From Chamaesiphon minutus PCC 6605 (GTDB lineage Bacteria; Cyanobacteriota; Cyanobacteriia; Cyanobacteriales; Chamaesiphonaceae): DNA of 64,000 nt. The DNA lies in NCBI RefSeq assembly GCF_000317145.1, contig NC_019697.1:5406886-5470885 (forward strand), read 5' to 3'. Position numbers and translations under genes: made by a program. Each line of letters opens with the position of its first letter. Within the stretch, counting starts at the first letter, position 1. Under the pieces are notes generated by a model, which worked only from the letters and a program-made list of their open reading frames with translations, searched no databases and was not told where the DNA came from. Positions 1 to 64,000 of this stretch are shown piece after piece.

Positions 1-564
1 TTCTAGCTCCTGAATTCTAGCTTGCATTGTTGCTACTTCACTTACTGAGTAGCGAATAGGAATATGCTGCGGACAGTTCCAATCCCAGCCTTCAATTTTA
101 AAGACGATCGCGCGTTCTACAGTTGCCTTGTAATCTAGATCTCGAACTCGATCCAGTAGCTCTAAGTCATCTTCGATAATGTGGGCGCGACCGATAATTT
201 TGAGGCGACGACGATGGCGATAATCCATTAAAAATAAAAAAGCCCGATCGTTGTCTGATAAATTGCCCACCGAGATATACTGGACATTGCCCCGAAAATC
301 TGCAAATCCTAAAGTGCGATCGTCCAGTACTTTCAAAAAGCCAGGTTTGCCGCCTCGAAACTGGATGTAAGGATAACCATTAGCGGTGACAGTACCTAGA
401 TAAAATCCATCCATACTGGCAATAAATTCTGCCAGATCGGGATCGATCGTATTATTATCTGCACCTGTTTGTACAAAGCGTTCGTAGTTCTCGCGCGAAC
501 CCATTTTTGTTTGCATGGCTTTTACTGCGGGCGTAAAAGCGATCGTCCCAAATTGACGAGGCAT
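1..564 (-). CDS. Pyridoxamine 5'-phosphate oxidase (PPOX) family flavin-binding protein, partial
   Basis: The reading frame is open from the ATG at 564 down to base 1 (188 codons without a stop), so the C-terminus lies outside the window. The translation begins MPRQFGTIAF and contains a split-barrel FMN-binding core: FYLGTVTANGYPYIQFRGG near residues 55-73, then GFADFRGNVQYISVGNLSDND and a basic strand RHRRRLKIIGRA. That order fits PPOX-class proteins that use FMN or a related cofactor to reduce small substrates; the substrate cannot be told. A GST remnant lies 124 bp upstream on the same strand, so this gene was perhaps once second in a detoxification operon. Family call by recognition only. 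Confidence 0.8.
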   Translation of the reverse strand, partial: MPRQFGTIAFTPAVKAMQTKMGSRENYERFVQTGADNNTIDPDLAEFIASMDGFYLGTVTANGYPYIQFRGGKPGFLKVLDDRTLGFADFRGNVQYISVGNLSDNDRAFLFLMDYRHRRRLKIIGRAHIIEDDLELLDRVRDLDYKATVERAIVFKIEGWDWNCPQHIPIRYSVSEVATMQARIQELE

Positions 565-687
565 AATATCTCATTCCTCCTGTAGGTGTAATGAGATCGA
601 TATCTTCGATCTCATTTATTTGAACTATCTTCGATCGTCAAACAATTAATAGACCGATATTTTTAGCTAGTTTTTGACGATCGAAAT

Positions 688-834
688 TTAGATTCCTACC
701 ATTGAAATATAGCCAGGAAGCTGCTTGAGACGATCGATCCAAGCTAAAACATGGGGATAAGCATCGAGATCGATTTTGCCATCTCTAGCCAAGGCAATAT
801 CAGGAAAAAAGTTAATGTGTGCGGAAGTCGATCG
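688..834 (-). pseudogene. Glutathione S-transferase, C-terminal remnant
   Basis: Reading leftward, about 48 codons end at a TAA (688-690). They encode a typical GST tail: HINFFPDIALARDG, then IDLDAYPHVLAWIDRLKQLP and GYISMVGI. The N-terminal thioredoxin-like half is absent, and homology stops at about 835, where TetR-like sequence starts on the other strand. There is no start codon or promoter for the stub. It is best read as one half of a divergent GST/TetR pair whose shared central part was deleted. Confidence 0.6.
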
Positions 835-835
835 A

Positions 836-1123
836 TTTTTCGATACGGGCAAAAATTCTTGCTTGTGGGCAATATTAATCTTAGAGCGATCGAGTGACGA
901 GCTATTTGGCGCGCAAATTCAAGGGGCATTCTCGCAGTGGATTGCAGCGATTTCCAGCGTGCTGAGTGCCGCAGGCTTGGATGAAACCCAAGCCAAACAA
1001 CGCTGCGAAGATGCCGTCATTGCCATCCAAGGGGCATTAATTCTGTCTTATGGGTTAAAAGATGTCGCACCGTTTCAGCGAGTGCTCAAACAGCTACCAG
1101 CCCAACTCTGTCGCGATCTTTAG
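836..1123 (+). pseudogene. TetR-family regulator, C-terminal remnant
   Basis: An open frame through 1123 encodes the ligand-binding C-terminus of a LmrA/YxaF-type TetR regulator: GKNSCLWAILILERSSDELF, then QWIAAISSVLSAAGL, ending EDAVIAIQGALILSYGL and PFQRVLKQLPAQL. The N-terminal helix-turn-helix is missing. An upstream ATG at 776 exists only because the frame happens to run through antisense GST sequence. Such regulators usually control the divergent neighbour, here the truncated GST, so both halves of the pair are broken at the same junction. Confidence 0.6.
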
Positions 1124-1138
1124 CAAGAGCCAAACTAA

Positions 1139-1178
1139 CAAAAAAGAGGGATAAGTACGATCGACTTTCCCTCTTTTT
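1139..1178 (-). terminator. Terminator after rplA
   Basis: AAAAAGAGGGA pairs with TCCCTCTTTTT around an 18-nt middle. Read on the minus strand it follows the rplA stop by about 30 bp and ends in a T-run, so it should end the secE-nusG-rplK-rplA transcript. Its symmetry would also end rightward transcription from the TetR remnant. Confidence 0.7.
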
Positions 1179-1208
1179 GGATACCAATAAAATAATAGTG
1201 CGAACTAT

Positions 1209-1919
1209 TTATGCTTCTACTTTCATGTCGCGCAGACTATTGATATCGACTTCGATCGAAGGTCCCATCGTTGCCGAGACATACATACTGCGCCAGTAGC
1301 GACCCTTAGCTCCCGCAGGACGGTTGCGATCGATACTCTCTTGGAATGCCTTGAGATTGGTTACCAGGTCTTCAGGATCGAATGCTGCCTTACCGAAGAG
1401 AATATGCACGATTCCAGACTTATCGGCGCGATACTCTAGTTTACCAGCTTTGAATTCGGCGATCGCCGCACCGAGGTCGGTAGCGACCGTACCCGCCTTG
1501 GGCGAAGGCATCAAACCGCGCGGACCGAGGACGCGACCTAAGCGAGCGATTTGAGGCATCATATCGGGTGTCGCGATCAACAGATCGAAATCCATCATTC
1601 CGCCTTGAATTTCGGCGATTAATTCTTCAGATCCGGCTAGATCTGCACCAGCCGCTGTAGCTTCAGCTACCTTTTCCCCACGGGCGATGACGGCAACACG
1701 GATCGTTTGTCCGGTACCTTTGGGTAATGCCACAGTCGTCCGTAATTGTTGGTCGGTATACTTAGGATCGATACCCAGACGAACGTGAACTTCGGCAGAT
1801 TCAGCAAACTTGGCAGTTGCTGTCTCTCTGAGTAGTGTCATTGCTTCGAGTGGCTCGTAAGCACGAGTCTCGATCTTCTTAGCTAATTCTTGATAACGAC
1901 GCGAATACTTTTTGGTCAT
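1209..1919 (-). CDS. rplA: 50S ribosomal protein L1
   Basis: 236 residues, the usual length for L1. It builds the mobile L1 stalk at the ribosomal E site and in many bacteria also represses its own operon by binding the mRNA. The sequence starts [17 protein letters not shown] and carries the L1 features [20 protein letters not shown] (residues about 50-70), a central [18 protein letters not shown] and a C-terminal [15 protein letters not shown]. The start is the ATG at 1919, with AGGAG five bases before it. It is last in secE-nusG-rplK-rplA, 60 bp after rplK. In most cyanobacteria rplJ-rplL follow directly; here a terminator follows instead. Confidence 0.97.
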
Positions 1920-1979
1920 GATTGCTCCTGGGGTGAATGACGAGGATCTACCTCTCCCCCAAATATGGTGGATAAAAAA

Positions 1980-2405
1980 CTAGTCAACGATCGCGACGCC
2001 CATGTTCCGAGCGGTGCCAGCAACAATTTTCATAGCTGCGTCGATGTCATTTGCATTGAGATCGGGTAATTTAATTTGCGCGATTTCTTGCAATTGTGTG
2101 GTGGTAATTTGACCGACTTTTTTCTTGTTGGGTTCGTTGGAACCAGTTTCGATTTTGGCGGCTTTTTTAATTAGAACCGAAGCAGGTGGTGTCTTCAGTA
2201 CGAAGGTAAAACTCCGATCTTCAAAGATCGAAATTTCCACGGGAATTACCGTGCCAGTTTGCTCGGCAGTTTTGGCATTGTATTCTTTACAAAATGCCAT
2301 GATATTCACACCATGTTGACCCAATGCGGGGCCGACTGGAGGTGCGGGGTTTGCTTTACCAGCATTGAGTGCTAGTTTGACGATTGCGACTACTTTCTTT
2401 GCCAT
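1980..2405 (-). CDS. rplK: 50S ribosomal protein L11
   Basis: 141 residues, full length. L11 binds 23S rRNA at the GTPase-associated centre with L10/L7-L12 and is the site of thiostrepton action and RelA signalling. The N-terminus has the proline-rich [20 protein letters not shown] block (residues about 19-38); the C-terminal RNA-binding domain ends [14 protein letters not shown] in the usual form (here [10 protein letters not shown]). It lies 13 bp after nusG and 60 bp before rplA on the same strand, so it is co-transcribed with them. Confidence 0.98.
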
Positions 2406-2418
2406 TAGATGTGTGTAT

Positions 2419-3045
2419 TTAGCCCTGTCTTTGGACTTGGTTGAATTCGAGTTCTACGGGGGTATCTCTCCCGAAGATAGAGAGCAAGGCTTTTAGTTTA
2501 CTCCGTTCTGGACTAACTTCAACAACCTCGCCTGCAAAGTCCTTAAAGGGACCAGACATAACCATTATTTTATCGCCTTCGGTCAGATCTGTCTTCACTA
2601 CGGCCTCTTGTTCGAGAGCTTGTTTGAAGATCCGATCTGCTTCGCCCCGCGATAGGGGGAGTGGCTTGACGTGTCCGCGTCCGCGTCCGTAGCCGCGTTT
2701 TTGCTCGGAGCCGACAAAATTGATCACGTTGGGGGTATTTTTGACTACCTGCCAAGCATCGTCATCCATGGACATACTCACCAAGACATAGCCGGGGAAA
2801 ACTTTTTCTTCGGCAGGTGTTTTGGTACCATCTTTTTTGAGTCGGATGGTAGGAGTTTGGGGGATCTCGATTTGGTAGATGCGATCGCCCATCCCAAATG
2901 AGTGAATCCGTTGGTTAAGGTCGATTTTGACGCGATTTTCACAGCCGGACGCGACTTGGACTGCGTACCATCGAGCGGGTTCCTTCGCTTGAGCCTTACG
3001 ACCTTCTTCAAAGTCGTCATCTAATTCTTCATCGATCGAACTCAT
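2419..3045 (-). CDS. nusG: Transcription termination/antitermination protein NusG
   Basis: 208 residues. NusG binds RNA polymerase through its NGN domain and links it to Rho or the ribosome through its KOW domain. The NGN domain is seen at about residues 25-130 ([15 protein letters not shown], then [10 protein letters not shown] and VINFVGS). The KOW domain occupies about 155-208 ([19 protein letters not shown], ending in VELEFNQV). An acidic N-terminal leader of about 24 residues precedes the NGN fold, as in many cyanobacterial NusG proteins. The ATG overlaps the secE stop by 4 bp, so the two are translationally coupled. Confidence 0.97.
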
Positions 3046-3281
3046 ACGAACACCTTACTAGCAGCCCAGCTAAACAGGTTATTGACCAAGTAAATCGTCG
3101 TCGCCGATAAGGTGACCATCGCAATTACTGCCAAGGACTCACTGATCAGTTGTTGGCGATTCGGCCAAATTACTTTGGAGAGTTCGGCTTTACTATCTTG
3201 GACTAGTTGCACCGGGTTGAAACCAGATGCCGATGTGGCAATTGCTGGCTCTGTTTTTGGCGGTTCGGTTTTTTTGACCAT
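3042..3281 (-). CDS. secE: Preprotein translocase subunit SecE
   Basis: 79 residues, a short single-span SecE as in cyanobacteria and chloroplasts. It clamps SecY in the plasma or thylakoid membrane translocon. A polar, proline-rich N-terminus (MVKKTEPPKTEP) is followed by the amphipathic SecE signature ELSKVIWPNRQQLISESLAV (residues about 34-53) and one membrane helix (about 52-75). First gene of secE-nusG-rplK-rplA; the 3' end overlaps nusG. No tRNA-Trp or rpmG is seen upstream. Confidence 0.95.
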   Translation of the reverse strand: MVKKTEPPKTEPAIATSASGFNPVQLVQDSKAELSKVIWPNRQQLISESLAVIAMVTLSATTIYLVNNLFSWAASKVFV

Positions 3282-3528
3282 AGTTTCTGACTCCGCTCGT
3301 CAAGGAGCAGATGTAAGGTTGACAGATTACTAGTTTACCTGAAATTTTTGCCTCCTGCTCGGTTAAAAATGGGAGGGGCAGCATTCTCAATCGCAGCAAA
3401 ATCTCGATAAGTTACTACATTCCAAGCCTAATTCGATCGTGACGATGAAAATCTCCCAGCATTGAAGCAGAAATTGCCCATCTCGATCGAGGGGAAGGGC
3501 AATCGATCGATCGCCCCTCCCCTCGCAC
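3282..3528. other. Intergenic region upstream of secE
   Basis: About 250 bp with no convincing gene. It should hold the promoter of the secE-nusG-rplK-rplA unit. It ends at the 10-bp target duplication (3519-3528) of the MITE-like element. Confidence 0.4.
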
Positions 3529-3762
3529 CTACCGTGTATACACAAGTCTGATTGACTTCGTTTCTAGATCTAAATCCCCCAAACCCCCTTAAAAAGGGGG
3601 CTAAGATCCGGTCAAAGTTCCCCTTGAAAAGGGGGATTTAGCGGCTCCCGTAACTCCTTTGGAGTGGCTGCGCCAACGTCGGGTTCCCCGACGGATTAGG
3701 GAGACAAGACAGGGGGATTTCTAGGGTTTTCGCTTCCCTCCAGACTTGTGTATACACGGTAG
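3529..3762. mobile_element. MITE-like element with 22-bp perfect terminal inverted repeats
   Basis: A 234-bp element bounded by perfect 22-bp inverted repeats (3529-3550 and 3741-3762) beginning CTACCGTGTATACACAAG. The 10-mer CCCCTCGCAC stands directly outside each end (3519-3528 and 3763-3772), a textbook target-site duplication. The interior has no transposase; it contains G/C-run hairpins such as CCCCCTTAAAAAGGGGG. This is a non-autonomous element. Its helper is not in the window; a 10-bp duplication would suit an IS4-type transposase, but that is inference. Confidence 0.85.
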
Positions 3763-3803
3763 CCCCTCGCACTAAGTAAATTGTTTCAGCAGTAAATACC
3801 GAC

Positions 3804-5738
3804 TTACGGTTTATAGCTTTGAATTTGCTTACCGTCAGCACCGTAGATTTCGATCGGCAGTTTGGCATTGTCACCGATCGCTTGGAGGGCATTACCGAGG
3901 GTTTGGACGTGTTTGATAATGCCGACTTTGGCATTGCCATCGCCTTGACTGGATGCTGCTGCTGCCGTTTGCATTAAGGTTTGGGTATACAGCGGCATCA
4001 ACCGCACCACGATCGCTTTTTTACTGACTGTAAACGAACAGATTTGCGGTTCGCCCGTGCAAGTTTTTTGGAGATCTTTGTTGGCTAGTGCGAGTGATTC
4101 AATCGCCTTAACTTGACTCTGTACCTGCTGAAAACTTTTGTTGTACTCGTAGATTAAGGGTTGGGCTTGAGTGTATGCCGAACTAGTTTGCGGAATGCTC
4201 TGAATCGCGGCGACAGACTGACTCCACTCGGCAGCAGCTTGCGCCAATTTGTTATTTTTTTGAGATACTTTCGCTGTTTGAGCGAATTTGATGGCTTTGT
4301 TGTAGTTTTGAGCGGCTTTTTCTTCTTCGATAACTTTATCTTGAGCGGTAGTAAACTGGGATTGATAAGACTTGATGATTTCTTGCGCTTGAGGATAAAC
4401 GGTAGTCGTTGGCGGAATGCTTGTCAGTTGTGCGTTGGCATTGTCCCACAGTGTTTTGACATTGCGCCATTGGGCTAAAGACACGGCAGATGATTGAGCT
4501 TGTTTGGCAGCTTTGATGCTCTCTGTCGCGGATCTGAGATTGCGATCGGCTGTAGTTTCGGCTTCGATCCGCCGATCGATATCCACCAGTCTGCTTTGAT
4601 AATCGGTAAGTTTTTGGCGGGCGAGAGGGTAGATTTGGCTATTGGGCGAGACTCTACCGAGACTGGAGATCGATTGCGTCCACAGTTGCTTGCTCTGTTG
4701 CCATGTCGCCAACGGAATCGGTTGTGTCTTAACGAGATTTGCTGCTTGGTAGGCTTTATTCATCCCCTCTACAGTGGTATCCAAATCGGTGACGAGGGGA
4801 GTTGTCTGCTGGAGCGATGTTTGCGCGGTACTATAATTACCAGACCACATCGGAATGGACTCTAGCACAGCCACACTTTGGCGTAATTGCTTTTGAGCGG
4901 TTAATACTTCTTGTCCGGTGACTGCGGGATTTTTAATCGTGTCTAGCGATGACTGCGTAAGCTGATTGGCAGTACTTAGCTCCGTACAGGCAGATAATAC
5001 ACAAGGCCGCGTACCCATATAAGCCGCCCCCGAACCGATCGCCAGTAGCCCCAATCCGCCGAGGATGGGCGCGATTAATTTGCCTCGGCGTTTGGAAGCT
5101 GGGTAGACAGTCTGATAATCGCTATCTTTAGTAGCTCCAAAGGAATGCTCGATATTAGCAACAAATTTATCGGTATCGATTTTGACGATCCGACTCGCTC
5201 GCTGCTGGCGATCGGCTGGTGCGACTAGGGCATTATCGTCAGAGACGACCTCGGGAACGGTAGATGGGATGTGTTCTGAATTTTCCATGCGATTATCTAA
5301 GATGTCAACAGGTGTGCCCGGTAAAAGATCGCTGTGTGGGTGTAGCCCTCGATCTCGCTCGTGGCCAAAGGAATTGCGCTCTTCACCCGTACCAGTCATT
5401 TCGGGAGCGGCCTCTCCCGGTACGGTTTTTTTGACTAGAGGATAAACTGTAAAACCTTGTTGGCTGTAAGGGCGTTGATTGCCTTCCGCACGCAGATATA
5501 GTTTAACGGATAAAGGTATTTTGGGTTCTTCAGCTTGCAAGGCTCGTTCGAGCACGCTAAAGGTATCGGGAATATCGATGACCACATCTGCTGGGTGTTG
5601 GGCGAGTACCCAGAGCGTATCATCTTTATATAGACACTGCACCCGGAATGGGATAATCCGCCCGATGTGGGCGTGAAGAGAGTTTTGGAGAAAACACTCT
5701 AAAATTTTGAGGTCATCCAGTCGCGTGGCTGAGTGCAT
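3804..5738 (-). CDS. Membrane-anchored protein with repeated helical segments, function unknown
   Basis: 644 residues; I do not recognise a named family. Residues 1-105 form a compact domain (FLQNSLHAHIGRIIPFRVQC, LWVLAQHPADVVIDIP), followed by a polar linker (about 110-210) and one membrane segment (IAPILGGLGLLAIGSGAAYM, about 223-242). The C-terminal 400 residues contain at least three related helical repeats, each with a W..(S/V)..LW motif and a later IPP/SP..S.VYP.AQ turn, like TPR-type or coiled-coil arms. The two ribosomal protein units lie either side on the same strand. A role in the cell envelope or secretion would be a guess. Codon use looks like that of its neighbours. Confidence 0.75.
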   Translation of the reverse strand: MHSATRLDDLKILECFLQNSLHAHIGRIIPFRVQCLYKDDTLWVLAQHPADVVIDIPDTFSVLERALQAEEPKIPLSVKLYLRAEGNQRPYSQQGFTVYPLVKKTVPGEAAPEMTGTGEERNSFGHERDRGLHPHSDLLPGTPVDILDNRMENSEHIPSTVPEVVSDDNALVAPADRQQRASRIVKIDTDKFVANIEHSFGATKDSDYQTVYPASKRRGKLIAPILGGLGLLAIGSGAAYMGTRPCVLSACTELSTANQLTQSSLDTIKNPAVTGQEVLTAQKQLRQSVAVLESIPMWSGNYSTAQTSLQQTTPLVTDLDTTVEGMNKAYQAANLVKTQPIPLATWQQSKQLWTQSISSLGRVSPNSQIYPLARQKLTDYQSRLVDIDRRIEAETTADRNLRSATESIKAAKQAQSSAVSLAQWRNVKTLWDNANAQLTSIPPTTTVYPQAQEIIKSYQSQFTTAQDKVIEEEKAAQNYNKAIKFAQTAKVSQKNNKLAQAAAEWSQSVAAIQSIPQTSSAYTQAQPLIYEYNKSFQQVQSQVKAIESLALANKDLQKTCTGEPQICSFTVSKKAIVVRLMPLYTQTLMQTAAAASSQGDGNAKVGIIKHVQTLGNALQAIGDNAKLPIEIYGADGKQIQSYKP

Positions 5739-6326
5739 ATATTAACCGAAAATTATAGCGGCTTTGAGTTAAGTTGGGGGTGCGATGGAGCGGTAAAGAG
5801 TCTAAATTGTCACTTCATCTTTGCGAATGTCGATCGACTTCGATCGATCGAGTTGCAGCAAGATTTATAAATAACGATGTATGAATATTTACAATAATTA
5901 GAACGGCTAGAAATTTGACGACTGCTAGTACCCAATCTAGGTTTATCGATCTGTATTAGCTACTATCTGGAGTGGATAATTGTTACACAATGATAGCTTA
6001 AAATCTTACCAGAATCGAGCCGCGATCGACTTTTTGAGATCTGGGCGATCGCTAGCTCTAGATTTTGGGTCAAAACAAAAATTCACCACCGCACAATATA
6101 TCTATTGCGCCGTGATGAATTATCGACTTCAATGGTTCAAAACCCATGCGATCTATTGCTAGTGAGAATTTAAGCGGAGGGTACCCACAAGGGGCACCCC
6201 TACAAGTTGTCTGTAGGGGTGCCCCTTGTGGGTACCCTGGGTTTACACTAAGCACTAGTATATTTTAACTATTACAAGATGTAAGTTGAACCACTTTGAG
6301 TATAGGTAGCAACTTGGGTTAGTTAC
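5739..6326. other. Intergenic region between rplL and the 644-aa gene
   Basis: About 590 bp with no supported gene. It holds the long hairpin repeat at 6179-6237 and AT-rich sequence that may contain the promoter for the leftward 644-aa gene. The short reading frames here are not convincing. Confidence 0.5.
6179..6237. repeat. Palindromic repeat, copy 1 (26-bp perfect arms)
   Basis: Arms 6179-6204 and 6212-6237 are exact reverse complements (outer sequence GGGTACCCACAAGGGG) around a 7-nt loop. A second copy is at 42447-42507. It lies just downstream of rplL and could end transcription, but the T-run expected of an intrinsic terminator is missing. Confidence 0.85.
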
Positions 6327-6713
6327 CTATTTAAGAGCGACTTTACCGCCAGCTTCTTCGAGCTGTTTCTTGGCATCTTCAGCGGCTGCTTTAGGTACGC
6401 CAGTGAGGACGTCTTTAGGAGTCGATTCAACCAAGTCTTTAGCTTCTTTCAAGCCCAAGCCAGTGATGGCGCGAACGACTTTGAGGACGGCAATTTTCTT
6501 GCTTTCATCCGCTAATCCTTCGAGGACGACGTTGAAATCAGTTTTTTCTTCAACAGCTTCAGCAGCAGCAGCCGGAGCAGCAGCAGCAGCGACGCCGACG
6601 GGTGCAGCAGCACTGACACCAAAAGCCTCTTCGATTTGTTTGACTAATTCAGCCGCTTCGAGCAAGCTGAGAGTTTTTAACTGTTCTAAAATTGTATCGG
6701 TTGCAGCAGACAT
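6327..6713 (-). CDS. rplL: 50S ribosomal protein L7/L12
   Basis: 128 residues, full length. L7/L12 dimers bind the L10 C-terminus and recruit translational GTPases. Visible parts are the N-terminal dimerisation helices ([19 protein letters not shown]), an alanine-rich hinge (about 36-52) and the conserved C-terminal domain ([20 protein letters not shown], then [17 protein letters not shown]). It starts at the ATG at 6713, 54 bp after rplJ on the same strand, the usual rplJ-rplL pair. Confidence 0.98.
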
Positions 6714-6767
6714 GTGTTAATTCCTATGTATGGGTGACAATATTGACTCAGGCGGCGGCTTCGCGCT

Positions 6768-7289
6768 CTATTCCTTGTCAACGTGAGCTTGTAAGCTCCG
6801 GGCGATCGAAGCAGGTACTTCTTTGACGCCGATCGCGATTTTCGCGGTGATGGAGTTGAGGGCACCAGCAACTTGAGCCATGAGTTGTTCTTTGGATGGT
6901 AAATCGCCGATGGCTTTGACATCAGCTCCGGTGAGGATTTTGCCTTCCATGACTCCACCATGGAGTTCGGTTTTCTTGCTGGCTTTTTGGAAGTCATGGT
7001 AAGCCTTGATCGAGCCACCAATGTCGTCTTTGAGCAATAAGAATGCCGAAGAACCAGTGAGCAAAGGTTCTAAAGCTTGCCAGTTGGCATCGCCTTCGAT
7101 CGCTTTACCCATCAAGGTATTTTTGGTAACCGTACAGAGTCCGCCTTTGGGGCGAATTCGACGGCGAAGATCGGTGATTTCTGCCACGGTTAAACCTTGG
7201 TAGTTAATCACCGCGACCATAGTAGCTTCGCTCAATTCTTGTTTGAGCGTTGCGACGATCGCTTGTTTGTTTACTAGGGTTCTCCCCAT
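6768..7289 (-). CDS. rplJ: 50S ribosomal protein L10
   Basis: 173 residues. L10 anchors L7/L12 dimers to the ribosomal stalk base. It starts MGRTLVNKQAIVATLKQEL and has the L10 core VAVINYQGLTVAEITDLRR, TVTKNTLMGKAIEG and a central ALEPLLTGSSAFLL. First gene of the rplJ-rplL pair. An L10-type leader with mutually exclusive hairpins lies directly upstream (7351-7450), which suggests autogenous control by the L10-L7/L12 complex. In most cyanobacteria this pair follows rplA; here it lies 5 kb before rplA in transcription order. Confidence 0.97.
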   Translation of the reverse strand: MGRTLVNKQAIVATLKQELSEATMVAVINYQGLTVAEITDLRRRIRPKGGLCTVTKNTLMGKAIEGDANWQALEPLLTGSSAFLLLKDDIGGSIKAYHDFQKASKKTELHGGVMEGKILTGADVKAIGDLPSKEQLMAQVAGALNSITAKIAIGVKEVPASIARSLQAHVDKE

Positions 7290-7344
7290 AATGGTGCTTA
7301 CCTCTTGGGCGATCGAGTTTTGGGCGCGAACGGTACAGCAGGCA

Positions 7345-7450
7345 TAAAACTAACCCCGACACTAAGTGCCGAGGTTTTCATTCAGTCGCTGACGAGCTGC
7401 CACTAATCTTTAGTAGCGATCGCTGCTGCTGTTTGCGTTAACCTCGGCAG
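7345..7450 (-). promoter_or_regulatory. L10 leader with terminator/antiterminator hairpins
   Basis: On the minus-strand RNA an 11-bp stem (7352-7362 with 7366-7376, AACCUCGGCAC/GUGUCGGGGUU, with wobble pairs) and a 3-nt loop is followed by UAGUUUUAU, like an attenuator. The upstream strand of that stem (7368-7376) can instead pair perfectly over 9 bp with 7440-7448 (GCCGAGGUU), which would prevent the terminator. This sits 60-160 nt before rplJ, as expected for the L10 leader family. The exact protein-binding kink-turn was not resolved. Confidence 0.65.
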
Positions 7451-7631
7451 GGAATTAAGCTATGCGCTCCTGCTGTCTGTGGTTGGCTATTGAATTTTGG
7501 TTAACGCAATTTTTTAGTCGCGACCGAACCTCAAATACTTAAATTAATATAGTGTTGCGGTCTAGCCGCAATTTAGCCTTAATTAACATAGCACGAGCGG
7601 TGTGCTCTCGGCAAGTTATTCCCGATCGTAA

Positions 7632-7794
7632 CAGTAATTCCAAATTCAAACCTATTCGTATATCTCGTAGGGGCGGGTTTATGCTAGCTAGTCCAGATTT
7701 GTACTAATCAATACCAAACAAACCCGCCCAACCCCACTAGCAAAGTGGATTATCGGTGAAAAATCGGTGAAATATTTTGAATTTGGAATTGCTG
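7632..7794. mobile_element. MITE sharing ends with the IS at 61,616-63,040
   Basis: A 163-bp element. The left end is CAGTAATTCCAAATTCA and the right end, read inward, is CAGCAATTCCAAATTCA. The 9-mer CGATCGTAA stands directly outside each end (7623-7631 and 7795-7803). The insertion sequence at 61616-63040 has the same 17-bp ends and also makes a 9-bp duplication, so it is the likely transposase source. The interior carries a GGGGCGGGTTTATGC...AAACAAACCCGCCC palindromic unit also seen at 30333-30400. Confidence 0.88.
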
Positions 7795-8038
7795 CGATCG
7801 TAACTAAATTATGAAAATCTAGACATGGGAGCGTGAATCGGGAATCGGTGGTGTGAAATATTACCCCCACTTCCACCACCTATTACTATGAGATGCTCTC
7901 CACGATTCACTATCCACTAGTAACGGCGTTGCGCTTCAAGCCCTCAGCCGAGTTGATTAAAATTAGTTGCACGCGGTTGACATTAACGCTCGATAATATC
8001 TAGATTCTATTGAGTATAGTCATAGTTGAGTAGATATT

Positions 8039-8245
8039 ATGGGCGATGCAAAACGGCGGAAAGAGCAAGGAAAACCCGATGCACAGCGAATTGTATCTTG
8101 GTTGCCGCTGACAACTGCTCAATCGTCAGCATTTGTGCGAGTGAGCACTCAGGGAGCTTGGATTGGGATCGGACTATTGGTTTTTGGCTGGTTGATGGTG
8201 CGCGCGATCGGGCCGAGTTTGGGGTGGTGGAAAATCGTCGGTTAA
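8039..8245 (+). CDS. DUF2839 small membrane protein
   Basis: 68 residues. The polar start MGDAKRRKEQGKPDAQ and the single C-terminal membrane helix (about 43-60, WIGIGLLVFGWLMVRAIG) match the DUF2839 family, found mainly in cyanobacteria and of unknown function. It starts at the ATG at 8039. A slightly longer frame overlapping it (8026-8250) is a shadow. It is monocistronic as far as can be seen. Confidence 0.8.
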   Translation: MGDAKRRKEQGKPDAQRIVSWLPLTTAQSSAFVRVSTQGAWIGIGLLVFGWLMVRAIGPSLGWWKIVG

Positions 8246-8484
8246 AATAGTCACATCTGCTAGCGAGACACTGTTATTGGTTGATAGTACCTAGTCGTAA
8301 GTCTTTGTGCCTTCTTTATAGTCTGCTGAGATCGGATTTGAAACTACTGTCAAGTACGGTGATTGGGGTAGAGGTCGATCCCTACCTCAACTAGGCATCA
8401 ATGTCATAATTAAGTATGGGCATTCGTCCATGAATTTATTAGTAGTTCGACTCTCTCAAATAGAGGCTAAGCCAACGATCGGAT

Positions 8485-8973
8485 ATGAACTCTTCAGAAC
8501 AATCCTTAACTCGCTCCTATAGCCAGGAAGATGTCCAACAAATCCTGAACATTGCGCTGGCACAGCATCCGCACGCGGATACGGAGTTATCATACGCACA
8601 GTTGTTAGAAATTGCCGAGGAATTGCGGATCGCACCAGGGACGCTCGAGCTGGCGGAAAATAAGTGGCTGGCGCAACAACAGGCAAACGATAAATACCAA
8701 GAATTCGAGATTTACCGTCGATCGAAGTTACAAAATAAATTCGGCAAGTATGCAATTACCAATGTTTGCTTGGTCGCCTTAAACTTTTTGACTGGCTTCG
8801 GCGTGCCCTGGTCTCTATACGTGCTAATTTTTTGGGGTATGGGTGTCAGCTTGGACGCGTGGAAGTTGTTTTATCAGCGTCAGGGTGAAGCCTACAATCG
8901 GGCTTTTCAAAGCTGGGAACGCAAACGAAAGATTCAAAAATCGATTACTGGTTTAATTGATAAGTTAGTCTAG
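8485..8973 (+). CDS. 2TM domain-containing protein
   Basis: 162 residues. The N-terminal half is soluble and helical (SYSQEDVQQILNIALAQ, then LSYAQLLEIAEELRIAPGTL), resembling a small regulatory fold. The C-terminal half has the basic strip RRSKLQNKFGKYAITN and two close membrane helices (about 92-130, FLTGFGVPWSLYVLIFWGMG), which is the 2TM domain pattern. Function unknown. A strong terminator follows at 9045-9079, before the convergent chlI. Confidence 0.75.
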   Translation: MNSSEQSLTRSYSQEDVQQILNIALAQHPHADTELSYAQLLEIAEELRIAPGTLELAENKWLAQQQANDKYQEFEIYRRSKLQNKFGKYAITNVCLVALNFLTGFGVPWSLYVLIFWGMGVSLDAWKLFYQRQGEAYNRAFQSWERKRKIQKSITGLIDKLV

Positions 8974-9044
8974 AGTGCAATCTCGATAATCTCTAATATC
9001 GGGATTAGATCGCTTCTCGAAGTAAATAAATGCTCGGAAGAATT

Positions 9045-9079
9045 AATCCGGCTGCTAGTAACTAGCAGCCGGATTTTTT
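9045..9079 (+). terminator. Terminator between the 2TM gene and chlI
   Basis: A perfect 15-bp stem (AATCCGGCTGCTAGT and its complement, 9045-9059 and 9061-9075) overlaps a run of Ts on the plus strand. It separates two convergent genes and ends the 2TM transcript. Confidence 0.9.
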
Positions 9080-9110
9080 GTGCGATCTCGGATTGAGGTG
9101 GGCGGCTAAA

Positions 9111-10190
9111 TTATTTTTCGGCTAACTCGACCCCAAATACTTCTGCAAAGACTTTATTCACCTTGTAGCCAGAATCGATCGATTCTAAAGGATCTTTGCG
9201 CAGTCGGTGGCGCAGACAGAGGGCGACGATCCGGCGAATATCATCGAGAGTGACCTCTGTACGACCTTCAAAGGCGGCTAAAGCCTTGGCTGCGCGGTTA
9301 GTGACGATATCGCCTCTGAGTCCGTCTACGTCGCATTCAGAGCACACCTGGGAGATCTTGACGCGCAGGTCGTAATCGAGGGTGACACTGGCGAGTCTGG
9401 TTTGGGCATCGACGATCCGCTGTTGGAGCAAGACTTGTTCGGCTTGATACTCGGTAGTAAATTTGTGAGGATTGAGATCGAAGTCCGAGCGTTGTTCGAC
9501 AATTTGGACGCGCAGTTCTGGCTCTTTGACGGTACGAATTTCGGCGTGCATCCCAAATCTGTCGAGGAGTTGGGGGCGGAGTTCGCCTTCTTCGGGATTC
9601 CCAGAACCGACGAGGACAAATCGGGCGGGGTGACGGATGGAGATGCCTTCGCGTTCGACGGTATTCCAGCCACTGGCTGCCGAATCGAGTAAGACATCGA
9701 CGAGGTGATCGTCGAGAAGGTTAACTTCATCGACGTATAAGATGCCCCGATTGGCTTTGGCTAACAATCCGGGTTCAAATGCTTTGACACCCTCAGAGAG
9801 AGCTTTTTCGATATCGATCGTGCCACAAACGCGATCTTCTGTCGCACCCAGGGGTAAATCGACCATCGGGACTTTTTTAGTCGCGACAGGGAAAGTTGCG
9901 TGTGTCGTCAAAAATTCTTGACGTAGTTCCTCACTCATCAAATCGGGATCGATCGGATGGCTATTGAAAGGATCGCCAGCGACGACATCGATCTCTGGAA
10001 GTAGGTCTGCTAGTGCCCGAATCGTGGTAGATTTGCCCGTACCTCGATCGCCCATGATCATCACCCCACCGATAAAAGGGTCGATGACATTCAATAACAG
10101 AGCTAATTTCATTTCCTCCTGCCCCACAATGGCAGTGAATGGAAATACAACCCGACGCGCTGTAGCGGGCGATTGGACAGTAGCAGCCAC
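9111..10190 (-). CDS. chlI: Magnesium chelatase ATPase subunit I
   Basis: 359 residues, full length. ChlI is the AAA+ motor which, with ChlD and ChlH, inserts Mg2+ into protoporphyrin IX, the first committed step of chlorophyll synthesis. Walker [10 protein letters not shown] is at residues 47-55 and Walker [15 protein letters not shown] near 150. The sensor region [20 protein letters not shown] and the C-terminal helical lid follow. It is divergent from the 505-aa coiled-coil gene, the two starts lying about 250 bp apart, and faces the 2TM gene across a terminator. Confidence 0.98.
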
Positions 10191-10440
10191 GATGATTACC
10201 TATTTTAAATAATTTTGATTATCGCCCTTTATTATAATGGTTCGCGGGATCGGTACACACGATCTCGGATCGATTCTCAGTCGCGATCGTCAGGCCGATC
10301 GATCGCCCATATTCAGCATAAAGTCTATTTAGAATCTCGAAATCGACAGTTATAATATTTAGCGATTTAACGGATTTGTGGCATACCAAATTAAGATGGC
10401 ACATGATGTTGCTAACCAATCTGAGGAGGTATGTGGCTAG

Positions 10441-11958
10441 ATGAATTCAGCTTCTAATATTGAGGGTGCATCTTCGCTCGAACAGCTCGACAATGTGCAT
10501 TTTTCAACCCCAGTAACGTCGATGTCGTCAAGCGACGCACAGGAGATCGGCGATGTAGTTGATATCCCCCAACCACTTAATGCGAATCTAGAACCACTCG
10601 CAGATACTGTAGCTGTCGAGCAATGCCAAATAACCTCGATCGCCGATCGGGCCGATCGAGTGTCGGAAAATAGTGCTACCGATTTAGATACACTACTGTT
10701 GCTGGGTAGCTCGCCTGAAGATATTGCCAACTACACACTCTCATCAACTCAGGAGCGATTCGATCTCCACATACCTGACACTAATAATAATCCGATCGAT
10801 CGTGTAACAGGCGAAATAGATCTCGAAGCCGAACTCGATGCCTTAGTAATCTCGTTACAACTGGCAACCCCACACCCGCAAAATCTCGCTCCCGCTGAAG
10901 ATAACTCGATCGATGGTATCCTCACCAGCATCTCCACCAGCGCACCCGTTACCCATACTCAGCAGTTGCTGCAAGAGCTAAATACCACCCGAGCGCAACT
11001 CAACGCCGCCTGTACCCAATTAGAAATCTTACATCAGCGCAATCAACTTCAAGTCGATCGAGTTGATGCCAATGTCCAGCAAGCTCGACAAATTAAATCT
11101 AGCACGCAACAATTAGCCCAGCATAGCTACGAGCGAGTCGAAAAAGTCCAGCAAATGCTCGGATCGTTAGAGCAAATTCGCACAGAAATCGTCACTAATC
11201 TCGACAAATTTGGCAGCTACGAAGAGATTCGATCGATGTTGGCACAACTCGAAACTACTCGCTATGCCTTAGTAGTTGCCCACGAACGAGTGACGATCGG
11301 ACAACAGGCTTTTTATGACTCCTTGCACGCAATTCAACAGCAATTAGTGGCAACTAGCCATGACTCAGAGGACAAATTTCGTCAATATCATCAGTCAATT
11401 GAGAGCTTATCTCAAACGATCGCTACCGATCGACTCAAAATTGCGGGTATGAGTGTAGAAATGAGTACCAAACTGCACAATTTACACGCTCTAGATGCTC
11501 AAATTACCAATATCCACACTGGAGTTGTCGAAACATCTCAAGATATCGAATTACGGTTGACGGAAGTCGAGCGCGGATTTTTCCGACTATCGCAATCTGT
11601 CAGTAAAGAGCAAGAGCAGTTCTACGAATTAACCGTCCAAACGATCGAAAAAGCCGAAAGCGTGCGATCTCAATTTGCAGATATTATCAAACAAATTGAA
11701 GACGATCGACACTCCATCTCCTCTCTCCATAATGAGATCGAGTCAGTCAAGCACGATACCCAACAGCAGCTCGAACTCCAGTTCCACGATCTAAATCTAT
11801 GCCAGGACGAATTGATTTTGCTATGCAACAATCTTCAATCTCTCCAAAAAGATCGGCTAGCGATCTCGACCAAATTTTCTAGATGGTTGTGGATATTATC
11901 TGTTGCGGTAGGAACAATTTTTATCTTGTTAATGCGAATTATGAGCAGTCTTAAGTAA
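10441..11958 (+). CDS. Tail-anchored coiled-coil protein, function unknown
   Basis: 505 residues with no family I recognise. Residues 1-150 are acidic and low in structure; about 165-475 are heptad-rich with many glutamines and charged residues (for example LLQELNTTRAQLNAACTQLE), consistent with a long coiled coil. One membrane helix near the end (about 482-500, WILSVAVGTIFILLMRIM) leaves almost nothing beyond, so the protein should be tail-anchored with its rod in the cytoplasm. GAGGAGGT precedes the start by 10 bases. It could be a tether or scaffold; an SMC-like ATPase is excluded because there is no P-loop. Confidence 0.7.
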   Translation: MNSASNIEGASSLEQLDNVHFSTPVTSMSSSDAQEIGDVVDIPQPLNANLEPLADTVAVEQCQITSIADRADRVSENSATDLDTLLLLGSSPEDIANYTLSSTQERFDLHIPDTNNNPIDRVTGEIDLEAELDALVISLQLATPHPQNLAPAEDNSIDGILTSISTSAPVTHTQQLLQELNTTRAQLNAACTQLEILHQRNQLQVDRVDANVQQARQIKSSTQQLAQHSYERVEKVQQMLGSLEQIRTEIVTNLDKFGSYEEIRSMLAQLETTRYALVVAHERVTIGQQAFYDSLHAIQQQLVATSHDSEDKFRQYHQSIESLSQTIATDRLKIAGMSVEMSTKLHNLHALDAQITNIHTGVVETSQDIELRLTEVERGFFRLSQSVSKEQEQFYELTVQTIEKAESVRSQFADIIKQIEDDRHSISSLHNEIESVKHDTQQQLELQFHDLNLCQDELILLCNNLQSLQKDRLAISTKFSRWLWILSVAVGTIFILLMRIMSSLK

Positions 11959-12202
11959 GTGTAGATTTGCCGATCTGCGTGTATATAATTGCTAACTGAG
12001 TTGCCGATTGTAAAGCAATTGGATCTAAATATTGCTATACAATAATTTTGTAATTATTAAGTTACGCTCATACTTAGGACGGCTAGTAATATTTGTAACG
12101 TTAAGTTTTGAAATTTAATCGATTTATAGACCAACTACGATATAATGTGTCATGCTTTCGATCCACTATTTATTAATATCGAACTAGGAAAAACTAAAAG
12201 TT

Positions 12203-12640
12203 ATGACCATCAGATCTTCTAGAAGCGCGGCAACAGGCTTTATCAAAGACTTTCAAGATTTTGTCATCAAAGGTAATATTTTTGACTTGGCAATCGCCGT
12301 AATTATGGGTGGAGCCTTTGGAAAAGTAATTGACTCCCTGATCAAAGATGTGATCACGCCAGCAATTCTCGAACCAACGATCAAAGCCTCCGGTGCGAAG
12401 GATTTGGAAAGTTGGGTAGTTGGTGCGGCCAAGTTAGGATTATTTATCTCCAACATTATCACCTTTATAGTTATCTCGTTTGTCATCTTCTTAATGGTTA
12501 GAGCGATGGCTAAATTCAAGAGAAAAGAAGAAAAAATAGAAGCAGCAGATACTAAAGACTGTCCGTACTGTCTATCGGTAATTCCGATCGCAGCTAGTAA
12601 GTGCAGTCATTGCACATCGGAGCTACCACCTACGATGTAG
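12203..12640 (+). CDS. mscL: Large-conductance mechanosensitive channel MscL with C-terminal zinc ribbon
   Basis: 145 residues. MscL is a pentameric channel that opens under membrane tension and releases solutes in osmotic downshock. The N-terminal amphipathic helix and TM1 (FIKDFQDFVIKGNIFDLAIA, residues 13-32, with the pore segment to about 50) and TM2 (about 78-100) are intact. The cytoplasmic tail departs from the usual helix bundle: after a charged segment it carries CPYC (Cys120/123) and CSHC (Cys134/137), a four-cysteine zinc ribbon. Convergent with the next gene across a terminator. Confidence 0.93.
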   Translation: MTIRSSRSAATGFIKDFQDFVIKGNIFDLAIAVIMGGAFGKVIDSLIKDVITPAILEPTIKASGAKDLESWVVGAAKLGLFISNIITFIVISFVIFLMVRAMAKFKRKEEKIEAADTKDCPYCLSVIPIAASKCSHCTSELPPTM

Positions 12641-12676
12641 GCTTTAGGCTTTAGGCTTTAGGCTTTAGGCTTTAGG
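12638..12676 (+). repeat. Heptamer tandem array (GCTTTAG)
   Basis: About five contiguous copies of the 7-mer GCTTTAG directly after the mscL stop. This resembles the short tandemly repeated repetitive (STRR) heptamers described in cyanobacteria. The same unit occurs at 42328-42410, 45035-45080, 54209-54260 and 55497-55566. Confidence 0.85.
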
Positions 12677-12716
12677 GGGTGAGGAATTAGATTCTAATTC
12701 CTCACCCCCTATTTTT
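12674..12716. terminator. Terminator after mscL
   Basis: An 18-bp perfect palindrome (12674-12691 with 12693-12710, AGGGGGTGAGGAATTAGA and complement) is followed by ATTTTTAAT. It lies between convergent mscL and the PLP-enzyme gene and probably works in both directions. Confidence 0.85.
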
Positions 12717-12780
12717 AATAAATATCGCTCGGCTCGGCTCGGCTCGATCGTACCTAAAATGTAGACGTCAGCCAATGTCC

Positions 12781-12823
12781 ACCTAAAACCTAAAACCTAA
12801 AACCTCATCCCTAAAGCCTAAAG
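12781..12823. repeat. Heptamer array (CCTAAAA / CCTAAAG)
   Basis: About five degenerate copies of CCTAAAA/CCTAAAG, the complement of the TTTTAGG/CTTTAGG unit. It overlaps the last codons of the leftward PLP-enzyme gene. Confidence 0.7.
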
Positions 12824-14056
12824 TGAATCGATCGCATTAATGGCATCCACAGCGGCTTCGAGGGCGATCGAAATATGCGCCCAATGCGTACCACCCTGAC
12901 AAAACACAGTATAAGGTTCTCGCAGGGGGCCATCGGCAGAAAATTCGGACGTACTGCCGTCAATAAATGTCCCGCCAGCCATGATTAACTCGCTTTCATA
13001 GCCGTGAAGATTTCCAGGAACCGGATCGACATAGGCATCGATGGGCGAATTTTGTTGGATCGATCGACAAAACGCGATCGATTTGGCTCGGGAACCAAGT
13101 TTAATCGCCTGAATCACATCGCGACGGGGTGCCATTGGTAACGGATTGACGGGATACCCCAACTTATCGAACACATAGGCTGTCAAATGATTGCCCTTCA
13201 TCGCTTCACCCACCATTTGCGGTGCGAGGAATAAGCCTTGAAATAACAGCCGATTTTGGTCGTAGGTAGCCCCGCCAGAGGAACCGATGCCTGGTGCCGT
13301 GAGCCGACAGGCAGCCATTTCGACCAGATCGGCTCTCCCCGCCACGTAGCCGCCACCTGTGGCAATCGTACCGCCCGGATTTTTGATTAACGAGCCAGCG
13401 ACTAGATCGGCACCGACAGCAGGCGGTTCGCGATCTTCGACAAATTCACCATAGCAATTGTCTACAAAACAAATCGTATTTGGATTTTGACGTTTGACAA
13501 TTTCGATAATCCGTTCGATCTCGGCAAGCGATAAAGACGATCGCCACGAATAACCACAGGAACGTTGAATTAGCACCAGACGGGTCTTGCTGGCGATCGA
13601 ATGAGTCAAAGTATCCCAATCGATCCCCCCGTCGCTCGTGAGGGCTAATTCGCGGTAGCTGATGCCAAATTCCTTCAGCGATCCCTGTCCCGTGCCTCTA
13701 GTGCCGATGACTTCTTCTAAGGTGTCATAAGGCGCACCTACCACCGAGAGCATTTCATCCCCCGGACGCAATACGCCAAATAACGCACAAGCGATCGCAT
13801 GAGTGCCAGAGACAAATTGTACCCGTACCGCTGCAGCTTCGGCTCCCATAATTTCTGCAAAAACTTTATCTAAAGTTTCTCGCCCCAAATCGTCGTGTCC
13901 GTAGCCGCTGACACTGCAAAAATGTCGAACACCTACTCGGTGTCGCGCATAAATTTCTAAAACTCGACGGATATTCCCCTTGACTTGACCGTCAATAACA
14001 TTAAAAATCAGTGATAGTGCCTTTTCTGCCGCTGGAATGAGTAATTTGCCGTTCAT
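12818..14056 (-). CDS. Methionine gamma-lyase family PLP enzyme (aluminium-resistance type, YnbB-like)
   Basis: 412 residues, fold-type I PLP enzyme. The N-terminus has VRHFCSVSGYGHDDLGRETL (residues about 43-62), typical of the family first named for aluminium resistance. The PLP site is FVDNCYGEF (Asp199) and GSLIKNPGGTIATGGGY, with the Schiff-base lysine at about Lys225. The C-terminus has the conserved PGNLHGYESELIMAGGTFI block. The true substrate is not known; homologues are annotated as cystathionine or methionine lyases. It stands alone, divergent from the desaturase 80 bp away. Confidence 0.88.
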   Translation of the reverse strand: MNGKLLIPAAEKALSLIFNVIDGQVKGNIRRVLEIYARHRVGVRHFCSVSGYGHDDLGRETLDKVFAEIMGAEAAAVRVQFVSGTHAIACALFGVLRPGDEMLSVVGAPYDTLEEVIGTRGTGQGSLKEFGISYRELALTSDGGIDWDTLTHSIASKTRLVLIQRSCGYSWRSSLSLAEIERIIEIVKRQNPNTICFVDNCYGEFVEDREPPAVGADLVAGSLIKNPGGTIATGGGYVAGRADLVEMAACRLTAPGIGSSGGATYDQNRLLFQGLFLAPQMVGEAMKGNHLTAYVFDKLGYPVNPLPMAPRRDVIQAIKLGSRAKSIAFCRSIQQNSPIDAYVDPVPGNLHGYESELIMAGGTFIDGSTSEFSADGPLREPYTVFCQGGTHWAHISIALEAAVDAINAIDSL

Positions 14057-14137
14057 GATTTGAGGGATTAAATTATTTGCCGCTTGGATCTGCTTGCAGA
14101 TCGGGCACGATCGTAAAACTCTTCATAGGTTATCTCA

Positions 14138-14965
14138 ATGACTGTTGCCGCATCAACAAAACTTCGTCTCGATTGGACGATGATTATCGCGCTCGTAATT
14201 TTTCACATTGGAGCGATTTGCGCCTTTTTACCGGGACTATTTAGTTGGAAAGCCGTGGGTGTAGCATTACTGCTGCACTGGATTACAGGTGGTTTGGGGA
14301 TTACATTAGGGTGGCACCGTCTTCTCTCTCACCGTAGCTTTCAGGTTCCCAAATGGTTGGAATACTTTTTTGCTTTTTGCGGCACATTAGCATTACAAGG
14401 TGGAATTCTATGGTGGGTAGGTTTGCACCGTCACCATCATTTGCATTCAGATCAAGATGTCGATCATCACGATTCCAAAAAAGGCTTCTTGTGGAGTCAC
14501 GTCCGGTGGATGTGTTTTGAGGTACCAGCAGAAAGTGACATTCCCCGCTTTACCAAAGATATTGCTGACGATCGGTTTTATCAGTTTTTGAATAAATACT
14601 TCTTCCCCTTGCAAGTCGTGCTCGGCGTAGTCTTATATGCGATCGGCGGTTGGCCGTTTGTGTTCTGGGGTGTATTTGCTCGCCTGGTAATCGTTTATCA
14701 CTGTACTTGGCTCGTTAATAGCGCGACTCACAAGTTTGGCTATCGCAACTTTGAAACTACCGATAATTCTACCAATTGCTGGTGGGTAGCCATCACTACT
14801 TACGGTGAAGGCTGGCACAATAACCACCATGCTTACCAATATTCTGCACGTCATGGTATGAAATGGTGGGAAATTGATATCACTTGGATGACGATTCAAG
14901 TACTGCAATTTCTTGGTTTGGCTACTAAAGTGAAGTTGGTAGAAGCTGGCACAGCAAAGGATTAA
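14138..14965 (+). CDS. Acyl-lipid/acyl-CoA delta-9 type fatty acid desaturase
   Basis: 275 residues, an integral membrane di-iron desaturase that puts a double bond into membrane-lipid acyl chains, important for cold adaptation. All three histidine boxes are present: HRLLSH (60-65), HRHHH (97-101) and HNNHH (about 230-234). Hydrophobic spans lie before box 1, between boxes 1 and 2, and at about 155-190. The length and box spacing fit the DesC (delta-9) group; position specificity cannot be proven from sequence alone. Start at the ATG at 14138. Confidence 0.9.
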   Translation: MTVAASTKLRLDWTMIIALVIFHIGAICAFLPGLFSWKAVGVALLLHWITGGLGITLGWHRLLSHRSFQVPKWLEYFFAFCGTLALQGGILWWVGLHRHHHLHSDQDVDHHDSKKGFLWSHVRWMCFEVPAESDIPRFTKDIADDRFYQFLNKYFFPLQVVLGVVLYAIGGWPFVFWGVFARLVIVYHCTWLVNSATHKFGYRNFETTDNSTNCWWVAITTYGEGWHNNHHAYQYSARHGMKWWEIDITWMTIQVLQFLGLATKVKLVEAGTAKD

Positions 14966-15062
14966 TTAGCAACCCCGATCGCCTTGAGTCGCTGGTAATC
15001 TACGCCGAGCGACATCCAGCCATCGAGCGTCTCTTGCAAATCGCCTGAGATATGCTAATATG

Positions 15063-15090
15063 TTTAAGCGGTAAATTAATTCCGCTTAAA
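15063..15090. promoter_or_regulatory. Hairpin just upstream of tRNA-Gly
   Basis: A 9-bp perfect stem (TTTAAGCGG and complement, 15063-15071 and 15082-15090) with an AT-rich 10-nt loop ends 2 bp before the tRNA. It may be a processing signal or the end of the desaturase transcript; there is no T-run. Confidence 0.4.
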
Positions 15091-15092
15091 AT

Positions 15093-15163
15093 GCGAGTGT
15101 AGTTTAGTGGTAAAACTATAGCCTTCCAAGCTATTGATGCGGGTTCGATTCCCGCCACTCGCT
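15093..15163 (+). tRNA. tRNA-Gly (anticodon TCC)
   Basis: 71 nt folding into a cloverleaf: acceptor GCGAGTG/CACTCGC, D arm around AGTTTAGTGGTAAAACT, anticodon stem-loop ATAGC-CTTCCAA-GCTAT with anticodon TCC, T arm GCGGGTTCGATTCCCGC. No CCA is encoded. It reads GGA/GGG glycine codons. The short proteins predicted antisense to it are artefacts. Confidence 0.97.
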
Positions 15164-15433
15164 TAGATTTAAAATAATAGCTGGTGACTCGATCGAACGC
15201 GATCGATATTTTCGACTCTCTCGAACTCCTGATGTCGGCTGCTAAAAATAGAGATCGCAGAATGCCAACAAACCTACCCGATCGAAAGCATAGCTTTGGC
15301 AATTTAATCGAGCTAACTATCGATCTATTTGTCAACGCCATTACCATACTCGAAAGTCAAGTCGGTTGTCAGCAGCCCTCAGATGAATCGGAGGGGACAA
15401 TCTAAAATTCACAATCCACAATCCACAATCCGA

Positions 15434-16147
15434 ATGACCGATCGATCGAATTATACATCTACAGATATTCAAGCAATCTTCAATCGCATTGCGCCAGTAT
15501 ACGATCGATTGAATAACGATCTGAGCTTGGGTATGCATTGGGTATGGAAACAAATGACCGTATCTTGGAGCTTGGCTAAAGCTGGCGATACTTGTCTGGA
15601 TCTTTGCTGTGGGAGCGGCGATATTACCCAACTTTTAGCCAAACGAGTCGGCAAGACAGGTACGGTTATTGGGGCTGATTTTGCTCCCGCACAACTGAAA
15701 ATTGCCGCCGAACGAATTGCGAGTATTTATCCACCATTAGAGCAGATTAGTTGGGTAGAAGCCGACGCACTCAATTTACCATTTGACGATAATTATTTCG
15801 ATGCCGCGACGATGGGTTATGGCTTGCGAAACGTCACGGATATTCCGAGAAGTTTAACTGAATTACATCGAGTTTTGAAACCCGATCGGAAGGTCGCAAT
15901 TCTCGACTTTCATCGTCCTAGCAATATTTTAATCCGCCGCTTCCAGCAATGGTATCTCGACGAGATCGTCGTCCCCAAAGCCGATCGATTGGGCATGATT
16001 GAAGAATATGCTTATTTAAATCCCAGTCTCGATCGATTTCCGATTGGTTTGGAACAGGTAAAATTGGGATTGTCAGCGGGATTTAGTCGGGCAACTCATT
16101 ACCCGATCGCCAGTGGAATGATGGGTGTATTAGTATTAACTAAATAA
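15434..16147 (+). CDS. menG: Demethylphylloquinone/demethylmenaquinone methyltransferase
   Basis: 237 residues, class I SAM methyltransferase of the UbiE/MenG family. In cyanobacteria it makes the last methylation of phylloquinone, the photosystem I quinone. The SAM-binding motif CLDLCCGSGDITQLL is near residue 55; the family block VEADALNLPFDDNYFDAATM and the GYGLRNVTDIP motif follow. I chose the ATG at 15434 (MTDRSNYTST); an in-frame ATG at 15329 would add 35 residues encoded by repeat-rich upstream sequence. Next to the tRNA but not obviously in an operon. Confidence 0.93.
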   Translation: MTDRSNYTSTDIQAIFNRIAPVYDRLNNDLSLGMHWVWKQMTVSWSLAKAGDTCLDLCCGSGDITQLLAKRVGKTGTVIGADFAPAQLKIAAERIASIYPPLEQISWVEADALNLPFDDNYFDAATMGYGLRNVTDIPRSLTELHRVLKPDRKVAILDFHRPSNILIRRFQQWYLDEIVVPKADRLGMIEEYAYLNPSLDRFPIGLEQVKLGLSAGFSRATHYPIASGMMGVLVLTK

Positions 16148-16497
16148 CCAACGTTACTAGAGAGCCGACGACTGTAAGTCGTGGTTAGTGTTGCGTAATG
16201 TCCGCCTACGCGAGTTATTAGAGAAAGTCAAAATTAGGACAAAATTATTAATGTAAGTTGTACGGCGGTCGAGCAGTATCGTTACGAACATGTACTGCTA
16301 TTTAAAGCAATAGCTGTGTCGGTTGGCTCGATCGATCCGAGTGGCGTTCTTTTATCGGCTCCAATTCAACCCAAGATCTCGATCTAGATGCTGAAGTTTA
16401 CTGTCAAGGGTTATTATTTGGAAAGTTTCAGGGTGAGTATGTTGTACTCAAACATAAAAGTTAGTAGACGATCGATAGCATAAATCGATATTTGAAA
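16148..16497. other. Intergenic region, possible small decayed gene
   Basis: About 350 bp with no intact gene. A 33-codon open stretch (about 16289-16390) reads LLFKAIAVSVGSIDPSGVLL then SAPIQPKISI and stops. This faintly resembles the start of small cyanobacterial antitoxin-like proteins, but it is too short to call. Otherwise nothing is seen. Confidence 0.3.
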
Positions 16498-17034
16498 ATG
16501 GCACAGCAATTTAAAACTTTTCGATCTGTCAGCGATGCTTATCGATTTATAGCAGATTTAGGCGCACCAGATCGATTGATTCAGCATGTTAAATTGGTTG
16601 GTGAAGCTGCCGATATTCTCATTTTACACTTTCTACAGCTCGATCTTGAGTTCGATCTCGATTGGATTCGGTTGGGTGTGGCTTTTCACGATGTCGGGAA
16701 AATTTTGCATCCTTCAGAATTAGTCGAGAAAGGTAATCGACATGAAGCCACAGGCGAACAGTTATTATTGTCAAATAATATCGATCCTAAAATTGCGCGT
16801 TGTTGTCGATCTCACGCACAATGGCAGCAAATGGAATGCGATTTTGAGGAATTAGTAGTCGCACTTGCCGATAACTTGTGGAAAGGCAAACGCAATACCG
16901 AACTCGAAGAGCGGGTAATCGCGCGAGTCGCCCAGATCCTCAATCAAGATTATTGGGCTGTATTTGCAGGTTTGGATGATAAATTTGAACAAATCGCCGC
17001 AACTGGAGATCGCAGGCTCGCGCGGAGCATTTAA
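16498..17034 (+). CDS. HD-domain phosphohydrolase-like protein
   Basis: 178 residues from the ATG at 16498 (a TTG two codons earlier is possible). The HD metal-binding pattern is visible: H33 in IQHVKLVGEAADIL, HDVGK at about residue 65, and a later HEATGEQLL and SHAQW. HD proteins hydrolyse phosphoesters, including nucleotides and cyclic nucleotides; the substrate is unknown. ALADNLWKGKRNTELEERV near 125 supplies the last conserved aspartate. No partner gene is adjacent. Confidence 0.8.
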   Translation: MAQQFKTFRSVSDAYRFIADLGAPDRLIQHVKLVGEAADILILHFLQLDLEFDLDWIRLGVAFHDVGKILHPSELVEKGNRHEATGEQLLLSNNIDPKIARCCRSHAQWQQMECDFEELVVALADNLWKGKRNTELEERVIARVAQILNQDYWAVFAGLDDKFEQIAATGDRRLARSI

Positions 17035-17076
17035 CGAGATCGATCCACGTTGCTAGCAATCTTTAGCTCAAACCAG

Positions 17077-18063
17077 CTACTTGCGCGCTATAAAATCGCT
17101 CGTGGGACGATGAGATGTAACTAATAGATCGAGATCGGCAATACTTTGAGGCTGGCGACGCACATGAGCATCTATAAATAAACCAATTGCTTCGGCGATA
17201 AGATCTCGAATTTGTCCTTCTGGTTGAGTTGCGGGAAAGTCTAGAAAGGCAGTACCTGTCGTAGAATCCAACGGATGAACGATCGCAAAATGGTTGGCTC
17301 CTGATAATAACAGCAAATATCGATCGTTTCTACCGCCTGCCATCTTCTCAAAAGTACGTGAAATCGGGGTTGTCGGCTGCTCCCACGTCAAGCCATAGAT
17401 ACTGCTACTATTAGCAATTACACCATCGCAGGTACCCCCAATTAACATGATTGGTAGCGCATCTGGCACTGGTAAAATGGTGCCTGGTGCATATCCTAAC
17501 TGCACGATCGCGGCTGTATGGGCACCATAAGCAAAGGCTGCGACAGCTTGCGGAAAAAAATCTGGACTGGCACTTTCAATTACGACTCTACCACCAGCAG
17601 AATGCCCGCCTAAAATTACCTGTTGTAAGTTCAACAAGCCTGCTAAAACGCCCTCGGAGTTCAAACCATCTAAGGCTGTGAGTAATGCGGGTAAGGCAGA
17701 GGCAGAGGGAGCCTTACCATAAGTATCTGGAGACATAGTGCTAATATTGACACCGGGCGTCAGCCCTACCATTCCTGGCAGATTTTGAGCCACCCAGTCA
17801 AAAGTCACCACCACCAGCCCGCGCTCTACCAATTTTGTCGCCAACCATTGATATCCGGCTGCGCTACAGTTGATGCCACCGAACAAAATAACGACAGGAA
17901 ACGGAGCCTGTCGATCGTCAGCCGGAATCGCGCCCATACTATTATTTGCTAAGGCATTGTCTGACATCCGCGCCGGATAGAAAACTTTGAGCTGAATCGT
18001 GTCATATGGGACGGCAGCACCTTCAACTTTGACAGCCTGAAACAATGCGCGAACGATCGTCAT
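17077..18063 (-). CDS. Alpha/beta hydrolase (dienelactone hydrolase/chlorophyllase-like)
   Basis: 328 residues. The nucleophile elbow GGHSAGGR is at about residues 151-158, and an oxyanion region VVILFGGINCSAAGYQWLA at about 56-74. A later ALPIMLIGGTCDGV supplies the probable acid and SGANHFAIV the histidine, so the Ser-Asp-His triad looks complete. No signal peptide is seen. The acid and ester substrates are unknown; a chlorophyllase or lipase-like role is possible. A palindromic terminator and a 63-aa gene lie upstream on the same strand. Confidence 0.82.
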   Translation of the reverse strand: MTIVRALFQAVKVEGAAVPYDTIQLKVFYPARMSDNALANNSMGAIPADDRQAPFPVVILFGGINCSAAGYQWLATKLVERGLVVVTFDWVAQNLPGMVGLTPGVNISTMSPDTYGKAPSASALPALLTALDGLNSEGVLAGLLNLQQVILGGHSAGGRVVIESASPDFFPQAVAAFAYGAHTAAIVQLGYAPGTILPVPDALPIMLIGGTCDGVIANSSSIYGLTWEQPTTPISRTFEKMAGGRNDRYLLLLSGANHFAIVHPLDSTTGTAFLDFPATQPEGQIRDLIAEAIGLFIDAHVRRQPQSIADLDLLVTSHRPTSDFIARK

Positions 18064-18438
18064 ATCAAAATTTCAACTACTTAATTTTAGTTGTTGAGAT
18101 GGTTTTTGAACTGGCTCCGTAGCCCAAAATTAGCGTACTCGCTCTTTGATATTCAATAATTGTAACGTAATTATCTCGACTAGCAATTCAGCTTATCGAT
18201 CGAAATTCCTATTCCTAAAATCATAAATTTACGATCGAATGAGAATTAATTCTCGATCGCCGTTCGCGTAGCATCTGCCTTAGCAGAAGACGGCGCGCAA
18301 GCTTCGACAAAACAGTGATGGCAATTAGATACATTAATAAATAAAGAGCGATCGCACGTATGCGATCGCTCTTTATTTATTAATGTATTTAAAAGATTGT
18401 TATTTTAAAGAGTGAGGAAACTTAGCTGGCTTGACAAG
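18064..18438. other. Intergenic region with small dispersed repeats
   Basis: No gene. It holds a dispersed repeat fragment (CGTTCGCGTAGCATCTGCC...GAAGACGGCG, about 18261-18292) of the type common between cyanobacterial genes, and the 60-bp palindrome at 18329-18388. Confidence 0.5.
18329..18388. terminator. Sixty-base perfect palindrome carrying HIP1 in both arms
   Basis: Arms of 28 bp (18329-18356 and 18361-18388) are exact reverse complements with CGTA between. Each arm holds AGCGATCGCA (HIP1 octamer GCGATCGC) flanked by AT-rich sequence, so both strands end in a T-rich run. It lies 51 bp after the leftward 63-aa gene and probably ends its transcript. Confidence 0.75.
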
Positions 18439-18630
18439 TTACACGCGAACTCTTTGGAGAGCCTGTAACTGGCACAGTAGGCGATCGACTTCGGCTTGAA
18501 GTTCGAGGAATTTTTCTTGACGATCGGCTGGATAGAGAGCCTTGGTCAATTTCGCAACTTGCAGATCGTGCTCTGAGGTAGCAGATTCGATCGCTTTGGG
18601 ATTTTCTAATGTAACTGGGCTAAGAGACAT
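18439..18630 (-). CDS. Small conserved cyanobacterial protein, unknown function
   Basis: 63 residues: a polar start (MSLSPVTLENPKAIES), then a helical, heptad-like stretch (HDLQVAKLTKALYPADRQEK, then VDRLLCQLQALQRV). Soluble and probably coiled. I recognise this type as conserved in cyanobacteria but know no function. The ATG at 18630 follows AT-rich promoter-like DNA, and the gene is followed by a strong palindromic terminator, which supports it being real. Confidence 0.65.
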   Translation of the reverse strand: MSLSPVTLENPKAIESATSEHDLQVAKLTKALYPADRQEKFLELQAEVDRLLCQLQALQRVRV

Positions 18631-18812
18631 AGCTTTGGATAGTTATTTATACTTACTCACACTCAAGGCAATTGTATCCCGGATTTCACCATTTTAGGGT
18701 TTTGGGTTGTGGAGATTTCCGAACTATTTACCAATGCTCCATTTGGGAGGGGCTATGCCTACGAAATGTGGATTCATTCGTCTCTGACGGGTCGATCGAC
18801 AGATTGTTCCAA

Positions 18813-18859
18813 TGGAGTTGGGAGCGGGGAGTTGGGAGTTGGGAGACTGGGGGGAGTTA
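18813..18859 (+). repeat. Heptamer array (GGGAGTT)
   Basis: Five to six degenerate copies of GGGAGTT/GGGAGCG in the region upstream of the cobalamin riboswitch. Same class as the TCCCAAC array before ubiX. Confidence 0.7.
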
Positions 18860-18924
18860 GAAACTATCCTTGACCCTTGACCCTTTGCCCTTTCCCCTAC
18901 TAAAGCCTAAAGATCCCCATCTCA

Positions 18925-19050
18925 TGTTAAATTGGTCTAGCTAGGGATCGGGGAAGTCTGGTGTGAATCCAGGGCTGTGCCGCAACTGTGATGGAGCTAT
19001 TGCTTCGAGTCAGAATACCGTACCTGAGCGTACCGATTGCGGTACTTCAA
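18925..19050 (+). promoter_or_regulatory. Cobalamin (AdoCbl) riboswitch
   Basis: The conserved core is present in order: GGGAAGTCTGGTGTGAATCC, then AGGGCTGTGCCGCAACTGTG and GAGTCAGAATACC (about 18949-19019). This matches the RF00174 class. It is followed by a GTACCG-ATTG-CGGTAC hairpin (19030-19045) about 25 nt before the cobG start. Cobalamin binding would be expected to turn off the cobG-cobH-cobI operon, by masking the ribosome site rather than by termination since no T-run is seen. Confidence 0.92.
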
Positions 19051-19071
19051 TCCACTATTTCCTCGCGTCGC

Positions 19072-20532
19072 ATGGGGAAGGAGTTACAGTCATTGTCTGC
19101 TATCGAACCGTTCTCTTTGACAGAGACAAGCCCTAGAATTTGTCCAGATATTTATCATCCAGCGATCGCTCGTGATGGATTGTTGACGCGCCTGCGGATT
19201 CCCGGTGGGGTATTAACCCAATTGCAGTGTGTGACGATCGCCGAGTTATTAGAAACGATCGGGTTAGAATACGTCCAAGTTACCAATCGCGCGAACCTGC
19301 AACTGAGATCGCTCGATCGGGATTTAGAGCCAGATTTATTAACTAAATTAACCGAGTGCGGTTTGGCGGCGAGTAATACGGCTGTTGATGGCATTCGGAA
19401 TATCATGCTGAGTCCAACGGCTGGCATTGACGCGCAGGAATCGATTGATGTGCGTCCGCTGGCTGATGCTTGGCTCGAATACTTAGATCTTCACCCCGAA
19501 CTAGGGATATTATCGAATAAATTTAGCGTAGGTTTCGATGGTGGCGGCAGTGTCGGCATTATCGATCGACCCAACGATCTTACGCTATTGGCAGTTGCCG
19601 AGAATGAATTTAGTCTGCATTTGGGTATCGGCGAACGTGGCTCGGCACCATTACCAGTTGGGGTAAATTTAACCACAGATGAATGCTTGCCAATGTTAGC
19701 TGCGATCGCGCAGAGTTATCGCCAGGGAATTGAGATAATCGGCGGTGATGTCCGTCGTAAGCCCAGGCTCAGGGATGTCATTCGTCACTATGGTTCGATC
19801 GAGTTTGGCGAATTAGTGCGACGAGAATTTACGGGTTCTAGCCATTTTATTTTTAAAAACCGCCCACCGGAGCACGATATCTCGCTGGTAAATAGCGATC
19901 TTCATTTAGGCGTACATCGGCAACGTCAAACAGATCGATATTATCTCGGTGTAGTTTTACTATTGGGGCGATGGACTAGATCGCAAGTTAGCGGTTTAGG
20001 AGCGATCGCGGCACGGTATGGGAGTGGTAGTATTCGCCTCACGCCTTGGCAAAATGCGATCGTTCCCGATGTTCGAGAGCGAGATCTTCAGACAGTACAA
20101 GGATTAATTAGCGATTTAGGTTTGGTGCAAACAGCCACTCATCCTAGCAGTTTATTAAGAGCATGTGCGGGTACGACTGGTTGCCAGTATAGTGCCACAG
20201 ACACTCAAGCCGATGCGATCGCGCTAGCCGAGTATTTAGAAGCTAATGTTACACTCGATCGACCCCTGAACATTCATTTCAGCGGTTGTGATAAATCTTG
20301 CGCTCAACACGATCGCGCGGACATTACCCTCTGGGGAGAGACAGAATCCCCGGAACGGCGCGGAAGCTATCGACTAGAAATCGGTGAGGTTGCAGCTAAA
20401 TTTGGACGAGAATCGAGCGATTTTTTACCCCCCGAACGAGTCCCGATCTCGGTTGTCAAATTAATCGAGGCTTACCACGATTGCCGATTAAATGCCCAAG
20501 AATCGTTTCAAGCATTTGCCAATCGTCAATAA
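19072..20532 (+). CDS. cobG: Precorrin-3B synthase CobG
   Basis: 486 residues. CobG uses O2 to hydroxylate precorrin-3A in the aerobic cobalamin route. It is a sulfite/nitrite-reductase-like [4Fe-4S] protein: the cluster cysteines CAGTTGCQYSA and, about 35 residues on, CDKSCAQH lie in the C-terminal third. The N-terminal ferredoxin-like repeats (RDGLLTRLRIPGGVL, LEYVQVTNRANLQLR) are intact. I chose the ATG at 19072 (MGKELQSL); the frame opens earlier but that part lies in the riboswitch. First gene of cobG-cobH-cobI. Confidence 0.9.
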   Translation: MGKELQSLSAIEPFSLTETSPRICPDIYHPAIARDGLLTRLRIPGGVLTQLQCVTIAELLETIGLEYVQVTNRANLQLRSLDRDLEPDLLTKLTECGLAASNTAVDGIRNIMLSPTAGIDAQESIDVRPLADAWLEYLDLHPELGILSNKFSVGFDGGGSVGIIDRPNDLTLLAVAENEFSLHLGIGERGSAPLPVGVNLTTDECLPMLAAIAQSYRQGIEIIGGDVRRKPRLRDVIRHYGSIEFGELVRREFTGSSHFIFKNRPPEHDISLVNSDLHLGVHRQRQTDRYYLGVVLLLGRWTRSQVSGLGAIAARYGSGSIRLTPWQNAIVPDVRERDLQTVQGLISDLGLVQTATHPSSLLRACAGTTGCQYSATDTQADAIALAEYLEANVTLDRPLNIHFSGCDKSCAQHDRADITLWGETESPERRGSYRLEIGEVAAKFGRESSDFLPPERVPISVVKLIEAYHDCRLNAQESFQAFANRQ

Positions 20533-20698
20533 GTTTATGCTCTTGACAATTGCCTTTTCCCCACCCCACCCTGTATCGCTGACGCGCTATACCTGGAGGA
20601 TACCTCCGCAAGCGCGCTGCGCTGATGCGCTTAACCATCGGGACGCCGACTTTTCGCGCATCGCTCCCCGCTCCCATCTTCCCACTCCCCACTTCTTC

Positions 20699-21352
20699 AT
20701 GCCATCTAAAACCACTATTCCCGCTCCCTTAAATTACATCCGCGATGGGGCAGAAATTTATCGTCAATCCTTTGCTACGATTCGATCGGAAGCTCAACTA
20801 GATACATTACCCGCCGATTTTAATAGTGTCGCGGTGCGACTGATCCATGCGTGTGGGATGATTGACATAGTTGACGATCTGGATTATTCGATCGACGCCG
20901 TGCGCGTTGGGCGGAAGGCACTGGCTGAGGGGGCACCAATTTTGTGCGATGCGCGGATGGTAGCCGATGGCGTGACGCGCAAACGCCTACCTGTAGAAAA
21001 TCGCGTGATTTGCACCCTCCCCGATCCGCAAGTCCCAGCAATAGCCGCTCAATTAGAGAATACGCGATCGGCTGCGGCTCTAGAGCTATGGTTGCCAGAT
21101 TTAGCTGGCTCCGTAGTCGCCATTGGTAATGCGCCGACGGCTCTATTTCGACTTTTAGAAATGCTCGACGAGGGAGCACCCAAACCCGCATTGATTCTCG
21201 GATTCCCCGTCGGATTTGTCGGAGCTGTCGAATCCAAAGCTGCTTTAGCAGCAGACAGTCGGGGGATACCGTTTCTGACAATTCACGGACGACGCGGGGG
21301 TAGTGCGATGGCTGCTGCTGCTGTCAATGCCTTAGCCACGGAGCAGGAATAA
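20699..21352 (+). CDS. cobH: Precorrin-8X methylmutase CobH
   Basis: 217 residues. It moves a methyl group from C-11 to C-12 to give hydrogenobyrinic acid. Family blocks are visible: RLIHACGMIDIVDDLDYS with the catalytic histidine near residue 52, APILCDARMVADGVTRKRLP, and ILGFPVGFVGAVESKAAL. I chose the ATG at 20699; longer frames upstream run through repeat-rich intergenic DNA after cobG. It overlaps cobI by one base (TAATG), so the two are coupled. Confidence 0.93.
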   Translation: MPSKTTIPAPLNYIRDGAEIYRQSFATIRSEAQLDTLPADFNSVAVRLIHACGMIDIVDDLDYSIDAVRVGRKALAEGAPILCDARMVADGVTRKRLPVENRVICTLPDPQVPAIAAQLENTRSAAALELWLPDLAGSVVAIGNAPTALFRLLEMLDEGAPKPALILGFPVGFVGAVESKAALAADSRGIPFLTIHGRRGGSAMAAAAVNALATEQE

Positions 21353-22062
21353 TGGTTGCAATTCAGACAGGGAGATTATATGGGATTGGGGTCGGCCCTG
21401 GCGACCCAGAGTTATTGACGCTCAAAGCATATCGACTATTACAAGCGGCTCCAGTCGTTGCCTATCAAGCTGCAAGCGATCGTGAAAGCATCGCCCGTTC
21501 GATCGTCGCACCTTATCTCAAAGGCGACCAAATCGAGGTATGTTTTAATTTCCCCCGCGCCCTCGATCCCGAAGCTGCTTCGGAATTGTATAGCGATGCA
21601 ATCAAACCGATCGAGGCACATTTAGGCGCGGGACGAGATGTGGTAGTTTTGTGCGCGGGCGATCCGTTATTTTACGGTTCATTTATGTATTTATTTACCC
21701 GTTTAGCCGCTCGGTTTATTACTGAAATCGTACCTGGTATTTCTTCACCCATGGCAGCCGCAGCGGCGATCGGCACCCCCTTATGCTATCAAAATGATGT
21801 TTTTAGCGTCCTCGCGGCAACGTTGTCAGCAGCAGATTTAAAAGCCCAATTAATTAATGCCGATGCGGTAGCAATTATCAAACTCCGCCGCCATTTCGAT
21901 AAAGTTCGTCAGGTATTAATCGAACTAGATTTGTTAGATCGCGCCAAATATATCGAACGCGCGACAGCCAAAGATCAACGCATTGTCTCGATCGAAGATG
22001 TCGATTCTCGCAACGTTCCCTATTTTTCACTAATTGTCGTCCCCAGCAAAACCCAATTCTAA
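21352..22062 (+). CDS. cobI: Precorrin-2 C(20)-methyltransferase CobI
   Basis: 236 residues, a tetrapyrrole methylase that adds the C-20 methyl from SAM to precorrin-2. The N-terminal GIGVGPGDPELLTLKAYRLL is the family signature, followed by the VVLCAGDPLFYGSFMYL loop (about 100-116) and EIVPGISSPMAAAA. Last in the riboswitch-led cob operon; a terminator follows at 22067. Together the three genes cover non-consecutive steps, so the rest of the pathway lies elsewhere. Confidence 0.95.
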   Translation: MVAIQTGRLYGIGVGPGDPELLTLKAYRLLQAAPVVAYQAASDRESIARSIVAPYLKGDQIEVCFNFPRALDPEAASELYSDAIKPIEAHLGAGRDVVVLCAGDPLFYGSFMYLFTRLAARFITEIVPGISSPMAAAAAIGTPLCYQNDVFSVLAATLSAADLKAQLINADAVAIIKLRRHFDKVRQVLIELDLLDRAKYIERATAKDQRIVSIEDVDSRNVPYFSLIVVPSKTQF

Positions 22063-22066
22063 AAAA

Positions 22067-22090
22067 TCCCCTCCTGGGAGGGGACTTTTC
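22067..22090. terminator. Terminator between cobI and the RNA ligase gene
   Basis: TCCCCTCC (22067-22074) pairs with GGAGGGGA (22077-22084), preceded by AAAAAA and followed by CTTTTC. It separates two convergent genes and is probably bidirectional. Confidence 0.75.
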
Positions 22091-22095
22091 GGAGG

Positions 22096-23208
22096 TTATT
22101 GGGTGTCGAGAATGGCTTTAATTTGAGATTTAATCGATCGATCTGCAACTAAAATTTTCTCGATGATTTTGTGGACTGGCTCATCGTTGAGAGCTTCTCG
22201 GACAGATTTGATTTTACCGCCGCGTAGGGCAAACAGAATACTCGGATACGGCAAATCTTTAATAGCCAATGCAAAATCTTTTTGCACGGGAACATCTTTA
22301 TATCGCTCCCAGTTGGCTTCGATTTCGGGAATCAGGGCTTGATATATTTCCTTCATTTGGCGATATAAATCCGTCCATTCTGGGAAGTAAACCAAGAATT
22401 CCTCGCCCTCGTTAGCTATGATAATTTTGGTCAATCTCAGCGAACAAAAGCCACCCATCAGATGTTGGATCGCGACGTATTGAGGTGATTTGACTTTGAC
22501 GCGGTTAAAATGGCGATCGCATACCACATAACCTTCAGTTGCGATCGGATTGAGGAGATTGGCAGCAGCTTTAATTTCGCGTTCGTTAGTTAGGGGATAA
22601 GTAGCCACCCTTTCCCAACCGTATTTATCTACCCAAATTTGCGGCTCGGATTCGGCAAGATTTTTGATATTTCTAGCACCGTGCAATACTAGCCGATCGC
22701 GATCGGGAATGACGATAATCTGATTGTATTGAGTCACTAACTCGAACACATAACAATGCTCGGTATCTGTCGGTAATTGATAATCTAGTTCTGCCCAAAC
22801 TCGCCAAAATAACTCTGCTAAGTTGAAATCATAACCGCGCAGATTGCCAGTACCATCGGGAGTACCGCTCGATGCGACTTGCCATTTACCATCGTAAAAA
22901 TATAACGTCATTAGCGAGCCATCGAGCTTTTCATATACCCGCGCACTCGCCCAATCGATCGTCGCCGCTCGCCCTTCGCCGTAATTAAAAAATTTATCAT
23001 AAGGATAAGCGACGATCTCCCAATCATTGGCTCGATCGAAGATAATGCCTCTACTTTGTCTGACTACTACCTGACTCATGGGTGAGTCCATCATCGAATA
23101 CTTTAAGCACACCAAATTTGGGTATTGCTGGTGAGTTACGGCATTAATATGATAGGTTTCTACAAGTTGTTCTAATCCGTTAGTTCGTAAATAATCTTGT
23201 AATTCCAC
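22096..23208 (-). CDS. RNA ligase, T4 Rnl1-like
   Basis: 370 residues, close to T4 RnlA (374). Rnl1 enzymes join 5'-phosphate and 3'-hydroxyl RNA ends with ATP, and in phage T4 repair cleaved tRNA. Motif I is EKLDGSLM with the adenylated lysine at residue 94. RGIIFDRA (53-60), motif IIIa/IV ATEGYVVCD and motif V VKVKSPQYVAI follow in order. The N-terminal pre-motif HQQYPNLVCLKYS (27-39) also fits the phage enzyme. No polynucleotide kinase or tRNA-cutting toxin is adjacent, so the substrate is open. Confidence 0.88.
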   Translation of the reverse strand: MELQDYLRTNGLEQLVETYHINAVTHQQYPNLVCLKYSMMDSPMSQVVVRQSRGIIFDRANDWEIVAYPYDKFFNYGEGRAATIDWASARVYEKLDGSLMTLYFYDGKWQVASSGTPDGTGNLRGYDFNLAELFWRVWAELDYQLPTDTEHCYVFELVTQYNQIIVIPDRDRLVLHGARNIKNLAESEPQIWVDKYGWERVATYPLTNEREIKAAANLLNPIATEGYVVCDRHFNRVKVKSPQYVAIQHLMGGFCSLRLTKIIIANEGEEFLVYFPEWTDLYRQMKEIYQALIPEIEANWERYKDVPVQKDFALAIKDLPYPSILFALRGGKIKSVREALNDEPVHKIIEKILVADRSIKSQIKAILDTQ

Positions 23209-23399
23209 GCCCTAATCTTTTCTGTCTATATTTCATACTCTCTACAGTATTAACTAGTAACTTTCCCGAAATATAGGAAAAAATTAGCCGACTGTCACCA
23301 CAGATTCGAGCGATCTATTTAACAAAGAGTACAGATTTGACTCTGACAATAATTAGCTAGAATAAAGGACTGATATCGCTTAAAGCTCGAATTAACATA

Positions 23400-23672
23400 A
23401 TGTTGGCAACTACCAAGTATTATCCACATTTACTATTAGGCACGATGGCAATAACGATCGGGATGGCGACATTGTTACCTGCGATGGCTACAGCTCCGAT
23501 GCCACCACAATTAGTAGTGTCCAAACTCAATGGTCGCTCTGTAAATATTTTGTACCTAACTCGCACTCAGGATAAAGTTTTGGTGCGCTGTTATCCTGGG
23601 TTAAAGCCGAGTGTTGTTGTCAAAAATAATGCTGATGGCACTAAAGAAGGAACTTTGACGTGTAAAAGTTAA
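23400..23672 (+). CDS. Small secreted protein, unknown
   Basis: 90 residues with a probable signal peptide (LLLGTMAITIGMATLLPAMA, cleavage near ATA-AP at about residue 32). The mature part is about 58 residues with two cysteines (YLTRTQDKVLVRCYPGLKPS and TLTCKS), likely a periplasmic disulfide. I know no family. Start at the ATG at 23400. Confidence 0.6.
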   Translation: MLATTKYYPHLLLGTMAITIGMATLLPAMATAPMPPQLVVSKLNGRSVNILYLTRTQDKVLVRCYPGLKPSVVVKNNADGTKEGTLTCKS

Positions 23673-23904
23673 ATTGCTGATAGGGGGTAGGGCATAGAAG
23701 GTAGAAAGTAGCGAGTAGACAGTAGCAGGTGGGGTATTGTAGAAATCATCAGATCGATCGTTATATCGATAGAAACTGCACCAATAGTCGCGATCGGGCC
23801 GATCGATCCGGTTTCAATAAGTTTTAATAATATTGAGATGGTATAGCACATTGCCAATAAGATGGTATGGTTAATCGCAGAATTTTCACTCGATCGTTCC
23901 AATT

Positions 23905-24204
23905 ATGACCATTAAACACCTCACACCTGTTTTGTTTGGCCTAATCCTATCTAGCGGACTCACGGCGGCTTCGGCAACAGCACAGCCACCGATCGGCTTA
24001 GATCGAGATATTCCAGCTCAAAATAGTGTTACTCTGTCCACCGCTAGTACCCAGCAATTAGAGCGGGTATCGGATTTCTTACTCCAGCTCGTCTATTTTG
24101 GCTTGCCCAGCACCTTAATTTTTGCCGTATTAATCTACAACCAGCGCAAACAACAGCAAACTCAACTAGTCGCACAGTTGGTAAGGATTCGGGATAAAAA
24201 ATAG
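23905..24204 (+). CDS. Small membrane protein, unknown
   Basis: 99 residues. A signal-like first hydrophobic stretch (VLFGLILSSGLTAASATA, residues 9-26), a polar loop, then one membrane helix (FLLQLVYFGLPSTLIFAVLI, about 58-77) and a basic tail. The tail position and charge suggest N-outside, C-inside. No family recognised. Upstream DNA is AT-rich. Confidence 0.6.
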   Translation: MTIKHLTPVLFGLILSSGLTAASATAQPPIGLDRDIPAQNSVTLSTASTQQLERVSDFLLQLVYFGLPSTLIFAVLIYNQRKQQQTQLVAQLVRIRDKK

Positions 24205-24272
24205 TCTCGGCTCACTGTAGACTTGGCATTCAAATAGCAACGCGCTCGACATCGCGATCGAGGTTGAATCGA

Positions 24273-25505
24273 CTAAAGTACTAAGATCTGTACTGTCGCT
24301 CCAGCCTCGATCGAATATATATCGATCGGCACCACGGCGAGCGCATTCGTACCTGCAAGATTAATTAAATTTGCCGAACTCTGAGTACCACCTGCTAGAC
24401 TAAACTCATATCGTCCGTTAATTAGCTCCAATTGCCCCCACAGATAGGTTTCGCGCTTGCCGTCAGCAGTCAACTCTTGAGTAGTTATAGCTTCGAGCCA
24501 GGTGGGTTGGTATTTAGACTCAGGTAAGCCCGAAAATTTAGCGATCGCTAGTTTGACAAATCGCCAACAACTGACTAGCGCGGAAACAGGATTCCCTGGC
24601 AATCCAAAATAAACTACCGTGCGAGCTTCACTCTTAAATTTAGCCACCGTCAAAGGTTTACCCGGTTTAATCGCTACCGCCCGCACCTGAATATCTCCGC
24701 CCAACTCGGCTAAGATCGCCTCTACATAGTCATAATCGCCCACAGAGACACCGCCAGTCGAAAGTACGAAATCTGCCGAAGCGATCGCTTCAGACATTGC
24801 CGCAGTCAATTTTGCGCGATCGTCGGGGATAATTCCCATACAGATCGGAATGCCACCAGCTTGAGTAACGAAGGCGGCTAGCGCGTACTGATTGGAATCG
24901 ACAATTTGTCCCGGTTTGAGGGTGTCGTGAGGCGTCACCAATTCATCGCCAGTAGAGAGAATCGCCACGCGCGGACGACGGTAAACCTCGACTTGACTGC
25001 ACCCCGTCGCCGCCAAAATCGCAATTTCGGGCGGATTTAACACTGTACCTGCCGCCAAGAGCGGATCGCCAATGCAGGCGTATTCTCCCCGCTGACGCAC
25101 GAACGAGCGTGCAGTTGGCGCGATCTGAATTTTGACAAAGTTTTTCTGCACGCGCTGGGTATGCTCTTGCATCACAATGGTATCGGCACCCGCAGGGACG
25201 ATCGCACCTGTAAAGATCCGTGCGGCTTCTCCCGATTGAATCTCGCGTTGGGGCTGGTACCCAGCCGGAATTTCTTCGACGACTTCTAGGGTAATCGGAT
25301 GCTTGGGCGTACTCGATCGCACATCGGCAAACTTTACCGCATAACCATCCATTGCCGAATTATCCCAATGAGGAAAGTCCAACCGACTGACGATCTCATT
25401 TGCTAAAATTCGTCCGGTGGCGAGCGCAAGATCGAGCGATTCTATCGCACTTACGGGTTGGACTAAATCGAGAATAATCTGTTCGGCTTGGGAGACGGGT
25501 AGCAT
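24273..25505 (-). CDS. moeA: Molybdopterin molybdenumtransferase MoeA
   Basis: 410 residues, full length. MoeA inserts molybdate into adenylated molybdopterin. Visible are the N-terminal PHWDNSAMDGYA (residues about 44-55), GAIVPAGADTIVMQEH, VAILSTGDELV, LSTGGVSVGDYD and YFGLPGNPVSALV motifs. It starts at the ATG at 25505 and stands without other moa/moe genes; the next gene on the strand is a 64-aa membrane protein. Confidence 0.95.
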   Translation of the reverse strand: MLPVSQAEQIILDLVQPVSAIESLDLALATGRILANEIVSRLDFPHWDNSAMDGYAVKFADVRSSTPKHPITLEVVEEIPAGYQPQREIQSGEAARIFTGAIVPAGADTIVMQEHTQRVQKNFVKIQIAPTARSFVRQRGEYACIGDPLLAAGTVLNPPEIAILAATGCSQVEVYRRPRVAILSTGDELVTPHDTLKPGQIVDSNQYALAAFVTQAGGIPICMGIIPDDRAKLTAAMSEAIASADFVLSTGGVSVGDYDYVEAILAELGGDIQVRAVAIKPGKPLTVAKFKSEARTVVYFGLPGNPVSALVSCWRFVKLAIAKFSGLPESKYQPTWLEAITTQELTADGKRETYLWGQLELINGRYEFSLAGGTQSSANLINLAGTNALAVVPIDIYSIEAGATVQILVL

Positions 25506-25564
25506 GAGACTAAGATTGGTAAATTACTCTAGATCGTAGTCCATCATCTCGATTGCAAAAATCG

Positions 25565-25759
25565 TCAATCGCCGCCTTTTAATGCTCTATTAAAATTCTG
25601 ACGATAGGAAGCGTTGACTACATAGCAGACTGGCCAGAGCAGAGCGAGGACGATCTTAGTCGGGAGAGTGCGTTGATAGTTGGTACGGTTGTAGTTGCGC
25701 GAAAATCTCCAAACCCCATATCCGTATGCCCCAACCAAGCCGATGACAACGAAGTTCAT
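25565..25759 (-). CDS. Small membrane protein, unknown
   Basis: 64 residues: an N-terminal membrane helix (MNFVVIGLVGAYGYGVWRF), a basic loop (RNYNRTNYQRTLPTK) and a second hydrophobic stretch (IVLALLWPVCYVVNASY). It lies 59 bp upstream of moeA on the same strand and may be co-transcribed. Similar short proteins occur in other cyanobacteria; function unknown. Confidence 0.6.
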   Translation of the reverse strand: MNFVVIGLVGAYGYGVWRFSRNYNRTNYQRTLPTKIVLALLWPVCYVVNASYRQNFNRALKGGD

Positions 25760-25972
25760 AAGTCTTTTGTATAAATCCTATTTTACTGACGACCGCTACA
25801 GAATAGATCGTGAAATTATCTTATGGTGACAATCTACAATTTATTCTAGCTCGATTCCCGAATTATCGATTGAGACAGATATATTAACCTATGCGATCGG
25901 GTCGGGCATAGGCTTCCAAAATAGATTAACAATTAAGATGTATCGGGTGACTACCCCCCTAGAACAGAAGAT

Positions 25973-28519
25973 ATGCAACTGCGCGCAGTATTGATGGCTG
26001 GAGGTTCGGGGACGCGGTTGCGACCTTTGACCTGCGAACTACCCAAGCCGATGGTACCAGCGATCGATCGACCGATCGCCGAGCATATAATTAATTTGCT
26101 CAAACGCCATCACATTAACGAAATTATTATTACCTTGCATTATCTGCCGGAGGTAATTCAGAATTATTTTGGCGATGGTAGCGATTTTGGGGTCAAGATC
26201 CACTATGCGATCGAAGCAGAACGCGCATTGGGGACGGCTGGCTGCGTCAAGAATGTGGAAGAAATTCTAGGCGGGACATTTCTGGTTATTAGTGGCGATA
26301 GTCTCACCGATATCGATCTGACAAGTGCGATCGAATTTCACCGCAAAAAAGGTGCCAAAGCGACGATTATTCTCACGCAAATTCCTTATCCAGTCGATTT
26401 TGGGGTAGTAATTATTGACGAAGAGCAGCGGATTCGTCGCTTTTTAGAAAAGCCGTCGGCGAGTGAAGTCTTTTCGGATGCCGTGAATACGGGTATTTAT
26501 ATCCTCGAACCCGAAGTGCTCGACTATCTCCATCCCGATACCGAAGCTGACTTTTCGCAAGATTTATTTCCACAACTGTTGGCTCATGATATAGCCATGT
26601 ATGGATATGTCGCCACAGGATACTGGTGCGATATCGGTCAACTCGATACCTATCGCGAGGCGCAATACGACGCCTTGCGGGGCAAAGTCAAGCTCGATTG
26701 GCCGTTTCCCGAAACCAGTCCAGGGATTTGGATCGGGGCGAATACTTATATCGATCCGACCGCTCAAATCGAGGCTCCAGCAGTCATTGGAGCCAATTGC
26801 AAAATCGGCGCGCGGGTGAAAATTTCTGCCGAGACGATCGTCGGCGATAATGTAGCGATCGGGCGTGGTGCCAATCTCAAACGTCCGATCGTCGGGAATG
26901 GCTCCATCATCGGCGAGGATGCCCAGCTTCGGGCTTGCGTGCTGGCGCGAGGGGTCAGAGTCGGTCGCGGTGCCCAAGTCCTAGAAGGGGCAGTTTTGGG
27001 CGCACTATCCAATGTAGGAGAAGAAGCACAAATCAACCCGAATGTGAGAGTATGGCCGAATAAAGAAATCGAACCTTTAGCTGTGCTCAATCTCAATCTG
27101 ATCTGGGGTCAAATCGCCCATCGGAACCTCTTCGCCCAACGGGGCGTTCAGGGATTGGCTAATATCGATATTACGCCAGAATTTGCTGTCAAGTTAGGTG
27201 CTGCTTATGGCTCTACGCTCAAACCCGGAACGCAGGTAACCGTCTCTCGCGATCAACGCAATGTCTCGCGGATGGTATCGCGATCGCTAATTGCCGGATT
27301 GATGTCTGTCGGCATTAACGTTCAAGATCTCGAAGCTACCGCCATCCCCGTCGCGCGGAAGATTATCTATTCTTTACGCCAACGCCAAGATGAAGTTACC
27401 GTAGTTGGTGGGATTCACGTCCGGCTACATCCCGATCGGATGGATTCGATCTTAATCGAATTCTTTGACGATCGCGGCATCAATATTTCTACCATTCAAG
27501 AGAAAAAAATCGAATCGGCTTATTTTAAAGAAGATCTCCGCCGCGCCCGAATTCCCGAAATCGGCGACGTCAATCGCTTTTCGCAAGGGATGGAAATCTA
27601 TAAATCCGCCTTCCAAAAACAACTCAATATCGATGCCATCCGTCATGCGAGTACCAAAGTAGTCGTCGATTACGTCTATGCCGTTTCCGGTGCGATTCTC
27701 CCCCTGCTCTTATCCAAATTTGGCTGCGATGCGGTAGTACTCAACGCCAGCCTCAACCAGATGTCCCTCACCGCCAACGAGCGCGAAGCACTCTTAAACC
27801 AGCTCGGACATGTCGTCGTCGCCCTCAAAGGCTCCTTCGGCGTCCAAGTCTCCGCACATGGCGAACAACTGATCCTCGTGGACGAGGAAGGCGTGCCAAT
27901 TCGCGGCGACATGTTAACAGCCCTAATGGTCCAAATCGTCCTCACAGCCTATCCTGGCGGTACTGTCGTCGTCCCCGTCCAAGTATCTAGCGCGATCGAA
28001 CAAATCGTCCGCCGTCATGGGGGCAAAGTCAAGCGTACCAAAGCCAGTCCCACTGCCCTGATGGAAGCCTGTCAACAGTTGCCAAATGTCGTTCTCGGTG
28101 GGAGCGGCGAAATGGGCTTTATCTTCCCCGAATTTCATCCCGGCTTCGATGCGATGTTCTGTATCGCCAAACTGATCGAAATGCTCACCCGCCAAGATCG
28201 ATCTTTGAGTAGTATTCGCGCCGAATTGCCTCGTGTCTTCTATCGCAGTCACTCGATTCGCTGTCCCTGGACGGCTAAAGGCGGCTTAATGCGGCACATT
28301 CTCGAAACCCATCAACCCGAATATTTAGATACCGAAGATGGTGTCAAAATCGTGAACTATCAAGACGATCGCTGGATCTTAATTTTGCCTGATGCTGGCG
28401 AACCTTTGGTACATATTTATGTCAACGGAAACGATCGCAACTGGGTCGATGAAACCATGCGCGAATACCGTCAACAAGTTCAAGATTTTATCGAACAATA
28501 TCGCCAGACTAGCGATTAG
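25973..28519 (+). CDS. Sugar-1-phosphate nucleotidyltransferase fused to a degenerate phosphomannomutase domain
   Basis: 848 residues. Residues 1-230 are a nucleotidyltransferase (LMAGGSGTRLRPLT at 7-20, then FLVISGDSLTDIDL), of the mannose-1-phosphate guanylyl/glucose-1-phosphate type. About 250-370 are hexapeptide repeats forming a left-handed beta-helix (for example IGANCKIGARVKI). About 380-840 have the phosphohexomutase fold, but its phosphoserine loop TASHNP is replaced by GGIHVRLHP (about 479-487) and the DGDGDR metal loop by VQVSAHGEQL (about 624-633). The mutase is therefore probably inactive and may be regulatory. Such long fusions are known in cyanobacteria; the sugar nucleotide made is not certain. 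Confidence 0.85.
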   Translation: MQLRAVLMAGGSGTRLRPLTCELPKPMVPAIDRPIAEHIINLLKRHHINEIIITLHYLPEVIQNYFGDGSDFGVKIHYAIEAERALGTAGCVKNVEEILGGTFLVISGDSLTDIDLTSAIEFHRKKGAKATIILTQIPYPVDFGVVIIDEEQRIRRFLEKPSASEVFSDAVNTGIYILEPEVLDYLHPDTEADFSQDLFPQLLAHDIAMYGYVATGYWCDIGQLDTYREAQYDALRGKVKLDWPFPETSPGIWIGANTYIDPTAQIEAPAVIGANCKIGARVKISAETIVGDNVAIGRGANLKRPIVGNGSIIGEDAQLRACVLARGVRVGRGAQVLEGAVLGALSNVGEEAQINPNVRVWPNKEIEPLAVLNLNLIWGQIAHRNLFAQRGVQGLANIDITPEFAVKLGAAYGSTLKPGTQVTVSRDQRNVSRMVSRSLIAGLMSVGINVQDLEATAIPVARKIIYSLRQRQDEVTVVGGIHVRLHPDRMDSILIEFFDDRGINISTIQEKKIESAYFKEDLRRARIPEIGDVNRFSQGMEIYKSAFQKQLNIDAIRHASTKVVVDYVYAVSGAILPLLLSKFGCDAVVLNASLNQMSLTANEREALLNQLGHVVVALKGSFGVQVSAHGEQLILVDEEGVPIRGDMLTALMVQIVLTAYPGGTVVVPVQVSSAIEQIVRRHGGKVKRTKASPTALMEACQQLPNVVLGGSGEMGFIFPEFHPGFDAMFCIAKLIEMLTRQDRSLSSIRAELPRVFYRSHSIRCPWTAKGGLMRHILETHQPEYLDTEDGVKIVNYQDDRWILILPDAGEPLVHIYVNGNDRNWVDETMREYRQQVQDFIEQYRQTSD

Positions 28520-28615
28520 TTTAGTCGATCTATTCTGTTAAAATATCGTATACGGGTTATAGGCTGTAGGAACTAGATACATGTCGATATCTATTTTATA
28601 AATAATTGCACCTAC

Positions 28616-30271
28616 TTACTTAGAAGCGATCGGCATTCGCCAGCCAGTACCGAAGGCTCGATCGGTTATTTTCAATCCTGGAGGAGCTTGACGGCGTTTG
28701 AATTCGGCAATTTTTACCAGCCTAATTATTTTAGTGACTACTTGCGAATCGTAACCACGATCGATAATTTGTTGCGCCGATTGATGTTCGCAGACGATCG
28801 CGTCTAAAATAGCATCTAAGATTTCATAAGGTGGTAGTGAATCTTGGTCTACTTGTCCTGGTTTGAGTTCGGCACTGGGGGGTTTAGTAATAATATTAAT
28901 CGGGATGATTTCTCGCTCTCGATTCAACCATTTACAGATCGAAAATACCCGCATCTTGGGTACGTCGGCGATAACGGCTAAACCACCATTCATATCGCCA
29001 TAAAGCGTACAATAACCGACAGCCATCTCGGATTTATTACCAGTTGAAAGTAGTAAATATCCAAACTTATTGGACATGGACATTAGTAATGTGCCGCGAA
29101 TTCGCGACTGGATATTCTCTTCGGCGAGTCCAAATTCTGTCCCTTTAAATTGTGATTCTAAAGTTCGATCGAATCCCTGCATTAAGTCGCCGATGGGGAT
29201 AGTCTCCGTCTTAATGCCTAAATTAGCCGCCAAGGCAAGTGCATCGGTGACTGAGTGTGACGAGCTATAAGTTGAAGGCATCAGCACGCCTAAGACATTA
29301 TCGGCTCCTAGAGCTTCAGCAGCAATTGCAGCGACTAGTGCCGAATCGATACCGCCGCTCAATCCCAAAATCGCTTTTTGAAAACCACATTTGTGAATAT
29401 AGTCGCGAACGCCTAATACTAATGCTTGCCAAATTTCAGCATCAGTACAATCTGGTTGGGGTTGAATTTTAGCTGTTTTTAAATCTTGTTTAGATTTATC
29501 GAATTCAACGATAATTAAGTCTCGATTGAATGATTTACCCTGACAGACTAATTCGCCCGATCGATCGAATCCCAAGCTACAACCGTCAAAGATCAGATCG
29601 TCATTTGCACCAATTTGATTGACATATAATACCGCTCGATCGTATTTAACCGCTGCATGTTTGAGCATTGCCGATCGAATTTTCTGTTTGCCGACACTAT
29701 ATGGTGATGCCGATAGATTGATCGATAGATCGATATCAAGTTTTGCTAATTCCGCGATCGGGTTGACTAAATAAGTACGTTTGCCCCAAAAATCTTCATC
29801 ATTCCACAGGTCTTCACAAACTGTTACGCCAATCTTAATTCCATCTAGAATGAAGTAATTTGCCTCACTACCAGGCGCGAAATAACGATTTTCATCAAAG
29901 ACATCATAAGTCGGTAACAGTCGCTTGTGGAAGATATGTTGGACTTTACCAGCAGCTAAGATTGCAATGCTATTAAATAGGGGTTTGCTACCTGTTGTAA
30001 TAGCATCGGGATTGGCGGTAGCTAGTCCGATCGATACATATAAATCTGGCGGCAAATCGTGGGCGAGTTGTTGCAATTCTCGCTCCATTTCGGCAATGAA
30101 ATTAGCATTTAGTAATAAATCTCTAGGTGGATAACCACACAGCGATAGTTCGGGGGTGAGTAAAAGATTTACGCCTTGGGTAGCTACTTGCTGGGCAGTT
30201 TTTAAAATCTGTTGGGCGTTATTTTTTAAGTCACCAATGGTAGGATTGAGTTGGGCTAGGGCTATTTTCAT
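28616..30271 (-). CDS. nadE: Glutamine-dependent NAD+ synthetase
   Basis: 551 residues: an N-terminal nitrilase-type glutaminase and a C-terminal NAD synthase. It turns deamido-NAD into NAD+ with glutamine as the ammonia source. The Glu-Lys-Cys triad is present (TPELSLCGYP with Glu41; Lys in FHKRLLPTYDVFDENRYF; Cys in TVCEDLWNDEDFW), and the PP-loop LSGGIDSALVAA is near residue 300. It belongs to the minus-strand NAD cluster with nrtR, nadD and pncB, but the Imm1-like gene separates it from nrtR. Confidence 0.96.
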   Translation of the reverse strand: MKIALAQLNPTIGDLKNNAQQILKTAQQVATQGVNLLLTPELSLCGYPPRDLLLNANFIAEMERELQQLAHDLPPDLYVSIGLATANPDAITTGSKPLFNSIAILAAGKVQHIFHKRLLPTYDVFDENRYFAPGSEANYFILDGIKIGVTVCEDLWNDEDFWGKRTYLVNPIAELAKLDIDLSINLSASPYSVGKQKIRSAMLKHAAVKYDRAVLYVNQIGANDDLIFDGCSLGFDRSGELVCQGKSFNRDLIIVEFDKSKQDLKTAKIQPQPDCTDAEIWQALVLGVRDYIHKCGFQKAILGLSGGIDSALVAAIAAEALGADNVLGVLMPSTYSSSHSVTDALALAANLGIKTETIPIGDLMQGFDRTLESQFKGTEFGLAEENIQSRIRGTLLMSMSNKFGYLLLSTGNKSEMAVGYCTLYGDMNGGLAVIADVPKMRVFSICKWLNREREIIPINIITKPPSAELKPGQVDQDSLPPYEILDAILDAIVCEHQSAQQIIDRGYDSQVVTKIIRLVKIAEFKRRQAPPGLKITDRAFGTGWRMPIASK

Positions 30272-30328
30272 GATATTTATTTTTTTAACCGCAGAGACGC
30301 AGAGGACGCAGAGATAGTAACATTTTTA

Positions 30329-30400
30329 GATCTGTAGGGGCGGGTTTATGCAATTAATAAAGTTTGCACAAGAGATGTCAAACAAACCCGCCCAACCTAC
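30329..30400. repeat. Left copy of an inverted repeat flanking the Imm1-like gene
   Basis: GATCTGTAGGGGCGGGTTTA at 30329-30348 and a complementary-type 3' end AAACAAACCCGCCCAACCTA (30380-30399). An oppositely oriented copy ends at 31004. A related unit lies inside the MITE at 7669-7735. Confidence 0.75.
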
Positions 30401-30478
30401 CTAATCGCTAAATCGATCGACATAAATATAGTAATTTTCATCAAGATGTAGCTGCTGGGCAATGCCTACCCTACATTA

Positions 30479-30901
30479 CTACTGGTAAATATCATCCATG
30501 TACTCATTTGATTCCTCTGACCATGATAAATCTGGATGCAATCTATGATTTTTGTAAAAAAACTTAATTGCTTCTATCATTCTTTCTTCACTCACGAAAT
30601 TGTGATGATAGCATTTTATGTCAGCACCTCCTAAAAATACTTCTACTATAAAATCTTCTTCTTTATCTTCCGTTAACACATAGAAATTAAAGCTGTCTGC
30701 ATCAGAGCCATAAACATTGAATCCATATTCTTTAGTGTAAAAAATATCTAAAAAACAATTGTTTTTCGATCGAGTATCTTCCAGATGGAGATTAGGATCG
30801 AAATCATTCTTAAAATCATCACTTTTAAGTAATGTAATCATTCCATCTAAATCTATATCAATTAGTTTTGCATCGTTGAATCTTATATCGTCGATTGACA
30901 T
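30479..30901 (-). CDS. Imm1-like immunity protein candidate
   Basis: 140 residues, acidic, AT-rich in codon use compared with its neighbours. The C-terminus FVSEERMIEAIKFFYKNHRL followed by HPDLSW resembles the end of Imm1-family proteins, which neutralise polymorphic toxins of contact-dependent systems. The rest (FYTKEYGFNVYGSDADSFNF, VEVFLGGADIKCYHHN) is only loosely similar. No toxin gene is adjacent. It lies between two inverted repeats (30329-30400 and 30932-31004) inside the NAD gene cluster, so it looks like a later arrival. The identification is tentative. Confidence 0.5.
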   Translation of the reverse strand: MSIDDIRFNDAKLIDIDLDGMITLLKSDDFKNDFDPNLHLEDTRSKNNCFLDIFYTKEYGFNVYGSDADSFNFYVLTEDKEEDFIVEVFLGGADIKCYHHNFVSEERMIEAIKFFYKNHRLHPDLSWSEESNEYMDDIYQ

Positions 30902-30931
30902 TACTCTTGCCTCTTGTTGATGATTAGATTA

Positions 30932-31004
30932 AGGAGGGCAGGTTTTGTTTAGAGATTATTAGTAGGTGTCGAAGTTTATTTGCATAAACCTGCCCCTACA
31001 GATC
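30932..31004. repeat. Right copy of the inverted repeat flanking the Imm1-like gene
   Basis: The sequence read on the minus strand starts GATCTGTAGGGGCAGGTTTA (31004 back to 30985), matching the left copy with one difference, and its other end is AAACAAAACCTGCCCTCC. It is the inverted partner of 30329-30400. Confidence 0.75.
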
Positions 31005-31010
31005 CTTATG

Positions 31011-31745
31011 CTATACAAACAATAACGGTTTATCTTTTAACGGTGCAAATGCAACCGGATCGAAGCGATATAAACTAGCGGGACGACCGCTACCGCGAGA
31101 GGATTTAATACCTGTATCTTCGAGAAATTTTAGCTTGATCAACCGATTGCGGAAGTTAGAATAATCGGAGAAATTTTCGCCCAGAACTGTGGTATATAAT
31201 TGATAAATATCGCTGAGTGTGAATAATTCTGGTAATACATCAAATGCGATCGGACTATACTCTAACTTATTTCTCAATCGTTGATGTCCGTATTCGATAA
31301 TTTGGCGATGATCGAAGGCAAGATCGGGTAATTTATCGATCGGATACCAAGCAATTCCCCCGACGCCTGTGGCGATTAGTTCGGCGGCTTCGTATCTAAC
31401 TAAGGCAAAATAACTGACAGATAAATATCGCACATCATAACGATCGGCTGCTTCACGCGGGTCGCGTCCGGGGCCGCCAAAGGTGTATAATTGTTCGAGA
31501 TATAAGTTATCAACTTTGATTTTTTCGGCTAAGATTCGATCGGCAGCAATTTCTAAGGTTTCGCCATTTCTTACTAGCGTACCTGGCAAGCACCAATAGC
31601 CTAAATAGGGTTCTTCATGGCGCATGACTAATAAAATTAACAAGCGATTTTGTTGAGTATCGATCGAGAAAATGGCATTATCTACACCGACTTTAAAATC
31701 AGCAAGTGTCTGTTTATTTGAGTTTCGCTCTGTCACGGGAGTCAT
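31011..31745 (-). CDS. nrtR: NrtR-type Nudix-related regulator of NAD metabolism
   Basis: 244 residues: an N-terminal Nudix fold (about 15-150) and a C-terminal winged helix (about 165-240, ending GSGRPASLYRFD). NrtR proteins are repressors that sense ADP-ribose-type ligands. The Nudix box is degraded: NGETLEIAADRILAEKIKV has lost the catalytic REXXEE, as in many regulators, so hydrolysis is unlikely. It overlaps nadD by 32 bp, and pncB is upstream. A palindrome before pncB (35287-35307) is the candidate operator. A catalytic ADP-ribose pyrophosphatase is the alternative, less fitting because of the box. Confidence 0.82.
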   Translation of the reverse strand: MTPVTERNSNKQTLADFKVGVDNAIFSIDTQQNRLLILLVMRHEEPYLGYWCLPGTLVRNGETLEIAADRILAEKIKVDNLYLEQLYTFGGPGRDPREAADRYDVRYLSVSYFALVRYEAAELIATGVGGIAWYPIDKLPDLAFDHRQIIEYGHQRLRNKLEYSPIAFDVLPELFTLSDIYQLYTTVLGENFSDYSNFRNRLIKLKFLEDTGIKSSRGSGRPASLYRFDPVAFAPLKDKPLLFV

Positions 31746-32316
31746 CGATTAGAGAATATAAGTGATGTTGCTGGATATAGGTAGCTACTTGTGTCGATAC
31801 GCCTTGGGTAGTATGGTTATTGCGAATTGTGGATGAGGAAATAATCGGTGTAGCTAAAGGTGCAATTTCTATTCTCGCGCCTAGTTCTACGAGTTTTTGC
31901 AGGTCGTTTTTTTCGATGTTACTCCCAATCCTGGGTACGATTAAGAGCTTGACTTGAGTTAGCAGTTCGCTAGCTTGATACCACCGTGGTAATTGAGGAA
32001 TTAAGTCGGCACCAACTGTCAAAATAAATTCCGCGCCTACCCAAATCTGTTGAGCGATAATCAGACTTTCGATCGTCCGTTTGCTACTTAACTTGCGATA
32101 CACTCGAACGTGTTGGCTTAATGGTGGCTCGATCTCTTTAATTAATAACTCTAGCATCTGCGATCGCTGTTCTAGAGTCGCGCCATGTGCTTTAAATGGA
32201 TTATCTGCTGCCCAAATTGCAACTCGATCGAATTGTTGCAATGCCAACCATCGAATGATATCTTGATGTGCGATCGTCGGTGGATCGGCACTAGTTCCAA
32301 ATAGGGCGACTTTCAT
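31714..32316 (-). CDS. nadD: Nicotinate-nucleotide adenylyltransferase
   Basis: 200 residues. NadD adenylates nicotinate mononucleotide to deamido-NAD, feeding NadE. The N-terminal nucleotidyl-transfer motif is FGTSADPPTIAHQDI (T/HxxH variant usual in cyanobacteria), and ISSSTIRNN near residue 165 is the second ATP motif. Its 3' end overlaps nrtR. pncB, the source of its salvage substrate, was upstream and is now broken by an IS. Confidence 0.88.
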   Translation of the reverse strand: MKVALFGTSADPPTIAHQDIIRWLALQQFDRVAIWAADNPFKAHGATLEQRSQMLELLIKEIEPPLSQHVRVYRKLSSKRTIESLIIAQQIWVGAEFILTVGADLIPQLPRWYQASELLTQVKLLIVPRIGSNIEKNDLQKLVELGARIEIAPLATPIISSSTIRNNHTTQGVSTQVATYIQQHHLYSLIDDSRDRAKLK

Positions 32317-32320
32317 CTAG

Positions 32321-32373
32321 TTAGGGGATAGTGGATAGGGGATAGGGGATAGGGATTAGGCTTTAGATTGTAG
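32321..32373. repeat. Heptamer array (GGGGATA / GGATAGG)
   Basis: About six copies of a 7-mer, GGGGATA-like, between nadD and the 3' end of pncB, followed by TTAGGCTTTAG and a GTGTGTTAT...ATAACGCAC hairpin (about 32372-32402). No gene here. Confidence 0.7.
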
Positions 32374-32437
32374 GGTGTGTTATCGCGATAGCATAACGCA
32401 CCAAGTTAAGATAATGTACCGAAGTCGATCGACTATT

Positions 32438-33179
32438 TTAATTGGGATTCATCAAACCTTGAGTTACTTTTGCTAAAATTGGTGAAATTTTAACTGGTGT
32501 AGTGCCTGCATAATTAATATCTCTAATTTCGCTCGGTAAACTAGCAACACTTCGATCGGTGCGCTCTCTAATTACTAGCAGCGGATCGTCGGATTGAAGG
32601 CGTTCTCCCTCGCTCATCACTAGTTGTAATAGTCCAGTTCCTTCATTAGCTAAACCCAATATATCTTCAGAAAACTGTCCGCCCCGAACTTGACGGAAAA
32701 TCTGTTTTCTACCTGGATAGGTCATTTTTTCGGGAGACTTTTTCATCGTAGGCAGATTGTCGATCTCTACTAGTTTGTAAACTCCGTTGACGGGACTACC
32801 CGTGACTAATTTAGTTCCCAAGCCATAACCGGAAATCGGGGCATTTGCCGATCGCAATTTGGCGATTTCCCATTCATCTAAATCGCCGCTGGCAAAAATT
32901 TCGACATTTGGTAAAATAGAATTAACTTGTTTAGATAACGCAATCAAATCTCCAGAGTCTAAGCGAATTCCCGATAGCTCGATTTCTCCTGCTGCTGCTT
33001 GTTTTGCTAAACCTGTCGCTGCGACGATCGGATCGTAAGTATCGATCAGTATTGGTGCGCCAGGAAAATATCGATCGAAAGCTGTGAATGCCGCCTGCTC
33101 GCTGCCTTCGAGTGCTCCGATTGCCATGACTAATGAATGCGCCATCGTGCCGCTAGGTTTATAGCCTAATTGTAGAGCA
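32438..33179 (-). pseudogene. pncB: Nicotinate phosphoribosyltransferase, C-terminal part (IS-disrupted)
   Basis: Downstream half of pncB. It contains ALQLGYKPSGTMAHSLVMAI, the RLDSGDLIALSKQVN motif and ASGDLDEWEI, all typical of the enzyme that converts nicotinate to nicotinate mononucleotide in NAD salvage. The frame continues upstream to 33337 only because it reads into the IS. If the IS (33180-34620) and one 6-bp repeat are removed, the two halves join in frame to 457 codons. The insertion is at a leucine codon in VLAALQLG. Without repair this enzyme is lost. Confidence 0.93.
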
Positions 33180-34620
33180 CAATAGTCCGGACACCTTTTG
33201 AAAAGAAAAATGATCGATCGATCCAAAAAAAGCAATTCATCGCTTAAAGTACAAGTAGAACCCAAGTACCAGATGAATTGCCCTATGGATATTGTACAGA
33301 ACCTACTTGCCAAAGTGGGTAATTTAGCAAACCGCAACGCCAGTTCTTAGCCAGTATATTTGTGACGTTGTTTGTGGTATGCGGCAAGGCAAACTTTACT
33401 AATCTCAGTCGTTATGGGCAGTATAGCGAACGAACATACCGTCGTCAGTACAAAAAAACATTCGATTTCATTCCCTTCCACGCGCAGACAATTGCAGCAG
33501 CAATTGAACCAAATCGAGAGCAGATCGCAGCGATTGATTGCTCATTTATCAGCAAGAGTGGAAAACAGACATGGGGAGTAGATAATTTCTATAACGGTAG
33601 TATCAGCAAGTCTCAAAAAGGGTTAGAAATTTCGGTGATTGCAGTGGTGGATGTATTAGCCCATCAAGGTTACACTCTCTCAGTACAACAAACTGCAAAA
33701 ACCGAGCGTCAACCCATCCCCGACGCGAAACCAACGGCGAAGAAGAAGCGTAAATCGAAGTCGAAATCGAAGTCGAAATCGAAGTCGAAATCTAAATCTA
33801 AATCGAAAGCGAAAACAGAACCAGTGATTTCTGAGCGAGTCAAAGGCTATCTGAAACAACTGAAAATAGCTCGCTCCCATTTGCCTGCGGTAGTAAAATA
33901 TTTAACCGCAGACAGCTTTTACAGTAAGAAATCTGTTGTTGATGGGGTGATTGAGCTAGACCTTCATTTGATTAGCAAATTGCGGATTGATGCGGATCTA
34001 CGATACTGCTACACTGGCAAGCAAAAGCCCAAAGGTGCGCCGCGTAAGTATGATGGCAAGGTGAATTTGAGTGATTTGTCCCGACTGGAATTCGGTGGTG
34101 AGTTAGCTAATGGCACTAAATTGTATAGCCAAGTGGTTTGGCATGTTTCACTTAAACGTAAAATTCGCATCGTTTACTTGGTTGACCAACGTCATCCCGA
34201 GAAGCAGCGAGTAGCTTTGCTCTTTTCTACCGACACGATGATTAATCCCATCAGTCTGTACGAGTACTACAAATCTCGGTTTCAAATCGAATTCATCTTT
34301 CGTGATGCCAAACAATTTACTGGGCTTTGCGACTGTCAATCCCGCCACCAACAATCCCTGGATTTTCATTTCAATGCATCCTTGGCAGCTCTCAATATTG
34401 CCAAGCTTGAACAGCAAAAAACTCAGTCGGATACTGGGGAAGATTCACAGCCGCAATCTTTTTCAATGGCAACTTACAAGCGGCTAGCTCTCAATGGACA
34501 TCTACTTGAGCGGTTTATTTCCATGTTAGAACTTGACCCGACTTTGATTAAATCCCATCCTAACTACGATAGTCTTCTCCACTATGGCTCTCTAGCTCCA
34601 TAAATCTGTCCGGACTATTG
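33180..34620 (+). mobile_element. IS4-family insertion sequence inside pncB
   Basis: 1,441 bp with perfect 14-bp terminal inverted repeats CAATAGTCCGGACA and TGTCCGGACTATTG, and a 6-bp target duplication AGAGCA at 33174-33179 and 34621-34626. It carries one transposase gene on the strand opposite to pncB. The clean duplication and exact restoration of pncB show a recent insertion. Confidence 0.95.
33362..34603 (+). CDS. IS4-family DDE transposase (N-terminus frameshifted)
   Basis: 413 residues from the first in-frame start, a GTG. DDE residues are suggested by IAAIDCSFISKSGKQTWG (about 57-74) and YLTADSFYSKK (about 180), and the YREK signature YKSRFQIEFIFRDAK (about 300) is exact. The family N-terminus (from ATG 33273 or 33285: MDIVQNLLAKVGNLA) is in another frame that stops at 33350; restoring one A near 33329 would join them. 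A lysine-serine tract of nine KS units (about 33745-33812) is encoded by a 6-bp repeat. The enzyme may therefore be inactive or start late. Confidence 0.85.
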   Translation: MTLFVVCGKANFTNLSRYGQYSERTYRRQYKKTFDFIPFHAQTIAAAIEPNREQIAAIDCSFISKSGKQTWGVDNFYNGSISKSQKGLEISVIAVVDVLAHQGYTLSVQQTAKTERQPIPDAKPTAKKKRKSKSKSKSKSKSKSKSKSKAKTEPVISERVKGYLKQLKIARSHLPAVVKYLTADSFYSKKSVVDGVIELDLHLISKLRIDADLRYCYTGKQKPKGAPRKYDGKVNLSDLSRLEFGGELANGTKLYSQVVWHVSLKRKIRIVYLVDQRHPEKQRVALLFSTDTMINPISLYEYYKSRFQIEFIFRDAKQFTGLCDCQSRHQQSLDFHFNASLAALNIAKLEQQKTQSDTGEDSQPQSFSMATYKRLALNGHLLERFISMLELDPTLIKSHPNYDSLLHYGSLAP

Positions 34621-34626
34621 AGAGCA

Positions 34627-35258
34627 GCTAAGACGTTGGAACTAGTATCTAATCCACCCGCAATTGCCGCCCGCGCCGCCCAAATTGCCGCTTGCGGACT
34701 AAAGGCGCGCCGAGTGCCAAATTCGAGCAAGGTAGCATCTGCACCTGCGATATCGCGGATTCTAGCGGCTCTGGTAGCAACGAGGGTTTGGTAATTGATG
34801 GTATTGAGCAGGTAAGTCTCGACGATCTGTGCTTGCCATAGTGGAGCTTCAATCCGCAGGATCGGCTCGTTAGCAAAGACGGCTGTACCTTCGGGGACCG
34901 CCCACACATCGCCAGTAAATTTGGCGGTGGCGAGTAGTTCCCAAAATCTGTCGGGGGCGTTTTTAAAAACCCCTGTGGCTTGAAGTGCGGCGATGTGAGC
35001 CGAGCTAAACTGCAAGCTTTCGAGATATTCTAAGGCTTGAGCTAAGCCCATGGCGATGAGATAGCCAAAGCCTTTTGGTAATTTTCGCACAAACAACTCG
35101 AAACTAGCTGCCGATCGGTCGATCGATTCACCGACATAACATGCTGTCATCGTGAGTTGATATAGGTCTGTTAACAAGCCACAATCCCCTATAGACAAGG
35201 ATGATATCGACTGTGGCAGCACTCGATCGCATGCGGTCTGTGCGGTTGCTAGATTCAT
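34627..35258 (-). pseudogene. pncB: Nicotinate phosphoribosyltransferase, N-terminal part (IS-disrupted)
   Basis: Upstream half of pncB, about 211 intact codons. It shows LLTDLYQLTMTACYV (about 28-42), the family start, and ETYLLNTINYQTLVATRAAR and LLEFGTRRAFSP. After the insertion point the reading frame runs 19 codons into the IS end and stops. The ATG at 35258 lies 29 bp after a perfect palindrome, the candidate NrtR operator. This gene is first in pncB-nadD-nrtR, so the insertion may also be polar on the next genes. Confidence 0.93.
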
Positions 35259-35286
35259 TGACTTTATTAAAAATATCTTTAATACA

Positions 35287-35307
35287 TTATGGTATTAACT
35301 ACCATAA
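35287..35307. promoter_or_regulatory. Candidate NrtR operator (8-5-8 palindrome)
   Basis: TTATGGTA (35287-35294) and TACCATAA (35300-35307) are exact complements around TTAAC. The site lies 29-49 bp upstream of the pncB start, where a repressor of the pncB-nadD-nrtR unit would bind. It was matched by symmetry and position only. Confidence 0.6.
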
Positions 35308-36306
35308 TATGTCAAGCGACTCGGCTACCGTATATTGATAAGTCAGCGAGACTGAGGATGAGGTTGGTTTACCCCCACCTCCATCCTCATAATTGAAATT
35401 GGCAAAGACGAATTAAAGGAGAGAGGAGTGTTTCGATCTAAAATTTGTGAGTAGCATCGTCGCTTGCCGACTTATCGATCGAATTTAGCATTCGATCCTG
35501 TATCCTCAACTAGCGATCTCTCAGACCATTTCGATCTAAATGGTATTAGAAATGACATTCGGGGTAATATTATAGAGATAAGCATCAATTACGGCGATCG
35601 CCGCCAGTGATGATATTACTGACTTTAGCAATCACATCAAATAATTGTGCAATCGAGTAAGTCGAGCGCACGAAGATGGAGGAGCAAAAAGAGCGTAACC
35701 AACACTGATATTGATGAGAGCGCAGAAGCTCGAAATTTGACGAGTCCAAACGATGCACAAAATAACTGCAACCTCTGAGTAGAGTTACAGCAAAAATAGT
35801 CAATATCGTGTCAGGAATCGGCTGTATTATCTAGTTTCGCGTCGCGCTCCAAGCGGATGTTGCAGAAACTTGCGTGCGATTTTAGCCGCTGTTGCGTCTC
35901 CACGAGCAAATTTTCTGAGGTTTGCAAGCCCATAAAATGCGGGAACGCTTCGCTGGAGTGGCAATCGAAGTTCTTGTTACTGGGGCAATGCCAATTCTTC
36001 GGACTAAAAATTTACAGGTCGATCGTTAGTTAGCAATAATTATTTAGATATCGATCTTCGAGTTGGAAGTCACGATCGATCCTAGTTGGCAATCCCAGTC
36101 TAATCGAATGTTTGGCAATATCTAGTAAATCGAAATCCATTGGTCTAACAACCACAGCCATCTGTCAAGTATAACTAGCCCACATCCCGATCGTTTACTA
36201 TTGCTAAAATTGTCATTAAGAGTACCTTTGCCAAGTATGCCGTAAGTTAGCAGTACTACAAATTTAATAAATGAATATGTCACTGGGTGGAGGTAAATTA
36301 AACTAT
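35308..36306. other. Long intergenic region between pncB and the RNase II/R gene
   Basis: About 1 kb. A 72-codon minus-strand frame (35585-35803) has no recognisable motif and no ribosome site, and I leave it out. Nothing else is supported beyond the promoters of the flanking genes. Confidence 0.5.
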
Positions 36307-38664
36307 ATGGAATTTTCGATCGCCACGTTGCTATCGCATGTTAGTCCTGAGAAGTTAGTTACCCCGAAAATATTAGAAAAGAAATTAGGTTGTGAAACCC
36401 CGTCAAGTGTCGAGCAGTTAGATCTAGCATTAGATTTGCTCGAAAAAATTGGCATCTTGACAAAAGAAAAGGGTAAGTATCGGCGCGAAATAACCGACCA
36501 AATTGTGGAGGCAAAACTCCGCTGTTCGAGTAAAGGTTTTTGCTTTGCCATCCAAGATGAGGAGAGTGCAGATGATATTTACATTCGCGAAAGTCACCTT
36601 AGCAATGCCTGGAATGGCGATCGAGTCTTGATTGAGGTCATCAAAGAAGGGACGCGACGGCGCAGTCCAGAAGGCTCTGTCAAGCTGATTTTAGAACGCG
36701 CCAACCCTTCGGTCTTGGCCAAAGTGAAGCGATTAGAAACAGGCGAATATCGCGCGATTCCATTGGACGATCGCTTGCTGTTCGAGCTAGCAGTAAACAA
36801 TAATGGGGATAGCCCCAGTAACGGGCACGAGCGGATCGATCTCGACCAAATTCTCGATTATCTCGTCCATGTCGATGTGTTGCGCCATGCCATCGGCCAA
36901 GATTTACCGATCGGTAAAGTGGCTAGAGTACTAGGTACCACAGCCGAGTCGGCAGCAGATATCGATATTGTCACTTGCAAACACGACCTACACCAGACAT
37001 TTTCCGCAGCAGTCGAAACGGCGGCAGCTAATATTGCTAGAGGATTTAAAGATCCGATTGCGGATAAACGCATAGATCTCACCCACTTACCAACAATTGC
37101 CGTTAGCGCAAACTCCGCACCCACAGATAGCGCGCTGACGATCGAGCATTTAGACGGCGAAATCTGGCGATTGGGCGTCCATATCGCCGATATTGCTAGC
37201 TACATTACCGCCGATGACAGACTCGATCGCGAAGCCAGAAAACGCGGCACCGCAGTATTTTTAGGCGAAAATACCATCCCCTTATTACCCGCCGCCGTCC
37301 ATCAGACGTGCGGATTCGTACCCGGAGCCGAACGGCTGGCAATTTCGGTATTTTTATCCCTCAACGAGCGCGGTGAATCGATCGAATTTAATATTCAGCC
37401 GAGCCGCATCAGATTGGATTGGTTGCTCGATCCCGATCGGGTTGCCGCAGTATTAGCCGACGAACCCACCGAAATCGACCCTCAAACTGTCGAAATCATC
37501 AAGCCGATCTGGACTGTCATCGCCCCAGCTTTTCGAGCACAGCGGCGGTCTAGGGGTGGTCTGGAAGTAGATTTAATCCAAAAGCAAGCCCCCTTTGCCG
37601 ATGAAGGGCGATTGGGAGTTATCTTCCTCGACGATCCGCAATCCCTGCTTACAGACGTGATGGTAATGGCCAATTATGCGATCGCCGTCCATCTCCAAGC
37701 TCTCCAGGTGCCAGGGATTTATGCCGTCCAACACAATCCCGAACTAGTCGAAGTCAACGATACGATCAAGTTAGCGATCAATCTGGGCTTAAATTTTGAA
37801 GGTGAAGTCGAAACCGAAGTCAGCGTTGCCGATTTGCAACGCCTGAGCCTGCAATTTCCCCAATCGCCAGTGCCGCAGGTACTCAATTATCTATTTAAGT
37901 CCCTACTCAAAACTACAGTGTATAGTACCAGCCCTGGTACCCACTTTGGACTGGCGATCGAAAATGGCTATACCCATGCTGTCTCACCACTGCATCGCTA
38001 TCCCGATATCTTAGTCCAGCGCGTGCTGCACGAAATATTTGCCAACGGACGCGATCGCAAAACCTCCCGCGCCAAAGAAATAGTCAACTTAGGCAGTACC
38101 ACCTGTCACGGTCAGATTACCTGGAACGTCTTCACACCAACGGTTCAACAAGAACTAGAAGCCCAAATTGCAGGCACGATCGCCCATCTCAACGATCGGA
38201 CTAAAATCGCCCAAGATGCCGAAAATGACCTTGCTGGCTTGCAAAAAGCCGAGAAGATGAAAGCGCGGACTGGCGATATCTTCCAAGGCTTAATTACTGG
38301 CGTCCAATCTTACGGTTTCTTTGTCGAAATCGAAGACTCGCTCGTTGAAGGCTTGGTACACGTCAGCTCGCTCAAAGATGACTGGTACGAATTTCGTCCC
38401 CGCTATGCTTGCCTAGTCGGACGCAAAAATCGCACCTCATATCGTCTGGGCGATCGCGTCGAAGTCCAAGTCAAGAGCGTAGACTACTATCGCCAGCAAA
38501 TCGATCTAGTCACCGTCACCAGCATGATGTCCGAAGCCGCCACCGATTCACCCACAGACGAAGCGGCTGAAGCTGAAGCTGAAGCGGAACAATTAGAATT
38601 ACTACCAACAAACATGGAGGAAATTGCCGAAATAGAAGAATTTGAACCCTTCAGCGAAGAGTAG
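36307..38664 (+). CDS. rnr: Exoribonuclease, RNase II/R family
   Basis: 785 residues from the ATG at 36307, which has GGAGGT 12 bases upstream; an earlier in-frame ATG (36271) overlaps that site. N-terminal winged-helix region (about 1-60), cold-shock-like domains, RNB nuclease domain with the LGVHIADIASYITADDRLDR signature (about 283-302 with its catalytic Asp), and a C-terminal S1 domain (GDIFQGLITGVQSYGFFVEI, about 658-677). An acidic tail of glutamates ends the protein. It degrades RNA 3' to 5'. RNase II versus RNase R cannot be separated surely. Confidence 0.9.
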   Translation: MEFSIATLLSHVSPEKLVTPKILEKKLGCETPSSVEQLDLALDLLEKIGILTKEKGKYRREITDQIVEAKLRCSSKGFCFAIQDEESADDIYIRESHLSNAWNGDRVLIEVIKEGTRRRSPEGSVKLILERANPSVLAKVKRLETGEYRAIPLDDRLLFELAVNNNGDSPSNGHERIDLDQILDYLVHVDVLRHAIGQDLPIGKVARVLGTTAESAADIDIVTCKHDLHQTFSAAVETAAANIARGFKDPIADKRIDLTHLPTIAVSANSAPTDSALTIEHLDGEIWRLGVHIADIASYITADDRLDREARKRGTAVFLGENTIPLLPAAVHQTCGFVPGAERLAISVFLSLNERGESIEFNIQPSRIRLDWLLDPDRVAAVLADEPTEIDPQTVEIIKPIWTVIAPAFRAQRRSRGGLEVDLIQKQAPFADEGRLGVIFLDDPQSLLTDVMVMANYAIAVHLQALQVPGIYAVQHNPELVEVNDTIKLAINLGLNFEGEVETEVSVADLQRLSLQFPQSPVPQVLNYLFKSLLKTTVYSTSPGTHFGLAIENGYTHAVSPLHRYPDILVQRVLHEIFANGRDRKTSRAKEIVNLGSTTCHGQITWNVFTPTVQQELEAQIAGTIAHLNDRTKIAQDAENDLAGLQKAEKMKARTGDIFQGLITGVQSYGFFVEIEDSLVEGLVHVSSLKDDWYEFRPRYACLVGRKNRTSYRLGDRVEVQVKSVDYYRQQIDLVTVTSMMSEAATDSPTDEAAEAEAEAEQLELLPTNMEEIAEIEEFEPFSEE

Positions 38665-38802
38665 TAAAGATCGATGCTATTTTGTCGATCGCTAATTGCG
38701 ATAACTACTCTCGATCGATATCGGTAAATTTAATATCCCCACCCCAGGTAGGGGCAATTCATAAATTGCCCCTACCTGCTTGGCTGAATGGGCACATTCA
38801 AA

Positions 38803-38835
38803 TCCCAACTCCCAACTCCTAACTCCCAACTCCCC
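38803..38835 (+). repeat. Heptamer array (TCCCAAC) before ubiX
   Basis: Four to five copies of TCCCAAC/TCCTAAC end one base before the proposed ubiX start. They make a spurious in-frame leader (SQLPTPNSQLPL) for the longer ORF. Confidence 0.75.
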
Positions 38836-39447
38836 TTGAATAAACCCCTCATCCTCGGCGTCACTGGCGCATCCGGCTTAATCTATGCCATTCGAGCCGT
38901 TAAATATCTCCTCGCCGCCGATTATCAGATCGAACTAGTCGCCTCTAAATCTACCTACATGGTCTTTCAAGCCGAAGACCAGATCCGACTCCCCTCCGAA
39001 CCAGAAGAACAAGCAGACTTCTGGCGCGAACTCGCTGGCGTCCCCACCGCTGGGAAACTCCGCTGTCACCGCTGGGGTGACGTAGGTGCCAACATCGCTA
39101 GCGGCTCCTATCGCACTCAAGGCATGATAATTATGCCGTGCAGCATGAGCACCGTGGGTAAATTAGCCAACGGACTCAGCGGCGACCTCCTCGAACGCGC
39201 CGCCGACGTCCAGCTCAAAGAAGGCCGTAAACTAGTAATAGTACCCCGCGAAACCCCATTTAGCCTGATTCACCTCCGCAATCTCACCGCGCTCGCCGAA
39301 GCTGGAGCCGCGATCGTGCCAGCCTGTCCCGCGTGGTATCACAAACCCCAATCGATCGACGATCTGGTTGATTTTGTCGTTGCTAGAGCCTTAGATCGTC
39401 TCGATATTGACTGTATTCCCATTAACCGCTGGAAGACTGATAGTTGA
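38836..39447 (+). CDS. ubiX: Flavin prenyltransferase UbiX
   Basis: 203 residues from TTG at 38836 (MNKPLILGVTGASGLIYAIR); an ATG at 38788 adds 16 residues coded by heptamer repeats and is less likely. UbiX prenylates FMN to the cofactor used by UbiD-type decarboxylases. The FMN-binding GVTGASG (residues 8-14), the MIIMPCSMSTVGKLANGLSG block (about 96-115) and ETPFSLIHLRN complete the family pattern. No ubiD gene is next to it. Confidence 0.88.
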   Translation: MNKPLILGVTGASGLIYAIRAVKYLLAADYQIELVASKSTYMVFQAEDQIRLPSEPEEQADFWRELAGVPTAGKLRCHRWGDVGANIASGSYRTQGMIIMPCSMSTVGKLANGLSGDLLERAADVQLKEGRKLVIVPRETPFSLIHLRNLTALAEAGAAIVPACPAWYHKPQSIDDLVDFVVARALDRLDIDCIPINRWKTDS

Positions 39448-39563
39448 TACCTAAGTTATTAGTTTTGAGTGAGGGGGAGAGGGGGAGACTGGGAGACGGG
39501 GAGACAAGGACGCTTGCGTTTAAACTTTCTATCCACTATTCACTATCCACCCATCATTAATTT

Positions 39564-40436
39564 ATGAAAATCATCATCCTCCTACTAGTACCAATCTTAT
39601 TAGGAATTGTGGTGGGATCGAATCTCTCGCCACTGATGACGGTAGTTATTCTCAATCAACCCACAGTATCGTTACCGATCGGGGTATGGCTGATAATTGC
39701 CATTGGAGTGGGGTTTTTGGCAAGCTGTCTGATGCAACTTTTAATCTCGATCGATAAGCGGCGGCTTTCGCGTCAGATTCGGCAATTGCAGTCGCGATTG
39801 CAACAGCAGGATGGAGATGTTTTTACTTATACCTCCTCTGAAACTGAAACATATTCAGTCGGCGACAAACCAGATCCGGCACCATCTGGAACCAGTAGAT
39901 TTCGCAGTTATCGATCGACTGCTGCCGATCGTCAGGATCTGCGCTCCAGTCAGCCTTTTACACCACAAAATCGTGTCGATGACGCTGATGATTGGGACGA
40001 AAAACCAGCATCAAATCGTCAACTAGACTGGGAAGATTCTCCGCCACCCCGTCCCAAAAATGTTCGATCGAACATCGATAACTCACTAATTGATGACGAT
40101 TCTCGCTTCATCTCTGAGCCAGAACGGCGGCACCGACAAGCTGACTTAGAGCCAGAAGATCGACCGCTAGAGCGCGATCGCGCCCAAACTAGTCGCGAAG
40201 TATACGATGCCGATTTTAAATTGATTCAGCCGCCTTATAAACAGCCGCTAGAAACTGAATTTGATGACGATCCGGACTCAGAAGATTTTGAGTACGAGCC
40301 AATCGATGATGATGACAAATCTACAGCTTCAGCCAAGCCAACATCGCCAAATCGCTCCAAACCTTCAAGCGATCTAGATGATGAAGATTGGGGCTTTGAT
40401 TTTGACGATCGGGATACACCAGTGAGGGCAAATTAA
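39564..40436 (+). CDS. LapA-domain membrane protein with acidic disordered tail
   Basis: 290 residues. Two membrane helices (IILLLVPILLGIVVGSNL, about 3-20; PIGVWLIIAIGVGFLASCLM, about 38-57) followed by a short coiled segment (RRLSRQIRQLQSRLQQQ) form a LapA/DUF1049-like unit. The remaining about 200 residues are polar, rich in Asp, Ser, Pro and Arg, and probably disordered (SEDFEYEPIDDDDKST). Function unknown; it resembles proteins of cyanobacterial membrane organisation. The N-terminus is intact and codon use is typical. Confidence 0.7.
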   Translation: MKIIILLLVPILLGIVVGSNLSPLMTVVILNQPTVSLPIGVWLIIAIGVGFLASCLMQLLISIDKRRLSRQIRQLQSRLQQQDGDVFTYTSSETETYSVGDKPDPAPSGTSRFRSYRSTAADRQDLRSSQPFTPQNRVDDADDWDEKPASNRQLDWEDSPPPRPKNVRSNIDNSLIDDDSRFISEPERRHRQADLEPEDRPLERDRAQTSREVYDADFKLIQPPYKQPLETEFDDDPDSEDFEYEPIDDDDKSTASAKPTSPNRSKPSSDLDDEDWGFDFDDRDTPVRAN

Positions 40437-40596
40437 TGGCGATCGACATCAAATTCTAGCTAACTTTAAAATTAATTGGAACTATAATTATAATTAAGTG
40501 CATAATATACTAATATGAAGTGAGCTTCATCTTGGTGAATACATGAAGTAAAGTGTATATCTGCCAAAAATATCCGTCGTATCCACGAATTAAACT

Positions 40597-40983
40597 ATGT
40601 CTAAAGTCGATTCCGTAGCAGAACCAACCATCCCTACAACACCACTGACTGGTAAAGCTTTACTTCAAAAAGTTAAAGAACTTTCACATCTGGCCAAACG
40701 TGAAACAGCAACACAGTGTGGCTATGTGAAAACTACCAAAGCTGGTGTGACCCGCACCGATCTGTCTGGATTTTACGATGCTGTGCTCACAGCCAAAGGA
40801 GTCAAACTTGACGAAACCAGTAGAGATAATCGCGGTAAAACCGCTACTTATAAGGCGACCGTTCACAAAAATGGTCAACTGTTGATTGGGGCTGCCTATA
40901 CCAAAGAAATGGGCTTAAAAGAGGGCGATACTTTCAGTATCAAACTTGGCTACAAACACATCCATTTGGTTCAAGATAATTAG
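40597..40983 (+). CDS. cyAbrB-type transcription regulator
   Basis: 128 residues. The cyanobacterial AbrB group has its DNA-binding AbrB fold at the C-terminus, seen here as TYKATVHKNGQLLIGAAYTK (about 89-108) and GLKEGDTFSIKLGYKHIHLV. The N-terminus (LTGKALLQKVKELSHLAKRE) is the cyAbrB-specific region. Homologues Sll0359 and Sll0822 of Synechocystis regulate carbon and nitrogen genes. The gene stands alone; no target can be assigned from the window. Confidence 0.9.
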   Translation: MSKVDSVAEPTIPTTPLTGKALLQKVKELSHLAKRETATQCGYVKTTKAGVTRTDLSGFYDAVLTAKGVKLDETSRDNRGKTATYKATVHKNGQLLIGAAYTKEMGLKEGDTFSIKLGYKHIHLVQDN

Positions 40984-41314
40984 GTCGAACGATAGAAGCC
41001 GTATTAATTCACGACTTCTGTCGCTTACTTAGGAAATCTCAGGGCAGTGCTAGTAACTGTCCGATTTTTTGTGTTTAAATGCACCCCGATCGACTTCCAG
41101 TCAAAATTGCCGCAAGGCGATCGAATCGCACCTGCCAGCGTGACAAACCAGTGTCGCGATCTGGTTGGGATTGCGATCTTCACAGTATTAACTACTTAGA
41201 ACTCCATTTGGTATATCTATTCTCTATCTATGCCATTCTATAGATGCAAACAGATACAAAGATAGATATTTTGAATGCATTGCCGCTCAAAAAAGATCGA
41301 GCGATCTCAATGTG
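40984..41314. other. Intergenic region after cyAbrB
   Basis: About 330 bp with no gene recognised. The sequence is AT-rich near 41200-41260 with a TCTATCTATGCCATTCTATAG direct repeat; it may hold the 3' end of the cyabrB transcript. Confidence 0.4.
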
Positions 41315-41449
41315 CTAAGGCAGTGGCTCGATCGCCATTAACTTGGCAAAAGTACCAAGAACTTTACCCAGTAAAGCTAATAGGGCTAGTAACACGATCG
41401 AGAACACGCGCCAAAATTTAGAGCCGATCGCAAAATAGGGGCTATTCAT
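41315..41449 (-). CDS. Possible 44-aa single-span membrane protein
   Basis: An ATG (41447-41449) opens a 44-codon frame: start MNSPYFAIGSKFWRVF, then SIVLLALLALLGKVLGTFAK as one membrane helix, then LMAIEPLP. AGGGG lies five to six bases before the ATG. The start codon is at the exact centre of the palindrome at 41432-41465. I recognise no photosystem or cytochrome subunit. It could be chance; no homologue can be checked. Confidence 0.35.
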   Translation of the reverse strand: MNSPYFAIGSKFWRVFSIVLLALLALLGKVLGTFAKLMAIEPLP

Positions 41450-41465
41450 GAATAGCCCCTATTTT
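41432..41465. repeat. 34-bp perfect palindrome
   Basis: Two 17-bp arms with no spacer (41432-41448 and 41449-41465), AAAATAGGGGCTATTCA and complement, with A/T runs outside. It may be a bidirectional terminator, or it may mask the start codon of the possible 44-aa gene. Confidence 0.75.
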
Positions 41466-41577
41466 ACGATCGGCGATAATCCGCCTAAATCTAAATGTTA
41501 TTCGCTGGTTATTTCCCTAGCAGTAGCCGATTTAGAGCGTTTAGTTCGTCCATGTTGGTAGCAACTAAAAGCTCAAC

Positions 41578-41611
41578 AATTAAAATTGTATCTATAGTTA
41601 CAATTTTAATT
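41578..41611 (-). terminator. Likely terminator after ureG
   Basis: A 13-bp perfect stem (AATTAAAATTGTA and complement, 41578-41590 and 41599-41611) with an 8-nt loop lies about 115 bp after the leftward ureG stop. It is AT-rich, so a moderate terminator. Confidence 0.5.
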
Positions 41612-41726
41612 TTAGCTGTGGCACACTGCGCCAACGTCGCCTAAATACAATAGTTAGCTAATATCAACTTTGCATTGCGACAAGCGGTGACAGATCGCTG
41701 TAAGAATAAATAGCAACTTCGATGAG

Positions 41727-42323
41727 TTAACGAACGCGATCGACAATAAAATTGACGACCTCCGCCAACCCAGTTCCGAGTTTGAGATTAGTAAAAATAA
41801 ACGGTTTAGCTCCACGCATCTTAATACTGTCGCGTTCCATAATGCCCAGATCGGCACCTACTTGAGCCGCCAAGTCGATCTTATTAATCACCAACAAATC
41901 TGACTTGGTAATGCCAGGGCCGCCCTTACGAGGGATTTTATCGCCACCTGCGACATCGATCGTGTAGATAGTCAGATCGACTAGTTCGGGACTAAAGGTC
42001 GCCGCTAGATTATCGCCACCACTTTCGAGGAAGACAATATCTAAATCTGTAAATTGGCGTTCTAATTGTTCGATCGCGGCAATATTCATCGAGGCATCTT
42101 CCCTGATGGCAGTATGGGGACAGCCGCCAGTTTCGACACCGATAATCCGTTCGGAGTCTAGAGCCTGACTTCTGACTAGAAATTGAGCGTCTTCTTGCGT
42201 GTAGATATCATTGGTAACTACGGCTAATTGATAGCGATCGCGTAGCTGCTTGCACAAACCATCGAGTAATGCAGTTTTACCGGAACCAACAGGGCCTGCA
42301 ATGCCAACGCGGAGGGGATTCAT
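41727..42323 (-). CDS. ureG: Urease accessory GTPase UreG
   Basis: 198 residues, full length. UreG hydrolyses GTP to drive nickel delivery to urease with UreD, UreF and UreE. The P-loop is [12 protein letters not shown] (residues 10-21); the metal-binding CPH motif lies in [17 protein letters not shown] (about 65-81), and the GTPase switch [11 protein letters not shown] and NKIDLA follow. No other ure gene is in the window, so the urease operon is dispersed here. Confidence 0.95.
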
Positions 42324-42327
42324 AATT

Positions 42328-42410
42328 TAGAGGGTAGAGGGTAGGCTTTAGGCTTTAGGCGTTAGGCGTTAGGCTTTAGGTTTTAGGTTTTAGGCTTTAG
42401 GCTTTAGGCA
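42328..42410. repeat. Heptamer array (GCTTTAG and relatives)
   Basis: About ten copies of GCTTTAG, GCGTTAG and GTTTTAG directly upstream of ureG on the minus strand. This is the largest array of this unit in the window. Confidence 0.85.
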
Positions 42411-42446
42411 ACAGTCTAAAAAAACTAGAATTTAGTGTAGATTTCT

Positions 42447-42507
42447 GGTTACCCACAAGGGGCACCCCTACAGATCGATTGTGTAGGGGTGCCCCTTGTG
42501 GGTACCC
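42447..42507. repeat. Palindromic repeat, copy 2 (26-bp arms)
   Basis: Arms 42447-42472 and 42482-42507 pair with one mismatch around a 9-nt loop GATCGATTG. The arms have the same sequence as the copy at 6179-6237 except for one base. Confidence 0.85.
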
Positions 42508-42555
42508 GGAGGTTGTCACAGTAATAGGATCTACGCATAATGGCAAGATCTGAGG

Positions 42556-43467
42556 TTACTTAGATTCTTGCGCGCATTGTTCTTCAGGACAGGATACAGT
42601 GATTTGACCGATCGCGGCACGATTGTCGTACTTTTGAGTTTTGAGATATTCATCATTACTTTCGGGATAGTCGCCCGCAAAAGCTCGCTTGCCGATTGGT
42701 TTGGGACGAAATGCCAAACCGCTGGGTTGCTGGTTAAAATTAATAAACTCGTGAGACTCGTTTTCTTTGCTTAGAGTTAGAGTCGCACCACCATAAACCG
42801 TGGCAGCTTGTTTGATGGGCGTACCGGGGCCGACACCTTGCTGCGTGCGGTAGCTAGGATTATCCGTCATCAAATGTTGAATCCGATCGGCATCGCCAAA
42901 ATTAGTTCCAGCCGGGTAGGGAATATAGTATTGTACCGTTCGGCCTTTGGTAACGGCGATCGCGTCAAAACCCTCAATAAAGTTAGTTTTGACTGGAAAA
43001 TTGTAGCCAGAACCAATTTGTGATTTTAGATCCCCAAAGGTCATACCAATCTTGGCTGCACCAATGCCGACTGGGGTTATTTGCCGATTTGGATCTGCGG
43101 TAGTTTTGAGGGGAGAAAGTGGCTCTGGCTTGGGGTTGGCTTTGATAGCAATCTTGGGTGGAACGGTTTCAATAGGTATTGGAATCGCGACTGGGGTAGG
43201 TTGTGGGTAGAGAGATGTTGGGAGTTCGGAGATCGTCGTTTTCGAGGGTTCTTGTGTCGGTTTGACTTTGGTGTCCCCAATGCTCGGTGTCGGCGTTGGC
43301 TTCACTGTTGGAGTAAGAGTCGGCGCGATCGTCACAGGCGATGGTGCCACAGGTGTAACTATCGGTGTCGGCGCAACCACCGCAGTCGGTGGCGGGTTTT
43401 TCTTGCCACATGCGGTTAATATCCCGATCGATAATAGACAGATGCTGAGGTAAATTTTTTGTTTCAT
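42556..43467 (-). CDS. Proline-rich lipoprotein, function unknown
   Basis: 303 residues. The signal peptide ends in lipobox LTAC, with the lipidated Cys at residue 20. A Pro/Thr-rich linker (about 25-120, for example APTLTPTVKPTPTPS) leads to a globular domain (about 130-300) with conserved-looking ITPVGIGAAKIGMTFGDLKS and GFDAIAVTKGRTVQYYIPYP, and two C-terminal cysteines (SCPEEQC). It should be anchored in the membrane and face the periplasm. No family is recognised. Upstream DNA is AT-rich. Confidence 0.75.
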   Translation of the reverse strand: MKQKIYLSICLLSIGILTACGKKNPPPTAVVAPTPIVTPVAPSPVTIAPTLTPTVKPTPTPSIGDTKVKPTQEPSKTTISELPTSLYPQPTPVAIPIPIETVPPKIAIKANPKPEPLSPLKTTADPNRQITPVGIGAAKIGMTFGDLKSQIGSGYNFPVKTNFIEGFDAIAVTKGRTVQYYIPYPAGTNFGDADRIQHLMTDNPSYRTQQGVGPGTPIKQAATVYGGATLTLSKENESHEFINFNQQPSGLAFRPKPIGKRAFAGDYPESNDEYLKTQKYDNRAAIGQITVSCPEEQCAQESK

Positions 43468-43506
43468 CTCTACATACCTATCTAGATAACTAACTTTTAA
43501 AACATT

Positions 43507-43836
43507 TTATATATCGATTTTACCTCTAGTAAGCAACTGATAACCACTGGCAAATGACAGCATTGCTATACAAAATGTCCATAGACTCGTTGGTTTTAAG
43601 ATGACACCACCACTTAAAAAGACCAGGATAATGCCAAGAGCGATGAAAATCCAGCCAAAGTTCCCCGTTTGTCGCCGCCAAAATGTCAGCGAACTAATTC
43701 CGGCAAGCAATGCTAGCACCGAAACCGTCGCCGATGTTTTGTGCCACCAGCTATAGTAGATAGTGACGAACATAATGTCCCGACCTAAAAAATAAATACT
43801 GGCAATGATTAATGCCAACCCAATAAATCTAGCCAT
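43507..43836 (-). CDS. Small four-helix membrane protein, unknown
   Basis: 109 residues from the ATG at 43836 (MARFIGLALIIAS); a longer frame starting at 43914 adds 26 polar residues without a ribosome site. Helices: GLALIIASIYFLG, TVSVLALLAGISSLTFW, FGWIFIALGIILVFLSGGVI and LWTFCIAMLSFASGYQLL. No family recognised. It lies 40 bp upstream of the lipoprotein gene on the same strand and may share a transcript with it. Confidence 0.6.
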   Translation of the reverse strand: MARFIGLALIIASIYFLGRDIMFVTIYYSWWHKTSATVSVLALLAGISSLTFWRRQTGNFGWIFIALGIILVFLSGGVILKPTSLWTFCIAMLSFASGYQLLTRGKIDI

Positions 43837-44055
43837 CGTAATTCCTACTATTTGAGCGATCGAGATTTCACTACCACAACTAGAAATCTGCTGCCGATCG
43901 CGATCGAATGTCAATCGCGCAGTTAGCCAGTCTTATCGGCGGTTGAAGTAAGCGTACCCAAATGTTCGCTCTAAGCAGTCAGCTCATCAATGCAACAAGA
44001 GCATCACGTTCGAGATCGCGATCGGAAACTCAAATAAAATCGCTATACCTCTACC

Positions 44056-44108
44056 CACTACGCACTATCCACTATTCACTATCCCCTATCCCCTATCCCC
44101 TATCCCCA
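44056..44108 (+). repeat. Heptamer array (CACTATC / CCCTATC)
   Basis: About seven copies, ACTATCC/ATCCCCT, ending 3 bp before the proposed GTG start of the next gene. In the longer reading frame it encodes a low-complexity peptide (RTIHYSLSPIPYPLSPL). Confidence 0.8.
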
Positions 44109-44111
44109 CTA

Positions 44112-44864
44112 GTGAAATTAGTCATCGTCATCATTAGCATCGTCAGTTTGCTAATACTAGAAAATAAGTTTCCCTTTTTCCCATATAAAACTCCCCTCCG
44201 ATCGAGAATCGTAAATAATTTTGAGTTAGGGTCGATAAACTCGATCGTGTCTAGTTTGTTCGCGCTCGCGGTCGCCCGCACGATCGATTTACATTCGACT
44301 GCTGGTATTCTTTCTACGCTGCCATCGCCTATTATTGCGGGTGGGTTATCCTTTCTAATTCTCGATCTCTACATGTATTTTTGGCATCGGATGATGCATA
44401 CGATTCCGATCGCCTGGAGATTTCATTTAGTACATCATACCGATCGCCAGATGAATGTATCTACTGCCTATCGCTTTCATCCGATCGAAATTATCGGTTC
44501 GAGTATTCCCAAATTATTTCTAATTTGGTCGCTAGGAATTTCTAGCAATTTTGTATTAATTTACGAATTGGTATTTACCGCGATCGTCGCGCTCCATCAC
44601 AGTAATTTTGCACTGCCCCCAGCGATCGATCGAGCATTAGCCTATATCATTCTGACTCCACATTATCACCGCATCCATCACTCGCAAGTTGTCGCTGACA
44701 CAAATTCCAACTATGCTAGCGTGTTTATTTGGTGGGATCGTTTATTTGGGACTTATCGCGATCGTCAGAACATGCAAAACATCCAACTCGGCATCAGCGA
44801 AGAAAGCGGCGAGTTAAACTTGCTCCTGTCCCTCATATTGCCGCTGCCAAATAGTAAACCCTAA
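44112..44864 (+). CDS. Sterol desaturase / fatty acid hydroxylase family protein
   Basis: 250 residues from GTG at 44112, which directly follows the heptamer array; an ATG at 43962 would add 50 residues coded by repeats. Three membrane spans (for example IVIISIVSLLILEN; LSFLILDLYMYFWHR) and the di-iron histidine motifs HRMMH, HLVHH and HYHRIHHSQ in order define the family. The substrate may be a carotenoid, hopanoid or fatty acid; not decided. It is followed by a pair of direct repeats. Confidence 0.83.
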   Translation: MKLVIVIISIVSLLILENKFPFFPYKTPLRSRIVNNFELGSINSIVSSLFALAVARTIDLHSTAGILSTLPSPIIAGGLSFLILDLYMYFWHRMMHTIPIAWRFHLVHHTDRQMNVSTAYRFHPIEIIGSSIPKLFLIWSLGISSNFVLIYELVFTAIVALHHSNFALPPAIDRALAYIILTPHYHRIHHSQVVADTNSNYASVFIWWDRLFGTYRDRQNMQNIQLGISEESGELNLLLSLILPLPNSKP

Positions 44865-44900
44865 TCCCTTCTACCACTTATCATATAACTTAGGCTTCTT

Positions 44901-45033
44901 ATCAGGATTTAAGGATTTACGGGATTTGTGGGATGAGGTTATCGGTGCTGATAGTGTCTTCAAACCCCTCAATCCTAAAGCCACATCAGGATTTAAGGAT
45001 TTACAAGATTGGCCGGATGAGGCTATCGGTGCT
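44901..45033 (+). repeat. Direct repeat pair, 49-bp units, 84-bp period
   Basis: Copies at 44901-44949 and 44985-45033 both begin ATCAGGATTTAAGGATTTAC and end ATCGGTGCT, with a few differences between. The material in between has no gene. Together with the following heptamer array it makes up the 245-bp gap before the GTPase gene. Confidence 0.85.
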
Positions 45034-45034
45034 A

Positions 45035-45080
45035 ACCTATATCTCCTATCCCCTAAAGCCTAAAGCCTAAAGCCTACTCC
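45035..45080 (+). repeat. Heptamer array (CCTAAAG)
   Basis: About five copies of CCTAAAG with CTATATC/CTATCCC relatives, about 30 bp before the GTPase start. Confidence 0.8.
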
Positions 45081-45109
45081 CTCATTTCGCGATCGAGCAT
45101 CCAGAAAGT

Positions 45110-46519
45110 ATGAGTAATCCCGATCCAGCCACCACCGATCCCACTACTGCCGCCCCAGCATCTTTAGATATAGAACGCGCTAGAGCGAGCTTACAGCAAA
45201 GTTTATCTCGATATGCTGCCACAAAAGTCGGGGAAGTTTCACCCAGCTTGCAGAGCGATTTAGATACCTTAGCGTACACATTGACCAAACTAGAGCAGAC
45301 TAGTTATAGTATTGCCGTATTTGGCATGGTCAGTCGCGGCAAATCAGCAGTCCTCAACGCGCTGATGGAAAAAAACATCTTAGAAATTGGCCCCCTCAAC
45401 GGAGTTACCCGATTTCCGCGATCGATCCGGTGGTCGCCAGATGGCATCATGCAAGTCGATTTAATCGATACGCCTGGTTTAGATGAAATCGACGGCGAAG
45501 CCCGTGCCAAAATGGCCGAAGAAGTCGTGCGGCAAGCCGATTTAATCTTATTTATTATCGCAGGCGATATCACGCAATTAGAATATCAAGCATTGTGCGA
45601 ATTGCGCCAAGCTCACAAGCCGCTATTACTAGTATTTAATAAATCCGATCTCTATCCAGAACAAGAACGTCAGAGCATCTATCAACAATTACAAAATTTA
45701 AGCGGCGATACTGCTAGTGATGAATTATTGCAGCGGCTACTATCGGCAGATGAAGTCGTGATGGTCGCCGCAGACCCGACCCCGATTCAAGTTCGGATCG
45801 AATACCCTGACGGCACAAAAAAGTATGAATGGGAAAAACCCGAACCCCAAATTGCACCCCTAAAGCAGAAAATTCAAGAGCTAATCGCCCGTGAAGGTCG
45901 CTCTTTATTGGCAATCAATGCATTAGTACAAGCGCGTTCGGCTGAAGAAAATTTGGCAAAAATTACATTAACCAATCTGCGATCGGAAGCAAATGCTTTA
46001 GTCTGGAAATTTGCACGGTATAAAGCGATCGCAGTTGCTGTCAATCCGATCGCAATTTTTGATGTTTTGGGTGGTATATTTATCGATTTACTACTGATTG
46101 GCTCGCTTGCCAAGTTATACAATCTACCGATGACCAAATATGAGTTCAAAAAGTTATTCAGCGGGATTTTATTTAGTAGTGCGAGTTTATTGCTAGGGGA
46201 ATTAGCCACAGGTTTAGTCTTTGGCGTGGGCAAAACAGCCGCACTCATCGGTGGTACCTTCAACTGGGCGATTCTACCTGGATATTTAGGTGCGGGAGCA
46301 ATTCAAGGCGCGATCTCTGGTTATGGTGCCTATATGGTTGGTAGAGCCGCTCAAACTTATTTGGCAACTGGTTCGACTTGGGGTCAATTGGGCGCAAATA
46401 CCGTCATTCAAGAAATTCTCGATCGAGTCGATGATGCCACCATTATTTCACGATTGCGCGATGAATTATTACCCACGCCACCAACGCCGGAAGCTGCGAG
46501 TGAGAAGGTGAGTGAGTAG
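45110..46519 (+). CDS. Dynamin-like/Era-type GTPase with DUF697-like membrane region
   Basis: 469 residues. G1 GMVSRGKSA (72-80), G2 threonine in GVTRFPR (Thr100), G3 DTPGLDE (120-126) and G4 NKSD (177-180) form a full GTPase. After residue 280 hydrophobic segments (FARYKAIAVAVNPIAIFDVL, then IFIDLLLIGSLAKLYN, and GATWAL-like GAGAIQGAISGYGAYMVG) resemble DUF697. Such proteins act at membranes; in cyanobacteria their roles are poorly known. Start at the ATG at 45110, just after a heptamer array. Confidence 0.85.
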   Translation: MSNPDPATTDPTTAAPASLDIERARASLQQSLSRYAATKVGEVSPSLQSDLDTLAYTLTKLEQTSYSIAVFGMVSRGKSAVLNALMEKNILEIGPLNGVTRFPRSIRWSPDGIMQVDLIDTPGLDEIDGEARAKMAEEVVRQADLILFIIAGDITQLEYQALCELRQAHKPLLLVFNKSDLYPEQERQSIYQQLQNLSGDTASDELLQRLLSADEVVMVAADPTPIQVRIEYPDGTKKYEWEKPEPQIAPLKQKIQELIAREGRSLLAINALVQARSAEENLAKITLTNLRSEANALVWKFARYKAIAVAVNPIAIFDVLGGIFIDLLLIGSLAKLYNLPMTKYEFKKLFSGILFSSASLLLGELATGLVFGVGKTAALIGGTFNWAILPGYLGAGAIQGAISGYGAYMVGRAAQTYLATGSTWGQLGANTVIQEILDRVDDATIISRLRDELLPTPPTPEAASEKVSE

Positions 46520-46560
46520 TGGATAGTGGATAGTGAATAGTGAATAGTGAATAGTGAATT
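46517..46560 (+). repeat. Heptamer array (TGGATAG / TGAATAG)
   Basis: Six copies of TGGATAG/TGAATAG start at the GTPase stop codon. Nothing else lies between it and the convergent M28 gene. Confidence 0.85.
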
Positions 46561-46603
46561 TGGACGCAAGCGTCCCCCCGTCTCCCCGCTCAAAAATAAC
46601 CTA

Positions 46604-47632
46604 CTATTCCTGTAGACCAATAAAATCACTAATTACTTTACTGATGCCACTAGTCACTCTGGCTAGCTTGTCAAAGTCGATCTTGTCGATCGAATCATCC
46701 ATTGTATGGTAATAAGGATAGCGAAAAGGCGCGGTATCGGTAATCATCACAGCTTGATAACCCTGCTGCCAAAACGACCAATGGTCCGACCAGCCGACAC
46801 CCTGAATCATACTAGGTAACGCGACACCTTCAGATGGGAATTTAGCTTGAGCGCGGAAGGAGCGAACCGTATTGCGGAGCAATTCTCGCGAATCGATATT
46901 AGATATAAACCCGATAAAATTGCCTTGAGTCGGATACAACAAGCTCAATGGAGGTGGATATTTTTGGGTATTAGCTTTATCGCTGAAATACCCCAATGTC
47001 TCCAAACTAAACATACCCACGATCTTATCGCCGCGTTGTTTGGCTGCTTGAGCATAGACGACACTACCCATGTTTTTCGTCCAAAAGAAAGGCGGCTCTT
47101 CATTGGTAAATTCTACAAATCTAATCGTGCGTAGAGGTTTAGTCCCAACGAAAGATCTGGCCAAACTCAATACAGCCGCCGCACCCGTCCCATTATCATT
47201 CGCGCCAAGACTCGTAAAAGCACTGTCATAATGTCCGCCAATAACCAGGATTTGCTCGGCAAGACTGCTCCCAGGAATTTCAACTTCGAGGTTGCTAAAA
47301 GTTTTGCCATCGACGGTGTATTTCTGCTCTTTAACGGTATATCCTGCTGTCGCTAATTCTTGGCTAAGGAAATCTTTAGCAGCGACGAGATTTGAATAAT
47401 TTCCACTATTTCGACGGCCAATCTTGGTAGCGAGCGTCTCGACATCACGCTGAAGACGATCTTTTAGTTCGATCTCGCTAGCACTCAACGGCGGTAAGGC
47501 TTGCCGATAACTCTCCCCTGGCATCCATACCATCAACGACCATCCAAATACCAGGAGGGAGACAATAATAATGGCGAGGATGGTTAATCTTTTGAGAGCC
47601 GCACTATCGATTAGTTTGAGTTGAAATTTCAT
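46604..47632 (-). CDS. M28-family zinc aminopeptidase, membrane-anchored
   Basis: 342 residues. An N-terminal signal anchor (LAIIIVSLLVFGWSLMVW, about 18-35) is followed by the M28 catalytic fold. The zinc ligands appear in order: VIGGHYDSAF (His-x-Asp), ANDNGTGAAA (bridging Asp), FTNEEPPFF (Glu-Glu) and GWSDHWSF (His), with AVMITDTAPFRYPYYHTMDD near the end. It should cleave N-terminal residues from peptides in the periplasm. A phage or defence role is not suggested. Convergent with the GTPase gene. Confidence 0.88.
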   Translation of the reverse strand: MKFQLKLIDSAALKRLTILAIIIVSLLVFGWSLMVWMPGESYRQALPPLSASEIELKDRLQRDVETLATKIGRRNSGNYSNLVAAKDFLSQELATAGYTVKEQKYTVDGKTFSNLEVEIPGSSLAEQILVIGGHYDSAFTSLGANDNGTGAAAVLSLARSFVGTKPLRTIRFVEFTNEEPPFFWTKNMGSVVYAQAAKQRGDKIVGMFSLETLGYFSDKANTQKYPPPLSLLYPTQGNFIGFISNIDSRELLRNTVRSFRAQAKFPSEGVALPSMIQGVGWSDHWSFWQQGYQAVMITDTAPFRYPYYHTMDDSIDKIDFDKLARVTSGISKVISDFIGLQE

Positions 47633-47726
47633 CGCAGATTCGATCGATACCGCAAAATTTTATTTAACATAGAGCAGGGATTTAGCGAAGTTCGATCGCA
47701 CAGGCGACCTGTCCACGATCGATACC

Positions 47727-47760
47727 CAATTCTCAATTCTCAATTCTCAATTCTCAATTC
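47727..47760. repeat. Heptamer array (TCTCAAT)
   Basis: Four to five copies of TCTCAAT (ATTCTCA) between the M28 gene and the 3' end of the MarC gene, a different unit from the others. Confidence 0.85.
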
Positions 47761-48403
47761 ATTTAAATAGCGTCGGTGCTGCGGTATGTAATAAAGATAA
47801 AACTCCATCAGCAATTAATTGTACCGCGATCGCTAAAATAAAAAATCCCAATACCCGATTGAGCGCGCCCATGCCATTCCGTCCCAACAGCGACAATAAC
47901 GTCTCTCCCAGCACCAGACAGACATATAGCAAAGTACCAAATAATACAATCCCGATCGCACAACCGAGATAATCGCCCCATTGAGTCATTCTCGCCGATA
48001 GCCCGATAATAACACCGATCGAGCCAGGGCCTGCAATCAGTGGCGTCGCCATCGGCGTAAACGAAACATCCTCTTTTTCGGCTCCCGCTTTCTGCTCGGC
48101 ATCCATCAATCGCGGTTTGCTAGCAACCAATTCCCAAGCCGCATTACCGACTAATAAGCCACCCGCAATTCGCAACACATCTAGCGAAATCCCAAAAAAT
48201 TCTAGAATCGCCCGTCCGCCAACTAGAAAGACAGCCAAAATCAAAACGACATCAATAGCAGTCCGTTGAGCTTGTTTGCGCCGCTCTTGACGGCTATCTG
48301 TGGCTGTCAAGCTATAAAATATCGGTACGGCACCGATCGGGTTGGCAATCGGAAATAATGCCGCTAATGTGCCGATCGCGTAGTTTAATATTGCAGATGT
48401 CAT
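47759..48403 (-). CDS. MarC-family integral membrane protein
   Basis: 214 residues with six predicted helices. The family signatures ALFPIANPIGAVPIFYSLTA (about 14-33) and MATPLIAGPGSIGVIIGLSA (about 120-139) are both present. MarC was once thought to be a drug transporter, but that role was not upheld; function is unknown. The 3' end abuts a heptamer array. Confidence 0.9.
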   Translation of the reverse strand: MTSAILNYAIGTLAALFPIANPIGAVPIFYSLTATDSRQERRKQAQRTAIDVVLILAVFLVGGRAILEFFGISLDVLRIAGGLLVGNAAWELVASKPRLMDAEQKAGAEKEDVSFTPMATPLIAGPGSIGVIIGLSARMTQWGDYLGCAIGIVLFGTLLYVCLVLGETLLSLLGRNGMGALNRVLGFFILAIAVQLIADGVLSLLHTAAPTLFK

Positions 48404-48852
48404 CAGTCAAGGGTGAGGGGACAGGTAGTGGATGGGTAGATGGACAGGGAGATGCTTGCACCCAAATTCACTATTGACAATTCATCTCTACTTTCTACTC
48501 TATACATTCTGCCTTCGTTAAGCACGATCGATTAGATGTGGTCAGCAAGCTCTAGTAACTAATGTCGCGTAGCCCACCAGCAAAATTTTGATTCAACAAG
48601 ACTTTATATTTTGTAGGGTAGGCACTGCCCACAAACACCATTTTTGATTTAACAAGACAAATATTTGGGGTGCTTAACATCGATTAATAAGACACACTTT
48701 GCGATGAATTATTCAAGAGATTAGTCAATCGATGAAAATAGTTCAAACTCTTATTACTTCTGTTTTAAATGTTATGTTGGCAGTGCCCACCCTACTTTTC
48801 TACGTCTCTGGCACTGCTATTTCTTCAGGTAAAACCACTCTGTTGAACTATC
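48404..48852. other. Repeat-rich intergenic region
   Basis: About 450 bp without a gene. It holds the inverted-repeat element at 48613-48795 and a nearby direct repeat of TTTTGATTYAACAAGAC (about 48587 and 48641). Confidence 0.5.
48613..48795. repeat. Inverted-repeat element (GTAGGGTRGGCACTGCC ends)
   Basis: Ends GTAGGGTAGGCACTGCC (48613-48629) and its complement with one mismatch (48779-48795) bound a 183-bp element without coding capacity. A shorter palindrome of the same kind is at 49199-49218. It may be a MITE, but no clear target duplication is seen. Confidence 0.6.
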
Positions 48853-49125
48853 TCAAGGTAAAGAGGTTGGTGAATCTAGCCTAATTGACTCAAAACAGAC
48901 AGTAACTTCATTATATGGGCTGCAAAGTGCTGATATTATTTCTGATTCTATCTCATCGATTTCTTTCTGGTCAACTTCTGTAATTTCATCATCAAAACAA
49001 CACTTGACTTTTATAGTGACACCATCAGCAATTACCTGTATTCCTCTTATTCTAGAATCTATTTTACCCAGAAATGCATGAATCAAAGAAAGCAGCAATG
49101 TAATTCCAAGAGCGTTATCATTCAT
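48853..49125 (-). CDS. Small acidic protein, unknown (possibly immunity-like)
   Basis: 90 residues: SLIHAFLGKIDSRIRGIQVI (about 14-33), then acidic FDDEITEVDQKEIDEIESEI with a predicted helix, and CSPYNEVTVCFESI. The AT-rich codons and the LIHAFLGKI opening recall small orphan proteins often found near polymorphic-toxin genes, but no toxin is here and I cannot name a family. Start at the ATG at 49125. Confidence 0.5.
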   Translation of the reverse strand: MNDNALGITLLLSLIHAFLGKIDSRIRGIQVIADGVTIKVKCCFDDEITEVDQKEIDEIESEIISALCSPYNEVTVCFESIRLDSPTSLP

Positions 49126-49434
49126 GGGTTATCTTTTAAATAGGTTAGCAGAAACAATATGAGTTCCTTTTTTACTGTAGATCGTCTGTCCATAGCGGCC
49201 GTAAGGTGGGCACTGCCCACCACTTCAAGTCAAGATATAGCAGGGATTTAAGTCCATTTTATAATCAATCGATTTCGGTAAGTTCGATCGCTATTTATTA
49301 GCTCGATCGATAGCTTCGGTGATGTTATTAGATCGCGATCGGAAAGAGCGGAGCGATCGCATTTAATATACTACTCGATCGTGAAAACTCAACTAGATCG
49401 ATAGTTAATATTGTAATATTTAGAGGTAAATACC
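49126..49434. other. Intergenic region with a short palindrome
   Basis: About 310 bp. The only structure seen is AAGGTGGGCACTGCCCACC (about 49202-49220), of the same family as the element at 48613-48795. No gene is supported. Confidence 0.5.
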
Positions 49435-49695
49435 ATGAGCATTTTGCAATGAGAACCTGCTTATCAAAAGCGAGTCAAAGAACTCCAAGCCGAAGGCGAA
49501 GCCAGAGGCGAAGCTAGAGGCAAACTAGAAACAGCAAAAAAACTCTTATCGGCTAAATTTGGCACAATTTCACCAGAAGTCGAAGCCAGATTGACGAGCA
49601 TGACGGCGGACAATTTGGATGACTTGCTGATTAAATCTTTGGACTGGAGTACTTCAAAGTCTCTATTGGAATATTTAGGTATGACGATCGATTAA
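49435..49695 (+). pseudogene. DUF4351-type C-terminal remnant with a nonsense codon
   Basis: ATG AGC ATT TTG CAA is followed by TGA and then by an open frame that ends at 49695: AYQKRVKELQAEGEARGEAR then KLLSAKFGTISPEVEARLTS and LDDLLIKSLDWSTSKSLLEY. The second half matches the DUF4351 tail of Rpn-like/PD-(D/E)XK nuclease proteins. The TGA could come from CGA by one C to T change. Its nuclease domain is absent. It overlaps the ackA stop by 21 bp. Confidence 0.7.
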
Positions 49696-50913
49696 ATATT
49701 GCCAGCAAGCTGTAGCAATTTGCCACTCTTCTTGGGTGTGAATGGCAAGCAATCTGACTGACGATCGATCGGTGGCTAGATCTCGATCGGGTGGGATAGA
49801 AGTATTATTGAGATCTGGGTCGATTTCTACACCTAAAAAAGCTAATTTTGCGGCCACAGCAGACCGAATTTTGGCTTGATGTTCGCCCACTCCGCCAGTG
49901 AAAATGAGGGCGTCTAAGCCGCCTAAAGCTGGCACTAGAGCCGCAATTCTGGCTGTGAGTCGATCGATATACATATCTAGGGCTAGTTTGGCGCGCTCGT
50001 TACCGGAATCGATGGCTTTATCGATCTCGCGCAGATCGTTAGATACTCCCGAAACGCCTAATAAACCCGACTCAAAATTCAATACTCGATCGAGTTCTTC
50101 AATTGTATATTCTCCTTCGCGTACCAAATGGAGAATTATTCCTGGATCGATCGAGCCGCACCGCGTCCCCATCATCAAGCCATCTAGCGGTGTAAACCCC
50201 ATCGTTGTCTCGATACATCGTCCGCCTGTCACCGCAGCCAGGGAACAACCATTGCCTAAATGACAACTAATTAAGCGTAATTCCTGGAGATCTCGCCCTA
50301 ATAGCTCTGCTGCGCGGCGGGTACAATACTCATGGCTGATGCCATGAAAACCATATTTTCTAATCCCCCGCTTCAACCATTGATAGGGGACGGGATAAAC
50401 ATACGCTACTGCTGGCAAATCCCGATAAAAAGCCGTATCAAATACGGCTAGTTGGGGGATATGAGGGGATAATTGTTCGATCGCTTCAATTCCCATTAAA
50501 TTAGCAGGGTTGTGTAGCGGTGCGTAAATCGATAATCGATCGATTTCTGCTTTAACATCCGTTGTGATTGGGGTTGGTTGGCAATATTTTTCGCCGCCAT
50601 GAACGATCCGATTGCCGACAATATCGATCTGCGCCATATCTTGAATTACCTGAGTTTGGCCCTTACTCAGATAAGCTAATAAGTCGTGGATATCTGCCCT
50701 TCGATTAGCTTGCGTTCGTTCTTCCTCGATCGTATTATCCGCAGTTTTAGCCTGGATTACTGCCGCACCAGTGGAACTCCAATCAATTTTTCCCGTCCAT
50801 ATTGGTACGGCTGGCTCTAAGGGCAAGTTGTCCTGTCTCAATCGATACAAACTAGATTTAAAACTACTCGACCCAGCATTCAGTACTAAGATATCGATTG
50901 AATTAGTTAACAT
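49675..50913 (-). CDS. ackA: Acetate kinase
   Basis: 412 residues, full length. It transfers phosphate between acetyl phosphate and ADP. The signatures are VLNAGSSSFKSSLYRL (residues 10-25), HGISHEYCTRRAAEL, ISCHLGNGCSLAAV and TMGFTPLDGLMMGTRCGSID, all intact, and the C-terminal FTGGVGEHQ. No pta gene is next to it. The 3' end overlaps the DUF4351 remnant on the other strand. Confidence 0.97.
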   Translation of the reverse strand: MLTNSIDILVLNAGSSSFKSSLYRLRQDNLPLEPAVPIWTGKIDWSSTGAAVIQAKTADNTIEEERTQANRRADIHDLLAYLSKGQTQVIQDMAQIDIVGNRIVHGGEKYCQPTPITTDVKAEIDRLSIYAPLHNPANLMGIEAIEQLSPHIPQLAVFDTAFYRDLPAVAYVYPVPYQWLKRGIRKYGFHGISHEYCTRRAAELLGRDLQELRLISCHLGNGCSLAAVTGGRCIETTMGFTPLDGLMMGTRCGSIDPGIILHLVREGEYTIEELDRVLNFESGLLGVSGVSNDLREIDKAIDSGNERAKLALDMYIDRLTARIAALVPALGGLDALIFTGGVGEHQAKIRSAVAAKLAFLGVEIDPDLNNTSIPPDRDLATDRSSVRLLAIHTQEEWQIATACWQYLIDRHT

Positions 50914-51263
50914 TTAATCTACCGAGCTTAGAGAGAATAGTGGATAAGCTGTCTGACATTTAGAGCGCAGATTTAATTCTGCCTTCTGCCTCCGATTAAC
51001 TAGCAGATTAAATATCTAACACCTTAGAACGCACACAACCATAGATAAAACCATAGATATTGTCTATTAAAATCTATCTTTCGACCGATTGCGATCTCAC
51101 TCTAATGGTAGGCTCGATCGAGACATAAAAAAAGGAAGTCTAACCTTCCTCTGGGATTATTATCGATACCTATTGAACTCGATCGCTGACTGGCAATATT
51201 ATTAGGGCACATCCTCGTTACCTGAAATATCAATCGAACCAACATTCGATAATTTGTCTGTGC
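50914..51263. other. Intergenic region upstream of ackA
   Basis: About 350 bp holding the ackA promoter region and the terminator of the leftward 50-aa gene (51125-51150). No other gene is seen. Confidence 0.5.
51125..51150 (-). terminator. Terminator of the 50-aa gene
   Basis: AGGAAG pairs with CTTCCT around a short loop (51133-51138 with 51145-51150); on the minus strand it runs into seven Ts. It lies about 115 bp after the stop codon at 51264. Confidence 0.7.
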
Positions 51264-51416
51264 TTAGACGATCGTCGGTGCTGCTTGCACATAGTCTTGG
51301 ATGATTTCTACCGAATGAATCGTACCCACCTCGATCGTTCTTTGTGGTGGCTTGAATTGAAGATTTAAATACAGGGAGCAAGCCAGCGCGACTGCCAAAA
51401 TCACTTTTTCAAACAT
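51264..51416 (-). CDS. Small membrane protein of 50 residues, unknown
   Basis: Translated leftward from the ATG at 51414-51416: MFEKVILAVALACSLYLNLQ, then FKPPQRTIEVGTIHSVEIIQ and DYVQAAPTIV. The start is preceded by AAGGAGGAG at an ideal distance, a strong argument for expression. One N-terminal membrane helix and a soluble tail. No family recognised. Confidence 0.7.
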   Translation of the reverse strand: MFEKVILAVALACSLYLNLQFKPPQRTIEVGTIHSVEIIQDYVQAAPTIV

Positions 51417-51617
51417 CTTCGCTGCTCCTCCTTTCGTTTACATGTAGTTACTTTATGTTTAAGCTTCTAGATCTTAATTATGGCACGGCGATTTGCAGCG
51501 ACTGTAATCTACGTCACGAAAAGCTAAGTTTCAACATCAAAATTGACCATTAGATAAAAATCTTAATTTGAGCTTTAGATTTGTGCGCTCGATCGCAGCG
51601 ATAAAGATAGAGAGCGG

Positions 51618-52583
51618 CTATATTGATGGCTGACGGAGTTTTCGATACTGTAATTGCAAGATATCGGCAGCTACATATAATTCGGCATTAAGATCGGTGG
51701 GGATAATTTGGGGACGTTGGGATTCGACGATCGGTCTGTCTTGCTCGAAGATTTTTATCGTGCGATTGTAGGCGTCGCGGTCTGCCCATTTACCTGTAAA
51801 AAAGTTCCGAAAATTAATCCATTTACTAACAGTTGTATGCAAGTCGATCGGAATATGTGCCGTCCAAATTGTGAGTTGGCCAAAGGGTAAATAAACTTCT
51901 AAAAATGTCAGATTGGGTAAGAAAAAGCCCGTGCGAGTTTTAATTGGTGAGCGTTCGCCTCTGACTAAAAATTTCCATAAACCTTTTGGAGGTGTAGCCG
52001 ACAAATATACTGTCGCACTAGCACCATCGGGATAATTTTCGATTTGTAAATCTTGGATTTCTGGTCGATCGGGATTGCCAAAAGCTCCAGAATGAACGAA
52101 TGGTGCGTGAGCAAAATCTAGGCCATTTTCGAGGACACGCTCGTAATTAGCATTCCAATAAAATTCACCTTGAATCGATCGTATTGCATCAGATTCGAGC
52201 TGGGGAAAGTTGGGGATCGTGGGTATTTCTCCAGCCATCTCATCGCCTAAAAATAGCCAAATCCACCCGTATTTCTCGCCGACGGGATAAACAGCCATTT
52301 TTGCTGGTTTGGGGATCGTCGCGGTGGCGGCTTGAGATGGGATTTTGCTACAAGTACCATCAGTTTGGTATTGCCAGCCATGGTAGGGACAGACGATACA
52401 GTCGTTTTCGATCCAACCATTGGCGAGAGCCGCACCGCGATGGATACAGTTATTATCGATCGCCCGAATGCGACCGTCGGCTGTACGATACAGTACTAAT
52501 TCTCGATCGAGAATTTTTAATAATTTGGGGCTGGTACCGATTGCATTACAAAATTCGACAGCATACCATAAGTTTTTTGACAT
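51618..52583 (-). CDS. Rieske [2Fe-2S] aromatic ring-hydroxylating oxygenase family protein
   Basis: 321 residues. The Rieske ligands are C46-x-H48 (CIHRG) and C65-x2-H68 (CPYHGW). The mononuclear iron site has NGLDFAHAPFVHSG (about 152-165; Asp/His/His). The length and domain order fit a vanillate demethylase/pheophorbide oxygenase-like group. The substrate is unknown. Divergent from the sugar-acid kinase gene, 190 bp apart. Confidence 0.87.
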   Translation of the reverse strand: MSKNLWYAVEFCNAIGTSPKLLKILDRELVLYRTADGRIRAIDNNCIHRGAALANGWIENDCIVCPYHGWQYQTDGTCSKIPSQAATATIPKPAKMAVYPVGEKYGWIWLFLGDEMAGEIPTIPNFPQLESDAIRSIQGEFYWNANYERVLENGLDFAHAPFVHSGAFGNPDRPEIQDLQIENYPDGASATVYLSATPPKGLWKFLVRGERSPIKTRTGFFLPNLTFLEVYLPFGQLTIWTAHIPIDLHTTVSKWINFRNFFTGKWADRDAYNRTIKIFEQDRPIVESQRPQIIPTDLNAELYVAADILQLQYRKLRQPSI

Positions 52584-52773
52584 ATTATCTGATTAAATGA
52601 TGATGGGTTTAACTAAGAGCGAACTGGGCAATCGTTGGGGATCGATCGACATTAAAGGCGCGATCGAATCAGCTCTACTTTGAACGATCTCAGCAGTTTC
52701 AACGCTCGTGCGGATCGCCAACAAGTTGGTTATATTGATGACACACACAAACTTCTTCAATCGGTAATTAACT

Positions 52774-54096
52774 ATGACAGATCGATCGAAAATCATTGTT
52801 CTCGATGACGACCCTACCGGATCGCAGACGGTTCATAGTTGTCTGCTCTTAACGCAGTGGGATGTACCAACATTGAAGTTAGGATTGGCCGATACCGTGC
52901 CGATTTTCTTTATTTTGACAAATACGCGCGCACTCGCACCCGATCGCGCTGCCGCAGTTACCAGAGAAGTATGTCAAAATTTAAAAGTCGCCTTAGCCGA
53001 AACGCAGGTCGATGACTTTATCATTGTCAGTAGGTCGGATTCTACCTTGCGCGGACATTACCCGATCGAGACGGATGTCATTGCTGCCGAATTAGGCGGT
53101 TTTGACGCTCATTTCTTGATGCCAGCCTTTTTTGAAGGCGGCAGAATTACGCGCGATAGCATCCATTATCTCCTAGTAGATGGTGTCGAAACTCCAGTCC
53201 ACAAGACTGAATTCGCCCGCGACTCGGTATTTGCCTTCAGCCATAGTTATTTACCCGATTACGTTGCCGAAAAAACTCAAGGCGAAATTCCTGCCGATCG
53301 CGTGGTGCAATTTTTGCTTGCTGAGGTGCGCAACGGTAGTTTAGATCGCTTGATGCAGTTGGAGCGCAACCGTTGTTGCGTCGTCGATGGCGAACGCCAA
53401 TCTGATTTCGATCGATTTGCCGCCGATATTCTCACCGCCGTCAGTCAGGGCAAAAAATTCCTGTTTCGCAGCGGTGCCAGTATTTTGACTTCGCTCGCTA
53501 ATTTAGGCCCCCAACCCATCCCTGCAACGGAGATGTCCAAATACGTCCGCGAGGGCAAGCCAGGGGCAATTATCGTCGGCTCCCACGTCCAAAAAACTAC
53601 CGATCAATTAGCCAAACTGCTCGAAGCTCCAGGAATCGTCGGCGTCGAAATCGATATCTCGCAACTAATCGGCGACAATGCCACGATTAGAGCGGGATTG
53701 TTGGCTGCGATCCGCGATCGCATCGAGACTATTCATGCCGCCGGAGACACCCCCGCCATCTACACCAGCCGCCAAGAACTCACCTTCAACAGCATCCAAA
53801 CCAGACTGCAATTTGGCGAAGCAGTATCCGCACTCTTAATGGACGTTATTCGCTCTCTACCGCACGATATCGGCTTTTTGATTAGTAAAGGTGGGATCAC
53901 TTCTAACGACACCCTCAGCAAGGGTCTAGCCCTATCTACAGCGCGATCGATCGGCCAGATCCTCCCCGGCTGTTCGGCGATCGTCACTCCCGCCAATCAT
54001 GCTCAATTTCCCAACCTCCCCGTCGTCCTCTTCCCCGGCAACGTCGGCGACGCCGATGCCTTGGCGACGGCTTATTTGCGCTTAGTTGGGAGCTGA
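52774..54096 (+). CDS. Four-carbon acid sugar kinase family protein (DUF1537, OtnK-like)
   Basis: 440 residues. N-terminal domain starts VLDDDPTGSQTVHSCLLLTQ (residues about 9-28), the family signature; middle RSDSTLRGHYPIETDVIAAE, and C-terminal nucleotide-binding domain VGSHVQKTTDQLAKLLE and FLISKGGITSNDTLSKGL. Members phosphorylate D-erythronate, D-threonate or related sugar acids. No partner dehydrogenase or isomerase is adjacent. The C-terminus is followed by heptamer repeats. Confidence 0.88.
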   Translation: MTDRSKIIVLDDDPTGSQTVHSCLLLTQWDVPTLKLGLADTVPIFFILTNTRALAPDRAAAVTREVCQNLKVALAETQVDDFIIVSRSDSTLRGHYPIETDVIAAELGGFDAHFLMPAFFEGGRITRDSIHYLLVDGVETPVHKTEFARDSVFAFSHSYLPDYVAEKTQGEIPADRVVQFLLAEVRNGSLDRLMQLERNRCCVVDGERQSDFDRFAADILTAVSQGKKFLFRSGASILTSLANLGPQPIPATEMSKYVREGKPGAIIVGSHVQKTTDQLAKLLEAPGIVGVEIDISQLIGDNATIRAGLLAAIRDRIETIHAAGDTPAIYTSRQELTFNSIQTRLQFGEAVSALLMDVIRSLPHDIGFLISKGGITSNDTLSKGLALSTARSIGQILPGCSAIVTPANHAQFPNLPVVLFPGNVGDADALATAYLRLVGS

Positions 54097-54181
54097 CGGG
54101 GTGGATGGATGGATGGATGGGTGGATGCTTCGACTTCGCTCAGCAACAGGGTGGATGGGTGGATGGGTGGATGAGTGAATG
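54093..54181 (+). repeat. Tandem array (GGATGGAT / GGTGGATG)
   Basis: Tetramer and octamer units GGATGGAT and GGGTGGAT, interrupted by CTTCGACTTCGCTCAGCAAC, directly after the sugar-acid kinase stop. Confidence 0.8.
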
Positions 54182-54208
54182 GGAAGTGAGAAACTAGCAA
54201 ATGCAGTT

Positions 54209-54260
54209 CTAAAGCCTAAAGCCTAAAGCCTATCCCCTATCCCCTATCCCCTATCCCCTA
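54209..54260 (+). repeat. Heptamer array (CCTAAAG then CCCTATC)
   Basis: Three copies of AAAGCCT and four of CCCCTAT in series, 60 bp before the citrate synthase gene. Confidence 0.85.
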
Positions 54261-54320
54261 ACAAGGTATTATTGTTCAAACGAGCTAATCATTAAATCAA
54301 TCAGCTAATTCATAATTGTT

Positions 54321-55502
54321 ATGACAGAAGGCGATCTCAAACCTGAGTACAGACCTGGATTAGAAGGAGTTCCTGCTGCCAAATCGAGCATCAGTTATGT
54401 TGGTATTCAAACCACCGAGAGCGGCAACAAAGAAGGTGTTTTGGAATATCGGAGTATCCCCATCCAATCGTTGGCTGCAAGCAGTAACTTTGTGGAAACA
54501 GCCTTCTTACTGATTTGGGGCAGATTGCCAACTCAGACCGAACTGACGAACTTCTCGACCGAAATCTATTCCCATCGCCGGATCAAGTATCGGATTAAAG
54601 ACATGATGAAGTGTTTTCCCGAAACTGGACATCCGATGGATGCACTGCAAGCTTCTGCCGCTGCTTTGGGCTTATTCTATTCGCGCCACGCGTTACCCAA
54701 TCAAGACTATGCCCGTCAAGCCGTAATTAGATTATTGGCCAAAATTCCGACGATGGTCGCCGCATTTCAACTGATGCGGAAGGGGAACGATGCCGTACTA
54801 CCGCGCGACGATCTGGATTATGCCGCCAACTTCTTGTATATGTTGACCGAAAAAGAGCCAGATCCGATCGTGGCTAAGGTGATGGATGTGTGCCTGATTC
54901 TCCATGCCGAGCATACGATGAATGCTTCGACCTTCTCTGCGCGCGTCACTGCCTCGACTTTAGCCGATCCTTACACGGTAATTGCCTCGGCAGTAGGTAC
55001 CCTGGCTGGCCCCCTCCACGGTGGTGCCAATGAGGAAGTGATTTTGATGTTGAAGCAAATCGGTACGGTGGCAAATGTACGTCCATACGTGGAGCAGTGT
55101 CTAGAGTCAGATCCTAAGTACAAATTTATGGGTTTCGGGCATCGCGTCTATAAAGGAGTCAAAGACCCGCGTGCAATGATTCTTCAGGATTTAGCCGAGC
55201 AACTATTTCAGAAATTTGGCTACGATCCATACTATGATGTCGCTTTAGAATTAGAGCGCGTGTTAGAAGAATATTTAGGCCCGCGCGGCATTTATCCTAA
55301 TGTCGATTATTATTCGGGCTTGGTTTATCGCAAAATGGGCATTCCCGCCGACTTATTTACGCCCGTTTTTGCGATCGCACGAGTAGCTGGCTGGCTGGCA
55401 CATTGGAACGAACAACTCGAAGCAAATCGCATCTACCGACCGACTCAAATCTACACGGGCGAACATCAGCAGCCGTATATGGCGATTGGGGATAGGGAAT
55501 AG
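54321..55502 (+). CDS. gltA: Citrate synthase
   Basis: 393 residues, type I-like length. It condenses oxaloacetate and acetyl-CoA at the entry of the TCA cycle. The catalytic histidines are in LAGPLHGGANEEVILML (about 229-245) and FMGFGHRVYKGVKDPRA (about 272-288); the Asp lies in the later NVDYYSGLVYRKMGIP region (about 335-350). The N-terminal domain starts GLEGVPAAKSSISYV. Start at the ATG at 54321; the cyanobacterial TCA cycle needs only this gene here. Confidence 0.95.
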   Translation: MTEGDLKPEYRPGLEGVPAAKSSISYVGIQTTESGNKEGVLEYRSIPIQSLAASSNFVETAFLLIWGRLPTQTELTNFSTEIYSHRRIKYRIKDMMKCFPETGHPMDALQASAAALGLFYSRHALPNQDYARQAVIRLLAKIPTMVAAFQLMRKGNDAVLPRDDLDYAANFLYMLTEKEPDPIVAKVMDVCLILHAEHTMNASTFSARVTASTLADPYTVIASAVGTLAGPLHGGANEEVILMLKQIGTVANVRPYVEQCLESDPKYKFMGFGHRVYKGVKDPRAMILQDLAEQLFQKFGYDPYYDVALELERVLEEYLGPRGIYPNVDYYSGLVYRKMGIPADLFTPVFAIARVAGWLAHWNEQLEANRIYRPTQIYTGEHQQPYMAIGDRE

Positions 55503-55566
55503 GGCATAGGGATTAGGGGATAGGGAATAGGGGATAGGCTTTAGGCTTTAGGCTTTAGGCTTTAGA
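55497..55566 (+). repeat. Heptamer arrays (GGGATAG, then GCTTTAG)
   Basis: GGGAATAG/GGGGATA units run into four to five copies of GCTTTAG, directly after citrate synthase. Confidence 0.85.
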
Positions 55567-55596
55567 ATTGCGTTCTCTATTCTCTCACTCCCAGTC

Positions 55597-55697
55597 CCCC
55601 CGTTTCCTCGTCCCCCCGTCCCCCCCGTCCCCCCCGTCCCCTCTGCCCCCCTCTCCCAGTCCCCCAGTCCCCCCGTCCCCTCGTTCCCCAGTCTCCT
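55597..55697 (+). repeat. Low-complexity array (CCCCCGT / CCCAGTC)
   Basis: A C-rich array of CCCCCGT, CCCCCAGT and relatives for about 100 bp, ending 3 bp before the next ATG. It gives the longer ORF its Pro/Ser-rich false N-terminus. Confidence 0.85.
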
Positions 55698-55699
55698 CA

Positions 55700-56233
55700 A
55701 TGAACACCGTCCTCACTTCCACCTTCATCCTCACGCTCCTGCTTGCGGTGGGGTTATTTTTCTTCATTCGTGCTTCGACTAAGGATCGAATCGAGCAAAT
55801 GGTTTTAGAGACGAACGAATCTGAAGCAGCTTTATTACCGCGATTGGAAGCGTATTTTACAGATCGAGCTTACCGGATTGCAGCGGTCGATCGCGATACC
55901 GAGATTGTGACTTTCGAGGGCGTCGTGCGTCCGAGTGTGTTTCTCACCGCGCTGCTGACTGCTTTAGCTGCTATTGGTGCTTTGAGCTTGTCTCTGGTGT
56001 TATCGATGTTGTTACCGGATTTTGGTAAGCTGTTCTTGCTCTTACTCTTGTTTGCACCCGTGGCTGGCTGGTTTTATTGGCAAGGCTCGGCGCGAACCGA
56101 GCAAGTTCGGCTCAAGGTTGAAGTTTCCGAGGCTACACCACCCCTAACTTCGATTAAAATTAGCGGACATCGGGATGAATTAGCTGTATTTCAATCTGCA
56201 TTGAAATTAAGTGTCCGTGAAGATATAGAATAA
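55700..56233 (+). CDS. Cofactor assembly of complex C subunit B (CCB-type)
   Basis: 177 residues from the ATG at 55700 (MNTVLTSTFILTLLLAVGLF). Two hydrophobic regions (residues 7-24; about 75-115) enclose a polar loop with RIEQMVLETNESEAALLPRL. The layout matches CCB2/CCB4-like proteins, which help attach haem c(i) to cytochrome b6 in the thylakoid. An earlier start at 55568 runs through the C-rich array and is not used. It is convergent with the DUF3155 gene across a terminator. Confidence 0.75.
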   Translation: MNTVLTSTFILTLLLAVGLFFFIRASTKDRIEQMVLETNESEAALLPRLEAYFTDRAYRIAAVDRDTEIVTFEGVVRPSVFLTALLTALAAIGALSLSLVLSMLLPDFGKLFLLLLLFAPVAGWFYWQGSARTEQVRLKVEVSEATPPLTSIKISGHRDELAVFQSALKLSVREDIE

Positions 56234-56236
56234 AAA

Positions 56237-56267
56237 AAGCACCCAAATCCGATCGATCTGAGTGCTT
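56237..56267 (-). terminator. Terminator after the DUF3155 gene
   Basis: AAGCAC (56237-56242) pairs with GTGCTT (56262-56267). Read leftward it runs into TTTTTTT, so it ends the DUF3155 transcript; it also lies just after the CCB gene. Confidence 0.7.
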
Positions 56268-56310
56268 GCTTACAAAACAATAGAGATTTTATTTCCAGAA
56301 AGTCAGCTAG

Positions 56311-56637
56311 CTAGTAGGTACTGCTGCCAACAGTCAATAGTTGTTGACTTTCTGTTTCTGGTTCTAGCGATCGCAGACTAGGGAATAGAAAATGGTTCTC
56401 TTCGACGTATTGTGCGCCAAATAAACCTTTTTCTGCCCAGAAATAACGATCTGTCGTGTGTTCGTTGCGTTTCACCAACAAGAGTGCTGGGGGATGGATA
56501 CCTTCAGATAAGATATACTTCCGTGCAGCAGTAACAGGTTTATCTTCGCCACTTTCAATACTGAACTGTGGCACCTGCTCCAAAATTCTTCGCCCTTCTT
56601 GACGTCTCCGACTCTTCCGTTTGCGTCTTCTAGCCAA
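56311..56637 (-). CDS. DUF3155 protein
   Basis: 108 residues with a strongly basic N-terminus (MARRRKRKSRRRQEGRRILE) and the DUF3155 core (AARKYILSEGIHPPALLLVK, RYFWAEKGLFGAQYVEENHF). The family is limited to cyanobacteria and plastid-bearing relatives and has no known function; the basic start suggests nucleic-acid binding. Start at the ATG at 56637. Confidence 0.85.
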   Translation of the reverse strand: MARRRKRKSRRRQEGRRILEQVPQFSIESGEDKPVTAARKYILSEGIHPPALLLVKRNEHTTDRYFWAEKGLFGAQYVEENHFLFPSLRSLEPETESQQLLTVGSSTY

Positions 56638-56998
56638 CCGTCTTACCTCCTCTTTGGTTCAGACAGATGTAATGCCTGTTACAAAAGCCGTCGCTATTCT
56701 ATCCGCTTCATCCTAAAAACTCAAGCCCCTCCTAAATACCCTTTTAATCCGCTCAAATCCACTAGTATAAAGAAAAACTAAAATTTATAGATGGTTTTGA
56801 GGGCAAAATATTTTAATAATCTTAATAATTCTTTACACGATCGGGGATTAGAATCTCGATGTGCCTACAAGAGGCTACGCCAACGAGTGGGCTGCTGTCG
56901 CTAACTTATGCCAATCGTGGCAAAATAGGTGAATAGCAGCTACAAATATCGTAGCTGGGTTAAATTGACAACACCCCACGCATAAATAAGCAACGATC
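56638..56998. other. Intergenic region between DUF3155 and the histidine kinase
   Basis: About 360 bp with promoters for both divergent genes. It contains a GAGGCTACGCCAACGAG dispersed repeat (about 56871-56887), also seen in variant form near 3665 and 58445. No gene is supported. Confidence 0.5.
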
Positions 56999-58402
56999 GT
57001 GCCTACACCTGCGAGTTCGGAATTCATGTCTTTATGTCGCGCACAGTTACGACTGCTAGCCGAAGGCTTGGGTGCGAGCCTGAGCGTCGTGTACATGACC
57101 CAAGAACTAGAAGGCGGTGGGGAGTCAAAATTATTGCCGCTGGTAGTCTATCCCGAAGCTGGGGGCGGCTGGTCGGAGGTAATGAATCAAAAAATATCCG
57201 ATCGCTCTGTGCTCTTGACACCATCTGTCGCAACAGAACCAAACGCCAATCGAGCGAACGAAGCAGACCGCCACCGCCGCGACACCACAGCAGAATCCGC
57301 TAGGCAACTAGCCGACAGAAATAGTCAACCGATCGCATTCGCCCCGCTACAATCGCCAGAGAGAGCTGTGGAGGAAGAGCGAAGCAAACGACATCAATTG
57401 CTCTTACCACTGGTGTCTGAGGGGACGATACTGGGGCTGCTAGCGACCACTCGCGAAACTCAACCTTGGAACTCGCTCGAACAAACCGAAATCAAGCATA
57501 TCGCCCAAACGATCGCGCTAGCGGGCATTATCGATCGCAAGCATAATTGGCTGAGGCTCGAATTGCAACAACAGCAGCAATTGCAACTTCAACAACAAAA
57601 TCTTTTACACAATTTATTGCACCAACTCCGCAATCCACTTACTGCAATTCGGACATTTGGTAAATTATTAATCAAACGTTTACAGCTCGGCGAAACCGAT
57701 GGCGGGTTTGCCAATAGTATCGTCCGTGAGAGCGATCGCTTGCAAGAACTGTTAATTCATTTAGAAAATGCGATCGATCTGCCCTTAATTAAGGATGAAG
57801 ACTCTAAATCCGATTGGATTAAACCACTGCCATCGAGTCAGCAAGAGGCGAATGTTTCTAATGCCAATTTATTACTGCCCGATGCCGCTTTTCGGGTCGA
57901 ATCTTGTCAATTAACAGATGTACTCGACCCTTTAATTACCTCGGCTGAAGCGATCGCTCAAGATCGTAATTTAACCTTTTACACGCACATTCCGCGCGAT
58001 TTACCATTAGTTCAAGCGCATCCAGCCGCCTTACGAGAAGTATTGAGCAATCTAATCGATAATGCCTTAAAATACACACCCACTGGTGGCGAAGTAGATG
58101 TCGATGTCGAGCTAGTCGCCACTGCAATCGATCTAGCAGACGCACCCCAACCCGCACGCATCCAAATCTGCATTCGTGACACTGGCGTGGGAATTCCCGC
58201 GCAAGATTTGGATAAATTATTTACCCGCCATTATCGTGGTGTCCAAGCGCAAGGAAGTATCGCTGGCACTGGATTGGGACTCGCGATCGCTAAAGAATTG
58301 GTCACGCATATGAATGGTAAATTAGAAGTAGCAAGTCCTCCCCCAGGTGGAGATCGCGGTACGGAATTTATGCTGTGGTTGCAATTGGTGAATGGTCAAT
58401 AG
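56999..58402 (+). CDS. Sensor histidine kinase with N-terminal GAF-like domain
   Basis: 467 residues from GTG at 56999 (an ATG at 57026 is also possible). The N-terminal 190 residues look like a GAF-type sensor (SLSVVYMTQELEGGGESKLL; LLPLVSEGTILGLLATTRET). The H box is LLHQLRNPLTAIRTFG (His about 207), the N box NLIDNALKYTPTGGEV (about 350), G1 IRDTGVGIPAQ and G2 GTGLGLAIAKEL (about 423). No membrane spans and no response regulator adjacent, so it is an orphan cytoplasmic kinase. Confidence 0.88.
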   Translation: MPTPASSEFMSLCRAQLRLLAEGLGASLSVVYMTQELEGGGESKLLPLVVYPEAGGGWSEVMNQKISDRSVLLTPSVATEPNANRANEADRHRRDTTAESARQLADRNSQPIAFAPLQSPERAVEEERSKRHQLLLPLVSEGTILGLLATTRETQPWNSLEQTEIKHIAQTIALAGIIDRKHNWLRLELQQQQQLQLQQQNLLHNLLHQLRNPLTAIRTFGKLLIKRLQLGETDGGFANSIVRESDRLQELLIHLENAIDLPLIKDEDSKSDWIKPLPSSQQEANVSNANLLLPDAAFRVESCQLTDVLDPLITSAEAIAQDRNLTFYTHIPRDLPLVQAHPAALREVLSNLIDNALKYTPTGGEVDVDVELVATAIDLADAPQPARIQICIRDTGVGIPAQDLDKLFTRHYRGVQAQGSIAGTGLGLAIAKELVTHMNGKLEVASPPPGGDRGTEFMLWLQLVNGQ

Positions 58403-58639
58403 TTAAATTAATTGATAATCGGGCGTTACTGGATTCTCTTGCACAGAGGCTTCGCCAACGAAGTATGAAAAGCTAGAGAGGATAGCGGGGAGCGGGGAAA
58501 GAAATGGTTTGTTAATTTCTGCCGCATAGTACTAGTCTCCGGCGTTGCTGATTTCAGGTATAATTCCTTACTTTGGCAATCTCTTCTCCCCGCCTTCCTG
58601 CCTAGCCTTTCAGACATCAATCCAGCAACGCCGTCTCCC

Positions 58640-59506
58640 TTACCTCCATTTACTAACAAACTCCGCCCCCTTGTCTCGTCCGTGACGATAGACAGCAACC
58701 AAGCCATCGGGTGTAGCCTTGGTAAAATCAACACCCAATTCTTTGAGATGGACATCGGGGCGGATGACATGAATGGGAACGCCACGCAGGTGACTGGGAA
58801 TCGCTTCGATATGAAACATATCTCGATACATCATCCCTGGTTCGTTGGAAATGGCGATCGTTTCTTGGTAACCCTCTGATACCATGGCCAGTACCGGACA
58901 CAGACAGGTATAAGCCGCATCTACATAAGGTTTGCCATCGATCCACGCTGGAATCTCCCAAGCGTGCATAATTCGCGAGGAAGCATAAGCCACAGCCGGA
59001 TAGTTATTGGGTGTAATGCGCTGGTGAGCGTCGAAGTGGTGGGTACTAAATAGAGTAAAACGTAAATTGGTATCTACCCAACTGCGATCTTTCTGAACTG
59101 ATGCTCGTAATAAGCGTTTGCCTAGATCTTGAGCCAGATGAGTTTGGGTGTGAGCTGCGGCGGTGGGGTTAATAACCGCATTAGTCGCGATAAATAAAGT
59201 TGGTGTCTGGGGTTGATAGAGATCTTGGCGTAACTGCTTGCTAAAAACGCGAATCCCACGCTGGACTACTTTACTCATATTTTGCTGGGGTAGCTCCAAT
59301 GCCGACAACCCTGCTAACCAATAGTTTATCCCTAAATCCTTGGCTCGACCGATCGCCGCCCAACTTGCAGGTATTACCGACGATGACGCCGCTGCATAGG
59401 CGTCGGCGACAATTCCGGCTTCTTCTAATGCTGTCAATACTCCATGAGCGAAAGCTCCTTTAAAACTGCCTACTGGCGTAGCGATGGCTAGAGATTTTCG
59501 CTGCAC
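58640..59506 (-). CDS. Patatin-like phospholipase family protein with altered catalytic motifs
   Basis: 288 residues. The N-terminus VGSFKGAFAHGVLTALEEAG (residues about 12-31) is the patatin oxyanion loop. The serine box, usually GxSxG, reads AYAAASSSVIPASWA (about 37-51), with both glycines lost, and the aspartate, usually DG, is WIDGKPYVDAAYTC. Either the enzyme works with a changed elbow or it is inactive. No signal peptide. Function unknown; divergent neighbours do not help. Confidence 0.65.
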   Translation of the reverse strand: MQRKSLAIATPVGSFKGAFAHGVLTALEEAGIVADAYAAASSSVIPASWAAIGRAKDLGINYWLAGLSALELPQQNMSKVVQRGIRVFSKQLRQDLYQPQTPTLFIATNAVINPTAAAHTQTHLAQDLGKRLLRASVQKDRSWVDTNLRFTLFSTHHFDAHQRITPNNYPAVAYASSRIMHAWEIPAWIDGKPYVDAAYTCLCPVLAMVSEGYQETIAISNEPGMMYRDMFHIEAIPSHLRGVPIHVIRPDVHLKELGVDFTKATPDGLVAVYRHGRDKGAEFVSKWR

Positions 59507-59716
59507 TATCTATCTAAGTCCCAAATTCACCATCACTCATTCTAGCAAACACATACTTGTGCGTAGTCATCGTTTTTGAGGCGTTACTGAATTTAGCGGT
59601 GATTTACGCTCGATTTGTGATTGGAATGGATGGCACTTCTGCGCCACTATGGTATTTTTGCTGTTGCTTGGGGCAACGTACCAAGCGGCTGATTTGTTGG
59701 CAGGAGGTCTAATTTA

Positions 59717-60886
59717 TCAGACGCACACTAATTTTGGCGTAAGTCGATCGAGAATTTGTTTTAGTACGAATGCCGTCCACTCGATGTCGGCGAGGGTGGT
59801 GCTTCTTCCTAGCGTTAGGCGAATTCCGCCCACTGATTCTGTTTGGGTGTATCCCATCGCCAATAAGATTGGACTGGGCGTAAGTTTACCGCTGGCACAA
59901 GCAGCTCCGGAACTGATGCCGATACCTGCGAGATTGAGTTGTCTGACGATCGTTTTACCTGTAACGGGTTCTTGGAAATTGCAACGTGGGATCTGGAGAC
60001 AAAAGCTGAGGTGATGGGGAAGGCGGTGCTGGAGATCGCCAGTGGGAACGAGCAGCGGACAATCAGCTAGTAGCTCGAATAAGCGATCTCGCAAACCAAT
60101 TAAGCGGTGCTGTTCGATAGCTAACTCCTCGCTAACTAATTCGGCGGCGACGCCAAAGCCAGCGATTTGCGGGACGGCTTGAGTCCCAGATCGCCAGCCC
60201 ATTTCTTGTCCGCCGCCAGCAAGGAGGGGCACCAGTGCCAAACCAGGACGAATGTAGAGTGCGCCTGCACCTTGGGGTCCGTATAATTTGTGACTAGAAA
60301 GTGAGAGTAGGTCGATCCCCAATTTTTGGACGTCGAGCGCGATTTTGCCAGCAGCTTGGACGGCATCGGTATGGAAGCAAACTTGATGCTGGCGGCAAAT
60401 TGCCGCTAATTCGGCGATCGGTTGGATGGTGCCGACTTCACTTTGAGCGTAAATAATCGATACTAATATCGTATTGGGGCGGATTGCCACGGCAAGATCG
60501 CGGGGATCGATGCGTCCCGATCGATCGACTGGTAGTCTAGTTACTTGCCAGCCTTTACTTTCTAACCACTGTACTGGCGCGCTAATCGATGAATGTTCTA
60601 CGCTCGAAATAATTAAATGTTGGGGGGTATCGTAGCGATTTACCACCCCCATAATTGCTTGATTATTAGCTTCTGTACCCCCAGAACCAAATGCGATTGC
60701 ATCGGGGTTGGCATTAATTAATGCAGCTACTTGAAATCTCGCTTGTTCGATCGCTGTTGATGCGCGCTCGCCCCATTGATGAATACTAGAAGGGTTGCCC
60801 CATTCGGAAGTAATCACTCGGTGCATAGCGGCGATCGCTTCAGTCCGAGTTGGAGTTGTCGCACTGTGGTCTAGATAAATCTGCAT
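59717..60886 (-). CDS. Cysteine desulfurase (IscS/NifS-like)
   Basis: 389 residues. It removes sulfur from L-cysteine for Fe-S clusters, thio-tRNA and other uses. N-terminal MQIYLDHSATTPTRTEAIAA, PLP region AFGSGGTEANNQAI, Schiff-base lysine in LLSLSSHKLYGPQGAG (about 200), catalytic cysteine loop GISSGAACASGKLTP (about 325). Fe-S scaffold genes are not adjacent. It could be SufS-independent, of the IscS/NifS type. Confidence 0.93.
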   Translation of the reverse strand: MQIYLDHSATTPTRTEAIAAMHRVITSEWGNPSSIHQWGERASTAIEQARFQVAALINANPDAIAFGSGGTEANNQAIMGVVNRYDTPQHLIISSVEHSSISAPVQWLESKGWQVTRLPVDRSGRIDPRDLAVAIRPNTILVSIIYAQSEVGTIQPIAELAAICRQHQVCFHTDAVQAAGKIALDVQKLGIDLLSLSSHKLYGPQGAGALYIRPGLALVPLLAGGGQEMGWRSGTQAVPQIAGFGVAAELVSEELAIEQHRLIGLRDRLFELLADCPLLVPTGDLQHRLPHHLSFCLQIPRCNFQEPVTGKTIVRQLNLAGIGISSGAACASGKLTPSPILLAMGYTQTESVGGIRLTLGRSTTLADIEWTAFVLKQILDRLTPKLVCV

Positions 60887-61015
60887 AGACTACAATAAAT
60901 AATTATTTTTAGTCACAATTAGTCTCTGATTTAGTATATAAATTACGAATGGAGATTGTCGAGCCAAAAGATAAATCTCTAGCTCGACAACCGATTTAGG
61001 GATTGGAGCTAATGT

Positions 61016-61396
61016 TTAGCTACCTGGCTTACAGATATTGTAATCTTCATGCGATAGCACTTCTTTTGGTTGAAGAACGCCATCTTCCTCGAAGCAGAGC
61101 ATTCGGTAGTTACGAGTCACAGGAATGCTAATTACCAACCGATTGTGGCGCAGCCTTTTTCCGCCAAACTCTCGATAATTCCTGCGATCTTGCAAGCCAT
61201 TGATAATATTTCTCGCTTTTAAAACCACATGAGATGGCAAGCTTTTTAGGTCGATTGGATCGAAAGCAAAGCTATCGTGCCAACTTCGTTTTTTTTCTTT
61301 CTTTTCATTTTCGCCGACCTCCTCTTGGAGACAGCGATGGCAAATCTGTCCATAGCCTTTATGACCGCATTGAAACATTTTTCTGCGTCTGCTCAT
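61016..61396 (-). CDS. Zinc-ribbon protein with RelE/ParE-like C-terminal domain
   Basis: 126 residues. N-terminal MFQCGHKGYGQICHRCLQEE (Cys10, His12, Cys19, Cys22) is a zinc ribbon. The rest (LPSHVVLKARNIINGLQDRR, GGKRLRHNRLVISIPVTRNY, RMLCFEEDGVLQPKEVLSHE) has the strand-helix pattern and basic residues of a RelE/ParE toxin. No antitoxin gene is adjacent on either side. Whether it is a toxin, or an RNA-binding descendant of one, cannot be told. Confidence 0.6.
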   Translation of the reverse strand: MSRRRKMFQCGHKGYGQICHRCLQEEVGENEKKEKKRSWHDSFAFDPIDLKSLPSHVVLKARNIINGLQDRRNYREFGGKRLRHNRLVISIPVTRNYRMLCFEEDGVLQPKEVLSHEDYNICKPGS

Positions 61397-61615
61397 AAAA
61401 TGTACCTCGATGTCTAATGTAAATAATAAAAATGGTAAGTAAGCAGTTACAAATTAGCTGCATGGAAATTTAAACAATGATGTTGATACTACCGAGCTAG
61501 CCCGGTGAAGATCCGATTGAGATCCTCTGCTAGTAAGCATTATCGTCGATATCGATCGATTGACACTAAAGTTCTACACAGAGACGATCTCTGCTTAGCT
61601 GGGCTAAGTAGATAA

Positions 61616-63040
61616 CAGCAATTCCAAATTCAAAAATCTAGGAAGAGTTGGCGACCAGAGTGGAAGCCGAGCCGTAAAGCATGAAATCAATCAAAGAAGG
61701 CCAACTCTCAAAGAGTAAATATTTGGTAAGACTGAGGATATCTTGAAAAAAGCCTTTACGAGTAACACGCTTGAGACGAATCTGTCCATATGCAAGATCT
61801 GTTAAATGCAAAACAGTGTGAAAAAGGAATGCCAACAGGTTCAGCGTCAATAAACAAGCAGCTAAATGCTGCTGACCATGCCCAAAGTTATGCTCCAGAT
61901 GATATCCCTTTGTTTTGAGCACATTATGATTTTCATTTTCGGTCTTCCAACGACATCGACCAGCCGCAGCAACCAGAGGTACGCTCTGTTCGTTTAATTC
62001 ATGGCGGGTAATAAATGAATTTTCATATAATATTTCTCCATCTGATTGGCGGGTATGGATTAGTTTACACCAATTGACCTTCATTGCTGGCTGGGAGTCC
62101 CTTAGAGGAATTCCATTCACATATTGATAGCTATATAATTCGCTTGAATTGCTGTTCCACTGTTTCACTTCTAGCTTTTTCACCTCGCCAATACCATCCA
62201 AGTATTTCAACCAATCATAAACAGCAGTATGAGACGTTTCTAAACAGGTAAAGATAAAGTTCATTCCCGACGCTATCACCTGTTCACACATTGGTTGGTG
62301 ACTGTAGAGGTCATCTCCGAGTAGAGTGATTGCTTGTCCTTGGAATTCTGGGGCATGAGTTTTGAGCCATCGTTTAGCTGCTGCCACTTCGCAGTCCTGC
62401 TTCTGGTGACCATCTTGAGGTGTGATGAATTCCGGAGCTAAGGAAATTACTTGAGATTGCCCAGGCGCAACTATTACAGGCAAAATGGCACTGTGGAAGT
62501 AAGTTACTGTGCCATTTTTGTGGGTACGGCTCGAACAGCATTTACAGTTGAGTTTGTGCGAGTCAAAATACTGAGTTCCATCCAGCGCAACTAGTAATCC
62601 ACCGAGATATTCAAACGGTTTCAAGTGACCTTCTCGTCTTAAAGACTGATAGACGTGATTGAATACTCCAAATAGTGCTGTGGCTGAAATTTCATCCAGG
62701 ATATTCCGAATTTGCGGCACTGTTGGGATTTTAATCATGCCAAACAGTGTCTGAGCATTGCTTTTGCCCTGATTGCTATTCATGTGCCGCTGATGTTCTA
62801 AAAAGGATTCGCTTTGCATGAAAAACATCGAAAATGCTCCCAACACAGCATCTCTGATGGTGTATTTAGTGCCATTGCTGGCAAGGCGCGGATCTTTCAT
62901 CTGAAGAATTGCTCGGTTCAGATAGACTATCAATACCCCAAAACTCAGCTTCATTGGCTCCATTCTGCTTCTCTTTTTGAAGTCTCTCTATTCTCCTGCT
63001 CACCCTACCAAGTTGTCAAAATCTGAATTTGGAATTGCTG
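61616..63040 (-). mobile_element. Insertion sequence with 17-bp ends and 9-bp target duplication
   Basis: 1,425 bp. Both ends read inward CAGCAATTCCAAATTCA. The 9-mer AGTAGATAA stands at 61607-61615 and 63041-63049. It carries one intact transposase gene on the minus strand and is therefore autonomous. The MITE at 7632-7794 has the same ends and duplication length. Confidence 0.95.
61638..62963 (-). CDS. DDE transposase of the 61.6-63.0 kb insertion sequence
   Basis: 441 residues, apparently intact. DDE-type acidic residues are suggested by GGLLVALDGTQYFDSHKL (about 142-159; Asp), ITLLGDDLYSHQPMCEQV (about 215-232; Asp) and WKTENENHNVLKTKGYHLEH (about 350-369; Glu). A CKCCSSRTHKNG stretch with a possible zinc site lies near residue 163. 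The IS4-superfamily is likely; I cannot assign an ISfinder family without a search. Confidence 0.88.
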   Translation of the reverse strand: MEPMKLSFGVLIVYLNRAILQMKDPRLASNGTKYTIRDAVLGAFSMFFMQSESFLEHQRHMNSNQGKSNAQTLFGMIKIPTVPQIRNILDEISATALFGVFNHVYQSLRREGHLKPFEYLGGLLVALDGTQYFDSHKLNCKCCSSRTHKNGTVTYFHSAILPVIVAPGQSQVISLAPEFITPQDGHQKQDCEVAAAKRWLKTHAPEFQGQAITLLGDDLYSHQPMCEQVIASGMNFIFTCLETSHTAVYDWLKYLDGIGEVKKLEVKQWNSNSSELYSYQYVNGIPLRDSQPAMKVNWCKLIHTRQSDGEILYENSFITRHELNEQSVPLVAAAGRCRWKTENENHNVLKTKGYHLEHNFGHGQQHLAACLLTLNLLAFLFHTVLHLTDLAYGQIRLKRVTRKGFFQDILSLTKYLLFESWPSLIDFMLYGSASTLVANSS

Positions 63041-63233
63041 AGTAGATAAAGATCGCGCTTTAATTGTAGAAGTTTAGTACCAAGTATTAAGCGATGGCCG
63101 ACAACATTTAAGTCACAAATGATACAATGACTTCAGTGGATCTCAAATATGAAGAGTCCCGATCGTCATTGCTACATTAATAGTCGCAAGCTATTAATTC
63201 ATAGTTTATCATTCATTATTTTTGATTTTCCCT

Positions 63234-64000
63234 TTGAAATTTCGACATTCTAGCAGTGCCGAAGGCACATCTCACTCCTCTCTTTTATATAGTTTAGCTC
63301 TTGGGAGCCTCGGTGTTGCCATTTTTTCTGGATATTGGTTTTGGTTTCGTTCTCAATCGAGAGCGCAGCCAAATTTACCACCATTATCTCAAGATGAGTC
63401 GATCCAAGTCTATTTCAATCACGATCGATCGGTAGAGTTTACCGAACCTTATCGCCGAAAAACTAGGCGTGGCATAGATTTGGCCGCAAAATTAATTGCC
63501 GCGATCGAGTCTTCGCAGTCGCAAATCGATATTGCAGTACAAGAGTTTAAGTTACCCAATATCGCTCAAGCTCTAGCAGCAAAATCGCAAGCGGGAGTCA
63601 AGGTTCGCATCATTCTCGAACACAATTATAGTCGGAGTTTGAGTGAATTGACCGCCGCCGAGATCGATGGTTTGACAGCAAGAGCGCGCGATCGATATGG
63701 AGAATATCAGAAATTAGTAGACATCGATGGTAATGGGACTCTTTCGCAAGAAGAGATTAACCAGCGGGATGCGCTCGCGATCCTCCGCAATGCCAAGATT
63801 GCGATCCTCAACGATACTGCGGATGGTTCTAAGGGTAGTGGCTTAATGCACCACAAATTTATGGTGGTAGACGGACGTCGAGTGTTGGTAACGTCGGCAA
63901 ATTGGACGATGAGCGATGTTTATGGCGATTTTCGACATCCAGAGAGCGAGGGCAATCAAAATAATCTGGTACAGCTCGAAAGTAGCGAATTAGCAGCAGC
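63234..64000 (+). CDS. Phospholipase D-like protein with an EF-hand loop, partial
   Basis: At least 255 residues from TTG at 63234 (another TTG at 63222 is possible); the C-terminus lies beyond the window. One N-terminal membrane helix (about 17-37, LALGSLGVAIFSGYWFW). The PLD fold follows: IAAIESSQSQIDIAVQEF, VKVRIILEHNYS and the first HKD motif HHKFMVVDG with TSANWT. Between them is DIDGNGTLSQEE (about residues 160-171), an exact EF-hand calcium loop. The second HKD motif is not in the window. The protein is anchored to the membrane and may be calcium-controlled. Confidence 0.82.
   Translation, partial: MKFRHSSSAEGTSHSSLLYSLALGSLGVAIFSGYWFWFRSQSRAQPNLPPLSQDESIQVYFNHDRSVEFTEPYRRKTRRGIDLAAKLIAAIESSQSQIDIAVQEFKLPNIAQALAAKSQAGVKVRIILEHNYSRSLSELTAAEIDGLTARARDRYGEYQKLVDIDGNGTLSQEEINQRDALAILRNAKIAILNDTADGSKGSGLMHHKFMVVDGRRVLVTSANWTMSDVYGDFRHPESEGNQNNLVQLESSELAA

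Follow-up and report, generated by a model that had tools for sequence, protein, structure and literature searches.

A 163-bp MITE upstream of the rplJ gene of Chamaesiphon minutus PCC 6605 has the same ends as an insertion sequence (IS) of 1425 bp located in the same window (the whole stretch of 64,000 nucleotides analysed here), and it encloses a REP-like hairpin. The explanation that we favour, with a probability of roughly 0.85, is that this MITE was moved by a transposase of this IS group, captured a GTAG-REP as its cargo, and left the core promoter of rplJ intact.

The MITE and a co-resident IS share their ends and the length of their target-site duplications

The MITE copy at rplJ lies at positions 7632-7794 (plus strand), flanked on one side by the divergently oriented rplJ leader and on the other by a small gene at 8039. 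Its terminal inverted repeats, CAGTAATTCCAAATTCAAA at 7632-7650 and CAGCAATTCCAAATTCAAA on the minus strand at 7776-7794, are 19 nt long and 95% complementary. A perfect 9-bp target-site duplication, CGATCGTAA, is present on both sides (7623-7631 and 7795-7803, plus strand), and the element and duplication described in the earlier note are therefore real. No relevant open reading frame and no transposase gene were found in the 163 bp, indicating that the element is non-coding. The candidate autonomous partner is the full-length IS of 1425 bp at 61616-63040 (minus strand), whose ends (61616-61632 and 63024-63040) are 17 nt long and 100% complementary, and which is flanked by the duplication AGTAGATAA at 61607-61615 and 63041-63049 (plus strand).

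Both elements were counted in the whole genome (6.76 Mb in three contigs, including the 6,284,095-bp chromosome). The exact 17-bp end, CAGYAATTCCAAATTCA, occurs 34 times, compared with about 0.002 matches expected by chance. Fourteen IS copies, which are about 100% identical, account for 28 of these occurrences and three MITE copies for the other six; none was found elsewhere. When up to three mismatches were allowed, the end pattern gave 138 real matches versus 28 in a control with the reversed pattern. Besides the three intact MITEs (L001-L003; 100, 99 and 96% identity), one degenerate relic was detected. No MITE was found in the plasmid records.

Each intact MITE is flanked by a perfect 9-bp duplication (CGATCGTAA, TCGGCAAAG and GCAATCTAG). 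Comparison of the flanks of the 14 IS copies revealed perfect duplications of 9 or 10 bp in 11 of them and a 9-bp duplication shifted by one base in another (L041). The remaining two, L038 and L039, showed no duplication in this comparison, probably as a result of rearrangement. The earlier note had proposed that the IS shares the ends of the MITE and its 9-bp duplication, and this holds genome-wide: every exact end lies on an IS or a MITE and not on unrelated elements, and a duplication accompanies all three intact MITEs and 12 of the 14 IS copies. Within the elements, similarity is confined to the terminal 17-19 bp, and divergence starts directly inside the ends. The element is thus short (MITEs are about 70-300 bp), has ends and a duplication length matching those of an IS, and is present in multiple dispersed copies, as expected of a MITE. 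Overall, the original observation is confirmed as correct. Since the MITE copies at different sites are 96-99% identical and the IS copies about 100% identical, both elements have moved recently.

At another locus (G000:C1:725982-727553; L004/L037), a full IS copy with its own 9-bp duplication, GGTTTAAAC, is inserted near the end of an old degenerate MITE relic. A 109-bp candidate MITE at C1:3918415-3918523 (L153) was set aside, as its ends are degenerate and it has no duplication.

The IS encodes a putative Tn5-like transposase

The IS contains an open reading frame of 441 amino acids at 61638-62963 (minus strand). Sequence searches of Pfam, NCBIfam and PDB with the encoded transposase gave no match. 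A structure model (pLDDT 83.7, built from a 9-sequence alignment) was then compared with known structures, and Tn5 transposase (1mm8) was matched with a Z-score of 22.6 and an rmsd of 4.4 over 367 aligned residues, which far exceeds the next structural groups. According to this model, the protein is predicted to have the Tn5/IS50 fold. Duplications of 9 bp are typical of IS50 and IS10. The predicted fold and the duplication length are in common with Tn5/IS50 (IS4 group), from which the transposase differs by its sequence (about 10% identity) and by an incomplete Y-(2)-R-(3)-E-(6)-K signature: in the alignment, R338 and E342 are present and correctly spaced, whereas another residue stands in place of Y and K is off by one position. 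Because of this incomplete signature, and because a 47%-identical relative carries an ISNCY annotation, we refer to the transposase as Tn5-like and not as a member of IS4.

Related ISs often keep CAGCAATTC at their ends. In exact or near-exact form, the 17-bp end is also present on related ISs of genome G009, an uncultured cyanobacterium (L125) and Pseudanabaena (L144), while the Calothrix/Nostoc/Microcystis branch has CAGCAATTCTCATTTT instead.

Judged from the sequences, there is good support for mobilisation of the MITE in trans by this IS group, and we infer that the transposase of the 1425-bp IS itself would act on the MITE. It is rather unlikely that another transposase with the same ends, for instance one of the relatives in congeners, has been the main agent in nature. 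The occurrence of identical or almost identical ends on the related ISs listed above would fit such a history; in this genome, however, the ends are carried by the 1425-bp IS alone, and the recent MITE copies are found alongside 14 near-identical copies of it.

The MITE is inserted close to the putative rplJ promoter, on its upstream side

The gene downstream of the MITE, rplJ (ribosomal protein L10; 6768-7289, minus strand), is preceded by the L10 leader (RF00557; 7338-7500, minus strand), and 342 bp separate its start from the MITE. The distance between MITE and leader, previously given as about 190 bp, is actually 131 bp when counted from the Rfam match at 7338-7500. An alignment with congeners, evaluated by eye, revealed a conserved TTGCNN-18-TATNNT arrangement on the minus strand upstream of rplJ. 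The corresponding putative core promoter at 7585-7614 consists of TTGCCG (7609-7614), an 18-bp spacer and TATGTT (7585-7590). A pattern scan for promoters did not pick up this site and found no promoter-like sites inside the MITE. The duplication lies 8 bp and the MITE 17 bp upstream of the putative -35 box.

The suggestion that the MITE may have altered the rplJ promoter region is hence right insofar as the insertion is located just upstream of it, but it has left both the core promoter and the L10 leader undamaged. We consider any influence on rplJ to be presumably small and exerted via the upstream DNA. A selected regulatory insertion that alters L10 expression would be in line with the short distance to the -35 box. 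This is nevertheless improbable given the intact promoter and leader, the lack of promoter-like sites inside the MITE in the pattern scan, congeners that do without the insertion, and the fact that this is the single known site of its kind.

Indeed, the rplJ site was found without the MITE in the closest congener, G003 (98% identical L10), and in five others. The site of L003 is likewise free of the MITE in G003. When the flanks of L002 were joined without the MITE and without one duplication, they aligned uninterrupted to a gene for a P-type ATPase in both G007 and G001. An insertion hence adds the MITE together with one 9-bp repeat. The sites compared revealed no excision scars. The P-type ATPase gene that houses L002 (around position 1500 of this locus) is decayed and shows other damage, too. 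The flank of L002 (about 1343-1388) also contains a separate dispersed repeat around TAGGGGTAATTCATGAA, which has many copies here and in G003.

The MITE encloses a REP-like hairpin

A genome search with the MITE yielded, in addition, about 46 matches of lower strength; the majority are confined to MITE positions of about 30-113, and several others are IS ends. The interior is non-coding and unrelated to the IS, as had been noted, but it is not without relatives, since it belongs to a dispersed REP-like family. The nested hairpin (7667-7744, plus strand; MITE positions 36-113) comprises a GTAG tag (7667-7670), a stem (7671-7680 and 7720-7729), a variable loop of about 39 nt and the tail AACCCCACTAGCAAA. 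Its dispersed relatives are 73-82% identical and share a consensus in which GTAG is followed by the stem halves GGGCGGGTTT and AAACCCGCCC, separated by a variable loop of 35-40 nt, and by a C-rich tail. Searched with up to two mismatches, the tag-and-stem pattern matched 82 times in the genome and never in the reversed control. Like REPs of the GTAG superfamily, these elements have a tag directly 5' of a palindromic stem and are present in many copies, many of which form closely spaced inverted pairs (e.g., L009/L010 and L016/L027). Classical REPs are 20-40 bp long with a short loop, however, whereas the elements described here extend over about 75-80 bp owing to their long, variable loop of 35-40 nt, and for this reason we call them REP-like.

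A Y1 HUH transposase gene at C1:2979031-2979396 scored above the Pfam cut-off for Y1_Tnp and reached 72.7 bits (cut-off 80; E 2.7e-20) against the NCBIfam model REP_Tyr_transpos. Four REP-like matches lie within 1 kb of this gene; the probability of such clustering by chance is about 2e-7 after correction for five Y1 genes. Hairpins and gene thus look like a REP-RAYT arrangement with the gene as candidate RAYT (REP-associated tyrosine transposase), and the MITE would accordingly carry REP-like cargo, which probably depends on an enzyme other than that of the MITE. The cyanobacterial locus L154 (1436-1960) has the layout of a REPtron, i.e., a RAYT-like gene with REP-like hairpins on both sides, and its REP loops vary and have, with 35-40 nt, an unusual length.

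Every intact copy of the rplJ-type MITE contains the REP core. A REP-free version of it was sought with the two MITE halves joined, and no match spanned the join. In a tree, the REPs borne by MITEs form clusters from which most solo REPs are separate (label changes: 7 versus 16.7 after shuffling). From the sequences, we infer a single capture of the REP; as the tree is based on 76 columns and poorly resolved, more than one capture may have occurred. Half-MITEs lacking either the left or the right half (L084 and L098; L082, L092 and L100) were also observed. In these, the break is at or near the REP boundary, which suggests recombination between REPs or REP-defined events.

The MITE family is spread over the genus Chamaesiphon

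Among 60 relatives, matches to the MITE (E 1e-12 or better) were confined to Chamaesiphon, where seven of the eight other genomes contain them. Full-length matches are 75-91% identical; in one of the seven, G001, the REP part alone matches. Five congener MITEs (L075, L076, L077, L078 and L088) have kept both ends, with 7-9 of the 9 duplication bases matching. A homologue of the IS transposase was detected by transposase search in one congener only. In G004 and G006, contigs break off within copies of an IS that is about 85-87% identical and has matching ends. We therefore rejected the idea that congeners are devoid of the IS and attribute its apparent absence to an assembly gap. In addition, G004 harbours a REP-free element of 131 bp (L186; contig C31, 633-763), whose ends are the same and which is flanked by the perfect 9-bp duplication ATCGATTAT. 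This is apparently a second type of MITE that uses the IS ends, indicating that ends of the IS type can move different cargoes.

These data also bear on the claim that IS and MITE form a direct pair. The pairing itself stands, as shown by the ends, the 9-bp duplications and their exclusivity; a direct ancestry does not, because only 17-19 bp are common to both elements and the MITE occurs throughout the genus in diverged copies (75-91% identity). Although identical ends and duplication length would be expected if the MITE were a recent internal-deletion derivative of the 1425-bp IS, this origin is very unlikely: IS sequence in the MITE is limited to these 17-19 bp, with no IS interior, the space between the ends is occupied by the REP hairpin, and diverged MITEs in most other Chamaesiphon genomes indicate that the family predates the IS copies, which are near-identical. 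We consequently rejected a recent deletion. Hardly credible at all is a long REP-type palindrome moved by a RAYT (an IS200/IS605-like enzyme) with merely incidental IS-like ends, despite the REP core in all intact MITEs of the rplJ type and the few relics (L084 and L098) that retain one MITE half beside the REP, since the perfect 9-bp duplications are found at the MITE ends and not at the REP, enzymes of the IS200/IS605 type are not known to make a target duplication, the MITE ends match the IS exactly, and the REP-free L186 has the same ends and a perfect duplication.

Discussion

Mobilisation by a transposase of the IS group could proceed as follows. The 19-bp ends of the MITE would be recognised by the transposase of the 1425-bp IS present in the genome, or by that of a close relative, which would excise the element and reinsert it, giving rise to the 9-bp target duplications. 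The cargo would be a captured GTAG-REP hairpin, which probably became fixed when the ancestral MITE of the Chamaesiphon family arose. Each jump of the MITE would thereby spread a copy of the REP as well, with no need for the RAYT on which REPs normally rely. In the rplJ region, the native upstream DNA would have been replaced by the MITE, while the promoter and the L10 leader were spared.

A more far-reaching idea, which we regard as speculative and rather unlikely, is that the MITE is a doubly dependent element, served by a Tn5-like IS and equipped with a permanently domesticated REP. REPs would then spread both by cut-and-paste and by the RAYT, and the hairpin would aid the fitness of the MITE, e.g., as a cruciform that joins the ends.

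The pairing of IS and MITE is solid, of a known kind and, by itself, ordinary. What is modestly new is that the larger palindrome around a REP can be assigned to the ends of an IS, complete with duplications, and that one genome contains both candidate enzymes. This provides a second route for the spread of REPs and a clean IS-MITE pair in a cyanobacterium that is open to testing.

Several known systems resemble the one described here. According to extracts of the report on Acinetobacter (PMC6382973), MITEAba12 is a non-autonomous element of 111-114 bp that is spread over a bacterial family, has only its ends in common with the co-resident ISAba12 and generates 9-bp duplications. The Chamaesiphon pair is alike in its 9-bp duplications and in the restriction of identity to the ends, but it belongs to another IS group, and a REP cargo is not described in these extracts. 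BrickBuilt, a MITE of Porphyromonas gingivalis, likewise contains a second type of repeat, a minisatellite in place of the REP hairpin (PMC4596501). Among cyanobacterial MITEs, Nezha and others named in PMC10969869 and PMC3733652 have the same general build, being short and non-coding with inverted ends. The closest parallel for the REP comes from Anabaena variabilis, where, according to a passage of PMC3733652, GTAG-15 REP dimers regularly lie within a larger repeated palindrome and REP-less palindromes were not seen. In that passage the outer palindrome is described only as a target sequence, whereas in Chamaesiphon it consists of IS ends with 9-bp duplications, and the REP is placed at the level of the GTAG superfamily. 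The Chamaesiphon MITE thus offers a concrete explanation for REPs within larger palindromes of the kind noticed in Anabaena.
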